Shown here piece by piece: positions 1 to 49,711 of a stretch of 49,711 nt of DNA; the first letter of the stretch is position 1; each line of letters opens with the position of its first letter. The notes below the pieces were generated by a model, which was not told the DNA's origin, made no database searches, and was given only the letters and a program-made list of their open reading frames with translations. Origin of the DNA: Prochlorococcus sp. AG-409-L14 (GTDB taxonomy: Bacteria > Cyanobacteriota > Cyanobacteriia > PCC-6307 > Cyanobiaceae); the NCBI GenBank assembly GCA_003215545.1, contig QCKF01000009.1, forward strand, positions 1-49,711, written 5' to 3'. A program made the position numbers and the translations under genes.

Positions 1-856
1 TCACGAAGGAAATAGCAATGATATTACTTTTACAGTGAATGCATTAGAGCTAACAAAGGCCACAATACTCTGCAAAGAACTAATTCAAACTCTGGGAGGT
101 GAGCTTTATACACAAGGTGAAATGACCAAATTAAGTATTAGCGGTGCTGGAATTATGGGACGACCTGGTATAGCAGCAACACTATTCGATACTCTTTCTA
201 GAGCCGGTATAAATATTAGATTAATTGCAACTAGTGAGGTAAAAGTGAGTTGTGTTGTAGATGCAGCTCTTGGTGGAAAAGCACTTCGGGCAGCAAGTGA
301 AGCTTTCGAACTTAATGAAGATCAAATTACTATAAATCCAACAATACAAACTAATAATCATCCAGAAGTAAGAGGAGTTGCGTTAGATCCAAACCAAGCA
401 CAATTAAGCGTACGGAGAGTTCCAGATAAACCTGGAACAGCTGCTTCACTTTGTTCAATACTAGCGGAAGCAGGTATCAGTCTAGATGCTATTGTCCAAT
501 CAGAAAGACAGCACGATTGTGGTGGTCGTGATATTAGTTTTACACTAAAAAAGAACGAGAGAATACAAATCAATAAATTGCTAGCACCGTTATTAGCAAA
601 ATGGCCTGAAGCATGGCTAGAAGAAGGCGATTCAATTGCACGCATTAGCGCAGTAGGAGCAGGAATGCCTAGCACAATTGGAACTGCCGCAAAAATGTTT
701 AGAGCAATTGCGGATGAAGGTATAAATATTGTCATGATTGCCACTAGTGAGATACGCATTAGTTGCGTTGTAAAAGAAGAGGATGGGATTACTGCACTAA
801 AAGCAATACATTCTCACTTTGAACTCAATAAAAAAAGTAATGCTAAAAACTTATAG
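1..856 (+). CDS. lysC: Aspartate kinase, C-terminal regulatory part (5' truncated)
   Basis: This is the 3' part of an aspartate kinase gene. The frame is open from base 2, so the kinase domain lies outside the window and the GTG at 35 is not the real start. Aspartate kinase phosphorylates aspartate, the first step toward lysine, threonine, methionine and diaminopimelate. The visible 284 residues are ACT-domain sequence. The block MTKLSISGAGIMGRPGIAA with later IRLIATSEVKVSCVV is one ACT domain. A middle ACT has VPDKPGTAASLCSILAEAGI. A third repeats the first pattern (ISAVGAGMPSTIGTAAKMF, then IVMIATSEIRISCVV). With the truncated first domain this fits the duplicated four-ACT layout known for cyanobacterial aspartate kinases, which is normally feedback-regulated by lysine and/or threonine. 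asd and dapA of the same pathway lie 7-9 kb downstream on the other strand. It is convergent with the next gene. Confidence 0.95.
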   Translation, partial: HEGNSNDITFTVNALELTKATILCKELIQTLGGELYTQGEMTKLSISGAGIMGRPGIAATLFDTLSRAGINIRLIATSEVKVSCVVDAALGGKALRAASEAFELNEDQITINPTIQTNNHPEVRGVALDPNQAQLSVRRVPDKPGTAASLCSILAEAGISLDAIVQSERQHDCGGRDISFTLKKNERIQINKLLAPLLAKWPEAWLEEGDSIARISAVGAGMPSTIGTAAKMFRAIADEGINIVMIATSEIRISCVVKEEDGITALKAIHSHFELNKKSNAKNL

Positions 857-891
857 AAGTAACTAATCAAATAATAGTTTTGATCGGCATT

Positions 892-1416
892 CTATTCAAA
901 TCTATATAAAAAATCCTGTAATAGTTTTAAAATAAATCCAACTTCATTTTGATAAGTATAAGCCTCAAGTTCCTGCAAGGAGCCAACACTTTGAATCATA
1001 TGAATTGGAACATCAAATCCCATAGGTTTTACCGAACGCAAATCACCATTTAAATGTTGTAAAACGTGAATAAACTCATGCGATATTAATCTACAGTAAG
1101 TATCTGGCTGCATAAAACGTTGCGAAACGGTTATTACACCAATTCTCCCATATCTTGCCTCATAAGTAGCATCTTTATTTGCCATTTTTGGCTCTCCTTC
1201 TAAAATAGTAACTCCCATTTGCCTTCCAACTTTCAAAAGCTCAGAAACTAGATCTGGCCTATTGTCGCAATTTTCATTTGATTCAAACTGAGTATTTGAT
1301 AGTTCTACTTGGTTAACTTGCGATAATCTTGAAAAACTAGATTCAAATTCATTCAAATCGCCATCTACTACGATAGCTGTTGTAGATATTAAAAGAAAAG
1401 CTATTACAGATTTCAT
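892..1416 (-). CDS. Exported HExxH-motif protein, possible metalloprotease
   Basis: A 174-residue protein I cannot assign to a named family. It begins with a short hydrophobic segment (MKSVIAFLLISTTAIVV) that reads as a signal peptide or membrane anchor, so export to the periplasm or thylakoid lumen is inferred. Residues 113-117 are HEFIH followed by VLQH, a zincin-type HExxH motif in which two His bind zinc and the Glu is catalytic in known families. Cys50 and Cys108 could form a disulfide. A third zinc ligand is not obvious; candidates are the downstream Glu residues around LQELEAYTYQNE. It converges with lysC and lies 28 bp upstream of a leftward neighbour's end (uvrB). Substrate and function are unknown, and the motif could also be structural. 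Confidence 0.75.
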   Translation of the reverse strand: MKSVIAFLLISTTAIVVDGDLNEFESSFSRLSQVNQVELSNTQFESNENCDNRPDLVSELLKVGRQMGVTILEGEPKMANKDATYEARYGRIGVITVSQRFMQPDTYCRLISHEFIHVLQHLNGDLRSVKPMGFDVPIHMIQSVGSLQELEAYTYQNEVGFILKLLQDFLYRFE

Positions 1417-1444
1417 ATAGAGCAGTCAGTATAATTATCTAGAT

Positions 1445-3484
1445 TTATAATTGACGATTTAACTTCTCTCTTAAGGATTTGATCCTATCTCGCAAACTAG
1501 CTGCTTGCTCGAAATCTAGATTTTCAGCTGATAGCTTCATGTTTTGCTCAAGCTGATTTATAAGTTCTGGCAAACACTCTAATGCCATGGAATTGTCGGT
1601 TGAAGCATTCAAGGATGAAACAGCCTTGCCTGCAATTTCTATCAAATCTGTCTGATCCTCATTGTTCTGAAGTTTTCTAGAAAGCTCTAAAAATGAGAGA
1701 ATAGAATTATTAGAACTTTTACCTGCAGGTTTAGGAATTATTCCATGCTTTAAATTATATTCTTTTTGTATTTTACGTCTTCTTTCTGTCTCTTTTATCG
1801 CTCCATTCATAGAATCAGTCAAATTATCTGCATACAACAACGCACAACCATCAACATGTCTTGCAGCGCGTCCTATTGTCTGTATTAAAGAGCGCTCAGC
1901 TCTTAAAAAACCTTCCTTATCCGCATCAAGTATTATCACCAAAGAAACTTCAGGTAAATCTAAACCTTCTCGTAGAAGATTAACGCCAACTAATACATCA
2001 TATTCACCCATTCTAAGATCTTGAATAATTTCAATTCTTTCTATTGAATGAATTTCTGAATGTAAATAACGGACAGACACACGATTTTCAGAAAGATAAT
2101 CAGTTAGATCTTCAGCCATTCTTTTAGTTAATGTTGTAATCAAAACTCTTTCTTTTCGTTCTGATCTAACTTTAATCTCAGATAAAATATCATCAATTTG
2201 CCCAGACGTTGGCCTTACTTCAACTATTGGATCAAGCACACCTGTAGGTCGAATAACTTGTTCGACAATCTGATCCTCACTTATCCCTAATTCCCAATTA
2301 CCCGGAGTCGCACTAATAAAAATAGTCTGATGTGCTTTATCCCAAAATTCCTCACTTTTTAATGGGCGATTATCTGCAGCGCTTGGAAGACGAAATCCAT
2401 GATCAATTAACACATTTTTACGTGATTGATCTCCGTTATACATAGCTTGCAATTGTGAGCAAGTAACATGACTTTCATCAACGAGTAATAACCAATTATC
2501 AGGAAAATAATCAATCAAACACTCTGGAGGTGTCCCAGCTTTTCTACCTGCTAAATGTCTAGCATAATTCTCAACACCATTACAATAACCAACTTCCTTC
2601 AACATCTCTAAATCATATTTAGTTCGCTGTTCAAGTCTTTGCGCCTCCAAGAGCTTTCCATTGTCATTTAAATAGTCAAGACGATCTTTTAATTCTAAGG
2701 AAATTGCTTTAACTGCTATATCAAGACGATCTTTAGGCGTTACAAAATGCTTGGCAGGGTATATATTAATTGTATCTAAATCTTTTAGGATTTCACCAGT
2801 AATTGGATCAATATAACTTATTGCCTCAACCTCATCACCAAACAATTCGATTCTTACAAGACGATCTTCATATGCTGGTCCTATTTCTAGTACATCTCCC
2901 TTAAGACGAAAAGAACCTCTTGTTAAATTTAGATCATTTCTAAGATATTGATTATTTACTAATTCTCTCAATTGTAAACGTAAATCAATCTCCTCACCAA
3001 CTTTAAATTTAACAGCTGCTTTAAGATATTCACTGGGAATTCCTAAGCCATATATACAGCTAATTGAAGCAACAACAATAACATCTTCTCTCTCAAAAAG
3101 CGACCTAGTAGCTGAATGCCTAAGCATATCAATCTCTTCATTTATAGATGCTGTTTTAGCTATATATGTATCACTAATAGGAACATATGCCTCGGGCTGA
3201 TAATAATCATAATATGAAATAAAATATTCAACAGCATTCTCTGGAAAGAATTCTCTTAACTCATTACACAGTTGTGCTGCAAGGGTCTTATTATGCGCAA
3301 GAACCAAGGCAGGCCTTCTTGTACGCGCTATTACATTTGCAATAGTAAATGTCTTTCCAGTACCAGTCGCACCCAAAAGTGTCTGATAGCGCATGCCAGC
3401 ATTTACACCTTTGACCAAAGCCTCAATAGCCTGAGGCTGATCACCTTTAGGTAAATATGGAGCTTGAAGATGATAGTTAATCAT
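1445..3484 (-). CDS. uvrB: Excinuclease ABC subunit B
   Basis: UvrB is the damage-verifying helicase-like subunit of UvrABC nucleotide excision repair. It is loaded by UvrA and recruits UvrC for incision. The protein has about 679 residues, normal for the family. The Walker A motif GATGTGKT lies near residue 40 and is followed by the Tyr-rich beta-hairpin [10 protein letters not shown] that clamps DNA. The DEAD-box-like LLVDESH and helicase motif [11 protein letters not shown] are present, and the C-terminal UVR coiled coil ([20 protein letters not shown]) contacts UvrC. ATG 3484 is preferred over an in-frame TTG at 3493. I saw no LexA-type palindrome in the 83 bp upstream. Confidence 0.98.
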
Positions 3485-3567
3485 ATTAATCAATATTAGT
3501 TAATCGAGGGCAGGAGATAAAATCTAAAATTTTTAAGAAAATAAGAGTCTCAAAATAAGCAAATAAA

Positions 3568-4386
3568 TTAATAATTATGATTTCTTAAAAGCTGGTCCGA
3601 AAATTTACAAATAGCTTCTTTTAGTCTTCGAATTTCGGCGATCATTGCCAGCTCATCATTTAGTCGATTAACTGCTGATCCAACACCAGCACCATTTGCA
3701 CCTGCTGCGATTGCCATTGGAACAGTTACTGAAGAAAGTCCTGATGCACATATAACTTGATTATTTAATTTAGCCTTAGTTAAAGCGTCAGTAATTGTAT
3801 GTGTAGCTGCCAAGGTAGGTGCAGCCTTTTCAATTAAGCCCAAAACACCTGCATTAATAGGACTAGAACTAGTGCCACCTTCAGTCTGTATAAAATCTGC
3901 ACCTTCATGAACCAAATCCAAGGCCAATTTTGCTTGCTTATCTAATGGCAAAATATGTGGAACAGTAACAGATAAAACAACATCAGGCAACAGAGATCTA
4001 GTTTCCTTAGTTAATGCTAAGACTTCTTCAGCTCTAAAAAATCTTCCTTTTGGATAAAAAGAATCATAATTGCCAATTTCAACCATAGATGCACCCGCTT
4101 TTACCGCTGCTGGGAAAAGATGAGGTTCAACTGCACTAGCACAGATAGATAATCCTGAAGATTCAGAAGCAAGCTGAACTAGAGCTGGATCACAAGCAAC
4201 ATCCAACAAATCAGCTCCACCAAGAGCTGCTGCCCTTGAAATTCTGGCTACTGAAGTTCTGTCAAAATTACTTAACCCAGCAATAACCTTGAGAAGGCGA
4301 TGCTCCTGAAGAGCTTCTTGAACTTGTTCTGACAAATGGTGCTGGCGCTTCATCAAATCCACTTTCGAATAAGTAGATTCTCCCAT
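3568..4386 (-). CDS. ycf23: DUF561 / Ycf23 family protein
   Basis: A 272-residue protein of the DUF561 (Ycf23) family, found in cyanobacteria and in the plastid genomes of some algae. Its biochemical role is not established. The sequence looks like a TIM barrel: repeated beta-strand/glycine segments such as LLKVIAGLSNF, AALGGADLLDVACDP, SVTVPHILPLDKQ, GADFIQTEGGTSS and VICASGLSSVTVPMAIAAGA, the last resembling a phosphate-binding loop seen in barrel enzymes. The start is uncertain: ATG 4386 leaves only 32 bp to the divergent tilS, while ATG 4353 (MKRQHHLSEQVQ) leaves more promoter space. It is followed by uvrB on the same strand after 83 bp. Confidence 0.9.
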   Translation of the reverse strand: MGESTYSKVDLMKRQHHLSEQVQEALQEHRLLKVIAGLSNFDRTSVARISRAAALGGADLLDVACDPALVQLASESSGLSICASAVEPHLFPAAVKAGASMVEIGNYDSFYPKGRFFRAEEVLALTKETRSLLPDVVLSVTVPHILPLDKQAKLALDLVHEGADFIQTEGGTSSSPINAGVLGLIEKAAPTLAATHTITDALTKAKLNNQVICASGLSSVTVPMAIAAGANGAGVGSAVNRLNDELAMIAEIRRLKEAICKFSDQLLRNHNY

Positions 4387-4418
4387 CCAATAAGCAGTTT
4401 TGCTATGACTTAAAACAA

Positions 4419-5456
4419 ATGACGAATCAAAATAGGTTAATCAACCCATCAATGACTATCAAAATGGACTGGAGTCATTGGCATCTCGAGTTGCACAAAA
4501 GATTGCAAGCAAACCCGCTTTTATTACCACAAGGAGAAAGTCTTTTACTATCTATTTCTGGGGGACAAGACTCTATGGCCTTGTTAAAGTTAACAATGGA
4601 CCTACAAAGAATTTATAAGTGGAGGCTATATGTATGGCATGGTAATCATAAATGGCATCAAGATTCTGATCAAATCTGCTCAGAATTAGAATCTTGGTGC
4701 AAGTCCAGGAGGCTAAGTTTCTTCTCTAATGTAACTAATCAAAAAGAGGTTAGTAACGAAGCAAAAGCAAGAGATTGGCGTTATAAATGCCTCACAGAAA
4801 TAGCGCAGAATATAATTAAAGAAAATCCGGAATATCCAAGCTTAAAAGTTTTGACTGGTCATACAGGTAGTGATCGGGCAGAAACATTTATACAAAATCT
4901 CTCCAGAGGGGCAGATTTAAAAGGTTTAAGCAGTCAAAGAGAAATAAGAGTTCTGTATGGTCCAATTGATTTAATCAGGCCATTATTAATTTTCAGTAGA
5001 AATGACACCTTGAAAATCTGCAAAGAAATGAATCTCCCTATTTGGCAAGACCCCACAAATGAAAGTCTAAAAATAAGCCGCAATAGAATAAGAAAGCAAG
5101 TATTACCTATTTTAGAAGAACTTCACCCTGGATGTAGTAGAAGAATTGCAGCACTTGGGGAGAGTCTAGTTAATTATGAAAATAATCAAGCAGAATTAAC
5201 CAAGCTTGCTTTGAAAGCTCTATATCACAGTGAAGGTTTATACCGAAAAGAGTTTAATAGACTTTCTATAAATACAAAAAGTATCCTTTTAGCATATTGG
5301 TTAAAAATATCAGGAGTGCCTGTTTTGACAAGAGCTCAACTTAAAGAATTAAGTATATCTATTGGGGAAGGAAAGCCTCCAGGGTCAAGGAATTTACAAA
5401 AAGGTTGGAGACTATTCTGGGGATCGGAATCAATCCAGCTGAAGCAAGAAAAATAA
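4419..5456 (+). CDS. tilS: tRNA(Ile)-lysidine synthase
   Basis: TilS attaches lysine to C34 of the CAU-anticodon tRNA-Ile, changing it to lysidine so that AUA is read as isoleucine. The PP-loop ATP-pyrophosphatase motif SGGQDSM is clear near residue 47. Further family blocks are VLTGHTGSDRAETFIQNLSRG, LIRPLLIFSRNDTLKIC and the tRNA-contacting WQDPTNESLKISRNRIRKQ. The length of 345 residues is normal. ATG 4419 gives a non-conserved leader; ATG 4464 (MDWSHWHLELHKR) is also plausible and would widen the 32-bp divergent promoter gap with ycf23. It converges with rnj. Confidence 0.95.
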   Translation: MTNQNRLINPSMTIKMDWSHWHLELHKRLQANPLLLPQGESLLLSISGGQDSMALLKLTMDLQRIYKWRLYVWHGNHKWHQDSDQICSELESWCKSRRLSFFSNVTNQKEVSNEAKARDWRYKCLTEIAQNIIKENPEYPSLKVLTGHTGSDRAETFIQNLSRGADLKGLSSQREIRVLYGPIDLIRPLLIFSRNDTLKICKEMNLPIWQDPTNESLKISRNRIRKQVLPILEELHPGCSRRIAALGESLVNYENNQAELTKLALKALYHSEGLYRKEFNRLSINTKSILLAYWLKISGVPVLTRAQLKELSISIGEGKPPGSRNLQKGWRLFWGSESIQLKQEK

Positions 5457-5492
5457 ACAACTAGGTTATTAGATTATGACTTAAAGAGAATT

Positions 5493-7472
5493 TCAAACAA
5501 CGGCTGATCTGCGACGTCTTGTCCTACCTACAGGCAAATCAGATTGAGCCTCTTCTTTTTGCTTAAGAGAAGATTTGTCTGCCATAGAGGACTCTACTTT
5601 CGCAACCTGCGATGAATTTTGAGGATTAGGATTACTGTACTGAGTAGTGTTTCTTGGTTTAGGAACTGAACGAGAAGCAGCTTCTTCATCAATTCTTGGT
5701 TTATATGCAGGAGTTCCACCAGGAGCAGGCTGAACCAAGCAAAGCATCAAAGGTTCAACTTGTAGTTCTCTTCTCATTCGACGGGCTAAACCAACTTCCA
5801 CTTCACGCTGGATTCCCATCCAATCAACCTCTGGAGCCTTGCCTCCAGTATGTCGAGCAAGTTGCTTCCAACGATTTTCTAAAACCCAAGCAATCTCTTT
5901 TTCAGTCCAAAGGGACATTTTTCGAGCATCTACAGTAGTAACTACTCCTCGCAAATTAACTCTTGGTGGTGCAACCATAACGCCATCAGTACTTATTGCA
6001 GCTAAGACAGTAACAACACCATCTTCAGCAAGTTGTTGCCTTTCTTTCAAAACTCGCGCATCAACTATTCCATTTCTTGATGCATCTAACAATTCAATTC
6101 CAGCCTTAACAGGATCACCTTTAGCAATGGAATCTTCTCGAAGTTCAACAACATCTCCATTATCAACAATAAGAATATTCTCCTCAGGAACGCCCATTGC
6201 TTGAGCACTCTTGCTATGACAAATCAACATTCTATGTTCACCATGAACTGGAACAAAATACTTCGGTTTGACTAAAGCCAACATTAATTTCTGATCCTCC
6301 TGAAAACCATGACCTGAAACATGAATACCTTTATCTTTGCCATAAACTACTTTTGCACCAAGCATCATCAATCGATCAATTGTATTTACTACAGAGATAG
6401 TATTTCCTGGTATTGGACTAGCTGAAAAAATAACAGTATCAGTAGTTTTTAACTGGACATGTTGATGCTCTCCACGCGAAATCCTACTAAGGGCAGCCAA
6501 AGGTTCACCCTGGCTACCTGTCATCAACAATAAAGTTTCTCGATCTGGTAAATCACGAATTTGTTTAATAGGTACAAATAAATCATCAGGGCATCTCATA
6601 TAGCCAATTTCCCGAGCCTTAGCAATCACATTAAGCATTGATCTACCTAATAATCCAACCTTTCGACCATTTTTAATAGCCAGCTCCAATATCATTGAAA
6701 CTCTATGGACTGAACTTGCAAATGTAGTCACAATTACTCGACCATTAGCTTCTGCTATATGCCGATCTAATGATGGGAAAACCGATCGCTCTGAAGGACA
6801 AAATCCTGGAACTTCAGCATTAGTAGAATCACTAAATAAGCATAAAACTCCTTTGTCACCATAATGAGCTAATCGGGAAAGATCAAAATGCTCACCATCT
6901 ACAGGTGTATGATCAAATTTAAAGTCTCCTGTAAAAACAACTGTTCCAACTGGAGTAGTGATAGCAAGTGAAAAACTATCCGCAATAGAGTGAGTATTCC
7001 GAATAAATTCTACAGAAAAATATTGTCCAACCTTAACTACATCTCTAGGAGAAACTGTTTGAATTGTTGTGCGGTCTGTAACTCCAGCCTCCTCCATCTT
7101 GCCCTGGAGCATTGACATGGCTAAACGAGGGCCATATATAACTGGAATATTGAAATGCTTTAAATGATGAGATATGCCACCTATATGGTCCTCATGGCCA
7201 TGGGTGACAATCATTCCTCTAATTCGACTTTGATTCTCCTTTAAGTAACTAGTATCAGGCATAACAACATTTACACCATGCATTCCATCGCTTGGAAATG
7301 CCAGGCCAGCATCAACAAGCATTATTTCGTTGTCATACTCAAAGACGCATGTGTTCTTTCCTATCTCATGCAACCCCCCCAAAGGTATTACACGTAAAGA
7401 AGGTGATTTGGTTTTTCTTTCCATAGTTCCTGTGCTACTTGGATTGTGAGAATTGACTGAACTAGACGTCAT
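5493..7472 (-). CDS. rnj: Ribonuclease J
   Basis: RNase J is a metallo-beta-lactamase/beta-CASP ribonuclease with 5'-3' exonuclease and endonuclease activity, used in mRNA decay and processing. The zinc-binding HxHxDH motif is present as THGHEDHIGG about 90 residues in. Later beta-lactamase residues occur in VVFTGDFKFDHTPVDG, and beta-CASP blocks are GSQGEPLAALSRISRGEH and FVPVHGEHRML. The 659 residues include a basic, low-complexity C-terminal tail that ends in RTRRRRSAVV. This tail is longer than in the Bacillus enzymes and may contact RNA or a partner; that is inference. It follows dapA by 82 bp on the same strand, and asd-dapA-rnj probably form one transcription unit. Confidence 0.97.
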   Translation of the reverse strand: MTSSSVNSHNPSSTGTMERKTKSPSLRVIPLGGLHEIGKNTCVFEYDNEIMLVDAGLAFPSDGMHGVNVVMPDTSYLKENQSRIRGMIVTHGHEDHIGGISHHLKHFNIPVIYGPRLAMSMLQGKMEEAGVTDRTTIQTVSPRDVVKVGQYFSVEFIRNTHSIADSFSLAITTPVGTVVFTGDFKFDHTPVDGEHFDLSRLAHYGDKGVLCLFSDSTNAEVPGFCPSERSVFPSLDRHIAEANGRVIVTTFASSVHRVSMILELAIKNGRKVGLLGRSMLNVIAKAREIGYMRCPDDLFVPIKQIRDLPDRETLLLMTGSQGEPLAALSRISRGEHQHVQLKTTDTVIFSASPIPGNTISVVNTIDRLMMLGAKVVYGKDKGIHVSGHGFQEDQKLMLALVKPKYFVPVHGEHRMLICHSKSAQAMGVPEENILIVDNGDVVELREDSIAKGDPVKAGIELLDASRNGIVDARVLKERQQLAEDGVVTVLAAISTDGVMVAPPRVNLRGVVTTVDARKMSLWTEKEIAWVLENRWKQLARHTGGKAPEVDWMGIQREVEVGLARRMRRELQVEPLMLCLVQPAPGGTPAYKPRIDEEAASRSVPKPRNTTQYSNPNPQNSSQVAKVESSMADKSSLKQKEEAQSDLPVGRTRRRRSAVV

Positions 7473-7554
7473 GGGAGAAATGTATAAAAACTAACCAAGG
7501 AGGTTTTATTGCTTATGCATTAATGCTAAAGCAAACCCTCAGGTAGCCGAGGCA

Positions 7555-8463
7555 TCAAGGCTGATTCAAGGCTTCCAAAAGATGAGATAGTTCTTGTTTC
7601 ATATGTTCATTAAGGGGTAACAAAGGACTCCTGGGAGGACCTACTGGCCAGCCTCTGAGCTCAAGAGCTGCTTTTATTGGAATTGGATTTGTGGTAGCGA
7701 ATAAAGCTTTAAAGAGCGGCTGTAATTGCTCATGGAGATCTAAAGCATGGGTGACTTGACCATTTATAAAGGAATCGATCATCGCCTTTACGCGAAGACC
7801 AACTATATGACTGGCCACACTAACCACACCTACTGCACCTACTGAAAGCATTGGTAATAACAATCCATCATCACCGCTATAAACAGCTAATTGAGACCCA
7901 CAATGAAGTCTTAACTGGGTAACTTCATCAGTTGTACCACTAGCAGCCTTAAAACTCACAATATTTGAACAGTCCATCAACCTTTCAACAGTAGTAGGTG
8001 CAAGTGAACATCCAGTACGACCAGGAATGTTGTAAAGCATCAAAGGTAAGTCAGGCGCCGAGGATGCAACAGCCTTGAAATGAGCTTCAAGGCCCTCCTG
8101 AGGTGGTTTGTTGTAATAAGGAACCACTACTAATGCCCCATCAACACCAACAGATTCAGCTTCCTTAGTGGCTTCTATAGCTTCTGCAGTGCTATTACTT
8201 CCAGTCCCTGCCAAAATCTTCACAGATGAGCCAACAGCATTGCGGACGGTTTTAATCAGCTCATGTTGCTCCTGCCAACTAAGAGTTGGGGACTCACCAG
8301 TAGTTCCACAAACAACTATTCCATCAGAACCATTCACAACCAAATGTCTTGCAAGGCGATCAGCCAATGCAAAATCAACACGTCCAGTCACATCAAAAGG
8401 TGTAACCATTGCTGTTAGCAAGCGTCCAAATGGGGCCGCTGGAAAATTGTTTGTATAATTCAT
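7555..8463 (-). CDS. dapA: 4-hydroxy-tetrahydrodipicolinate synthase
   Basis: DapA condenses pyruvate with aspartate semialdehyde, committing carbon to diaminopimelate and lysine. The 302 residues show the family blocks [16 protein letters not shown], the catalytic Tyr segment [11 protein letters not shown], and the Schiff-base lysine in [13 protein letters not shown]. The ATG overlaps the end of asd by 4 nt, so translational coupling is likely, and its substrate is the product of that upstream enzyme. rnj follows after 82 bp. Confidence 0.98.
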
Positions 8464-9488
8464 GATGACAACAACAACTCAGCTATTTGGATAGCATTTA
8501 GAGCAGCACCTTTACGAATTTGGTCTCCACATAACCACAACTCGAGAGCATTTGGGTTACTTATATCCTGTCGAATACGTCCTACAGCAACTTGATCAAA
8601 ACCTGCCACATCATTGGGCATTGGGAACCTATTTGTTTTGAAATTTTCTATTAGTTCAACACCTTGAGCTGCAGACAAAGTTTGACGTGCTTTTTCAACA
8701 GGGAATGGGCTGACAAATTCAATATTAACTGCTTCAGAATGAGCCCTTAATACAGGAACACGTACACAAGTCGCAGAAAAAAGGAGATCTGGAAGACCCA
8801 ATATTTTTCTAGTTTCATTAACCATTTTCATTTCCTCTTCACAATAATTATTAGCTTGAAGAGGCGAGTTGTGAAGAAATAAATTGAAAGCCAAAGAATA
8901 AGGCAAAACTTTACTCATAGGATTTCTCCCCTCCAAGACATCTTTGGTTAAACCTTTTAATTCCTCCATCGCCTTTGCTCCAGCACCACTAGCAGATTGA
9001 TATGTTGAGACGACTACCCTTTTGATTGGAATCTTTAAGGACAAAGGAGACAAAATCAAAGTCAGCAAAATCGTTGTGCAATTAGGATTAGCTATTACGC
9101 CTTTGTGGTTAAAAGCCTCTTTGGGATTGACCTCTGGTACCACTAATGGAACAGAATCATCCATTCTAAAAGCACTTGAGTTATCGATCATTAATGCTCC
9201 AGCCGAATTAATCGCATCTCTCCATTTGCGAGAAACATTCCCTCCAGCTGAAGTAAATACAAGATCAACACCCTCAAAAGAATCTTGATCGACCTCATGA
9301 ACTTTTATCTTGCTTCCATTCCAGGAAATCAAACTGCCTGCAGAACGTGCTGAAGCAAGCAAACGTAAGTCACCTATAGGAAAGTTGCGCTCCAATAAAA
9401 GCTCTAAAAGCTCATGACCAACTGCTCCACTTGCGCCAAGAACAGCAACGTTCAGTGATCTATTTGGGAGAAGAGGTTTCGAGAACAA
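8460..9488 (-). CDS. asd: Aspartate-semialdehyde dehydrogenase
   Basis: Asd reduces aspartyl-phosphate (the lysC product) to aspartate semialdehyde with NADPH. The Rossmann motif [18 protein letters not shown] begins the conserved protein. The active-site Cys is in NPNCTTILL, and [17 protein letters not shown] is a family block. The frame is open up to a GTG at 9590, but that start adds 34 residues that do not look like the family and leaves only 64 bp to tig. I place the start at TTG 9488, giving about 342 residues, the usual size. No good ribosome-binding site supports either start, so this remains uncertain. The stop overlaps dapA by 4 nt. Confidence 0.93.
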
Positions 9489-9654
9489 ACGACTGGAGGA
9501 TCTAAGAAGTGAGAAGGAAAAAATATGACATACATCGCAGTTGCTTTTGAGAAAAGCAACAACCTGATGGTGTCTAAGACTTATAACCACAATACGATGC
9601 GGTAGTTTGCCAAGCTTTTCTTTAAGGTGATCAAGTGATTACATTGCTCAATCA

Positions 9655-11013
9655 ATGAGTCAAGTTGCCTTGAAAATAAAGACCTCGCAAATGCCCAATA
9701 GCCGCCTAGCGGTGGACTTGGAAATCCCTGCCGAACAGTCTCAGGCCTCCTATGAAGAAGCTTTAAGCAGATTAAGCCGGTCAGTCAAAGTGCCTGGCTT
9801 CCGCAAAGGAAAAGTGCCAAAAGCAGTAATTCTTCAACAAATAGGCATCGATCAGATAAAAGCAACAGCGCTTGAAGCGCTTATCGATCGATCATGGCGA
9901 GACGCAATCAAAAAAGAAGGCATAGAACCACTTTGCGAGCCAGAACTGAAAGATGGATTTGATTCGCTCATCAAAACCTTCCAGCCTGGAGAAGTTTTAA
10001 AGCTCACACTTGAAACTGATGTTTCACCCTCGCCAAAACTAACAAAGACAAAAGGACTTCAGGCTGAAATTGAGCTAATAAGCTTTGACCCAAGCAAGGT
10101 TGATGAACTAATTGAGCAGTCTCGAAAACAACTAGCAACACTAATACCTATTGAAAACAGAGCAGCTAAAATTGGTGATGTAGCTGTATTAAGTTTCAAA
10201 GGTATTTACACCGATGATGATAGTGAAATAGATGGTGGAAGTGCCGAATCTATGGATGTTGATTTAGAAGAAGGAAAAATGATTCCAGGTTTTGTAGAAG
10301 GAATTGTTGGATTATCTATAGGAGAAGAAAAAACCATTGATTGCAAGTTTCCCAAGGATTACCCACAAAAAGACTCACAAGGCAGAGGAGCCAAGTTCAA
10401 AGTCCAACTTAAAGATCTTAAAGCTAGAGAGTTACCTAAACTAGATGATGACTTTGCCAAACAAGCAAGTGATAAAGATAGCTTAGAAGAACTTAAAAAA
10501 GACCTAGAAAAAAGATTAAAGGAAGATCTTAAAAGAAAGAAAGAAAATAACAAGCATGAAGCACTTTTAAAAACTTTAGTAGAGCAATTAGAGGTTGATA
10601 TTCCTAAAACATTAATAGATCAAGAGGTTAGAAGCTTAGTTGAGCAGACTGCAAGACAATTCGCAGATCAAGGCATGGATGTTAAATCAATGTTTACTGC
10701 TGAACTAGTAAAATCACTAATGGAATCTTCTCGAGATGAAGCAAAAGCAAATGTCAAACAAAAACTTGCACTTAGTGCCTTGGCAGAAGAAGAGTCTATA
10801 GAAATAGACGAAAAAATAATAAATGAAAAATACCAAGAACTTAGCAAGCAATTTTCAGATCGAAATGATATTAATAAAGACGCATTAAAACAAGCTGTTA
10901 AAGAAGATCTTTTACAAGAAAAGCTTCTTCAATGGCTAGAAGAAAATAATACAATTATAGAAAAAAAAGCAAAAAAAGAATCTAAAAGTAACGCAAGCAA
11001 AGTCAAAAGATAG
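9655..11013 (+). CDS. tig: Trigger factor chaperone
   Basis: Trigger factor is the ribosome-bound chaperone and peptidyl-prolyl isomerase that meets nascent chains. The N-terminal ribosome-binding signature is VKVPGFRKGKVPKAV near residue 45. The FKBP-like domain lies around residues 165-260 (GDVAVLSFKG, KMIPGFVEGIVGLSIGEEK). The rest is the helical, Lys/Glu-rich chaperone domain with a basic tail. The length of 452 residues is normal. It opens the tig-clpP-clpX run, an arrangement found widely in bacteria, so cotranscription is expected. There are 64 bp to clpP. Confidence 0.98.
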   Translation: MSQVALKIKTSQMPNSRLAVDLEIPAEQSQASYEEALSRLSRSVKVPGFRKGKVPKAVILQQIGIDQIKATALEALIDRSWRDAIKKEGIEPLCEPELKDGFDSLIKTFQPGEVLKLTLETDVSPSPKLTKTKGLQAEIELISFDPSKVDELIEQSRKQLATLIPIENRAAKIGDVAVLSFKGIYTDDDSEIDGGSAESMDVDLEEGKMIPGFVEGIVGLSIGEEKTIDCKFPKDYPQKDSQGRGAKFKVQLKDLKARELPKLDDDFAKQASDKDSLEELKKDLEKRLKEDLKRKKENNKHEALLKTLVEQLEVDIPKTLIDQEVRSLVEQTARQFADQGMDVKSMFTAELVKSLMESSRDEAKANVKQKLALSALAEEESIEIDEKIINEKYQELSKQFSDRNDINKDALKQAVKEDLLQEKLLQWLEENNTIIEKKAKKESKSNASKVKR

Positions 11014-11077
11014 AAAATACTAAATCAAAAAAGAAATAATCACGCGAATCCAAAAACCTAAGCTATAGACTTCCATC

Positions 11078-11758
11078 ATGAATTCATACAAAGATTCTCA
11101 AGAAACTCGTAAAGTGATTTACAACCACTGCAACCACCCTATAAGCAATAAATGGGAAGCTTCTCCCACAATGTCATTGAGTGGGGTTATCCCAACAGTT
11201 GTAGAGCAATCTGGAAAAGGGGATCGAGCATTTGACATTTACTCAAGACTACTCAGAGAAAGAATCATTTTTCTTGGTACAGAAGTCAATGATCAAGTAG
11301 CGGATGCATTAGTTGCTCAAATGCTTTTTCTTGAAGCAGAAGATCCTGAAAAAGATATTCAGATTTATATCAATTCCCCAGGTGGCTCTGTGACAGCAGG
11401 ACTGGCTATCTACGACACAATGCAGCAAATCAGCCCAGATGTAATAACAATCTGTTATGGATTGGCTGCCAGCATGGGTGCCTTTCTGTTATCTGGGGGC
11501 ACCAAAGGTAAACGTCTTGCTCTTCCAAATTCGAGGATCATGATCCATCAACCCCTTGGTGGAGCTCAAGGGCAAGCTATTGAAATAGAAATCCAAGCTA
11601 AAGAAATCCTTTTCCTAAAAGAGACCCTAAACAACCTTCTCGCAGAGCACACTGGACAACCAATTGAAAAAATTACTGAAGACACTGACCGTGACCACTT
11701 CCTTTCCCCGCCAGAAGCGGTTGAATACGGCCTGATCGATCAAGTTGTCGAGTCTTGA
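11078..11758 (+). CDS. clpP: ATP-dependent Clp protease proteolytic subunit
   Basis: ClpP forms the serine-protease barrel that degrades substrates fed by ClpX or ClpC. The catalytic triad is visible: Ser in [11 protein letters not shown], His in [11 protein letters not shown] and Asp in [11 protein letters not shown]. The oxyanion region [11 protein letters not shown] is intact. From ATG 11078 it has 226 residues, about 30 more than usual. An internal ATG at 11171 ([15 protein letters not shown]) gives 195 residues and a standard N-terminus, so the extension may be a propeptide or untranslated. Cyanobacteria carry several clpP paralogues; location next to clpX suggests the ClpX-partner type. 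Confidence 0.97.
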
Positions 11759-11790
11759 AGAAAACAGGAATCGTTAAGGAAGGCTGACGA

Positions 11791-11865
11791 ATGTCCGATT
11801 CGCAACGATCCTATGAATTCAGGCTGACCAATCTTGCGTCAGATCCTTTTCCCCTTATCAAATGA
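11791..11865 (+). CDS. Candidate 24-codon leader ORF before clpX
   Basis: In the 116-bp clpP-clpX spacer, ATG 11791 opens a 24-codon ORF (MSDSQRSYEFRLTNLASDPF, then PLIK and stop). It is preceded by a good ribosome-binding site, AAGGAAGG at 11776-11783, with 7 nt spacing. It stops 9 nt before the clpX ATG, and clpX itself has no recognisable ribosome-binding site. This geometry is what a leader peptide used for translational coupling would look like. Coding status is not proven; an ORF this short can occur by chance. Confidence 0.3.
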   Translation: MSDSQRSYEFRLTNLASDPFPLIK

Positions 11866-11874
11866 TCAGCGCCG

Positions 11875-13233
11875 ATGGCAAAGTTCGATGCCCATCTGAA
11901 ATGCTCCTTTTGCGGGAAGTCACAGGATCAGGTCAGAAAATTAATTGCAGGCCCTGGAGTTTATGTATGCGATGAATGCATAGACCTCTGTAACGAAATC
12001 TTGGATGAAGAGCTTTTAGACGCACAAGGCAATCCTCGCAATACCCATGAGCCCAATCGCAAGGCCTCATCATCAACCAAGAAAAGTGGGAAACCCGCAC
12101 CAACCCTTGCATCAATTCCCAAGCCAATCGAAATTAAAAACTTTTTAGATGAACAAGTAGTTGGTCAAGAAGCTGCAAAAAAAGTTCTTTCTGTTGCCGT
12201 ATATAACCATTACAAGCGCTTGGCGTGGCAAGGTGATGGAAAAGGTGAAACAGACCGCACTGCCACTCGACTTCATAAATCCAATATTCTTCTTATCGGT
12301 CCAACAGGATGTGGAAAAACACTTCTTGCGCAAACACTTGCAGAACTGCTTGATGTCCCATTTGCAGTTGCTGATGCAACAACACTTACTGAAGCTGGTT
12401 ACGTAGGAGAAGATGTAGAAAATATCCTTCTTCGCCTACTGCAAAAAGCAGATATGGATGTTGATTTAGCGCAAAGAGGCATCATTTATATCGACGAAAT
12501 TGACAAAATAGCTCGTAAAAGTGAAAACCCATCTATTACCAGAGATGTTTCTGGTGAAGGGGTTCAACAAGCACTGCTCAAATTGCTTGAGGGAACTGTC
12601 GCAAATGTCCCGCCTCAAGGAGGAAGAAAACACCCTTATCATGATTCTATTCAAATAGATACAAGTCAAATCTTATTTATTTGTGGAGGTGCCTTCGTTG
12701 GACTTGATGATGTTGTCCAAAAAAGATTAGGTCACAATTCAATTGGGTTTATGCAGAGTGAAACTCGAAGCCGTAGTCGTCTAAATAGAGAGAGAAGTTC
12801 AGCACAGATTCTGCATAATCTCGAGCCTGATGATCTTGTTCGTTATGGGCTAATACCAGAATTCATTGGCAGAATGCCAGTAAATGCAGTCTTAGATCCT
12901 TTGAATTCTGAAGCACTTGAATCAATTTTGACCGAGCCACGAGATGCTCTTATAAAACAATTTAGAACCTTATTAAGTATGGACAATGTAAAACTAGAGT
13001 TTGAAGATGGTGCAGTTGAAGCAATTGCGGAAGAGGCATATCGTCGCAAAACAGGTGCAAGGGCTCTCAGAGGAATTGTAGAAGAATTAATGTTAGATTT
13101 AATGTATGATTTACCTTCACAAGAAGAAATTAACGAGTTCACCATAACTCGTGCATTAGTTGATAATCATACTGGTAAAAAAGTGGTAACTCTTCCTGCC
13201 AATGAAGAATTAGCTCAAAAAGAATCTGCATAA
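11875..13233 (+). CDS. clpX: ATP-dependent Clp protease ATP-binding subunit ClpX
   Basis: ClpX is the hexameric AAA+ unfoldase that delivers proteins to ClpP. An N-terminal zinc-binding domain has the four cysteines CSFCGK and CDECIDLC (residues about 10-41). The AAA+ core has Walker A GPTGCGKT, pore loop GYVGEDV, Walker [12 protein letters not shown], and sensor-2 [11 protein letters not shown]. The length of 452 residues is normal. It lies 116 bp after clpP and only 3 nt before the LRAT-like gene. No Shine-Dalgarno site precedes its ATG, but a short ORF with one ends 9 nt upstream. Confidence 0.98.
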
Positions 13234-13236
13234 ACT

Positions 13237-13917
13237 ATGGTGGCAGCTGATCACTTAGTAGTACCTAGATATCAAGGGATTTTTCACCACCATGGCATAG
13301 ACCTTGGAGATGGAACTGTCGCACACTATTTGGAAGGGCGGGAAATCCTTAAAAGCCCATTCGAAGATTTCTCAAGAGGGCTTCAATGTACAACTATTCA
13401 ACATGAGAAATCATTAGATAAAAAAACAACTTTAAATCGAGCGCAAAGTCGTATTGGTGAGCAAAACTATAACTTACTTTTTAACAATTGTGAGCATTTT
13501 GCTAATTGGTGTAAAATTGGTCATCATCGAAGCAATCAATTAGAAAGATTAGTTCAGCTTAGCAATGTAAGTTTATTAGGCCTTGGATCACTATTATCAA
13601 ATTCTTCAATATCTAGATTGATTGTAATTTTAAGAAAAGAGGTTTTAGATCAGAAGTCCAAAGAAGTGGCACAAAATCTTTTTTGTAAAATTGAAAAAAT
13701 AACAAGAAATCTTGAATTAGAGTTAAATTCCAATTTAAAAAAGACTAGAATATATTATGAAGAAAATCTTTCTCATTCAAAAGGCAATATAAATACATTT
13801 AGGCAGAATAAAATTATAACAAGAAGTCAAACCATAGCAGACCAAATCAGTTCTTTAGAAGATATTAAACAACGCATTTCTTTACTAGTTAAACATTCAG
13901 ATGGAAAGTCTGAATAG
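13237..13917 (+). CDS. LRAT/NC-domain protein
   Basis: A 226-residue protein with an N-terminal LRAT-like (NC, NlpC/P60-superfamily) domain. The signatures are GIFHHHGIDLGDGTVAHYLE (His17-19 and His30) and the NC motif FNNCEHFANWC, with Cys85 as the likely nucleophile. In known members this Cys-His arrangement supports acyl transfer, phospholipase or thiol-peptidase chemistry; the substrate here is unknown. Residues about 100-226 are helical, Lys/Asn-rich and lack homology I recognise, with one moderately hydrophobic stretch (LSNVSLLGLGSLLSNS) that may touch membrane. It is wedged between clpX (3 nt upstream) and dnaX (22 nt downstream), so it is probably cotranscribed with them. Confidence 0.8.
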   Translation: MVAADHLVVPRYQGIFHHHGIDLGDGTVAHYLEGREILKSPFEDFSRGLQCTTIQHEKSLDKKTTLNRAQSRIGEQNYNLLFNNCEHFANWCKIGHHRSNQLERLVQLSNVSLLGLGSLLSNSSISRLIVILRKEVLDQKSKEVAQNLFCKIEKITRNLELELNSNLKKTRIYYEENLSHSKGNINTFRQNKIITRSQTIADQISSLEDIKQRISLLVKHSDGKSE

Positions 13918-13939
13918 CATCTTATTAAGATAGAAATTA

Positions 13940-15679
13940 ATGAGCCAAATCTATAAACCACTACATCACAAATACCGGCCTGAAAGCTTTACAGAGCTAA
14001 TTGGCCAAGAAGCAATAGCTGCTACGTTGAAGCAAGCACTACTAACAAACCGAATAGCTCCTGCTTATCTCTTCTGCGGGCCTAGAGGAACTGGGAAAAC
14101 ATCTAGTGCAAGAATCCTTGCCAGTTCACTTAACTGCATAAAAAATAATGCACCAACATCTGAGCCTTGCGGAAAGTGCAATCTTTGTAAATCAATCAAA
14201 GAAGGAACTTCTTTAGATATCATTGAAATAGATGCAGCTTCAAATACTGGTGTTGAAAATATAAGAGAGTTAATAGAAAGATCTAAATTTGCACCAGTTC
14301 AAGCACGATGGAAAGTATATGTAATAGATGAATGCCATATGCTATCCACAGCCGCATTTAATGCTCTCCTTAAGACATTAGAAGAGCCACCTATGCGTGT
14401 TGTTTTTATTCTTGCAACCACAGATCCACAACGTGTATTGCCAACAATAGTAAGTAGATGTCAAAGATTTGATTTTCGTCGAATTGCATTGAAAGATCTA
14501 ATAAAACACCTTCAAGTTATTGCAGAAAAAGAAAAAATAGAAATTGAATTAGAAGCCATCAAGTTAATAGCTCAAAGATCACAAGGTGGCTTAAGAGATG
14601 CTGAAAGCATGCTAGACCAATTAAGTCTTCTTCCACCACCAATAACTACAGATTCAGTATGGAATTTACTTGGAGTAGTTCCAGAAGAAAAACTAATTAA
14701 TTTAGTGGATAACTTAATAAAAAAAGAAATAGTAGAAATTATTCAGAATATCCGAGAAATACTAGATAGTGGTAAAGATCCAATGGCAATTCTTCAAGGT
14801 TTAACTTCTATATTAAGAGACTTAGTCTTAATAACTGCTGCACCAGAAAGAACTGACTTACTATCTATATCAAAAACTTGTGGAGCAAAACTACATACTC
14901 TAAAGGCGGAGGTGAAACTCACAAGTCTCTTGAATTGGCAAGCAAAGCTTAAAGGTGCAGAGCTTCAGTTACGCCAAAGCATGCAACCTAGACTTTGGCT
15001 AGAAGTATTAATACTAGGAATACTGAGTGAAGAAGAAATAGTGACTAAAAGTATGCAAACTAAAAACACTCCAACCATTCAAAATGGAAATGTATTAAAA
15101 CCTAAAAGTAACGATAATGAATTGAAGGAAAATAATCAAAAAGAAATTATCAAACAAAGCTCTAATATAAAAAATGATACAGAGAGTTTGTGGGAAGAAA
15201 TTCTTAGTAGATTAGAACTACCTTCAACAAGAATGTTACTTTCACAACAAGCAAAACTAACAAAAATTGATACGAAGAAAGCTGTGATTCAAGTCTCGAA
15301 TAATTGGATAAGCATGGTTCAGAGTAGGTCGACTCTTTTAGAAGAAGCAATAAATCAGGTGATAGGTGATAAAAGGGATCTAATTATTGAAGCAAGCAAT
15401 GAAGACAATATATTTACAAAGTCAAAAGATATAGCTTTAGATCAAGCGAATTCAAATGCCATTAGAGAAGCGAAGGCAGAAGAAACAAAAAGTATTGAAA
15501 AGAAGAGCTACGAAATTATAGATAATGAGAACAATAGTAGAAATAATGAACTTAACTTAAAGGAGACAAAGTCTATAAAAAATCCAAATATAAACAACGG
15601 AGATATTGACAACAAAGCCAAGTTACTTGCTGATTTCTTTAACGGTGAAGTTCTAGACAATGATGAAAGCAAAGCCTAG
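13940..15679 (+). CDS. dnaX: DNA polymerase III subunits gamma and tau
   Basis: DnaX is the ATPase of the clamp-loader complex. The N-terminal LHHKYRPESFTELIGQE is the family hallmark, followed by Walker A GPRGTGKTSSA, a zinc module of four cysteines (CIKN, CGKCNLC), Walker B IDECHMLS and the SRC box IVSRCQRFDFRR. Domain III ends near residue 370. The final roughly 190 residues are Asn/Lys/Glu-rich and probably disordered, replacing the longer tau tail of E. coli. No intein is present, unlike dnaX of some other cyanobacteria. It converges with the glycosyltransferase gene, with 8 bp between stops. Confidence 0.96.
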   Translation: MSQIYKPLHHKYRPESFTELIGQEAIAATLKQALLTNRIAPAYLFCGPRGTGKTSSARILASSLNCIKNNAPTSEPCGKCNLCKSIKEGTSLDIIEIDAASNTGVENIRELIERSKFAPVQARWKVYVIDECHMLSTAAFNALLKTLEEPPMRVVFILATTDPQRVLPTIVSRCQRFDFRRIALKDLIKHLQVIAEKEKIEIELEAIKLIAQRSQGGLRDAESMLDQLSLLPPPITTDSVWNLLGVVPEEKLINLVDNLIKKEIVEIIQNIREILDSGKDPMAILQGLTSILRDLVLITAAPERTDLLSISKTCGAKLHTLKAEVKLTSLLNWQAKLKGAELQLRQSMQPRLWLEVLILGILSEEEIVTKSMQTKNTPTIQNGNVLKPKSNDNELKENNQKEIIKQSSNIKNDTESLWEEILSRLELPSTRMLLSQQAKLTKIDTKKAVIQVSNNWISMVQSRSTLLEEAINQVIGDKRDLIIEASNEDNIFTKSKDIALDQANSNAIREAKAEETKSIEKKSYEIIDNENNSRNNELNLKETKSIKNPNINNGDIDNKAKLLADFFNGEVLDNDESKA

Positions 15680-15687
15680 CTAAATAA

Positions 15688-16995
15688 TTAGTTTCCATGA
15701 TGACTAGTTTTGGCCCATACCAGTTGCTTAGGGAATAACACCATTCGCATTACAACCCAAGGAATAACAATAAACCAATGTGCCAAATAGACTATTGCAA
15801 TTAATAATGTCAAAGGCCTGGGATAAGGAACAACAGGTCCCTCACTAGAGCGTTTACATCCTTGCCAATAAGCCAATCCTGATAAACTAAAAGCAACTAT
15901 AGAAACTGGCCAAAAAATAGGTAGAGTTCCTGTGAGACACGTAACTAATAAGTCAACCAATGAGATAACAGGAAGAGCATATTGAAATATAAAAAAGGAA
16001 GCCAAGTCAAACCGTTGAATTAATTTTAGTTCTCCAAAAAATAAAATATTCCAATAGTCGAAGAAACGCTGCAACCCTCCTTCTGCCCATCTTTGCCTTT
16101 GTCGCCACAGTGCAGAAAATGTCTCAACTGCCTCTTCCTGTACAGGAGGATTCCAAAGAACACCGGTCAAAAATTGAGAAGCCAGTAGTCTAAAACTCAG
16201 ATCAAGGTCATCCGTCACCGTCTCTTCATTAAATCCACCACATTGATCCAAAACATTTCGCTTTATCAGCTGTCCATTACCCCTGAGTTCACCTACTCCT
16301 CCAGCAACTAAGCGTCCCTGTTGAATCACAGCATCCATAGCCATCTCTAAAGCCTGACAACGGGTTAATAGATTTTTATGAGCATTAACAACTGCTTTCC
16401 TTAACTGAACTGCAGACCACCCTCCATTTTTCGCAAAACAAACAACCCTCTTCAAGCAATCACTCTGCAATTGTGCGTCTGCATCAAGTATGAACAACCA
16501 ATCTCCTGAAATATCATTTAAGGCTTCATTTAAAGCACCTGACTTTCCTCCACCTGCAGACCGTGACCGACGAATGACATGAAGATGCGTATGTTGCGAC
16601 TTCAACTCCTCTAGTAAATGAGGCGTTGAATCAAGGCTTCCATCATCAATTATATAAATTGATATTTGTTCTTTAGGGTAATCAAGAGCAACCAGTCTCT
16701 GAACTAATCTTCTTAAAACTGTCTCCTCATCCCTTGCTGCAACTAGAATATCAACTGTTGGCCAATAGTTGTCTGAAATTGACTGTACTTCAATATTTTC
16801 CTGATTCAAGCTAGATTTATCTTTTAAGACAGTTAAAAAGCAATAGCTTCCGAGACCAATAGCAAGAACGAATGCAGGCAAAAGATCCTTACCAGCCTCC
16901 CAAGAATGAGGCACTACCCCTATAAAGCTGCAAACTAATAGAAATAGGACAGTTTTAAAACGCCGATGGTCTCCTATAAGAGCCGTCGCAGCCAT
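15688..16995 (-). CDS. Membrane glycosyltransferase family 2
   Basis: A 435-residue inverting GT2 enzyme of the cellulose-synthase/NdvC-like processive type. Two N-terminal membrane segments (VLFLLVCSFIGVV and LLPAFVLAIGLGSYCFL) precede the cytoplasmic GT-A domain. That domain has VDILVAARDEE, IYIIDDGSLDSTP (nucleotide-sugar Asp pair), FILDADAQL (metal-binding DxD), VTDDLDLSFRL (catalytic Asp) and the QRQRWAEGG motif typical of processive enzymes. At least three C-terminal membrane segments follow. The product is probably a cell-envelope or secreted glycan or glycolipid; the sugar cannot be told. It follows the SpoIID-type gene on the same strand after 42 bp. Confidence 0.9.
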   Translation of the reverse strand: MAATALIGDHRRFKTVLFLLVCSFIGVVPHSWEAGKDLLPAFVLAIGLGSYCFLTVLKDKSSLNQENIEVQSISDNYWPTVDILVAARDEETVLRRLVQRLVALDYPKEQISIYIIDDGSLDSTPHLLEELKSQHTHLHVIRRSRSAGGGKSGALNEALNDISGDWLFILDADAQLQSDCLKRVVCFAKNGGWSAVQLRKAVVNAHKNLLTRCQALEMAMDAVIQQGRLVAGGVGELRGNGQLIKRNVLDQCGGFNEETVTDDLDLSFRLLASQFLTGVLWNPPVQEEAVETFSALWRQRQRWAEGGLQRFFDYWNILFFGELKLIQRFDLASFFIFQYALPVISLVDLLVTCLTGTLPIFWPVSIVAFSLSGLAYWQGCKRSSEGPVVPYPRPLTLLIAIVYLAHWFIVIPWVVMRMVLFPKQLVWAKTSHHGN

Positions 16996-17037
16996 TCAAA
17001 TCCTCAAGTTGCCATAACTCTAAGAGGCATCCTGCCA

Positions 17038-18594
17038 TCAAGGCAAAGTCTCATAAGTTGCGCCAGGATAATAATGCCTAAAAATTCTTTGGATATTCCA
17101 GCCTTTTTTTGCCAAATCTATAGCCCCAGCTTGGGAAAGGCCCACTCCATGCCCAAATCCACCTCCTGAAAACTCCCAAGTGTCTTGAGATATTTTTTTA
17201 ACAATGAACAATGTGCTTGGAAGCTTTTTTAGTGTTCTTCGAATTTCATCAAGGCGAAGTGTGACTTGAGATTCATTATTATCACTAAACAAACCTAGTG
17301 ATATCACTCTTCCGCTTACACCTCTCTTAAGAACAGTAATGCTTTTTAAATTTAGTTTTCTACTATTAACTTGCTTCAAAGAATTATTAATTTCGTCTAT
17401 AGAATAGAGTATTTTCCATCTAAAAAGCTTATGAGTATTTCCATTAAAATCAGTATTCTGTCTAAGAAGAGAAACTAATTTCGTATTATCAATGGGCAAC
17501 GGGAAATTCTTGATCAATTTTCTAGATCCATCTATTTTAACTTGTAAATATGGAAGAGATTCCATGGACCATGCTTCCTGGTTATTAGCCGATACTCCTC
17601 CATTACTTGCATGATAAAAAGCGTTAATAGGTTTATCATTCCAAGTCAAAATTTTTCCAGATGTATTTGAAATTGCTCTTTTGATATTCTCACTAGCCTT
17701 CTGAGGGTCCTTATAAACTTGGCACTGAGTATCACTACATAAATGATATCCATCAATATGAAATCTATGACTATTTGCTAAAGCCCATGTTCTTGCTAGA
17801 ACCGCCTGAGTCTCAAGAGCTTTTGCAGGTGCATTAGAGCCAATCTCATGAGTAACTACTCCCTCTAAATAACTCTCAAGTGGTAATTTTTCAACCAAGG
17901 TCCAAGTGCCATATGCATCTGCTTGAATAAGAAATTTACCTGTATATAATCCATTTTTCCAGAGAAGGCCATCTGGAGCTTCAATAGATATAGGGCCTGA
18001 TAAAATATATTCACCATTAGAGCCTATAAGAAAAGGCCTAATCTCTGATTTTATTATTTTCGTGTATTTAGTATGATTGATCTCTTCAGGTATAAGTACT
18101 TTACTCTTTAACCAAACTTCCCAATCTGCAGGATGTGCAATAATTGAATTAAAACCTAGTTTCTTTAATTTATAGGCCGTCTCATACGCAGATTCAAAAC
18201 TTGCAAAAGGTCCAATTACCCTTCTTTCAATACGCTGTGATTTTAATAAAGGTACTTTCTTCCAATTAATAGAAATTTGTCGTGACTTATGAACAATTCC
18301 ATTGGCATCTCTCAAAATCAATGGTCGATTAGCACTAATCAAATTCAAACCCTTTGAAGAAGAGTTTTTATCAAAATCTTTTCCAAGATAAGGCTCTATA
18401 CCAATTAAGATTGATTGATTGGCAGATAATGTCTTAAGAGGTTTTGCAATATTTCTATGTGTAGGTGGGTAACTTAATAAAGAAGCACCAAGCTTCTCTG
18501 AGCCACTACCCCAAAGAGAGCCTAAAGTAATTAAGGCTAATACTCCAGAGATAGTGGCTTGATTACTCTTCCTAAGCAATTTTTTCATTGCCAT
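17038..18594 (-). CDS. SpoIID/LytB domain protein
   Basis: A 518-residue exported protein. A basic N-terminus with a hydrophobic segment (ISGVLALITLGSLWGSG) suggests a signal peptide or anchor. A region around residues 135-165 (IGPFASFESAYETAYKLKKL) resembles a SPOR-like repeat. The SpoIID/LytB domain occupies roughly residues 230-518, with LPLESYLEGVVTHEI, QAVLARTWALANSH, NAFYHASNGG and the C-terminal FGHGVGLSQAGAIDLAKKG. SpoIID of Bacillus is a lytic transglycosylase acting on denuded peptidoglycan; homologues occur in non-sporulating cyanobacteria, so a peptidoglycan role is inferred. It lies upstream of the GT2 gene on the same strand, possibly as an envelope pair. Confidence 0.9.
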   Translation of the reverse strand: MAMKKLLRKSNQATISGVLALITLGSLWGSGSEKLGASLLSYPPTHRNIAKPLKTLSANQSILIGIEPYLGKDFDKNSSSKGLNLISANRPLILRDANGIVHKSRQISINWKKVPLLKSQRIERRVIGPFASFESAYETAYKLKKLGFNSIIAHPADWEVWLKSKVLIPEEINHTKYTKIIKSEIRPFLIGSNGEYILSGPISIEAPDGLLWKNGLYTGKFLIQADAYGTWTLVEKLPLESYLEGVVTHEIGSNAPAKALETQAVLARTWALANSHRFHIDGYHLCSDTQCQVYKDPQKASENIKRAISNTSGKILTWNDKPINAFYHASNGGVSANNQEAWSMESLPYLQVKIDGSRKLIKNFPLPIDNTKLVSLLRQNTDFNGNTHKLFRWKILYSIDEINNSLKQVNSRKLNLKSITVLKRGVSGRVISLGLFSDNNESQVTLRLDEIRRTLKKLPSTLFIVKKISQDTWEFSGGGFGHGVGLSQAGAIDLAKKGWNIQRIFRHYYPGATYETLP

Positions 18595-18685
18595 TGATTA
18601 ATTAAGAAGAAATACATAGTCACTGACTTGTGTTTTTGGAGGTCTAGGACTTAAGGTTATCGTTTATGCGCTTAAGAAGTCAGAC

Positions 18686-18883
18686 ATGCCTAAGCTAAAG
18701 ACCCGCAAGGCTGCCGCAAAGCGGTTCAAAGCTACATGTAATGGCAAATTCATGCGCCGTCGCGCCTTTAGGAATCACTTACTTGACCACAAAAGCACTA
18801 AGCTAAAAAGACATTTAGCAACAAAAGCTGTGGTAGACGAGCGTGATGCCGACAACGTCAGCCTTATGCTCCCTTACTCATAA
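18686..18883 (+). CDS. rpmI: 50S ribosomal protein L35
   Basis: L35 is a small basic protein of the large ribosomal subunit. The 65 residues begin [20 protein letters not shown] and contain the [17 protein letters not shown] block of the family. It is followed by rplT after 59 bp, the usual pairing. infC, the common upstream partner, is absent here. The 91-bp divergent spacer before it must hold the promoter. Confidence 0.98.
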
Positions 18884-18942
18884 GAGATTGATTAGCATCA
18901 ATCCGTAATTTTCACTGACTCTCAAACAACCCATTTATTTCC

Positions 18943-19293
18943 ATGTCACGAGTAAAGAGAGGCAATGTAGCCCGCAAACGTCGCAATAAAATCCTTCGAC
19001 TAGCAAAAGGTTTCCAAGGAAGCAATGGAAGACTCTTTAGAACCGCAAATCAGCGTGTAATGAAAGCTCTTTGCAATGCTTACAGAGACAGAAGGCGTCG
19101 CAAACGCGATTTTCGCCGTCTTTGGATAACTAGAATTAATGCAGCTGCAAGAGCAAATGGAATCAGTTACAGCAGACTAATGGGTGGCCTAAAGAAATCC
19201 AACATAGGTCTTAATAGAAAAATGCTTGCTCAATTAGCAGTAATAGATCCAGCAAGTTTTTCAACTGTTGTTAATTCAGCAAAGTCTAGTTAA
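18943..19293 (+). CDS. rplT: 50S ribosomal protein L20
   Basis: L20 binds 23S rRNA early in large-subunit assembly. The 116 residues show the very basic N-terminus ([18 protein letters not shown]), the [17 protein letters not shown] block and [18 protein letters not shown]. It forms a transcription unit with rpmI. In several bacteria L20 represses its own operon through the leader; nothing in this sequence proves that here. Confidence 0.98.
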
Positions 19294-19549
19294 ACTTCAT
19301 TTAAACAATCTTTTATCTCTAAGCTTCCCCTATTACAGGGAAATCATGAAAAAACCAAAAACATGTTAAGTAAATAATCCGAAAAAAGAAATCCTACATT
19401 TAGTTATAAAAGATCTGTACCAATCCTGTAAAAAAGAGTACAATTAGACTATTATATTGTCTATATTCAAAGAGAACCTTGAAAAAAGCTAAATCTCAAA
19501 ACACATCTCATCGCCCAAAGCTTAATTACACTATATATATCTCCTAATC
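19294..19549. other. 256-bp spacer between rplT and ycf37
   Basis: The longest gene-free stretch in the window. It is AT-rich and has no ORF worth calling. A weak hairpin TTCCC/GGGAA with an 8-nt loop lies at 19325-19342 but is not followed by a T-run, so a terminator call is not supported. A second short inverted repeat, TAGAC/GTCTA around a TATTATATT core (about 19446-19464), sits where a ycf37 promoter might be. I see no known RNA family. Confidence 0.4.
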
Positions 19550-20107
19550 ATGCAATTTCTTTCTCCAGAGACATATTTAATAGGATTAATAGGCCTATTA
19601 TTTTTAATAGCTGTGTTAGTGGGAAGGCAAGTTTTAAGAGTAAGGAGTGACGAAATCAACTTACTTAAACTAGAGAAAAATAGCGAGCAATCTAAGAACA
19701 ATGCTTCAGAGCTATATGAATTAGCCTCAGTTCAATTAAAAAAAAGATTGTATCCACAGGCAGTCTCAAACCTAAAAAAGGCTTTAAAAAAGCTTGATCA
19801 AGAACCCGATGAAGCAAAGGCACTAATTGAAAATGCATTGGGATTTGCATTAGCCGCTCAAGATGACTTTGAAGCAGCAATTAGTCATTACAAAACAGCT
19901 CTTAAAGCAAAGGCAGACTACCCAGTTGCAATAAATAATCTAGCATTTGCAAACCAACGCCTTCTAAGATATGAGGAGGCAAAAAAACTATATGAAAAAG
20001 TTTTAGATATGGATCCAAAAAATAAAACAGCTAAAAAACAAATCCAAAAAATAGAAAATCGTATCAATAATCGATCACCAGATACTAATGACACTAGGGG
20101 CTTTTGA
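19550..20107 (+). CDS. ycf37: Ycf37-like TPR protein, photosystem I assembly
   Basis: A 185-residue protein with one N-terminal membrane segment (YLIGLIGLLFLIAVLVG) followed by about three TPR helices pairs: ASELYELASVQLKKRLYPQA, ALIENALGFALAAQDDFEAA and YPVAINNLAFANQRLLRYEE. Size, anchor and repeat layout match Ycf37, a thylakoid-associated protein that supports photosystem I assembly or stability in cyanobacteria. The last 33 bp overlap the 3' end of the convergent hypothetical gene. The assignment rests on architecture and recalled similarity, so a different small TPR protein is possible. Confidence 0.8.
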   Translation: MQFLSPETYLIGLIGLLFLIAVLVGRQVLRVRSDEINLLKLEKNSEQSKNNASELYELASVQLKKRLYPQAVSNLKKALKKLDQEPDEAKALIENALGFALAAQDDFEAAISHYKTALKAKADYPVAINNLAFANQRLLRYEEAKKLYEKVLDMDPKNKTAKKQIQKIENRINNRSPDTNDTRGF

Positions 20108-20629
20108 GACCTCTTCCTTGCAATCATTATTTAGAATAAGTTTTGCCCCAGGATTATTTAGCTTGGGTGATTGCCAACCCAATATCTTTGTACTTTGAAG
20201 TCCAACAAAAGAGCCACCTGGCTCTAAGCCAGGTGGCAATGTATTTGAAAGTGGTATTAATTCAAATTGATCTGACTTTGCATTTAAATGTCCATGAAAT
20301 GGAGTTTTAAAATTACCAATCACAATATTTCCTTCTAAATTGATCAGCTGACCATATGGCTTTGCCTTATCAATAAAAACACTTACATCCTTACTAGACT
20401 CATTTAAAAAAGAGTTTAAAGTGCCACACCATTTTCTAGAAAGTTTCTTTGACATATCTATTGCTCTCAAGACAGGATCAAAAGTCTCGACTGAGCCTTC
20501 AATAACAAAAGGTTTGATTTGAAAATTTAATTCTTCAAGAGGTACGACTTTCTCATTAGGAACTTCGTCCACAATCGAGGAAGGCAATGTCTTCTGAAGA
20601 GATGCCTCATTAGCAATCCATAAGTCCAT
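20075..20629 (-). CDS. Conserved hypothetical protein, 184 residues
   Basis: A 184-residue protein I do not recognise. It has no signal peptide or membrane segment. The N-terminal half has the block LNFQIKPFVIEGSVETFDPV and a central region with GQLINLEGNIVIGNFKTPFH. The C-terminal part contains a Pro/Gly-rich motif LPPGLEPGGSFVGLQSTKI and ends in SVISIW. The beta-rich pattern suggests a soluble beta fold. Its 3' end overlaps ycf37 tail to tail by 33 bp, and its start lies 117 bp from the divergent thiG. Codon use resembles its neighbours, which argues for a native gene. Confidence 0.75.
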   Translation of the reverse strand: MDLWIANEASLQKTLPSSIVDEVPNEKVVPLEELNFQIKPFVIEGSVETFDPVLRAIDMSKKLSRKWCGTLNSFLNESSKDVSVFIDKAKPYGQLINLEGNIVIGNFKTPFHGHLNAKSDQFELIPLSNTLPPGLEPGGSFVGLQSTKILGWQSPKLNNPGAKLILNNDCKEEVSKAPSVISIW

Positions 20630-20746
20630 CTTTTAACAAAAAAGGTTTAATTCAAGAGAGGATGGGTACAAGCTAAAGCCAAATAGCTTGAGAAAACCAT
20701 CACCGATGATATTCAGGCATCTTCTTGAATCAAGTGACTTGATCAG

Positions 20747-21550
20747 ATGAACAGCAACAAGGATCCTCTTCAAATTGGAAGCAAAACCTTTAATAGCAGA
20801 CTGTTTACAGGAACTGGTAAGTATCCAAACCTGGAATTAATGCAAAAAAGCTTAATTCGCTCTGGTTGTGAAATGGTTACTGTCGCAGTGCGAAGAGTAA
20901 ACGCATCTCAAAAAGGCCATCAAGGTTTAATGGAAGCCATTTCATGGTCGAAATTATGGATGCTTCCCAATACAGCAGGTTGTATTGATTCCAATGAAGC
21001 TATTCGCGTAGCTCGTATGGGAAGAGAGCTAGCAAAACTTGCAGGACAAGAAGATAACCACTTCATCAAACTTGAAGTAATACCTGACACTCGTAATCTT
21101 CTTCCTGATCCTATTGGGACACTTCAAGCAGCAGAAACACTTGTGAAAGAAGGGTTTACTGTTCTTCCATATATCAACGCAGATCCATTACTAGCAAAAA
21201 GACTAGAAAATATTGGTTGTGCAACAGTTATGCCACTAGGATCTCCAATTGGCTCTGGGCAAGGAATTAAAAATGCTGCAAATATTGAAATTATTATCGA
21301 AAATTCAACAATTCCTGTAGTCATCGATGCTGGAATAGGTGTCCCAAGCGATGCTGCGCAAGCTATGGAAATGGGGGCAGATGCAGTCCTCATTAACAGT
21401 GCGATAGCGCTGGCAGGCAATCCAGATGAGATGGCAGAGGCAATGTGTAAGGCTGTTCAAGCAGGTCGCCAGGCCTATCTGGCAAAACGCTTGCCAAAGC
21501 GCATCACGGCATCAGCAAGCTCCCCTATGGAGAACATCGTAAATCGCTAA
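20747..21550 (+). CDS. thiG: Thiazole synthase
   Basis: ThiG builds the thiazole phosphate of thiamine from deoxyxylulose phosphate, a glycine- or tyrosine-derived imine and ThiS-thiocarboxylate. The 267 residues form a TIM barrel: [14 protein letters not shown] at the start, the Schiff-base lysine in [36 protein letters not shown] and [13 protein letters not shown] phosphate-binding loops. No thiamine gene adjoins it and I see no TPP riboswitch in the 117 bp upstream. A 14-codon ORF from ATG 20706 overlaps the thiG start by 4 nt; it may be chance. Confidence 0.97.
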
Positions 21551-21637
21551 GAATCATGAAGAGGAGTAACGGAAAGTAACTGAATCAGCAAAAACCATTA
21601 TTAAGTCCATAAGTTCCCTCAAGAAGTCAAAACCCCC

Positions 21638-21805
21638 ATGTCTGTTGTAAAAGAAGATGGCGGACGGCTAAATGCTTTTGCAAAAGAACCCGAGATTCAA
21701 GTGATCAATGAAAAAGGAACAATTAACAAAGTATCAGGCATTATTCTTATTGTCGGAGGACTACTGGTTTGTGGCCTTATTGCCATCTCGGCAAACCTAA
21801 GCTGA
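21638..21805 (+). CDS. psb34: Psb34-like photosystem II assembly protein
   Basis: A 55-residue protein. The N-terminal block EDGGRLNAFAKEPEI closely resembles the conserved N-terminus of Psb34 (the ssl1498/Tsl0063 type) and of Hlip-like proteins. One membrane helix follows (VSGIILIVGGLLVCGLIAI). Psb34 binds CP47-containing photosystem II assembly intermediates and influences Hlip attachment. It lies 87 bp after thiG and 57 bp before sqdB, so it may share a transcript with the sulfolipid genes. No Shine-Dalgarno site precedes the ATG. The lack of a chlorophyll-binding ExxNxR motif argues against it being an Hlip. Confidence 0.82.
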   Translation: MSVVKEDGGRLNAFAKEPEIQVINEKGTINKVSGIILIVGGLLVCGLIAISANLS

Positions 21806-21862
21806 AAACCTTGTAGTAATTTGCACAGATGAGCACAATGCTCTTTCCAGCTGGAGTTTTGG

Positions 21863-23059
21863 GTGAAAGTTCTCGTTCTTGGTGGTGACGGCTTCTGTGG
21901 ATGGCCATGTGCCGTCAACCTTGCCGATCAAGGCCACGATGTCCTAATAGTCGACAACCTAAGCCGTCGAAAAATAGATATTGATCTCGAAGTGGAGTCT
22001 CTTACTCCAATTTCGAGTATTGGAGATCGTCTATCAACATGGAATGAAATCGGGGACAACCCGATGAGATTCATAAATATCGATATTTCTAAAAATTACC
22101 GGAGGCTTCTCGACCTACTTCTAGAAGAAAAGCCAGACTCTGTAGTTCATTTTGCCGAACAAAGAGCTGCTCCATACTCAATGAAAAGCAGTTCAACCAA
22201 GCGCTACACCGTGGACAATAACGTTAACGGTACTCACAACCTTCTTGCCGCAATAGTTGAAAGTGGGCTTGATATTCATATAGTCCATCTTGGAACCATG
22301 GGTGTATATGGATATGGATCGCATCGTGGTGCAACCATCCCTGAAGGTTATTTAAAAGTAGAAGTACCTCAGCCTGATGGCAGTCGCTTTGAAGAAGAGA
22401 TCCTGCACCCAGCAAGCCCAGGAAGTGTTTACCACATGACAAAAACACTAGACCAACTTCTTTTCCTTTATTACAACAAAAATGATGGGGTAAGGATTAC
22501 TGATCTTCATCAAGGAATCGTATGGGGTACAAACACTGAAGCGACTAGTAGGGACGAGCGACTAACCAACCGTTTTGATTACGACGGTGACTATGGCACT
22601 GTGTTAAATAGATTCCTTATGCAAGCTGCAATTGGCTATCCACTAACTGTCCATGGGACAGGGGGGCAAACCAGAGCTTTTATTCATATTAAAGATTCAG
22701 TTAGATGCGTTCAGCTTGCGCTTGAAAATCCACCCAACCAAGGAGAAAGAGTAAAGATATTCAATCAAATGACTGAAAGTCATCAAGTCGGTGAACTTGC
22801 AAAAAAAGTGGCAGAACTCACTGGAGCCAAGGTTAATTATCTGCCAAATCCAAGAAATGAAGCAGTAGAAAATGACTTAATAGTTGATAACCGCTGCTTC
22901 ATAGAACTTGGATTAAAGCCAACAACACTTGATGATGGATTACTTGCCGAGGTTGTGGATGTTGCTAAAAAATATGCAAATCGTTGTGATCGTAAAAGAA
23001 TTCCTTGTGTTTCTGCTTGGACTGCAACACAAGCTAAAGCCATTAAGCAATCTGATTAA
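21863..23059 (+). CDS. sqdB: UDP-sulfoquinovose synthase
   Basis: SqdB converts UDP-glucose and sulfite into UDP-sulfoquinovose, the head-group donor for the sulfolipid SQDG. The 398 residues open with the NAD-binding loop VLVLGGDGFCGWPCA. The short-chain dehydrogenase catalytic Tyr-Lys pair is in SVYHMTKTLDQ, and HFAEQRAAPYSMKS and RFDYDGDYGTVLNRFL are family blocks. The start is GTG 21863, supported by GGAG at 21853-21856 with 6 nt spacing. sqdX follows after 27 bp. Confidence 0.97.
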   Translation: MKVLVLGGDGFCGWPCAVNLADQGHDVLIVDNLSRRKIDIDLEVESLTPISSIGDRLSTWNEIGDNPMRFINIDISKNYRRLLDLLLEEKPDSVVHFAEQRAAPYSMKSSSTKRYTVDNNVNGTHNLLAAIVESGLDIHIVHLGTMGVYGYGSHRGATIPEGYLKVEVPQPDGSRFEEEILHPASPGSVYHMTKTLDQLLFLYYNKNDGVRITDLHQGIVWGTNTEATSRDERLTNRFDYDGDYGTVLNRFLMQAAIGYPLTVHGTGGQTRAFIHIKDSVRCVQLALENPPNQGERVKIFNQMTESHQVGELAKKVAELTGAKVNYLPNPRNEAVENDLIVDNRCFIELGLKPTTLDDGLLAEVVDVAKKYANRCDRKRIPCVSAWTATQAKAIKQSD

Positions 23060-23086
23060 GAACATATTCTAAAAATATTTATCCCA

Positions 23087-24232
23087 GTGAAGATTGCCTT
23101 TTTTACCGAAACTTTCCTTCCAAAAGTTGATGGAATAGTTACCCGGCTCACAAAAACAGTCCAACATCTAGTCGCAGCTGGCGATGATGTAATAGTTTTT
23201 TGTCCAGAAGGAGGACCAAGCAATTACATGGGTGCCAAGGTAGTTGGTGTCCCTGCAATGCCATTGCCACTCTATCCAGAGTTAAAGCTTGGACTTCCTG
23301 GACCTTCTGTATCAGAAGCCTTAGAGACTTTCCAGCCTGATCTAATTCATGTAGTTAACCCAGCAGTATTAGGTCTTGGTGGAATATGGCTAGCAAAAAC
23401 AAATGGCATCCCTTTGATAGCTAGCTATCACACTCACCTTCCCAAATACTTAGAACATTATGGGATGGGAATGCTTGAACCATTACTTTGGGAACTTTTA
23501 AAAGCAGCACATAACCAAGCAGTACTCAACTTATGCACTTCTACGGCAATGGTTAATGAACTTAGTGAAAAAGGTATACAAAACACAGCTCTTTGGCAAA
23601 GAGGAGTAGATACAGAAACTTTCCACCCCGAACTACGAAATGACCAAATGCGAAAGAAACTATTGGGAGATTTTGATGATCGAGGTGCTCTTTTAATCTA
23701 TGTAGGAAGACTTTCTGCAGAAAAGCAGATTGAGCGTATTAAACCTATTTTAGAATCTCTTCCTGACGCACGTCTTGCATTAGTTGGTGATGGTCCTTAT
23801 CGTCAACAACTAGAAAAAATATTTGAAAATACTTCAACCACATTTGTTGGATATCTCGCTGGTGAAGAACTTGCAAGTGCTTATGCAAGTGGTGATGCAT
23901 TTTTATTTCCTTCCAGTACAGAAACACTAGGATTAGTTTTACTTGAAGCAATGGCAGCTGGATGTCCTGTTGTGGGAGCAAACAAAGGTGGCATTCCAGA
24001 TATTATTTCCGATGGCAAAAATGGATGTCTTTATAATCCTGATGGTGCAAACACAGGAGCCGATAGCCTCTTAGAAGCAACTAAAAAATTATTAGGAAAT
24101 GACCTAGAAAGACAAACAATGCGCAATGCTGCAAGAGCAGAAGCAGAAAGATGGGGATGGAATGGAGCTACTGAACAACTAAGGGATTACTACAGAAAAG
24201 TACTAACAAAAAGTATAAAAATTGCTGCCTAA
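23087..24232 (+). CDS. sqdX: Sulfoquinovosyltransferase (SQDG synthase)
   Basis: SqdX transfers sulfoquinovose from UDP-sulfoquinovose to diacylglycerol, completing SQDG, an anionic thylakoid lipid. It is a GT4 (GT-B) enzyme of 381 residues. The N-terminus IAFFTETFLPKVDGIVTRL is the glycine-loop domain of the family. LIYVGRLSAEKQIERI starts the C-terminal domain, and the donor-binding EX7E region is SSTETLGLVLLEAMAAGCPV. The start is GTG 23087. Pairing with sqdB makes the assignment firm. Its stop lies 6 bp from the stop of a convergent small gene. Confidence 0.95.
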   Translation: MKIAFFTETFLPKVDGIVTRLTKTVQHLVAAGDDVIVFCPEGGPSNYMGAKVVGVPAMPLPLYPELKLGLPGPSVSEALETFQPDLIHVVNPAVLGLGGIWLAKTNGIPLIASYHTHLPKYLEHYGMGMLEPLLWELLKAAHNQAVLNLCTSTAMVNELSEKGIQNTALWQRGVDTETFHPELRNDQMRKKLLGDFDDRGALLIYVGRLSAEKQIERIKPILESLPDARLALVGDGPYRQQLEKIFENTSTTFVGYLAGEELASAYASGDAFLFPSSTETLGLVLLEAMAAGCPVVGANKGGIPDIISDGKNGCLYNPDGANTGADSLLEATKKLLGNDLERQTMRNAARAEAERWGWNGATEQLRDYYRKVLTKSIKIAA

Positions 24233-24238
24233 ACCAAG

Positions 24239-24499
24239 TCAAGCTGCTTGAGGAGGTGGGGTAGGGGAACCATATGGCTGAAAAGGAAGGACAATAGTGG
24301 CCCACCTTTCTGGTCTTGCAGGGCGCTGCTTTATTGGCTGCCTTATACCAAAAGGAACACGGATAACGTTGGTTCCATCAACTTTCAGTGATTTTCCAGA
24401 ACTCAGTACAGAATCCAAATCTTCTGAAAATGATGGTAAATCAAGCTCTTGCTTAAAAGAATTTCCGTGAGATGGATCTAAAGAGTCATCTCTATTCAT
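24239..24499 (-). CDS. Small hypothetical protein, Pro-rich C-terminus
   Basis: An 86-residue protein from ATG 24499 (MNRDDSLDPSHGNSFKQELD); an in-frame TTG at 24514 would add five residues. I do not recognise a family. The N-terminal half is acidic and likely disordered. The C-terminal half has a defined core with IRVPFGIRQPIKQRPARPER and WATIVLPFQPYG, ending in a Pro/Ala tail. It is convergent with sqdX with 6 bp between stops and lies downstream of gcvP in opposite arrangement. The well-formed core suggests a conserved cyanobacterial protein rather than a random ORF. Confidence 0.6.
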   Translation of the reverse strand: MNRDDSLDPSHGNSFKQELDLPSFSEDLDSVLSSGKSLKVDGTNVIRVPFGIRQPIKQRPARPERWATIVLPFQPYGSPTPPPQAA

Positions 24500-24640
24500 G
24501 CGCAGCCCCCCCAAAAATATGAACCGCTGCGGGACAGTTTAGTGAAAATACTGATCAAGGCAACAGGATTAAACCAAAAATTCGGTTTTCGGTGAAAATT
24601 TACCTTGAATTGTGAATTTGCACCAGTTTCGAAAGAAATC

Positions 24641-27541
24641 CTATTGCTCTGTCACTTCAGTAATCGAAACGCATGAACAAACCAAATTGCGATCACCATA
24701 AGCGTTATCTATCCGTGAAACTGAAGGCCAAAACTTGTATTTCAATTGCTCAGGCAAAGGAAATGCTGCTTGCTTTCTTGAATAAGGCTTTTCCCATGAT
24801 TCTGCTGTCACAGCTAATAAAGTATGAGGAGCATTCTTTAAAGCATTTTCTTCAGGGTCGCTTTCACCCTTTTGGATATCATCAATCTCAGATTTAATTG
24901 CAATCATTGCATCGCAAAATCTTTTAATTTCGTTTAATCCTTCACTTTCAGTAGGTTCAACCATTAATGTTCCTGCAACAGGCCAACTCACAGTTGGTGC
25001 ATGAAAGCCATAGTCCATCAATCTCTTTGCTATGTCTTCAACCTGAATACCTGTATCTCTTTTAATAGTACGCAAATCTAAAATACATTCATGAGCAACT
25101 AAATTATTTGGACCTCTAAAAAGAACTGGATAATAAGGTTCTAATGTGTGGGCAATATAATTGGCAGAAAGCAAGGCTATTGAACTTGCTTCTCTCAAAC
25201 CTTTAGATCCAATCATTCGCAAATACATCCAACTAATTGACAAAATCCCCGCACTACCCCAAGGGGCAGCTGAAACAGCACCAATAGGATTTTGTCCTCC
25301 ACAACTAACAAGTGGATGACCCGGCAAATAAGGTGCCAAATGTTCTGCCACAGCAATAGGACCTACTCCTGGGCCGCCACCCCCGTGAGGAATGCAAAAA
25401 GTCTTATGAAGATTGATATGGCAAACATCAGCACCATATAAGCCAGGTCGACATAATCCAACTTGGGCATTCAAGTTTGCTCCATCCAAATAAACTTGGC
25501 CCCCAAAATTATGAATCAAATCACATATCTCTCGAATCTTAGGTTCAAAAACTCCATGAGTTGAAGGATAAGTAATCATTAAAGCTGACAAGTGGTCAGA
25601 ATGAAGTTTTGCTTTCTCTTCTAAATCTTGAAAATCAATATTCCCTTCTTTATCGCAATCAATGGAAACGACTCGCAATCCAGCCATAACACAACTTGCA
25701 GGGTTTGTGCCATGCGCACTAGTAGGAATAAGGCAAACATTTCTATATTCTTGATCTCTAGCTTTATGCCAGGCTCGTATAACTAAAAGGCCGGCAAATT
25801 CACCTTGTGAACCAGCATTAGGCTGAAGTGATACTGCAGAGAAGCCAGTAATAGTGCTCAACCAATGCTCAAGATCCTGAAAAATCTTTAAATATCCCTC
25901 AACCTGGCTCAAAGGTGCGAAAGGATGAATATCTGCAAACTCCTGCCAACTAATTGGAATCAGCTCAGCCGCAGCATTTAACTTCATAGTGCAACTACCC
26001 AAGGGGATCATTCCATGGACTAAAGAAAAATCTTTATTAACTAATCGAGTCATATATCTAAGCAAGTCCGTTTCACTGCGATACAAGTTAAATACATCTT
26101 GTTGCAACCAAGGTTTTTTTCTCAAAGGAATACCTGGCAACATTTGTTGAACTTTAATAAACATTTTAGTCGAAGGTTCAGTAACTTTTTTACCAGCTTG
26201 AATTAAAATATCTTGCAAAAGAATCAACTCTTCCTTTGTAGTCAATTCATCAAAAGTTATACCAAAACCAGTAGATTCTGTTATTGAAGCACCAAGAGGA
26301 ATAACTCTTAAATTAAAACCAGCTAGTTCTGACAACTTGTGTATTTTTGGTGCTTCCTTACAATGGACTTCGACAGTATCAAAACGTATACAGGAATCCA
26401 GTTTATATCCGATTTTAGTTAAAAACTCCTCTAACTCTGATCGAAAACTAATAATCCTCAAAGCAATTGACCTAAGACCTTCAGGGCCATGATGAACAGC
26501 ATAAAAAGATGAAATAACTGCTAATAAAACTTGAGAAGTACATATATTACTTGTGGCTTTATCTCTTCGAATATGTTGTTCTCTAGTTTGCAGAGCTAAT
26601 CTCAAAGCAACTTCTCCATCTGCGTCCAAAGATTGACCAACTAATCTGCCAGGAACTTGTCTTTTAAAAGCCTCACGAGTTGCAAAAAATGCTGCATGAG
26701 GACCTCCAAATCCCATCGGAACTCCAAAGCGCTGCATACTGCCAACAGCTATGTCAACACCCAATTCACCTACTGGTTGAAACAATACCTGTAATAAAGG
26801 ATCAATTGCTGCAATGACCAATGCATCAAAACGATGGGAAGTAGAAATGCATTCAGAAGGGTCCCAAATACGTCCATTAAGACCTGGTAATTGCAGAAAA
26901 ACGCCAAAAACATTTTCATCAATTTCGAAATCACATGGATCAAAAATCTCTAACTTGATACCCAATGGCTCAGCACGAGTTCTAAGAACACTTAGTGTTT
27001 GAGGTAAAACTGCTTTATCAATAAGAAACCTTTTTTGATTAGCCTTCTTTGCAAAAACAAAACTTAAACTCATTGCCTCTGCTGCTGCTGTAGCTTCATC
27101 AAGCAAGGAAGCATTTGATATTGGAAGTCCTGTTAACTCACTAACTAAAGTTTGAAAATTAAATAATGCCTCCAATCTGCCCTGGGAAATTTCTGCTTGA
27201 TAAGGGGTATATGCGGTATACCAATAAGGATTCTCTAAAACATGGCGTCGTATTACAGAAGGGATTGATGTCCCGTGATATCCAAGACCTATAAGAGAGC
27301 GGCGAAGGATATTTTTCTTAGCAATGCCTTGCATTTCTTTCAATGCAACTGCTTCTTCACAGCCCTCAGGCAATGAATCTAATGAAGAATGACTATCAAG
27401 AATTTCCTCTGGAACGATTGAAGCGACAAGCTCCTCCACAGAGCTAAAACTAAGCTGGGCAAGCATCTCATCTTGATCACGAGAACTAGGACCAAGATGT
27501 CGTTGAAGAAACCCATGATTTTTAAGGCTTGAGGCCTCCAT
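24641..27541 (-). CDS. gcvP: Glycine dehydrogenase (decarboxylating), P-protein
   Basis: GcvP decarboxylates glycine and passes the aminomethyl group to lipoyl-GcvH. In cyanobacteria this system serves one-carbon supply and photorespiratory glycine. The protein has about 966 residues, a fused two-half P-protein. Blocks include [54 protein letters not shown] and the PLP-lysine motif [23 protein letters not shown] 27541 is preferred; an in-frame TTG at 27574 adds 11 residues. gcvH lies upstream on the same strand, with a strong hairpin between the two. Confidence 0.98.
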
Positions 27542-27614
27542 GGGATCGTTATCAATCACTTCAACCCATCTCAAATATGCATGAAAGGTTAGAAAAACTT
27601 TAATGAAGTTGTTG

Positions 27615-27642
27615 CTGAATGAAAAACTACTTTTTCATTCAG
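27615..27642 (-). promoter_or_regulatory. 12-bp perfect hairpin over the gcvH stop codon
   Basis: A perfect inverted repeat: CTGAATGAAAAA pairs with TTTTTCATTCAG around a 4-nt loop. On the transcribed strand it spans the gcvH stop codon (27639-27641) and lies upstream of the gcvP start. No T-run follows in the direction of transcription, so it is not a standard intrinsic terminator. A role in partial attenuation, RNA processing or protecting the gcvH 3' end is inferred. Confidence 0.55.
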
Positions 27643-28028
27643 GTTGCTCCAACCTTGCTTGCGTAAGTAGCAGAATCCATTAGTTGCTTCAAATCTTCAA
27701 TGCTGGCAGGCCTTAAGAGCAAGAGCCAACCCTCTCCATATGGGTCATTTTGTAAATCATCCGGAACAGATAAAAGTGTTTCATTACGTTGAACCACCAC
27801 TCCTGAGATAGGAGAACAAAGTTCTTCTACAGCCTTAACGGACTCTACGGATCCAAAACTCTTACCGCGAATAAGCTCGTCCCCAATCTCGGGAAGCTCT
27901 ACAAAAACTATGTCCCCTAATTGGTCCACAGCAAAGGCGCTAATTCCAACACGAACCAAATCTCCCTCTAGAAGGGCATATTCGTGACTATCAGCAAAGA
28001 GAAACTTTTCAGGAAAATCTAGGGCCAT
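27639..28028 (-). CDS. gcvH: Glycine cleavage system H protein
   Basis: GcvH carries the aminomethyl intermediate on a lipoyl arm between GcvP, GcvT and the lipoamide dehydrogenase. The 129 residues show the family core GDIVFVELPEIGDEL and the lipoylation site GSVESVKAVEELCSPISG, where the Lys after SV is modified. PYGEGWLLLLRP is the C-terminal hallmark. It lies 20 bp after the PLP-enzyme gene and just before gcvP, consistent with one leftward transcript. The stop codon is inside a 12-bp hairpin. Confidence 0.98.
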   Translation of the reverse strand: MALDFPEKFLFADSHEYALLEGDLVRVGISAFAVDQLGDIVFVELPEIGDELIRGKSFGSVESVKAVEELCSPISGVVVQRNETLLSVPDDLQNDPYGEGWLLLLRPASIEDLKQLMDSATYASKVGAT

Positions 28029-28048
28029 AAATTCTGGGCCGAATTAAT

Positions 28049-29356
28049 TCAACTAGTTTGTGGCAACTCTAACAATCCTGCTCTTATTAAATCGGTTAAG
28101 CCTCTTTCAAGAGCAAGCTTGATATGAGACCGATGAGATCCACCTTGCAAAAAAAGGTTATATGGAGGCCTTAACGGAGCATCAGCAGAGAATTCACTTG
28201 TACTACCTGAAACAAAAGTGCCGCCTGCCATAACCAATTTATTTTCGTAACCTGGCATGGAAGATGGAGAAGGCGCTAAATAAGAACCAACTGGAGAAGT
28301 AGCTTGAAAGGCGCTACATAGCCTTGTAAGAATCTCAGGTTTATTGCAACAAACTGCCTGAATCAAATCACCCCTCGGTGCACCAGGTTCTGGATTTACT
28401 TTAAAACCAAGTTCATGAAACACTGAGCAAATAAGGTCTGCTCCAATCAATGACTCTGAGACCATTTGTGGAGAAAGAAATAATCCCTGCAAAATCAGCC
28501 GATTAAGTCCAAAACTAATTCCAGCATCACTTCCAATTCCAGGCGCAGTAAGACGAGAACATGACATCTCAACCAAATCAGAACGACCAGCTACATAACC
28601 ACCTGTAGGTACAATTGTCCCACCAAGATTTTTAATTAAAGACCCTGCAATCAAGTCTGCACCAATCTCACAGGGTTCTTTCTCCTCCACTAATTCTCCA
28701 TAACAGTTATCAACAAAGCAAAATGTTTCCGGATATCTACTATGCACAAACTGACAAACCTCCTTAATAACCTCTATGGATAAACAAGGCCGCCAAGAAT
28801 AACCACAACTTCGCTGAATAAAAATTAATTTAAAAGGTTTTCTTAGAGCTTTTTCAAGAGCATAAAAATCTAAAGTTCCATCCTTAGCAAGGAGCAACTC
28901 CTCATAAGAAATACCAAATTCCAAGAGAGAACCTTGCCCCGTTCCTCTTAATCCAATTACTTCTTCCAAAGTTTCATAAGGCCTTCCAGCAACAGACAAC
29001 ATGCGATCTCCAGGTCTTAAAAGACCAAATAGTGCGGATGTAATTGCATGCGTACCACTTACAAATTGCATCCTTACGGCTGCTTTTTCTGCTCCCAAAA
29101 CCCTTGCAAAAACTCGGTCTATGGCTTCCCGACCTTGCTCACCATGACCATATCCTGTATCTGAAGCAAAATGATGGTTTCCAATCTTTTCAGAAGAAAA
29201 AGCTTCTAAAACCTTTTGTAATTTAGGTATTACAGCTGCACAACGCTGATTAGCTAATGGCTGCAAGCGATACTCCACACGAGAAATATGTTGACTCACC
29301 CTCTCTTGAAGAGGATCTCTCTTGATTTCTGATTGATCAGATTTCTCCACAAGCAA
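28049..29356 (-). CDS. PLP-dependent methionine gamma-lyase-like protein
   Basis: A 435-residue fold-type I PLP enzyme of the family often labelled aluminium-resistance or methionine gamma-lyase-like. The blocks are FASDTGYGHGEQGREAID, MQFVSGTHAITSALFGLL and the probable Schiff-base lysine in GSLIKNLGGTIVPTGGYVAG. CFVDNCYGELVEEKEPCE holds the Asp expected to bind the PLP ring nitrogen. The substrate is not established for this family; C-S lysis of a sulfur amino acid is the usual guess. The start is TTG 29356 or GTG 29350; no ATG is near. It lies 20 bp upstream of gcvH and so may be cotranscribed with gcvH-gcvP, suggesting a link to glycine or one-carbon metabolism (inference). Confidence 0.88.
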   Translation of the reverse strand: MLVEKSDQSEIKRDPLQERVSQHISRVEYRLQPLANQRCAAVIPKLQKVLEAFSSEKIGNHHFASDTGYGHGEQGREAIDRVFARVLGAEKAAVRMQFVSGTHAITSALFGLLRPGDRMLSVAGRPYETLEEVIGLRGTGQGSLLEFGISYEELLLAKDGTLDFYALEKALRKPFKLIFIQRSCGYSWRPCLSIEVIKEVCQFVHSRYPETFCFVDNCYGELVEEKEPCEIGADLIAGSLIKNLGGTIVPTGGYVAGRSDLVEMSCSRLTAPGIGSDAGISFGLNRLILQGLFLSPQMVSESLIGADLICSVFHELGFKVNPEPGAPRGDLIQAVCCNKPEILTRLCSAFQATSPVGSYLAPSPSSMPGYENKLVMAGGTFVSGSTSEFSADAPLRPPYNLFLQGGSHRSHIKLALERGLTDLIRAGLLELPQTS

Positions 29357-29451
29357 CAGAGCGGGGTTTAGAGTTCTTTTAATTTGTATAAATCAAATTC
29401 TTTAAAGAACCATCCTCAATTAAAGGTATCCATAACCCCAGGGAGTTCATC

Positions 29452-30354
29452 TTGGTTTCAACTGTTCCTGACAATGCTCCGAATACACGAGAAGCAAAAC
29501 TAAGGGCAGGGATTATTGCGCCTCGTAATCCACTACCTCGCACACAAAAACCCTTCAGAGTCGGGACAACAGGTTTTATGCTTGCAATCCATATTGCAGC
29601 AACTTTTGCTCTTTTACCTCGTTTTTGGAGCATTCCAGGGTTACTGACGTTTGCTTTCCTTTACTGGATAACTGTTCTTGGCGTAACCCTGGGGCTTCAC
29701 AGATTGGTGGCACATAGAAGTTTTGTCACGACCAAATGGATGGAAAAAATACTTGTATTAATGGGTTGTTTGGCCTGCCAGAGCGGACCAATTGAGTGGG
29801 TAGCACTTCATCGACACCACCATAAATTCTCCGATCAACCTAATGATCATCATGATGCTGGACGAGGCTTTTGGTGGAGTCACAGCGAATGGATGCTGCA
29901 TGACATTCCTGCTCTTCAGCATATTGAAGGCTTAGCCGGAGACCTTACCTCTGATTCATTTTTTAGATGGCTAGATGAATGGTTTTTAATTTTACAAATC
30001 CCTTTAGGGCTAATTCTTTACTGGTTTGGCGAAAAGAGTCAAGTGCATGGAGGTGGACTTGGAATGGTTCTCTGGGGAATACCCTTAAGACTAGTGATTG
30101 TTTATCACGTCACTTGGTTAGTTAATTCTGCAACTCATACTTTCGGATATCGTAACTTTAATAGTCCAGATTTATCTAGAAATTGTTGGTGGGTAGCACT
30201 ACTATCTTTTGGAGAAGGATGGCACAATAACCACCATGCATACCCACAAAGTGCTAAACATGGTCTACGTTGGTTTGAATTTGATTTAACCTGGGCACAT
30301 ATAAGATTATTGAAAAAATTCGGCCTTGCTAAAAAAATTCGTTTAATTAAATAA
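29452..30354 (+). CDS. Fatty-acid desaturase, DesC-like
   Basis: A 300-residue membrane di-iron desaturase. The three His boxes are visible: HRLVAHRSF (HxxxxH), HRHHHKFSD (HxxHH) and HNNHHAYPQSA (HxxHH). Hydrophobic pairs lie at about residues 45-85 and 180-220. The pattern is that of acyl-lipid Delta-9 desaturases, which introduce the first double bond in membrane lipids using ferredoxin. TTG 29452 is the start, with GGGAG at 29441-29445 and 6 nt spacing. A clear paralogue lies 0.8 kb downstream; the two share long near-identical nucleotide blocks. Confidence 0.93.
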   Translation: MVSTVPDNAPNTREAKLRAGIIAPRNPLPRTQKPFRVGTTGFMLAIHIAATFALLPRFWSIPGLLTFAFLYWITVLGVTLGLHRLVAHRSFVTTKWMEKILVLMGCLACQSGPIEWVALHRHHHKFSDQPNDHHDAGRGFWWSHSEWMLHDIPALQHIEGLAGDLTSDSFFRWLDEWFLILQIPLGLILYWFGEKSQVHGGGLGMVLWGIPLRLVIVYHVTWLVNSATHTFGYRNFNSPDLSRNCWWVALLSFGEGWHNNHHAYPQSAKHGLRWFEFDLTWAHIRLLKKFGLAKKIRLIK

Positions 30355-30382
30355 CCACTAAAATAGCAGTTGATTAAGCAAT

Positions 30383-31036
30383 CTAAGAATATCTAGAACG
30401 TAGCTGTTCTAGAAAAAGTTTTATACTAACTTTTGACGAGTCTATCAATAATAGCTTTTTATATGTTGTATAAAGATCTAATAATTCGCCATCTAATTCT
30501 TGAGCAGTATAGTCCTGAAGACCTGCCATCACGGCTTCAAAGCGATCTCTTCTTAAAGTCTTAAGAGCAGGATAAGCATCCATTACTTGTTTACGACAAC
30601 TTCTCCAAGACTTACCTTGGCATAGAAGATCTGCAAGAGCTCCACTTAAATCTATAGCCTCTTCTTCTTTAATAAACCAATTAAAACTATTTGGCAAAGG
30701 CCTAACTCCTATAAAGATTTCAAAGAATTCTCCTGCAGAAATAGGGTTTCCATGATCTCCCATCAAAGGAATGGAAGATTCAAGAAGTACCTTTAACAAT
30801 TCAGGGTGGACTTCCATTAAAGAAGTCCTGAAATTATCAATACCTTGAAAAAGCACTTCATTAGCCTGCGCTAAAGCCAGAAATACTTCAGGACCTGGTG
30901 AAACTAATTTTGCGTTGCGTAAATTTGAAATCTGGGAATTATGTACTCGCCCAAGATCCAGGGACTCCGCCAAAACAGGCAATACCTTATGTGACCATCC
31001 ATTCATCTCATGCCAAACATGGAGGAGATGAGCCAT
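30383..31036 (-). CDS. Conserved hypothetical protein between desaturases
   Basis: A 217-residue soluble, helix-rich protein that I cannot assign. ATG 31036 (MAHLLHVWHEMNGWSHKVLP) is preferred to TTG 31054 because AGGA precedes it at good spacing. The segment AESLDLGRVHNSQISNLRNAKLV looks like a helix-turn-helix-like or XRE-like recognition region (a loop then SQISNLRNA), so DNA binding is possible but unproven. The C-terminal half is Leu-rich helices. It sits on the opposite strand between two rightward desaturase paralogues, convergent with the first and divergent from the second. A regulatory tie to the desaturases is speculative. Confidence 0.75.
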   Translation of the reverse strand: MAHLLHVWHEMNGWSHKVLPVLAESLDLGRVHNSQISNLRNAKLVSPGPEVFLALAQANEVLFQGIDNFRTSLMEVHPELLKVLLESSIPLMGDHGNPISAGEFFEIFIGVRPLPNSFNWFIKEEEAIDLSGALADLLCQGKSWRSCRKQVMDAYPALKTLRRDRFEAVMAGLQDYTAQELDGELLDLYTTYKKLLLIDSSKVSIKLFLEQLRSRYS

Positions 31037-31162
31037 GGATTTCCTGCCTTCCAAAAGCCGGTCACGAAAATGCCTTATATGAAAATCAGATTGAAGATCA
31101 GTCGCTATTGGTCGATATGGATACTTATCAGGTATTGTAATGGTTCGTTTGATAGATCACTA

Positions 31163-32125
31163 ATGGGTTCGAGTGTGATCAAAGCTTGCGCGCCACTCAG
31201 AAAGCCAATTCCATCTCATATGGCTGCTGAAGCTTCTGCAAAGCTTCAAGAATCAATTATTTCTAGTTCTTCTTATCCCAAAAAAGAGCAAAGACGCTGG
31301 GGAACTATAGGATTCATGTTCGTAATACATGCATTAACAATATTTGCCCTTCAACCTGTTTTTTGGAATATCGAGGCAATCACGGTCCTTTTAATCCTTT
31401 ATTGGTTAACAGCTTGTTTAGGCGTAACACTTGGCTATCACAGGCTCCTATCGCATAGAGCATTCAAAGTACCTAAATGGCTTGAGCGTGTTTTTGCTAC
31501 CTGTGGGGCTTTAAGTTGCCAGCACGGTCCAATTGACTGGGTTGGACTTCATCGACACCACCACACCTTCTCTGATACAGAAGCAGACCATCACAACAGC
31601 AGAAAAGGCTTTTGGTGGAGTCATATGGGCTGGATGTTTGAACCAATACCAGCCATGAGGGCTGTACCACGTCTTAGTGGTGACTTATGCAGGGATCCTT
31701 ACTACAGGTGGCTAAATAAGTACTTTCTCGTTTTACAAATTCCACTTGGAATAATTCTCTATTGGATAGGTAATCAAACAATCTCGAATGGATGGAGTCT
31801 CGTGTTGTGGGGAATACCCATGAGATTAGTTCTTGTTTATCACGTCACTTGGTTAGTGAACTCAGCCACTCATTGCTGGGGGAAAATAGCCTATGACAGT
31901 GGAGATGATTCTAGAAATAACCCTTGGGTAGCAGCTCTAACCTTTGGAGAAGGATGGCATAACAACCACCATGCTTTTCCTAATTCAGCACGTCAAGGAC
32001 TGTTTAAAGGACAAATTGATCTAACCTGGCAGCACATCCTCTTACTTAAAAAACTTGGTCTTGCAACTAAAGTTCGTTTACCAAAATCCGATGACGTCGT
32101 AGGGTTACTTATTCAAGAGTCCTAA
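31163..32125 (+). CDS. Fatty-acid desaturase, second DesC-like paralogue
   Basis: A 320-residue membrane di-iron desaturase, paralogous to the one at 29452. The His boxes are HRLLSHRAF, HRHHHTFSD and HNNHHAFPNSA. The frame is open back to 31010, but that would overlap the divergent gene and adds non-family sequence, so ATG 31163 is chosen; ATG 31220 (MAAEASAKLQESI) is also possible. The two paralogues may differ in substrate position or in expression under cold or light, as seen for cyanobacterial desaturases in general. It lies 27 bp before rplI. Confidence 0.93.
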   Translation: MGSSVIKACAPLRKPIPSHMAAEASAKLQESIISSSSYPKKEQRRWGTIGFMFVIHALTIFALQPVFWNIEAITVLLILYWLTACLGVTLGYHRLLSHRAFKVPKWLERVFATCGALSCQHGPIDWVGLHRHHHTFSDTEADHHNSRKGFWWSHMGWMFEPIPAMRAVPRLSGDLCRDPYYRWLNKYFLVLQIPLGIILYWIGNQTISNGWSLVLWGIPMRLVLVYHVTWLVNSATHCWGKIAYDSGDDSRNNPWVAALTFGEGWHNNHHAFPNSARQGLFKGQIDLTWQHILLLKKLGLATKVRLPKSDDVVGLLIQES

Positions 32126-32152
32126 GCTCACCAACTAGCTTTCTTTATAGAT

Positions 32153-32611
32153 ATGGCAAAAAGAGTACAAGTTGTTCTTAATGAAGACATTTTGAGTCTT
32201 GGCAAAGATGGAGATTTAGTTGAAGTAGCTCCTGGCTATGCACGAAATTTCCTATTGCCATTTGGCAAAGCTTTGCCAGTCACGCCAGCAGTCATGAAAC
32301 AAGTAGCTCATCGTCGAGCAAAGCAATTACAACAACAAGCTGCTTTAAAACAAGAAGCTCTTGATTTTCAAACAGCACTTAAAACTATTGGCCGATTTAC
32401 AGTCAAGAAACAAATTGGTGAAGATGACGTTTTATTTGGAACTGTTACTAATGGAGACGTAGCAGAAGCTATTCAAGAGGCTACCAAAAAAGAAATTGAT
32501 AGACGTGATATCACAGTCCCTGACATACACCGTATAGGGAAGTATCAGGTTCAAGTGAAACTACATACTGAAGTCACAGCTGAAATCAACCTTGAAGTCG
32601 TTAGTTACTGA
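32153..32611 (+). CDS. rplI: 50S ribosomal protein L9
   Basis: L9 binds 23S rRNA near the L1 stalk and helps reading-frame maintenance. The 152 residues start [20 protein letters not shown], then [18 protein letters not shown], the N-domain signature. The linker helix is Gln/Ala-rich, and the C-domain holds [15 protein letters not shown]. It is followed by dnaB after 53 bp; rplI-dnaB is a common bacterial pairing. Confidence 0.98.
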
Positions 32612-32664
32612 TTCATTGCAAACCTAACTACCAAAATAGATATTCCTATAAATACTCACGCCAA

Positions 32665-34086
32665 ATGTTTAGTACACCTCTTACAAACAATGGCGATAAT
32701 GGCGAAGAGAGATTCAGTCGCACTAATCAAAATTTCAAATCAAAAAATCAACCTACTTTTGAAGCCCCACCAGACTCAATTCCCCCTCAAAATCTTGAAG
32801 CAGAGGAAGCTGTTCTAGGAGGCATACTTCTCGACCCAGATGCAATAAGTCGTGTTGCAGACTTGATTCAACCTGAAGCCTTCTACCTAAATGCGCATAA
32901 GGAGATTTTTCGAACTGCATTAATGCTTCATAGCCAAGGAAAACCAACAGACCTCACTTCAATGAGTACTTGGCTAGCTGACACAGGTTCGCTGGAAAAA
33001 ATTGGTGGAAGTAATCGCCTAGTTGAACTAGTAGATCGGGTGGCTTCAACAGCCTCTCTGGAACAAGTGGCGAAATTAATAATGGATAAATTCCTCCGTA
33101 GACAACTAATTCGATCTGGCAATGAAGTAATCAAATTAAGCTTTGATCAAAAACTTCCAATGGACGAAGTACTGGACAAAGCAGAACAAACAATCTTCGC
33201 TATTAGTCAAGAAAAACCTTCTAAAGGTCTTACACCAACATCAGAAATTCTCACAAGTACTTTTAACGAAATAGAAAGTCGTTCATTAGGTACATCAGTG
33301 GCTGGAATCCCAGTTAATTTCTATGACCTAGATGCAATGACACAAGGACTGCAACGCAGTGACCTCATTATTGTTGCGGGGAGACCTGCAATGGGCAAAA
33401 CATCTATTGTCTTAAATTTAGCTAAGAATGTTGCGCAACTGCATAATCTTCCAGTCTGTTTATTTAGTCTAGAAATGAGCAAAGAACAACTGACATATCG
33501 TCTCTTATCAATGGAAGTAGGCATTGAAAGTGGAAGACTTAGAACTGGAAGGTTACAACAGGAAGAATGGCCTCTATTAGGGCAAGGTATAAACACTCTT
33601 GGTGAATTACCTCTATATATAGATGATAAGCCGAATTCTAGTGTATTAGAAATGCGATCATTATGCAGACGTTTAATGGCGGAAAAGAACAAACAACTAG
33701 GTCTAGTAGTCATTGACTATCTCCAACTAATGGAGGGATCAACCCCAGATAATCGTGTTCAAGAACTTTCAAGAATTACTAGGGGTCTTAAAGGAATGGC
33801 AAGAGAATTAGAGGTACCAGTAGTAGCACTTTCACAACTTAGTCGTGGTGTTGAATCAAGAACTAATAAAAGACCTATGTTAAGTGACTTGCGTGAATCT
33901 GGTTCGATTGAACAAGATGCAGATTTAGTTCTAATGATTTATCGCGATGAGTACTACAACCCAGAAACACCTGACAGAGGAATTACAGAGCTAATTGTAA
34001 CAAAACATCGAAATGGTCCGATTGGTACAGTTAAATTACTTTTCGAACCACAATTCACAAGATTTAGAAACTTAGCTACCTCTTAA
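32665..34086 (+). CDS. dnaB: Replicative DNA helicase
   Basis: DnaB is the hexameric 5'-3' helicase of the replication fork. The 473 residues hold the N-terminal DnaG-interacting domain ([20 protein letters not shown]) and a RecA-like domain with Walker [24 protein letters not shown] is Walker B, and [22 protein letters not shown] is the arginine-finger region. No intein interrupts it, in contrast with dnaB of several cyanobacteria. It lies 31 bp before mnmG. Confidence 0.98.
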
Positions 34087-34117
34087 ATCAAAAAATATTG
34101 AAACTAGTAATGAAAAT

Positions 34118-36070
34118 ATGAAAACAAACACGTCTCCCACTGAAACATTTGACGTCATTGTAATTGGTGGAGGTCATGCTGGCTGTGAGGCAGCAATCAC
34201 AACAGCAAGACTAGGATTATCAACTGCATTATTTACACTAAATCTCGATCGAATTGCATGGCAGCCATGCAATCCTGCAGTAGGTGGACCAGCAAAAAGT
34301 CAATTAGTCCATGAAGTCGATGCACTGGGAGGAGCTATGGGAAAACTAGCTGATGCATCAGCCTTGCAGAAAAGAATACTTAACTCAAGTAGAGGTCCAG
34401 CAGTTTGGGCCTTACGTGCACAAACAGACAAGCGCTTATATTCTCAAAAAATGCTTGAGATGCTTCACAGCACTACCAATCTTGCACTCCGTGAGGCAAT
34501 GGTTACAGGATTAGAAATAGAAGCTAATCCAAATATAAATAGCTCATCAAAATATCCTAATGATGCCAATATTGGACGAGTTAGAGGCATCAAAACTTAC
34601 TTTGGCAGTTTCTATCGCGCTGAAGCTGTAATTCTTACCACAGGAACATTTTTAGGAGGAAAAATATGGATCGGAAATAAATCAATGTCAGCAGGTAGAG
34701 CAGGCGAACAAGCCGCTCATGGACTAACAGAAACTCTCCAAAGCCTTGGGTTTCTTACTAATCGATTAAAAACTGGTACTCCTCCAAGAGTCGACAAAAG
34801 AACTATTAATCTTGCTTGCCTAGAAGAACAACCTAGCGACGCAGCGAATCGGTTCTTTTCGTTCGATCCTGAAGCATGGGTAAATGAAGAGCAGATGAGC
34901 TGTTATATGACACGCACCACGAAAGAAACACATAGATTAATTCAAGACAATCTTCATCAAACACCAATCTATGGAGGATTTATTGATAGCAAAGGGCCAA
35001 GATATTGTCCTTCGATCGAAGACAAAATTGTTAGATTTTCAGATAAAGATTCTCATCAGATATTTCTTGAACCTGAAGGTAGAAATACTCCTGAAATATA
35101 TATCCAAGGCTTTTCTACAGGACTACCTGAAAACTTACAACTTAAACTTCTTCAAACTCTTCCTGGTCTTGAAGAATGTGTAATGCTAAGGGCTGCATAT
35201 GCTGTTGAATATGACTATCTACCCGCTACGCAACTAAAACATTCCCTAGAAACAAAAAAAGTCAGCCATCTATTTACTGCAGGACAATTAAATGGAACCA
35301 CAGGTTACGAAGAAGCTGCTGCACAAGGATTAGTAGCTGGATTGAATGCTGCACAAATAGTAAAAGGGGGAAACACCATTGAGTTTCCTAGAGAAGAAAG
35401 CTATATAGGAACAATGATTGATGACTTGGTAACAAAAGATCTTAATGAGCCATATAGAGTTCTAACAAGTCGTAGCGAATATCGTCTTATACTAAGAGGA
35501 GATAATGCAGATAGAAGGCTTACTCCTTTAGGGTATAAACTTGGCCTAATAGATGAAAGAAGATGGAATATATTTCAAACTAAGCAAAATGCAATTAATA
35601 ATGAAAAAAATAGGCTAGAAAAAACTCGTATCAAAGAAACAAATCCAATCGCGGAAACTATAGAAAAGGAAACTGGAGGAAAAATTACAGGATCTATTTC
35701 GCTCGCAAATCTTCTACGAAGACCAGGAATACATACTGAAGACCTGATTAAATTCCAATTATCAGATAAGAATGTACCATTTCTAGTGCGAGAAGGAGCT
35801 GAAATAGATATAAAGTATAGTGGATATTTAGAACGTCAAAAAGATCAAATAGCGCAAATATCGAAACAGCGAAAAAAATTACTTCCTAGCAACATTAACT
35901 ACAATGAAATAAAAACTCTTTCTCAAGAGGCTAGAGAAAAACTCACAGCATCTCGTCCTTTAAATTTTGGTCATGCTTCTGACTTGCCTGGAGTCAGCAA
36001 AGCCGATCTAGCTGCTTTACTAATCTGGTTAAAAATACATAACAAACCAAAAGAAAAATCAAAGAAATAA
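34118..36070 (+). CDS. mnmG: tRNA uridine-5-carboxymethylaminomethyl enzyme, FAD subunit
   Basis: MnmG (GidA) works with the GTPase MnmE to make the cmnm5 modification at U34 of several tRNAs. The 650 residues start with the FAD-binding [40 protein letters not shown] is the family signature, and later blocks are [28 protein letters not shown] and [20 protein letters not shown]. The C-terminus is the helical MnmE- and tRNA-binding domain. The length is slightly above usual, and no mnmE is in the window. Confidence 0.98.
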
Positions 36071-36126
36071 AATGGATGATTTTACAAAGAAAAATCAAAA
36101 ATCTTTTCTATATTTGGAGGTGAGTT

Positions 36127-36717
36127 CTGAACCAAGAATTATTTAATTCACCTGAAAAAATATGGGAAGCGCCTACAAAAGCTGTTTTGGCAGGTGAAGG
36201 ATTTAAGGCATTATCAGGTCCATGGAGACTCTTACTCCTTGGAGATGGCAGTCCTACACGACATCTAAGACTACTAACTGGTAACGAAGTGGAAATAGAA
36301 CTAATAGGCATGAAAAAAGAAGCTACTCCGTGCAAAGATGCTCCACCCGAAGTGAAGGAACTTAAGCCACCATTACTAAGAAGACAGGTTTGGTTGAAAT
36401 GCGGAGAATATACCCTTGCGTGGGCCGAAAGCTGGTGGAACTTTAATGAGGCAGAAAAACACCTTATTAACAAAAGTCAACCAATATGGAAAAGTCTCAC
36501 TGAGGACAAATCAGAACTCTTTAGAGAGGTCGATGGACTAGCACTTATGTCTTCACCGTGGTTAGAAGAACGATTTAAGAAAGAAGGGCCTTTTTGGAGT
36601 AGGCACTATAGATTTTTTCGAAAAAAACGTGAATTAACTGTTATTAGAGAAGTATTCAATCCAAAAATTGAAATTTGGTTAGGTAACACACCTAGAATTA
36701 AATTGCAAATTGAATAA
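36127..36717 (+). CDS. Chorismate pyruvate-lyase, Ycf21 type
   Basis: This enzyme releases pyruvate from chorismate to give 4-hydroxybenzoate, the plastoquinone head-group precursor in cyanobacteria. Family blocks are LSGPWRLLLLGDGSPTRHLR, PLLRRQVWLKCGEYTLAWAE and the following SWW. The shortest ORF begins at TTG 36187, but the frame is open back to 36124 and the extra residues (LNQELFNSPEKIWEAPTKAV) look coding. A textbook GGAGGTGA at 36116-36123 stands just before CTG 36127, so I place the start at CTG. This gives 196 residues. A short overlapping ORF at 36072-36146 occupies another frame. Confidence 0.85.
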   Translation: MNQELFNSPEKIWEAPTKAVLAGEGFKALSGPWRLLLLGDGSPTRHLRLLTGNEVEIELIGMKKEATPCKDAPPEVKELKPPLLRRQVWLKCGEYTLAWAESWWNFNEAEKHLINKSQPIWKSLTEDKSELFREVDGLALMSSPWLEERFKKEGPFWSRHYRFFRKKRELTVIREVFNPKIEIWLGNTPRIKLQIE

Positions 36718-36743
36718 TTTAAACAAATTCTAAATCCGTCATA

Positions 36744-37274
36744 TTAATTCCTTCTTCTACTGGAGCGAGGCAAAGATCTTCTATCAGTTCTTTTTGGATT
36801 TCTATTCGAATTAGTTTCTCTGGAAGAATTAGTATTCTCATTAACTTGATCACGGCTCCACCTTTCTACACGAAAAGATTCTTCTTCAGGCCATTGGTCC
36901 TCATCCCTTAAGGGTGCTTCAGAAGTATCAGAGATATTTAAAAGACCAGGGTTTGGATGACTAAGACGCCTAGAAATTGCCTTTAGAGGCCTTTTGGCAG
37001 TATTAGAGGTCGTTTCAGGTTTTGATTGCCAAGGTTCCAACCAATCATCCTCATCTTCTAAAAGCCAATCAATTTTATCTCCAACCCATCTACCAACATT
37101 GTCAAAACTTGAACTTGAAATAGAAATAGGCTGAATAGGCTTTCTTCTTCCAGGACGATTTCCAGAAACACCGTCAACAAATTGACGCCCTGTCTCAATC
37201 CATTTATCCAACCTGATATCAAATTGGTCCTTTGATCTTAAATTTCTCTGAAAACTTCGATGATCTAAACCCAT
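36744..37274 (-). CDS. Basic low-complexity hypothetical protein
   Basis: A 176-residue protein without a family I recognise. The N-terminal half is moderately conserved-looking: FDIRLDKWIETGRQFVDGVS, then SFDNVGRWVGDKIDWLLEDE and DDWLEPWQSKP, with an acidic-Trp cluster. The C-terminal third is Arg/Ser/Asn-rich and disordered, ending in RSLPRSSRRRN, a possible nucleic-acid-binding tail. It is the last gene of a leftward run after the SprT-like gene and a possible 32-codon ORF, 3 nt downstream of the latter. It converges with the chorismate-lyase gene. Confidence 0.75.
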   Translation of the reverse strand: MGLDHRSFQRNLRSKDQFDIRLDKWIETGRQFVDGVSGNRPGRRKPIQPISISSSSFDNVGRWVGDKIDWLLEDEDDWLEPWQSKPETTSNTAKRPLKAISRRLSHPNPGLLNISDTSEAPLRDEDQWPEEESFRVERWSRDQVNENTNSSRETNSNRNPKRTDRRSLPRSSRRRN

Positions 37275-37277
37275 AAT

Positions 37278-37376
37278 TCAATTACCTCTTTTTCTTTGAA
37301 AAGAACTATCCATCTGACAGCCAATGAGAGCAATTGAGATACCACTGAGTTCAAGTACTAAAAAAAACAAATCCAA
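37278..37376 (-). CDS. Candidate 32-residue membrane protein
   Basis: A short ORF in the 103-bp spacer between the SprT-like gene and the basic protein gene. It starts at TTG 37376 with GAGGAGG at 37383-37389 and 6 nt spacing, the best ribosome-binding site noticed in the window. The peptide begins LDLFFLVLELSGISIALIGC, one hydrophobic helix long enough to cross a membrane, followed by a polar, basic tail (QMDSSFQRKRGN). It begins 1 nt after the upstream stop and ends 3 nt before the next ATG, so it fills the spacer exactly. Size and shape resemble the small single-helix subunits of photosynthetic complexes, but it matches none I can recall. Coding is likely but unproven. Confidence 0.5.
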   Translation of the reverse strand: MDLFFLVLELSGISIALIGCQMDSSFQRKRGN

Positions 37377-37377
37377 T

Positions 37378-37926
37378 TCAAGCCTCCTCTAGAACAGGCT
37401 CATAACTCAATAAGCAACTTGGATGCCAATGACCACCGTAATGAATTTCACAACATTTCCTACAAGCAGCTCCGCGAACAAGCCTTTTGTAGGGAAGTCG
37501 AGCACTACAAGAAGGACATACCGCCCACCACTTAGGCAATGATTTAGGTGTAGGAAACTGATGCCTGATAGTTACCTGAAACCTATTCTGAGCAGCGTTT
37601 ATTGCAGCCATACGCCTACGAAAATTAATACCATGAACTTCCTCTACTCTCAAAACCAAATCAATCCATCCATGAATCATCTCATGGCACAGGGTGCTTT
37701 CAATCGCTGTCACAGGAAGATTCTCCAAAAGAGGTCTGGATAAAACAATCTCTGAAGCATTAGGACCTTCTACCATTGGTCCACGACGATATAAGCCTGC
37801 TGTCTTCCTTAATCGACCATCACTCCATCGAACAGAAATCAAAGCAGTTGATCCAACGGCAAGCTGACCTAAAAAAAACTCTCTATTAAAAGAATGAAAA
37901 ATTGGTAACAGAGGAATTAATGGCAT
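37378..37926 (-). CDS. SprT-like zinc metalloprotein
   Basis: A 182-residue protein of the SprT-like (WLM/Spartan-related) superfamily. The zincin motif is CHEMIHGWIDL near residue 81, with a further His in EEVHGINFRRRMAAIN that fits the third zinc ligand. A C-terminal zinc ribbon has two Cys pairs, CPSC and CRKC. SprT relatives include proteases of DNA-protein crosslinks in eukaryotes; the bacterial role is unclear. ATG 37926 is preferred to the adjacent TTG 37929. It is divergent from the 38047 gene (120 bp) and heads a leftward run of up to three genes. Confidence 0.85.
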   Translation of the reverse strand: MPLIPLLPIFHSFNREFFLGQLAVGSTALISVRWSDGRLRKTAGLYRRGPMVEGPNASEIVLSRPLLENLPVTAIESTLCHEMIHGWIDLVLRVEEVHGINFRRRMAAINAAQNRFQVTIRHQFPTPKSLPKWWAVCPSCSARLPYKRLVRGAACRKCCEIHYGGHWHPSCLLSYEPVLEEA

Positions 37927-38046
37927 CAACCCAGTTGTGGAAGTGATCTTGCAGTCGCTCTGACAGTCTGCCTAAAAACAGTTGGTTCTGAAACCTACAT
38001 TTCGCCAGTCAGTAAGTCAGACTGTTTAACCAGTTGCTATCTGTCA

Positions 38047-38469
38047 ATGGATGGGGCCCTTGTCAAAGAGATTGGTACCAAAGCGCTTCTCATAGGTGCT
38101 GGTTCCCTTTTACTCTTCTGGACAATAAATGCTGTCAAACTTGTCATCAGCGCAAGAGGGATAAATCCTCTTGTCAAAAAATTCTTTAATCAGATTGCCG
38201 CGGGAAGAATTGATGCTGCCTATCTTTTGACAACAAAAACTTATAGGCAACATGTAAGCAGGCAAGATTTCCTTAAATTTCTATCTGGTCTTCAGCTAAA
38301 CAGATACAGAAATTTAAAATCAGGACGTCCTCGTATCCAAGACCAAGAAATAATTCTTACCTTAAAACTTAAATCTGAAGACAAAAAGAATGAGTTACCA
38401 TTGGATTTTACGTTTACAAAAGTGGATGAATCCTGGAGAATAGATAGAATCGCTAAAGTGACCTCATAA
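38047..38469 (+). CDS. Membrane-anchored hypothetical protein (DUF4864-like)
   Basis: A 140-residue protein with one N-terminal membrane segment (ALLIGAGSLLLFWTINAVKL). The soluble part is a small alpha/beta domain with NPLVKKFFNQIAAGRIDAAY, YRQHVSRQDFLKFLSGL and a C-terminal DFTFTKVDESWRIDRIAKV. This resembles the DUF4864 / NTF2-like fold in which a helix pair is followed by a beta-sheet. The family call is tentative. It lies 27 bp before ligA on the same strand. Confidence 0.75.
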   Translation: MDGALVKEIGTKALLIGAGSLLLFWTINAVKLVISARGINPLVKKFFNQIAAGRIDAAYLLTTKTYRQHVSRQDFLKFLSGLQLNRYRNLKSGRPRIQDQEIILTLKLKSEDKKNELPLDFTFTKVDESWRIDRIAKVTS

Positions 38470-40578
<2,109 letters not shown>

Positions 40579-40617
40579 TCAATTACTATATATTTAAACT
40601 ACAAAAAGTAATTAAAA

Positions 40618-40794
40618 ATGGCCAAAGTCCCAACCTTTATCAAAACTGACTGTGGCAAAGCAAAGTATCAAGAACTTTCAAGAAAGAAAGGCATCTTAGC
40701 TTCAATAAGACTTGCCTGGTTCATATTCTTTGCTGCAATTAAAGATTGGAATATCCCAGACTCTGATCAAGTAATAGAGTCAGAAGACACTTGA
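40618..40794 (+). CDS. Small hypothetical protein, 58 residues
   Basis: A 58-residue ORF 39 bp after ligA. It begins MAKVPTFIKTDCGKAKYQEL and has a hydrophobic, aromatic segment (GILASIRLAWFIFFAAIKDW) followed by an acidic tail. The composition, one possible amphipathic or membrane helix and a clear codon structure suggest a real gene, but no family is recognised. The last 28 bp overlap the 3' end of the convergent TVP38-like gene. Confidence 0.6.
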   Translation: MAKVPTFIKTDCGKAKYQELSRKKGILASIRLAWFIFFAAIKDWNIPDSDQVIESEDT

Positions 40795-41393
40795 ATAGAA
40801 CGTTTTATAGCAAAGGCGAAAATCCAAACAATTGTAATAGTTGCTAAGCCTCCAACGAACCTTAGAAAGGTAACTTGAAAACCGCCGCCTTTTTCTATTA
40901 CCTCACCAAATCGTGCGATTTCCCCTGCAAAAGAACCAAGTTCACAGAATATTATCGTACCCGGTAATATACCCAATAATCCAATTGAATAATTGCGAAA
41001 ACTAACTTGACTCAAACCATAGGCAAAATTAAGCAAACTAAAAGGAAATACTGGTGAAAGCCTAGTTAATAGGACAAGCTTGAAACCTTGGAGATTTACA
41101 GCTTCCTGAATAGCATTTATTTTTTGATTTTTTTCAAATCGTTTTTCAAGCCATGGTCGAACAAAAGTCCTGCATAAAAGAAATGCTATTTCTGCACCAA
41201 TAGATGCTCCTACAAATACAAGAAGGCTCCCATACCATGTTCCATAAATAGCTCCAGCAAGCATTGAAATCCAAACACCAGGTAATAGGCAAATAACCCA
41301 CAATGCATAAAAAGGTACAAAAAGAAGTGCCCCTATTGGTGATTGAAAAAAAGGTACTAAATAATCAAGCCTGGAAATTAAATCTAACATCAT
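40767..41393 (-). CDS. TVP38/TMEM64 (DedA-like) membrane protein
   Basis: A 208-residue polytopic membrane protein of the TVP38/TMEM64 (VTT/SNARE-associated) family, related to DedA proteins proposed to move lipids or couple to ion gradients. Hydrophobic segments lie near residues 15-35, 45-70, 125-150 and 170-200. The family core is visible as LPGVWISMLAGAIYGTWYGS, then FVGASIGAEIAFLLCR and LTRLSPVFPFSLLNFAYGLS with the conserved R-x-SP-x-x-P pattern. It directly follows valS by one base (41394) and overlaps the convergent 58-residue gene. Confidence 0.9.
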   Translation of the reverse strand: MMLDLISRLDYLVPFFQSPIGALLFVPFYALWVICLLPGVWISMLAGAIYGTWYGSLLVFVGASIGAEIAFLLCRTFVRPWLEKRFEKNQKINAIQEAVNLQGFKLVLLTRLSPVFPFSLLNFAYGLSQVSFRNYSIGLLGILPGTIIFCELGSFAGEIARFGEVIEKGGGFQVTFLRFVGGLATITIVWIFAFAIKRSIQVSSDSIT

Positions 41394-41394
41394 C

Positions 41395-44193
41395 TTAAGA
41401 TAAATCGGATAAACGTTTACGTGCTAAATCAGCTTGTGACTCTGCTTCTGTCAATTTATGCCTACATTCATCAATAACCTTTGAAGGTGCTTTTTCAGTG
41501 AAGTTAGGATTATTTAATCTTCCAGACAAAGACTTAATCTCTTTATCAGCTTTAGCAAGGTCCTTCTCCAATCTTTCTCGCAGGGAATCCAAATCAACCA
41601 ACCCTTCTATAGGTAACAAAACCTGCAATTCTCCACTAACAGCAGCTAAAGCCTTCACTGATTTTTTTGAATCTACAATCTTAGTATCCAACACTTCTAA
41701 ATCACTGGCTCGGGTAAGCAATTTAATCTCAGGCATAGCCCGTTTCAGAATATCAGTCAAATCCTTTTTATCTGTAATTAAAAGAACTGGAATTGTTTGT
41801 GATGGCTTTAATCCAGCGACAGCTCGTAGGTTTCTTATAAGACGTATTGCAGTAAATAGTTCATCAAACGATTGCTCTAATTGCTGATTAAGATATTCCT
41901 TTTGCAAATTTGGCCATGATTGTAATGATAACAATTGACTTTCAGAAGCCCCCGTCAAAGCATGCCAAAGTTCTTCAGTTAGATGTGGCATCAAAGGATT
42001 TAACATTAAAAGCACCTCACTCAAAACTTTTGCTAACACTTTCTTTGCATTAATCTGATCTAAAGATGAACAGTCTGTCGACTTATCCTGTGTATTAAGT
42101 CGACTTTTAATTAATTCCAAATACCAATCACAAAAATCATTCCAAACAAACTCATATAAACCTTTAGCCGCTTCACCAAGTTTATAATTTGCAAAACGCT
42201 CTGATGTATCTTGATTCACTCTTGCCAATCTAGATAATATCCATAGATCAGGCAATTTTAAGGAATTTTTTTCTATCTTAGAAAAATATTCTGTACGCTC
42301 ATTTCCTAAATTTAATAACGCAAATCTAGTCGCATTCCATAATTTATTGGCAAAATTTCGAGAGGATTCAATAGTCGCTGAAGTTTGTTTGTTGCGATCA
42401 TAGTCAAGACGAATATCCTGACCAGCTCCTGCAACTTCTCGTACAAGAGCAAAACGCAAAGCATCTGCTCCATATCTATCTATAAGTAATAAAGGATCTA
42501 TTCCATTACCTGCACTTTTACTCATCTTGCGATTCTGCTCATCTCTAACCAAACCATGTATATAAACATCAGAAAAAGGCATATCACCAGTAAAAGTGCC
42601 TGCCATCATTGTCATTCTTGCTACCCAGAAAAAAATAATATCAAAACCAGTAACTAAAGTATTAGTTGGATACCAAAAGCGATAATCACTATTATTTTTA
42701 TCGGGCCAACCTAAAGTAGAAAAAGGCCAAAGTCCACTTGAAAACCAAGTATCTAAAACATCTTCATCTTGTTGAATTTCAACAAGTTCACCAAACAAAC
42801 TTCTTGCCTGGTTGAAAGCTTCTTCTTCAGAAAGAGCAACTATATATGGAGTTGATTCAACAATCTTACCCTCAGTCTCACTAATGACAAACCAAACAGG
42901 AATTCGATGTCCCCACCATAATTGTCTACTAATGCACCAATCTCGAATATCAATCAACCAATCACGATAAACTTTCTTCCAACGTGAAGGGATAAAACGA
43001 GGTTGATCTTTTTCAAGATATTCTCTACATTTTAGTGCAATAGGCTCCATATGAACAAACCATTGTGTAGAGAGCAAGGGTTCTACTGGAACTTTGCCTC
43101 TATCAGAATATGGAACAGTGTGGCGATAAGGATTGACTTTGGACAACAAACCCTCTTCGTCCAAAGCAGCTACAACTGCCTTTCGCGCTTCAAAACGATC
43201 AAGTCCTGCAAAACGAGCCGCAGAATCATTCATTGTGCCGTTTTTATTCATAACAGTTATCTGAGGCAAATTATGTCTTTGTCCTATTGCAAAGTCATTA
43301 GGATCATGGGCAGGAGTGACCTTTACACATCCTGTGCCAAAATCTGGATCAACATGTTCATCAGCAATTACAGGAATTTCACGGCCTACAAAGGGTAATT
43401 TCACTGACTTACCAAGCAAATTCTTATATCTTTCATCCCTAGGGTTTATTGCTACTGCAACGTCTCCCAACATAGTTTCAGGGCGTGTAGTGGCAACTTC
43501 AAGATGCGTCCTTCCATCAAGAGTAGGACCATCTGTCAATGGATAAAGAAAGTGCCATAAATAGCCATCAACTTCTTTCATCTCAACTTCCAAATCACTG
43601 ACTGCTGAGCCAGAAGCAGGACACCAATTAACTAAATATTCGCCCCTATAAATTAATCCTTGTTGGTGTAAAGAAACAAAAGCCTGAGTAACAGCAGCAT
43701 TCAAACCCTCATCCAACGTAAACCTTTGCCTTTGCCAATCCACGGAATAACCCAACCTCTTCAGTTGCTCCACAATCTGACCACCACTCTTTGATTTCCA
43801 ATCCCATGCACGTTCAAGAAAGCCCTCTCTACCAAGACTTTCCAGAGTGATTCCTTCCTCTTTTAATTTCTTTTCAAGAATTGTTTGCACTGCAATAGAT
43901 GCATGATCCATCCCTGGCAAGCAAAGTACATTTTTGCCTTGTAATCTTTGATATCTAACAATTGTATCTATCAAAGATGTATTAAAAGCGTGTCCCATAT
44001 GCAACGTGCCTGTCACATTAGGGGGGGGAATTACAATAGAAAAAGGTTCTCCTAATGAACTGGGATCTGGATGAAAAGCTCCACTTGATTCCCAAATTTT
44101 TTGCCAACGACTTTCTGTTCCCAATGGGTCATAAGTCTTAGGCAAGGTATTAGAGCCATTGGTCAGATTTGAAGACAAAGAGAATTCAGTCAC
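41395..44193 (-). CDS. valS: Valyl-tRNA synthetase
   Basis: ValS charges tRNA-Val and edits misactivated threonine. The 932 residues show the class I HIGH motif as TLHMGHAFN, the KMSKS motif as [13 protein letters not shown], the [16 protein letters not shown] block and the CP1 editing domain ([19 protein letters not shown]). The anticodon-binding domain and a C-terminal coiled coil ([20 protein letters not shown]) follow. GTG 44193 is the start. The cognate tRNA-Val(UAC) lies 1.4 kb away at 45555. Confidence 0.98.
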
Positions 44194-44249
44194 GTCAAAA
44201 TAAAAAAGCAGAAGTGAGTTCTAAACGGTTTATATATTGCATTTTGATG

Positions 44250-44708
44250 TCAACTAGTGCTTTCAGTATTTAACCAAGGTATTGAAAGTCCCGAATCTAA
44301 TTCTTGCCATTGCTTTTTATCAGAAACAAGCCTATCAATAAGATTTAATTGATTTAAAGCAATAGAGCTTTGCTCATAATTTACTTGACTACTGCCATTC
44401 GATTGCATGATAAAAACACTTTTTTCAGCTGGATCAGCAATGATATGAAGAGAAGGATTATCTAAAACTCGCTCAAAAAAAAGTCTTCTCATTCTTTTAG
44501 ATAATTTAGCTCCCAAGGCACCAGCAAAAACCTCTAGACTGTCCCGATCTCCAGATAGTCCACAATTCAACGCCATCCATATCAGGAACTTAACCCAACT
44601 ATCAACAGTCCAAAGTGGTTTGAAGCTTTCCCTATGCTGAATAACTAATTCAGACAAGGCAAAATCAAACAGTTTGGCTTGAAGACTGATTTGCATTGAA
44701 TCATCCAT
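44250..44708 (-). CDS. Hypothetical protein upstream of valS
   Basis: A 152-residue protein with no family I recognise. ATG 44708 (MDDSMQISLQAKLFDFALSE) is preferred to TTG 44717. The first 60 residues are helical with Trp-rich patches (FKPLWTVDSWVKFLIWMALN); then LGAKLSKRMRRLFFERVLDN gives a basic helix. The C-terminal half is mixed. No membrane segment or signal is evident. It is 56 bp upstream of valS on the same strand and 62 bp from the divergent 84-residue gene. Confidence 0.7.
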   Translation of the reverse strand: MDDSMQISLQAKLFDFALSELVIQHRESFKPLWTVDSWVKFLIWMALNCGLSGDRDSLEVFAGALGAKLSKRMRRLFFERVLDNPSLHIIADPAEKSVFIMQSNGSSQVNYEQSSIALNQLNLIDRLVSDKKQWQELDSGLSIPWLNTESTS

Positions 44709-44770
44709 AGCAGACAAGAGCTCCTTCTAGAGTCAAACTGGTAAAGCCTCTAAAACATGAGTGCAAGTTA

Positions 44771-45025
44771 ATGATGGATCTCAACGACCCAGAACTCGAA
44801 TTTTCAGATCTGGTATATGCCTACCAAAGCTGGGTTATGGCAATTATCAACGATGAAAAACTAGAAAGCTCGGAAAAGCTTCTTAATGACGACATTGCTG
44901 AAGAGGCACTTAATGCTATGCGATTCCTTCCTGGTGAGGTAACTAGTGCAATTGAGACAAGCTTGGCTCGTGTATATGACGTAGACCCAGATGAATTAGC
45001 CTCAATCTTATTTCCAGAAGATTAA
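44771..45025 (+). CDS. Small acidic hypothetical protein
   Basis: An 84-residue strongly acidic protein (start MMDLNDPELEFSDLVYAYQS). It is predicted to be all-helical: a helix around YQSWVMAIINDEKLESSEKL, another around IAEEALNAMRFLPGEVTSAI and a C-terminal VYDVDPDELASILFPED. I do not recognise the family. The well-patterned amphipathic helices suggest a folded protein, possibly an adaptor. It is divergent from the gene at 44250 and followed by a 137-bp spacer with no feature I can support. Confidence 0.7.
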   Translation: MMDLNDPELEFSDLVYAYQSWVMAIINDEKLESSEKLLNDDIAEEALNAMRFLPGEVTSAIETSLARVYDVDPDELASILFPED

Positions 45026-45162
45026 ATTATCTTGCTTAATCAAAGCTAGAACGATAGAGTTGAAGACTAGAAAACGCTTGGTATTAAAGACATCATAATA
45101 AAATTTAGGTTCAATGAACGAGAAATATTAGGGAGAATCTTGCAAAAAAATAAAACAGATTT

Positions 45163-45534
45163 TTATAAATCAAGCAACTCGGATTTATTCTCATTTTCAA
45201 GAAATCTAAAACCAGCTCCACAAGAGCAAGGTTCAGAATTTTCAGGAAAACTAATTAAAAACCCACCTCCACTTAAATTGCCGTAATAATTCAATATCAA
45301 ACCTCGCAAAAGTGGCAGTTGCTCAGATGGAGCAAAAAGAGTCACGCCATCTGTTCGAGCTATTGGCACACCAGCGCATTCTCCTGGACGAAGCCTGATA
45401 TGAAGCCAACCTTGATCACATGTGTCACCGAGTAAATCAAGATGCATCACTCCAGGAGTGCCTGCAAAAGCAGCCTGTCGCCCTAACTCCGCTGCAGCTG
45501 CAGGAGTAATGCTCAGACTAGAACCTTTGCGCAT
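45163..45534 (-). CDS. HesB/IscA-like A-type Fe-S carrier protein
   Basis: A 123-residue protein with the A-type carrier layout. The N-terminus LSITPAAAAELGRQA matches the HesB/IscA start. All three expected cysteines are present: Cys39 (LLGDTCDQGW, in the place of the usual GCSG segment), and Cys103 and Cys105 (EPCSCGAGF). A-type proteins carry Fe-S clusters or iron to apo-proteins. Divergence from classic IscA and an extra Cys53 suggest a special or altered role. The gene lies 20 bp upstream (by position) of tRNA-Val, on the same strand and downstream of it. Confidence 0.85.
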   Translation of the reverse strand: MRKGSSLSITPAAAAELGRQAAFAGTPGVMHLDLLGDTCDQGWLHIRLRPGECAGVPIARTDGVTLFAPSEQLPLLRGLILNYYGNLSGGGFLISFPENSEPCSCGAGFRFLENENKSELLDL

Positions 45535-45554
45535 AAAAGCTAAAAAACAGAGAA

Positions 45555-45626
<72 letters not shown>

Positions 45627-45681
45627 TTGAATAAATTTTGCCTTAATCACTAAGGCTACACGTTCTTACTTTTGCATAACA

Positions 45682-46173
45682 ATGGCATCAGGTATCAAAC
45701 ACGAGAGGGCTACAAAGTTTTGGGCAATTCCATTTGGATTAGCTCTAACCGTATTGAGTGGTCCAAAAACTGGGATTTTTGGGGCATTTGCGTTTTTGAT
45801 AGGAGGGTTTTGGCTTTCTCCAGACCTTGATACACCTTCGCTTCCTCAAAAACGATGGGGAATCTTTAAAATCTTATGGTGGCCATACCAAAAACTAATT
45901 CCCCATCGCTCGATAATTTCTCACGGTCCAATTATAGGAACTACTTTAAGGCTCTTATATATAATTCTTTGGATTGGTTTTATCTCAACACTATTAAGTC
46001 CTTTTGGTATAACAACTCCTACAGCAAGTTTTACAATACTAAAAGTATTAATACAAAACAATGCTCAAACATCTATAGCTATAATTATTGGAATAGAAGC
46101 AAGCGTTTGGCTTCATCTAATCAAAGACGGATATCTAATCCCGCTGAAAGTAAACTCAACCAAACGTAAATAA
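45682..46173 (+). CDS. DUF2227-like membrane protein
   Basis: A 163-residue protein of the DUF2227 (predicted metal-binding, YdjM-like) type. The N-terminal motif SGIKHERATKFWAIPFG is followed by a membrane segment, then GGFWLSPDLDTPSLPQKRWG with an Asp pair, and PHRSIISHGPIIGTTLRLLY. These His and Asp residues are the putative metal ligands. Two further hydrophobic segments follow. The biological role is unknown. It is followed by mazG after 25 bp. Confidence 0.85.
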   Translation: MASGIKHERATKFWAIPFGLALTVLSGPKTGIFGAFAFLIGGFWLSPDLDTPSLPQKRWGIFKILWWPYQKLIPHRSIISHGPIIGTTLRLLYIILWIGFISTLLSPFGITTPTASFTILKVLIQNNAQTSIAIIIGIEASVWLHLIKDGYLIPLKVNSTKRK

Positions 46174-46198
46174 AACCTTAATTTCCAACACCTGAATT

Positions 46199-47029
46199 AT
46201 GAGTAACATTCAAGAAGCCGAAGTATCAAGATCAATAATAAAACTAATAGAAATTATTGCAAAATTAAGAGACCCTATTGATGGTTGCCCTTGGGATCTA
46301 GAGCAAACGCATAATTCATTAATACAATATGTAATTGAAGAAGCTTATGAAGTTGCTCATGCTATAAGAAATAGTGACACTAATTCTTTAACTGAAGAGC
46401 TTGGTGATCTGCTCCTACAAGTAGTACTCCATTCACAAATTGCATCAGAATTAGAAGAATTTGAATTCAAAGATGTTGTGAACACGCTATGCGAGAAACT
46501 AATCCGACGTCATCCACATGTTTTTGCTGACAAAAAGTCAATTACTAAAAAAGAAGTAAATCGATCATGGGAAGAAATAAAAAAAGCCGAAAAAGAAGCT
46601 CGTTACACCAAAACACCGCTGAGTGATTCTCTTAAAGAAAAAATTCATATACATCCACCAATTTCTGGTACAATAAAAATCTCCAAAAAAGTCAGCCAAA
46701 AAGGATTTAAATGGGAGACTAGTGATGAAATTTGGAATAAAGTTTACGAAGAGCTCAATGAACTTAAACTTGCATTAAAAAGCAAAAACAACAAGCATGC
46801 TGAAGAAGAATTTGGAGATGTAATATTTAGTCTTATTAATGTTGCATTATGGTATGAATTAGATCCTGAAGAAGCTTTAATCAAAGCAAACAATAAATTT
46901 ATAGATCGATTATCTTATATTGAAGAAGCTAGCAAAAACAAGCTAGAGAGCCTTTCAAAACAAGAATTACAAGAGCTTTGGAAGCAGGCAAAGGTACATT
47001 TATATCAACAATGGAATACTATCTCGTAG
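46199..47029 (+). CDS. mazG: Nucleoside triphosphate pyrophosphohydrolase
   Basis: MazG hydrolyses NTPs or dNTPs to NMPs and pyrophosphate. The 276 residues hold two MazG domains. The first has RDPIDGCPWDLEQTH, the metal-binding EEAYEVAHAI and ELGDLLLQVVLHSQIA. The second has KVYEELNELKLALKSK and EEFGDVIFSLINVALWY. HPHVFADKK is the linker signature. In marine cyanophage infection, mazG homologues are thought to influence host ppGpp signalling; the host gene here probably has a housekeeping role. speE follows after 68 bp. Confidence 0.96.
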   Translation: MSNIQEAEVSRSIIKLIEIIAKLRDPIDGCPWDLEQTHNSLIQYVIEEAYEVAHAIRNSDTNSLTEELGDLLLQVVLHSQIASELEEFEFKDVVNTLCEKLIRRHPHVFADKKSITKKEVNRSWEEIKKAEKEARYTKTPLSDSLKEKIHIHPPISGTIKISKKVSQKGFKWETSDEIWNKVYEELNELKLALKSKNNKHAEEEFGDVIFSLINVALWYELDPEEALIKANNKFIDRLSYIEEASKNKLESLSKQELQELWKQAKVHLYQQWNTIS

Positions 47030-47097
47030 CAATTCTCGTTTTACAATTAAACTTATAGCAAAGTCAAATATTTAACAAAAAGATTTGACGACAGAAC

Positions 47098-47952
47098 ATG
47101 GAACAAGCCTTGACTAAATGGATCGATGAGTATCACCAAGGAGTTCGATATGGACTAGAAGGTAGAGTGATAGTAAATGAAACAAGTAATTACCAAGAAA
47201 TTACCATTATTGAAAGTCATCGTTATGGGAAAGGTCTATTGCTAGATGGTTGTTGGATGACAGCTGAAAAAGCCGACCGACATTATCACGAACCCCTTGT
47301 TCATCCTGCATTATGTGGTGCAAAAAAAATAGAAAAAGTTTTAATTATTGGCGGGGGAGATGGGGGCACTGCTAGAGAGTGTCTGCGTTACAAAGAAGTC
47401 AAACAATTAGATATGATTGAAATCGACAATCGTGTTATTGAACTTAGCAAGCAATATCTACCCAATATTGGCGGAATGGCTTGGAATGATTCAAGGTTAA
47501 ATCTTCAAATCTCAGATGGGATTGAATGGGTATCAAACTCTATAGAGAATTCTTATGATGTAATAATAGTTGATGGTTCAGACCCTATAGGCCCAGCTAA
47601 AGGCTTATTCAATAAAAGATTTTTAAAAAACTGTATGAGGATTCTTAATAAGGATGGTATTTTTGCAACACAAAGTGAATCACCAGAATCATTTCGCGAA
47701 ATACATTTGGAAACAATAAAGCTAATTCGTGAAATCTTTAACTGCTCAGATACTTTATACGGATGCGTACCTATTTATCCTAGTGGCTGGTGGAGCTGGA
47801 CATTCGCAACTAAAGATCATCCAAGTTATCAATATCCCATGCAAACAAGATCTAAGCTAATAGAAAGCCAATGTGATATATGGAGCCCTAAATGGCAACT
47901 AGGTGGATTCCAAGCAATGCCAGCTTTCATTAAAAGAGAACTTGAAAAATGA
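47098..47952 (+). CDS. speE: Spermidine synthase
   Basis: SpeE moves an aminopropyl group from decarboxylated S-adenosylmethionine to putrescine. The 284 residues have the N-terminal tetramer domain ([17 protein letters not shown]) and a Rossmann fold with [20 protein letters not shown]. The catalytic Asp is in [17 protein letters not shown]. The stop overlaps the speB start by 4 nt (ATGA), indicating translational coupling. Confidence 0.96.
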
Positions 47953-48842
47953 AACCAAATAATAACTCAATATATAATCTATTTTGCGACGAAGGTTGCA
48001 TTTTTATGAATGCAAAGCGCACTTATAAAGAATGCAATCTTTGTTTATTTGGTGTACCTTATGATGGAACAACTTCATTTAGACCAGGAGCTAGATTTGG
48101 GCCTTCAGCTATAAGAGAAGTAAGTCAAGGGATAGAAACCTATTGCCCTCAATTAAACCTAGATCTTGAAGATATTAATTTTACAGATTTAGGCTCCTTG
48201 AAAATTGGCTATGGCGCGCCTGAACCAGTGATTATTAAAATCCAAGAAACTACAAAGAAAATATATCAATTAGGAATAAAACAGTTAATGCTTGGAGGTG
48301 AGCATTCAATTACTGCTGGTGCTATTAAAGCATTAATAGAAAAATATCCAGATTTGATATTACTCCAACTAGATGCACATGCAGACCTGAGAGATACATG
48401 GCTGGGTACACGTCACAGCCATGCATGTGTGATGAAAAGATCTTTAGAACTACTGCCAAGTGAAAAAGTTTTTCAATTAGGTATCCGAAGTGGTACTCAA
48501 GAAGAATTTAAGGAACTTCGAGAAAGTGAACGTCTTATTGAATTCCAACCAGGGCAACCTGCCATTAATTTACAAAAAGCCTTAGATCCCATGCTTGGCA
48601 AACCTATATATCTAACTTTAGATTTAGATTGGTTTGATCCAAGCATTCTCCCTGGAACAGGCACACCTGAACCAGGTGGTTTTTTTTGGAATGATTTTGC
48701 TGCTGTAATAGATATACTAATAAATCATAATCTTATAGGAGCTGACATAGTAGAGCTCGCACCAAATATAGATAGTTCAGGAATAAGTAGTATTCTTGCT
48801 GCAAAAGTAACTAGAAGCCTAATAATGCTATTAAATAAATAA
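47949..48842 (+). CDS. speB: Agmatinase
   Basis: SpeB hydrolyses agmatine to putrescine and urea; its product feeds SpeE. The 297 residues show the ureohydrolase Mn-binding motifs [27 protein letters not shown] and [40 protein letters not shown] is an early family block. Some members of the ureohydrolase family use other guanidines, so the exact substrate rests on the speE context. The gene overlaps speE by 4 nt. Confidence 0.93.
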
Positions 48843-48861
48843 TAATCTATCAACTCACGTT

Positions 48862-49089
48862 CTAATCTGTTGCAAGAAAAGCTCTCCCCAAATCTAATTG
48901 ACGATCAACATTCGTATTCTGCGTCTCTTTAAATCTTGGTAGAGTTGGTGCTCTTTTAGTCCAGTGGTGACAAAAAGCCAAAATTGATATTTCAGTGGGG
49001 ACTTTAATTTGCCTTAACCGACACCATCCCTCTGACCCAGTCTGTCCAGAACAACAGTGCTTACAAGTTCTGCAGCATTCTTTGATCAT
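48862..49089 (-). CDS. Cysteine-rich small protein
   Basis: A 75-residue protein with seven cysteines: 5, 6, 9, 12, 13, 23 and 40, the last followed by His-His (FCHHW). The spacing (MIKECCRTCKHCCSG, then GWCRL, then CHHW) looks like a zinc or Fe-S binding site. The C-terminal 30 residues are polar. I do not recognise a named family. It is convergent with speB (19 bp between stops) and divergent from gcvT (140 bp). A metal sensor or small chaperone is possible, but that is guesswork. Confidence 0.65.
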   Translation of the reverse strand: MIKECCRTCKHCCSGQTGSEGWCRLRQIKVPTEISILAFCHHWTKRAPTLPRFKETQNTNVDRQLDLGRAFLATD

Positions 49090-49229
49090 TTTCCTTCCCT
49101 AAGGATCACAGGTTAGTAACGGATCTAGAATTCGACAAAATTCCAAGCAAATCTGCTGTTTTCCTTCTTTTTCCTGCGCCCTAAACGCTTAATTAAGAAA
49201 ATCTCGTCCAATCAAACCTAAAGAAACCC

Positions 49230-49711
49230 ATGCGAACTCCCCTCTATCAAGACTGTCTTGAAGCTGGAGCTCGAATAGTTCCCTTCGCAGGGTGGGAAAT
49301 GCCAATTCAGTTCTCTGGGCACATGAAGGAACACCATGCAGTTCGAAAAGAAGCAGGGATTTTCGATATCAGCCATATGGGCGTCTTAAGAATTCAAGGT
49401 GAAAACCCCAAAGATGCGCTTCAACAATTAGTACCGAGTGACCTAGGCCGTATTGGGCCTGGCGAGGCTTGTTATACAACACTTCTAAATCAACAAGGAG
49501 GGATTATTGATGATCTAATTATTTATGAGTTAAATGAGGAAAGAAGAAATGAACAAAGTCCTCTTCTTTTAATTGTCAATGCAGCTTGTAAAGAAAAGGA
49601 TATACAATGGATAAAGCAAAATATTAATCAAGACAAGAATGAATTAATTGATGCCAAGAAGGGGAATCTATTACTAGCAATACAAGGACCAAAAGCACAA
49701 AAAATACTAGA
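49230..49711 (+). CDS. gcvT: Glycine cleavage system T protein (3' truncated by window)
   Basis: GcvT takes the aminomethyl group from GcvH and transfers it to tetrahydrofolate, releasing ammonia. The 160 visible residues start MRTPLYQDCLEAGARIVPFA, with the family blocks GWEMPIQFSG, HHAVRKEAGIFDISHMGV and GEACYTTLLNQQGGIIDDLI. The rest lies past the window. gcvH and gcvP are 20-25 kb upstream on the opposite strand, so the three genes are not in one operon. The 140-bp leader has no glycine riboswitch that I can recognise. Confidence 0.97.
   Translation, partial: MRTPLYQDCLEAGARIVPFAGWEMPIQFSGHMKEHHAVRKEAGIFDISHMGVLRIQGENPKDALQQLVPSDLGRIGPGEACYTTLLNQQGGIIDDLIIYELNEERRNEQSPLLLIVNAACKEKDIQWIKQNINQDKNELIDAKKGNLLLAIQGPKAQKIL

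Follow-up and report, generated by a model that had tools for sequence, protein, structure and literature searches.

Between an SprT-like peptidase gene and its downstream neighbour, the stretch of Prochlorococcus sp. AG-409-L14 DNA analysed here (49,711 nt, hereafter the window) contains a short spacer that is filled by a single small open reading frame. The locus raises the question of whether this frame encodes a protein that picocyanobacteria have inherited and kept and, if so, what kind of protein it is. The features concerned are the following.

36744..37274, minus strand: downstream gene, encoding a protein predicted to be mostly disordered, which carries short conserved motifs and belongs to no known family
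37278..37376, minus strand, stop included: small gene with a TTG start, predicted to encode a 32-residue single-pass membrane protein (from profile, frame selection and helical periodicity)
37378..37929, minus strand: gene for an SprT-like zinc metallopeptidase with an intact HExxH and a zinc ribbon (PF10263, PF17283), the conserved upstream neighbour
37383..37389, minus strand: GAGGAGG, similar to a Shine-Dalgarno sequence, located 6 nt upstream of the TTG within the 3' end of the SprT-like gene

The original prediction described a spacer-filling ORF with a TTG start, a GAGGAGG at 6 nt and gaps of 1 and 3 nt to its neighbours, and this arrangement was confirmed on the minus strand. The stop codon of the SprT-like gene ends at 37378, leaving one nucleotide (37377) before the TTG at 37376; the TGA stop of the small ORF ends at 37278, and the ATG of the downstream gene follows after 3 nt, at 37274. 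The product reads MDLFFLVLELSGISIALIGCQMDSSFQRKRGN, and the plus strand across 37278-37376 is interrupted by stops. The GAGGAGG forms part of the final sense codons of the SprT-like gene. Good ribosome-binding sites had been described as rare in the window; for GAGGAGG as such, rarity was not supported by a simple motif count (4 occurrences observed across the window vs 3.9 expected). With a motif as common as expected, the case for a gene rests on comparison with relatives. The ORF alone is also unremarkable: spacers of 100 nt not infrequently contain an open frame this long, which, together with the divergence of the C-terminal half of the window's copy, would favour a chance ORF without function. 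A search of the spacer for terminators and promoters yielded nothing exceeding shuffled sequences, and no RNA element in Rfam matched within 2 kb of the small gene.

Distribution of the small gene and selection on its frame

When the SprT-like protein was used as a query, 361 of 400 Cyanobiaceae genomes proved to encode it, and the spacer 3' of sprT was read in about 90 loci; the window's genus is represented by one genome in the genome sample. Most Prochlorococcus-like spacers encode a peptide of the form MDLFLWVLQLSGVSIALIGWQREHWLQRRRR, and these copies start at the sprT stop or a few nt away from it. In GC-rich Synechococcus/Cyanobium-like genomes the peptide is found up to about 240 nt 3' of the sprT stop, in any frame. 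Divergent syntenic homologues were also present in three further Cyanobiaceae genera (e.g., MAEFLGGILVSGWVISAIGLWRESQLRR...), in which F, SG, I, G and RE are kept and a GTG or TTG start overlaps the sprT stop. Where present, the small gene adjoins the same SprT-like gene at every locus read. A natural fusion with sprT was considered and rejected, as the long open frames around the GC-rich copies are not in the sprT frame in the loci read.

A profile of the small protein matched 130 of 201 Cyanobiaceae genomes (88/130 of the near-complete ones). When the profile was built without the window's copy (profile A3), it found the window ORF with E=1.1e-9, as the sole match in its own genome. No strong profile matches were obtained outside Cyanobiaceae in the class-wide sample, and the 8 matches there, from about 250 genomes and with E values of 0.008-0.05, are at chance level. 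A match in G452 was not accepted as a homologue, since it is located at 127 kb and the SprT-like gene of G452 at 2.4 Mb. In the genomes sampled, the small gene is restricted to Cyanobiaceae. A phage origin was likewise rejected, with no homologue in phage genomes and nothing beyond noise in PHROGs.

Alignment across Prochlorococcus and Synechococcus, which had been proposed as a check, revealed purifying selection in the predicted frame and none in the other two. Among 64 distinct coding sequences, the start codon lies exactly at position 1 in 63 (ATG 31, GTG 16, TTG 16) and the length is exactly 31 codons in 52. The median pairwise dN/dS of these sequences was 0.27; for close pairs within a genus it was mostly 0 to 0.18, including examples with a dS of 0.29-0.65 and a dN of 0. 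In its own frame the mean pS was 0.76 and the mean pN 0.29, whereas the two values were equal in frame +1 (pS 0.39, pN 0.40) and reversed in frame +2 (pS 0.28, pN 0.44). Shine-Dalgarno-like matches precede most of the AT-rich members that start with GTG or TTG, and a match is seen at the corresponding place in only 4 of the 19 loci without the small gene; in relatives, such sequences track the presence of the small gene.

The ORF stands above chance because of the independent profile match, the linkage to sprT in relatives and the purifying selection in its own frame only. A functionless chance ORF, contradicted by the profile match, the fixed start and length, the dN/dS and the helical periodicity described below, is hardly credible. 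These sequence comparisons indicate that the ORF is a real, inherited picocyanobacterial (Cyanobiaceae) gene for a predicted single-helix membrane protein of 31-32 residues.

The window's copy and lineages without the gene

The window's copy keeps the TTG start, the Shine-Dalgarno-like sequence, the membrane half and the stop, and F4, L8, G12, I15 and G19 are present. Its C-terminal end is CQMDSSFQRKRGN vs WQREHWLQRRRR in the others, and with M22-D23 it is the sole one of the 64 distinct coding sequences that lacks R22-E23. Compared with 20 Prochlorococcus-type members, codons 2-20 are constrained as usual (pN 0.18), whereas the final 11 codons are relaxed (pN 0.45 vs about 0.2). We treat this copy as a diverged member of the sprT-linked family, as its profile match, position, start and length agree with the others; R22-E23 is a conserved feature and is not required for orthology. 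The copy may have an altered function or may be in early decay.

Several lineages, streamlined Prochlorococcus among them, are without an intact small gene. One such group is the small genomes of genus g18, which we take to be probably high-light Prochlorococcus; in three loci of this genus (L130, L131 and L132), an apparent decayed remnant, LDVFLFLYLELFIFLM followed by stops, is seen after sprT. Two in-frame stops interrupt the remnant in L105, the traces in L088 and L089 are read as frameshifted remnants, and L134, L143 and L144 are further Cyanobiaceae members without the small gene. When presence was mapped on an SprT tree, a quick tree with many weak forks, 7 changes were needed, and absence was clustered but not confined to one clade. 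Stops or frameshifts beside intact flanking genes had been named as observations that would speak against the gene. They do occur, but only in particular lineages, as secondary losses. In genomes that have lost the small gene, its two neighbours, sprT and the downstream gene, are still present. The small gene looks ancestral in Cyanobiaceae, dispensable and lost several times.

Predicted helix and comparison with known small proteins

Residues 3-20 of the window protein are hydrophobic, with a mean Kyte-Doolittle value of 2.26 over 18 residues, and the mean for the protein family is 2.0 over 18 residues. The N-terminal charge is about -1, and the C-terminal net charge is +4 on average and +2 in the window copy. 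AlphaFold predicts one helix at residues 2-27, with a mean pLDDT of 93 over the first 20 residues. The expected architecture, one hydrophobic helix followed by a short basic tail, was borne out by this hydropathy, these charges and the predicted helix. By the positive-inside rule, we infer from the acidic or neutral N-terminus and the basic C-terminus that the small protein is oriented N-out/C-in. A short hydrophobic helix with a basic tail would also suit a type I toxin-like membrane peptide. With one fixed inherited place by sprT, a single match in the window's genome, long-term purifying selection, no Rfam match within 2 kb and no phage homologue, we give almost no credence to this reading.

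G12, I15 and G19 were found in 64/64 sequences, R22 and E23 in 63/64, and F4 and L26 in 62/64. The positional entropy is periodic at 100 degrees per residue, and none of 20,000 position shuffles gave a periodicity as strong. The near-invariant residues F4, L8, G12, I15, G19, R22, E23 and L26 share one helix face. Conservation of one face with a helical period is the pattern expected of a helix with one packing face.

Single sequences of the small protein gave no match in Pfam or NCBIfam, and profile A2 gave no PDB match up to E=10; the remark that the peptide resembles nothing familiar thus holds for these three resources. As far as the family libraries and open papers go, the term undescribed also seems apt, and some genome records may list the product as a "hypothetical protein". 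The suggested likeness to small photosystem or cytochrome b6f subunits stands for size and topology and extends to no other property, and membership of a complex is putative. A known photosystem, b6f or NDH-1 subunit was rejected, as no sequence similarity was detected in Pfam, NCBIfam or PDB.

PetL (PF05115) shares with the small protein a length of 31 aa, one helix, a basic C-terminal end and probably the same orientation, and it is dispensable (PMC10161378), as the small protein appears to be. PF05115 was detected in 60 of 96 cyanobacterial genomes and in none of the 8 Cyanobiaceae of the sample, which fits the published absence of petL from freshwater picocyanobacteria, where it was reported missing from Syn/Pro strains (PMC10161378). 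One possible interpretation is that the small protein replaces PetL in the picocyanobacterial b6f, as a functional stand-in or as an extremely diverged PetL, and the failure to detect PetL in Cyanobiaceae, together with the shared length, helix, basic end and dispensability, would agree with this. We consider it very unlikely. There is no profile similarity between the two (hhalign probability 0.5%) and no match among solved PDB chains. PetL keeps Y7, A18, L21 and K29 and mostly ends in LRAVKLI, whereas the small protein keeps G12, I15, G19, R22, E23 and L26 and ends in arginines, without the K.LI-type C-terminal end. The two occur in different clades, but one clade-wide complementary pattern is weak, and the small gene is not linked to pet genes. 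The corresponding history, in which picocyanobacteria lost PetL, the small protein took its place in b6f and was later dropped in the most streamlined Prochlorococcus, is to be regarded with the same strong doubt.

A model for a peptide that regulates a complex is SliP4, presumably the same protein as HliR1. Cells without SliP4 are impaired in cyclic electron flow (PMC12850537). HliR1 (37 aa, Synechocystis) is a single-helix small protein like ours, but its gene is located upstream of sodB with no link to sprT, and no homologues were reported beyond Synechocystis (PMC5126843). Norf4 of Synechocystis is also a conserved protein of 31 aa with one predicted membrane region that was once missed by annotation; unlike the small protein, it is acidic (pI 5.6), its gene overlaps gap1 and it was reported to be lacking in alpha-cyanobacteria (PMC5126843). 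Its 5' primer, ATGACCGCCGATCAACTGTTG, reads MTADQLL (PMC5126843). Identity with Norf4 was rejected by this N-terminus, the gap1 neighbourhood and the absence from alpha-cyanobacteria, the small gene adjoining sprT instead. Psb30/Ycf12 (PF05969) is another small one-helix thylakoid protein. Of 9 picocyanobacterial genomes tested, 8 carry it elsewhere (over the cut-off in 5), and it was rejected as a separate gene whose Pfam family does not match the small protein. For P. marinus, the part on photosynthesis in a screen for small membrane proteins mentions no photosystem or b6f subunits other than known ones, and nothing else (PMC10903887).

Neighbouring genes and possible role

The HExxH and CxxC pairs of the SprT-like protein are intact in 86/86 relatives. 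The gene was seen in nearly all sampled Cyanobiaceae and in one genome outside the family in the class sample, and it may be a Cyanobiaceae-specific acquisition. The downstream protein has the motifs RQ.VDGV.G.RPG.R, GRW...DWLLEDEDDW, RPL.AISRR, WP......W.R and LPRSSRRR and a low-confidence AlphaFold model; it has no homologue outside Cyanobiaceae in the class sample and matches no known family. On the other side of sprT, a divergently oriented gene (38047-38469, plus strand) encodes a protein of 140 aa that is hydrophobic over a stretch near its N-terminus and for which DUF4864 scored 19.9 bits, below the 27.1 cut-off. In the class samples, sprT, the small gene and the downstream gene are essentially a family-specific cassette.

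This essentially family-specific trio, a gene order kept across the family and the stop-start contact or overlap with sprT would be accounted for if the small protein were a membrane tether or regulator of the SprT-like peptidase or of the downstream motif protein, acting via coupled translation to bring a neighbour to the membrane or to limit its activity. We regard this as unlikely, though worth keeping in mind. Where the small gene is lost, both neighbours are kept and HExxH is intact, which argues against strict dependence, and the small gene lies at varying distances from sprT, as far away as about 240 nt. The position between two genes, with the window copy ending 3 nt before the downstream ATG, would similarly suit a leader peptide or coupling device, in which translation and not the product controls the downstream gene. 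This seems most improbable in view of the strong selection at the amino-acid level and the conserved helix face; moreover, the distance to both neighbours varies, and the downstream gene persists without the small gene.

The reading that we favour, and hold to be somewhat more probable than its alternatives taken together, is that of a real Cyanobiaceae gene coupled to sprT, whose N-out/C-in product is a dispensable accessory subunit or regulator packing on a partner helix. Translation of the small protein would be coupled to that of sprT where its start coincides with the sprT stop or is only a few nt away; in the window, the Shine-Dalgarno-like sequence inside the 3' end of sprT and the start 1 nt past its stop would serve this coupling. 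Tight coupling is unlikely in the GC-rich members with a start up to about 240 nt past the sprT stop. The protein would insert N-out/C-in, its conserved face may pack against a transmembrane helix of a partner protein, and R22-E23 would be placed near the cytoplasmic membrane edge. It may serve a larger membrane protein or complex as an accessory subunit that can be dispensed with, or regulate it locally. A homo-oligomer would yield the same conserved face, and the partner helix is a guess.

The small gene is family-wide, clearly selected and missing from the family libraries searched. Its repeated loss makes its presence or absence a natural experiment, and the small family offers a handful of residues as targets for mutation. 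The finding thereby poses a defined question, namely whether the picocyanobacterial b6f or another membrane complex contains the small protein.
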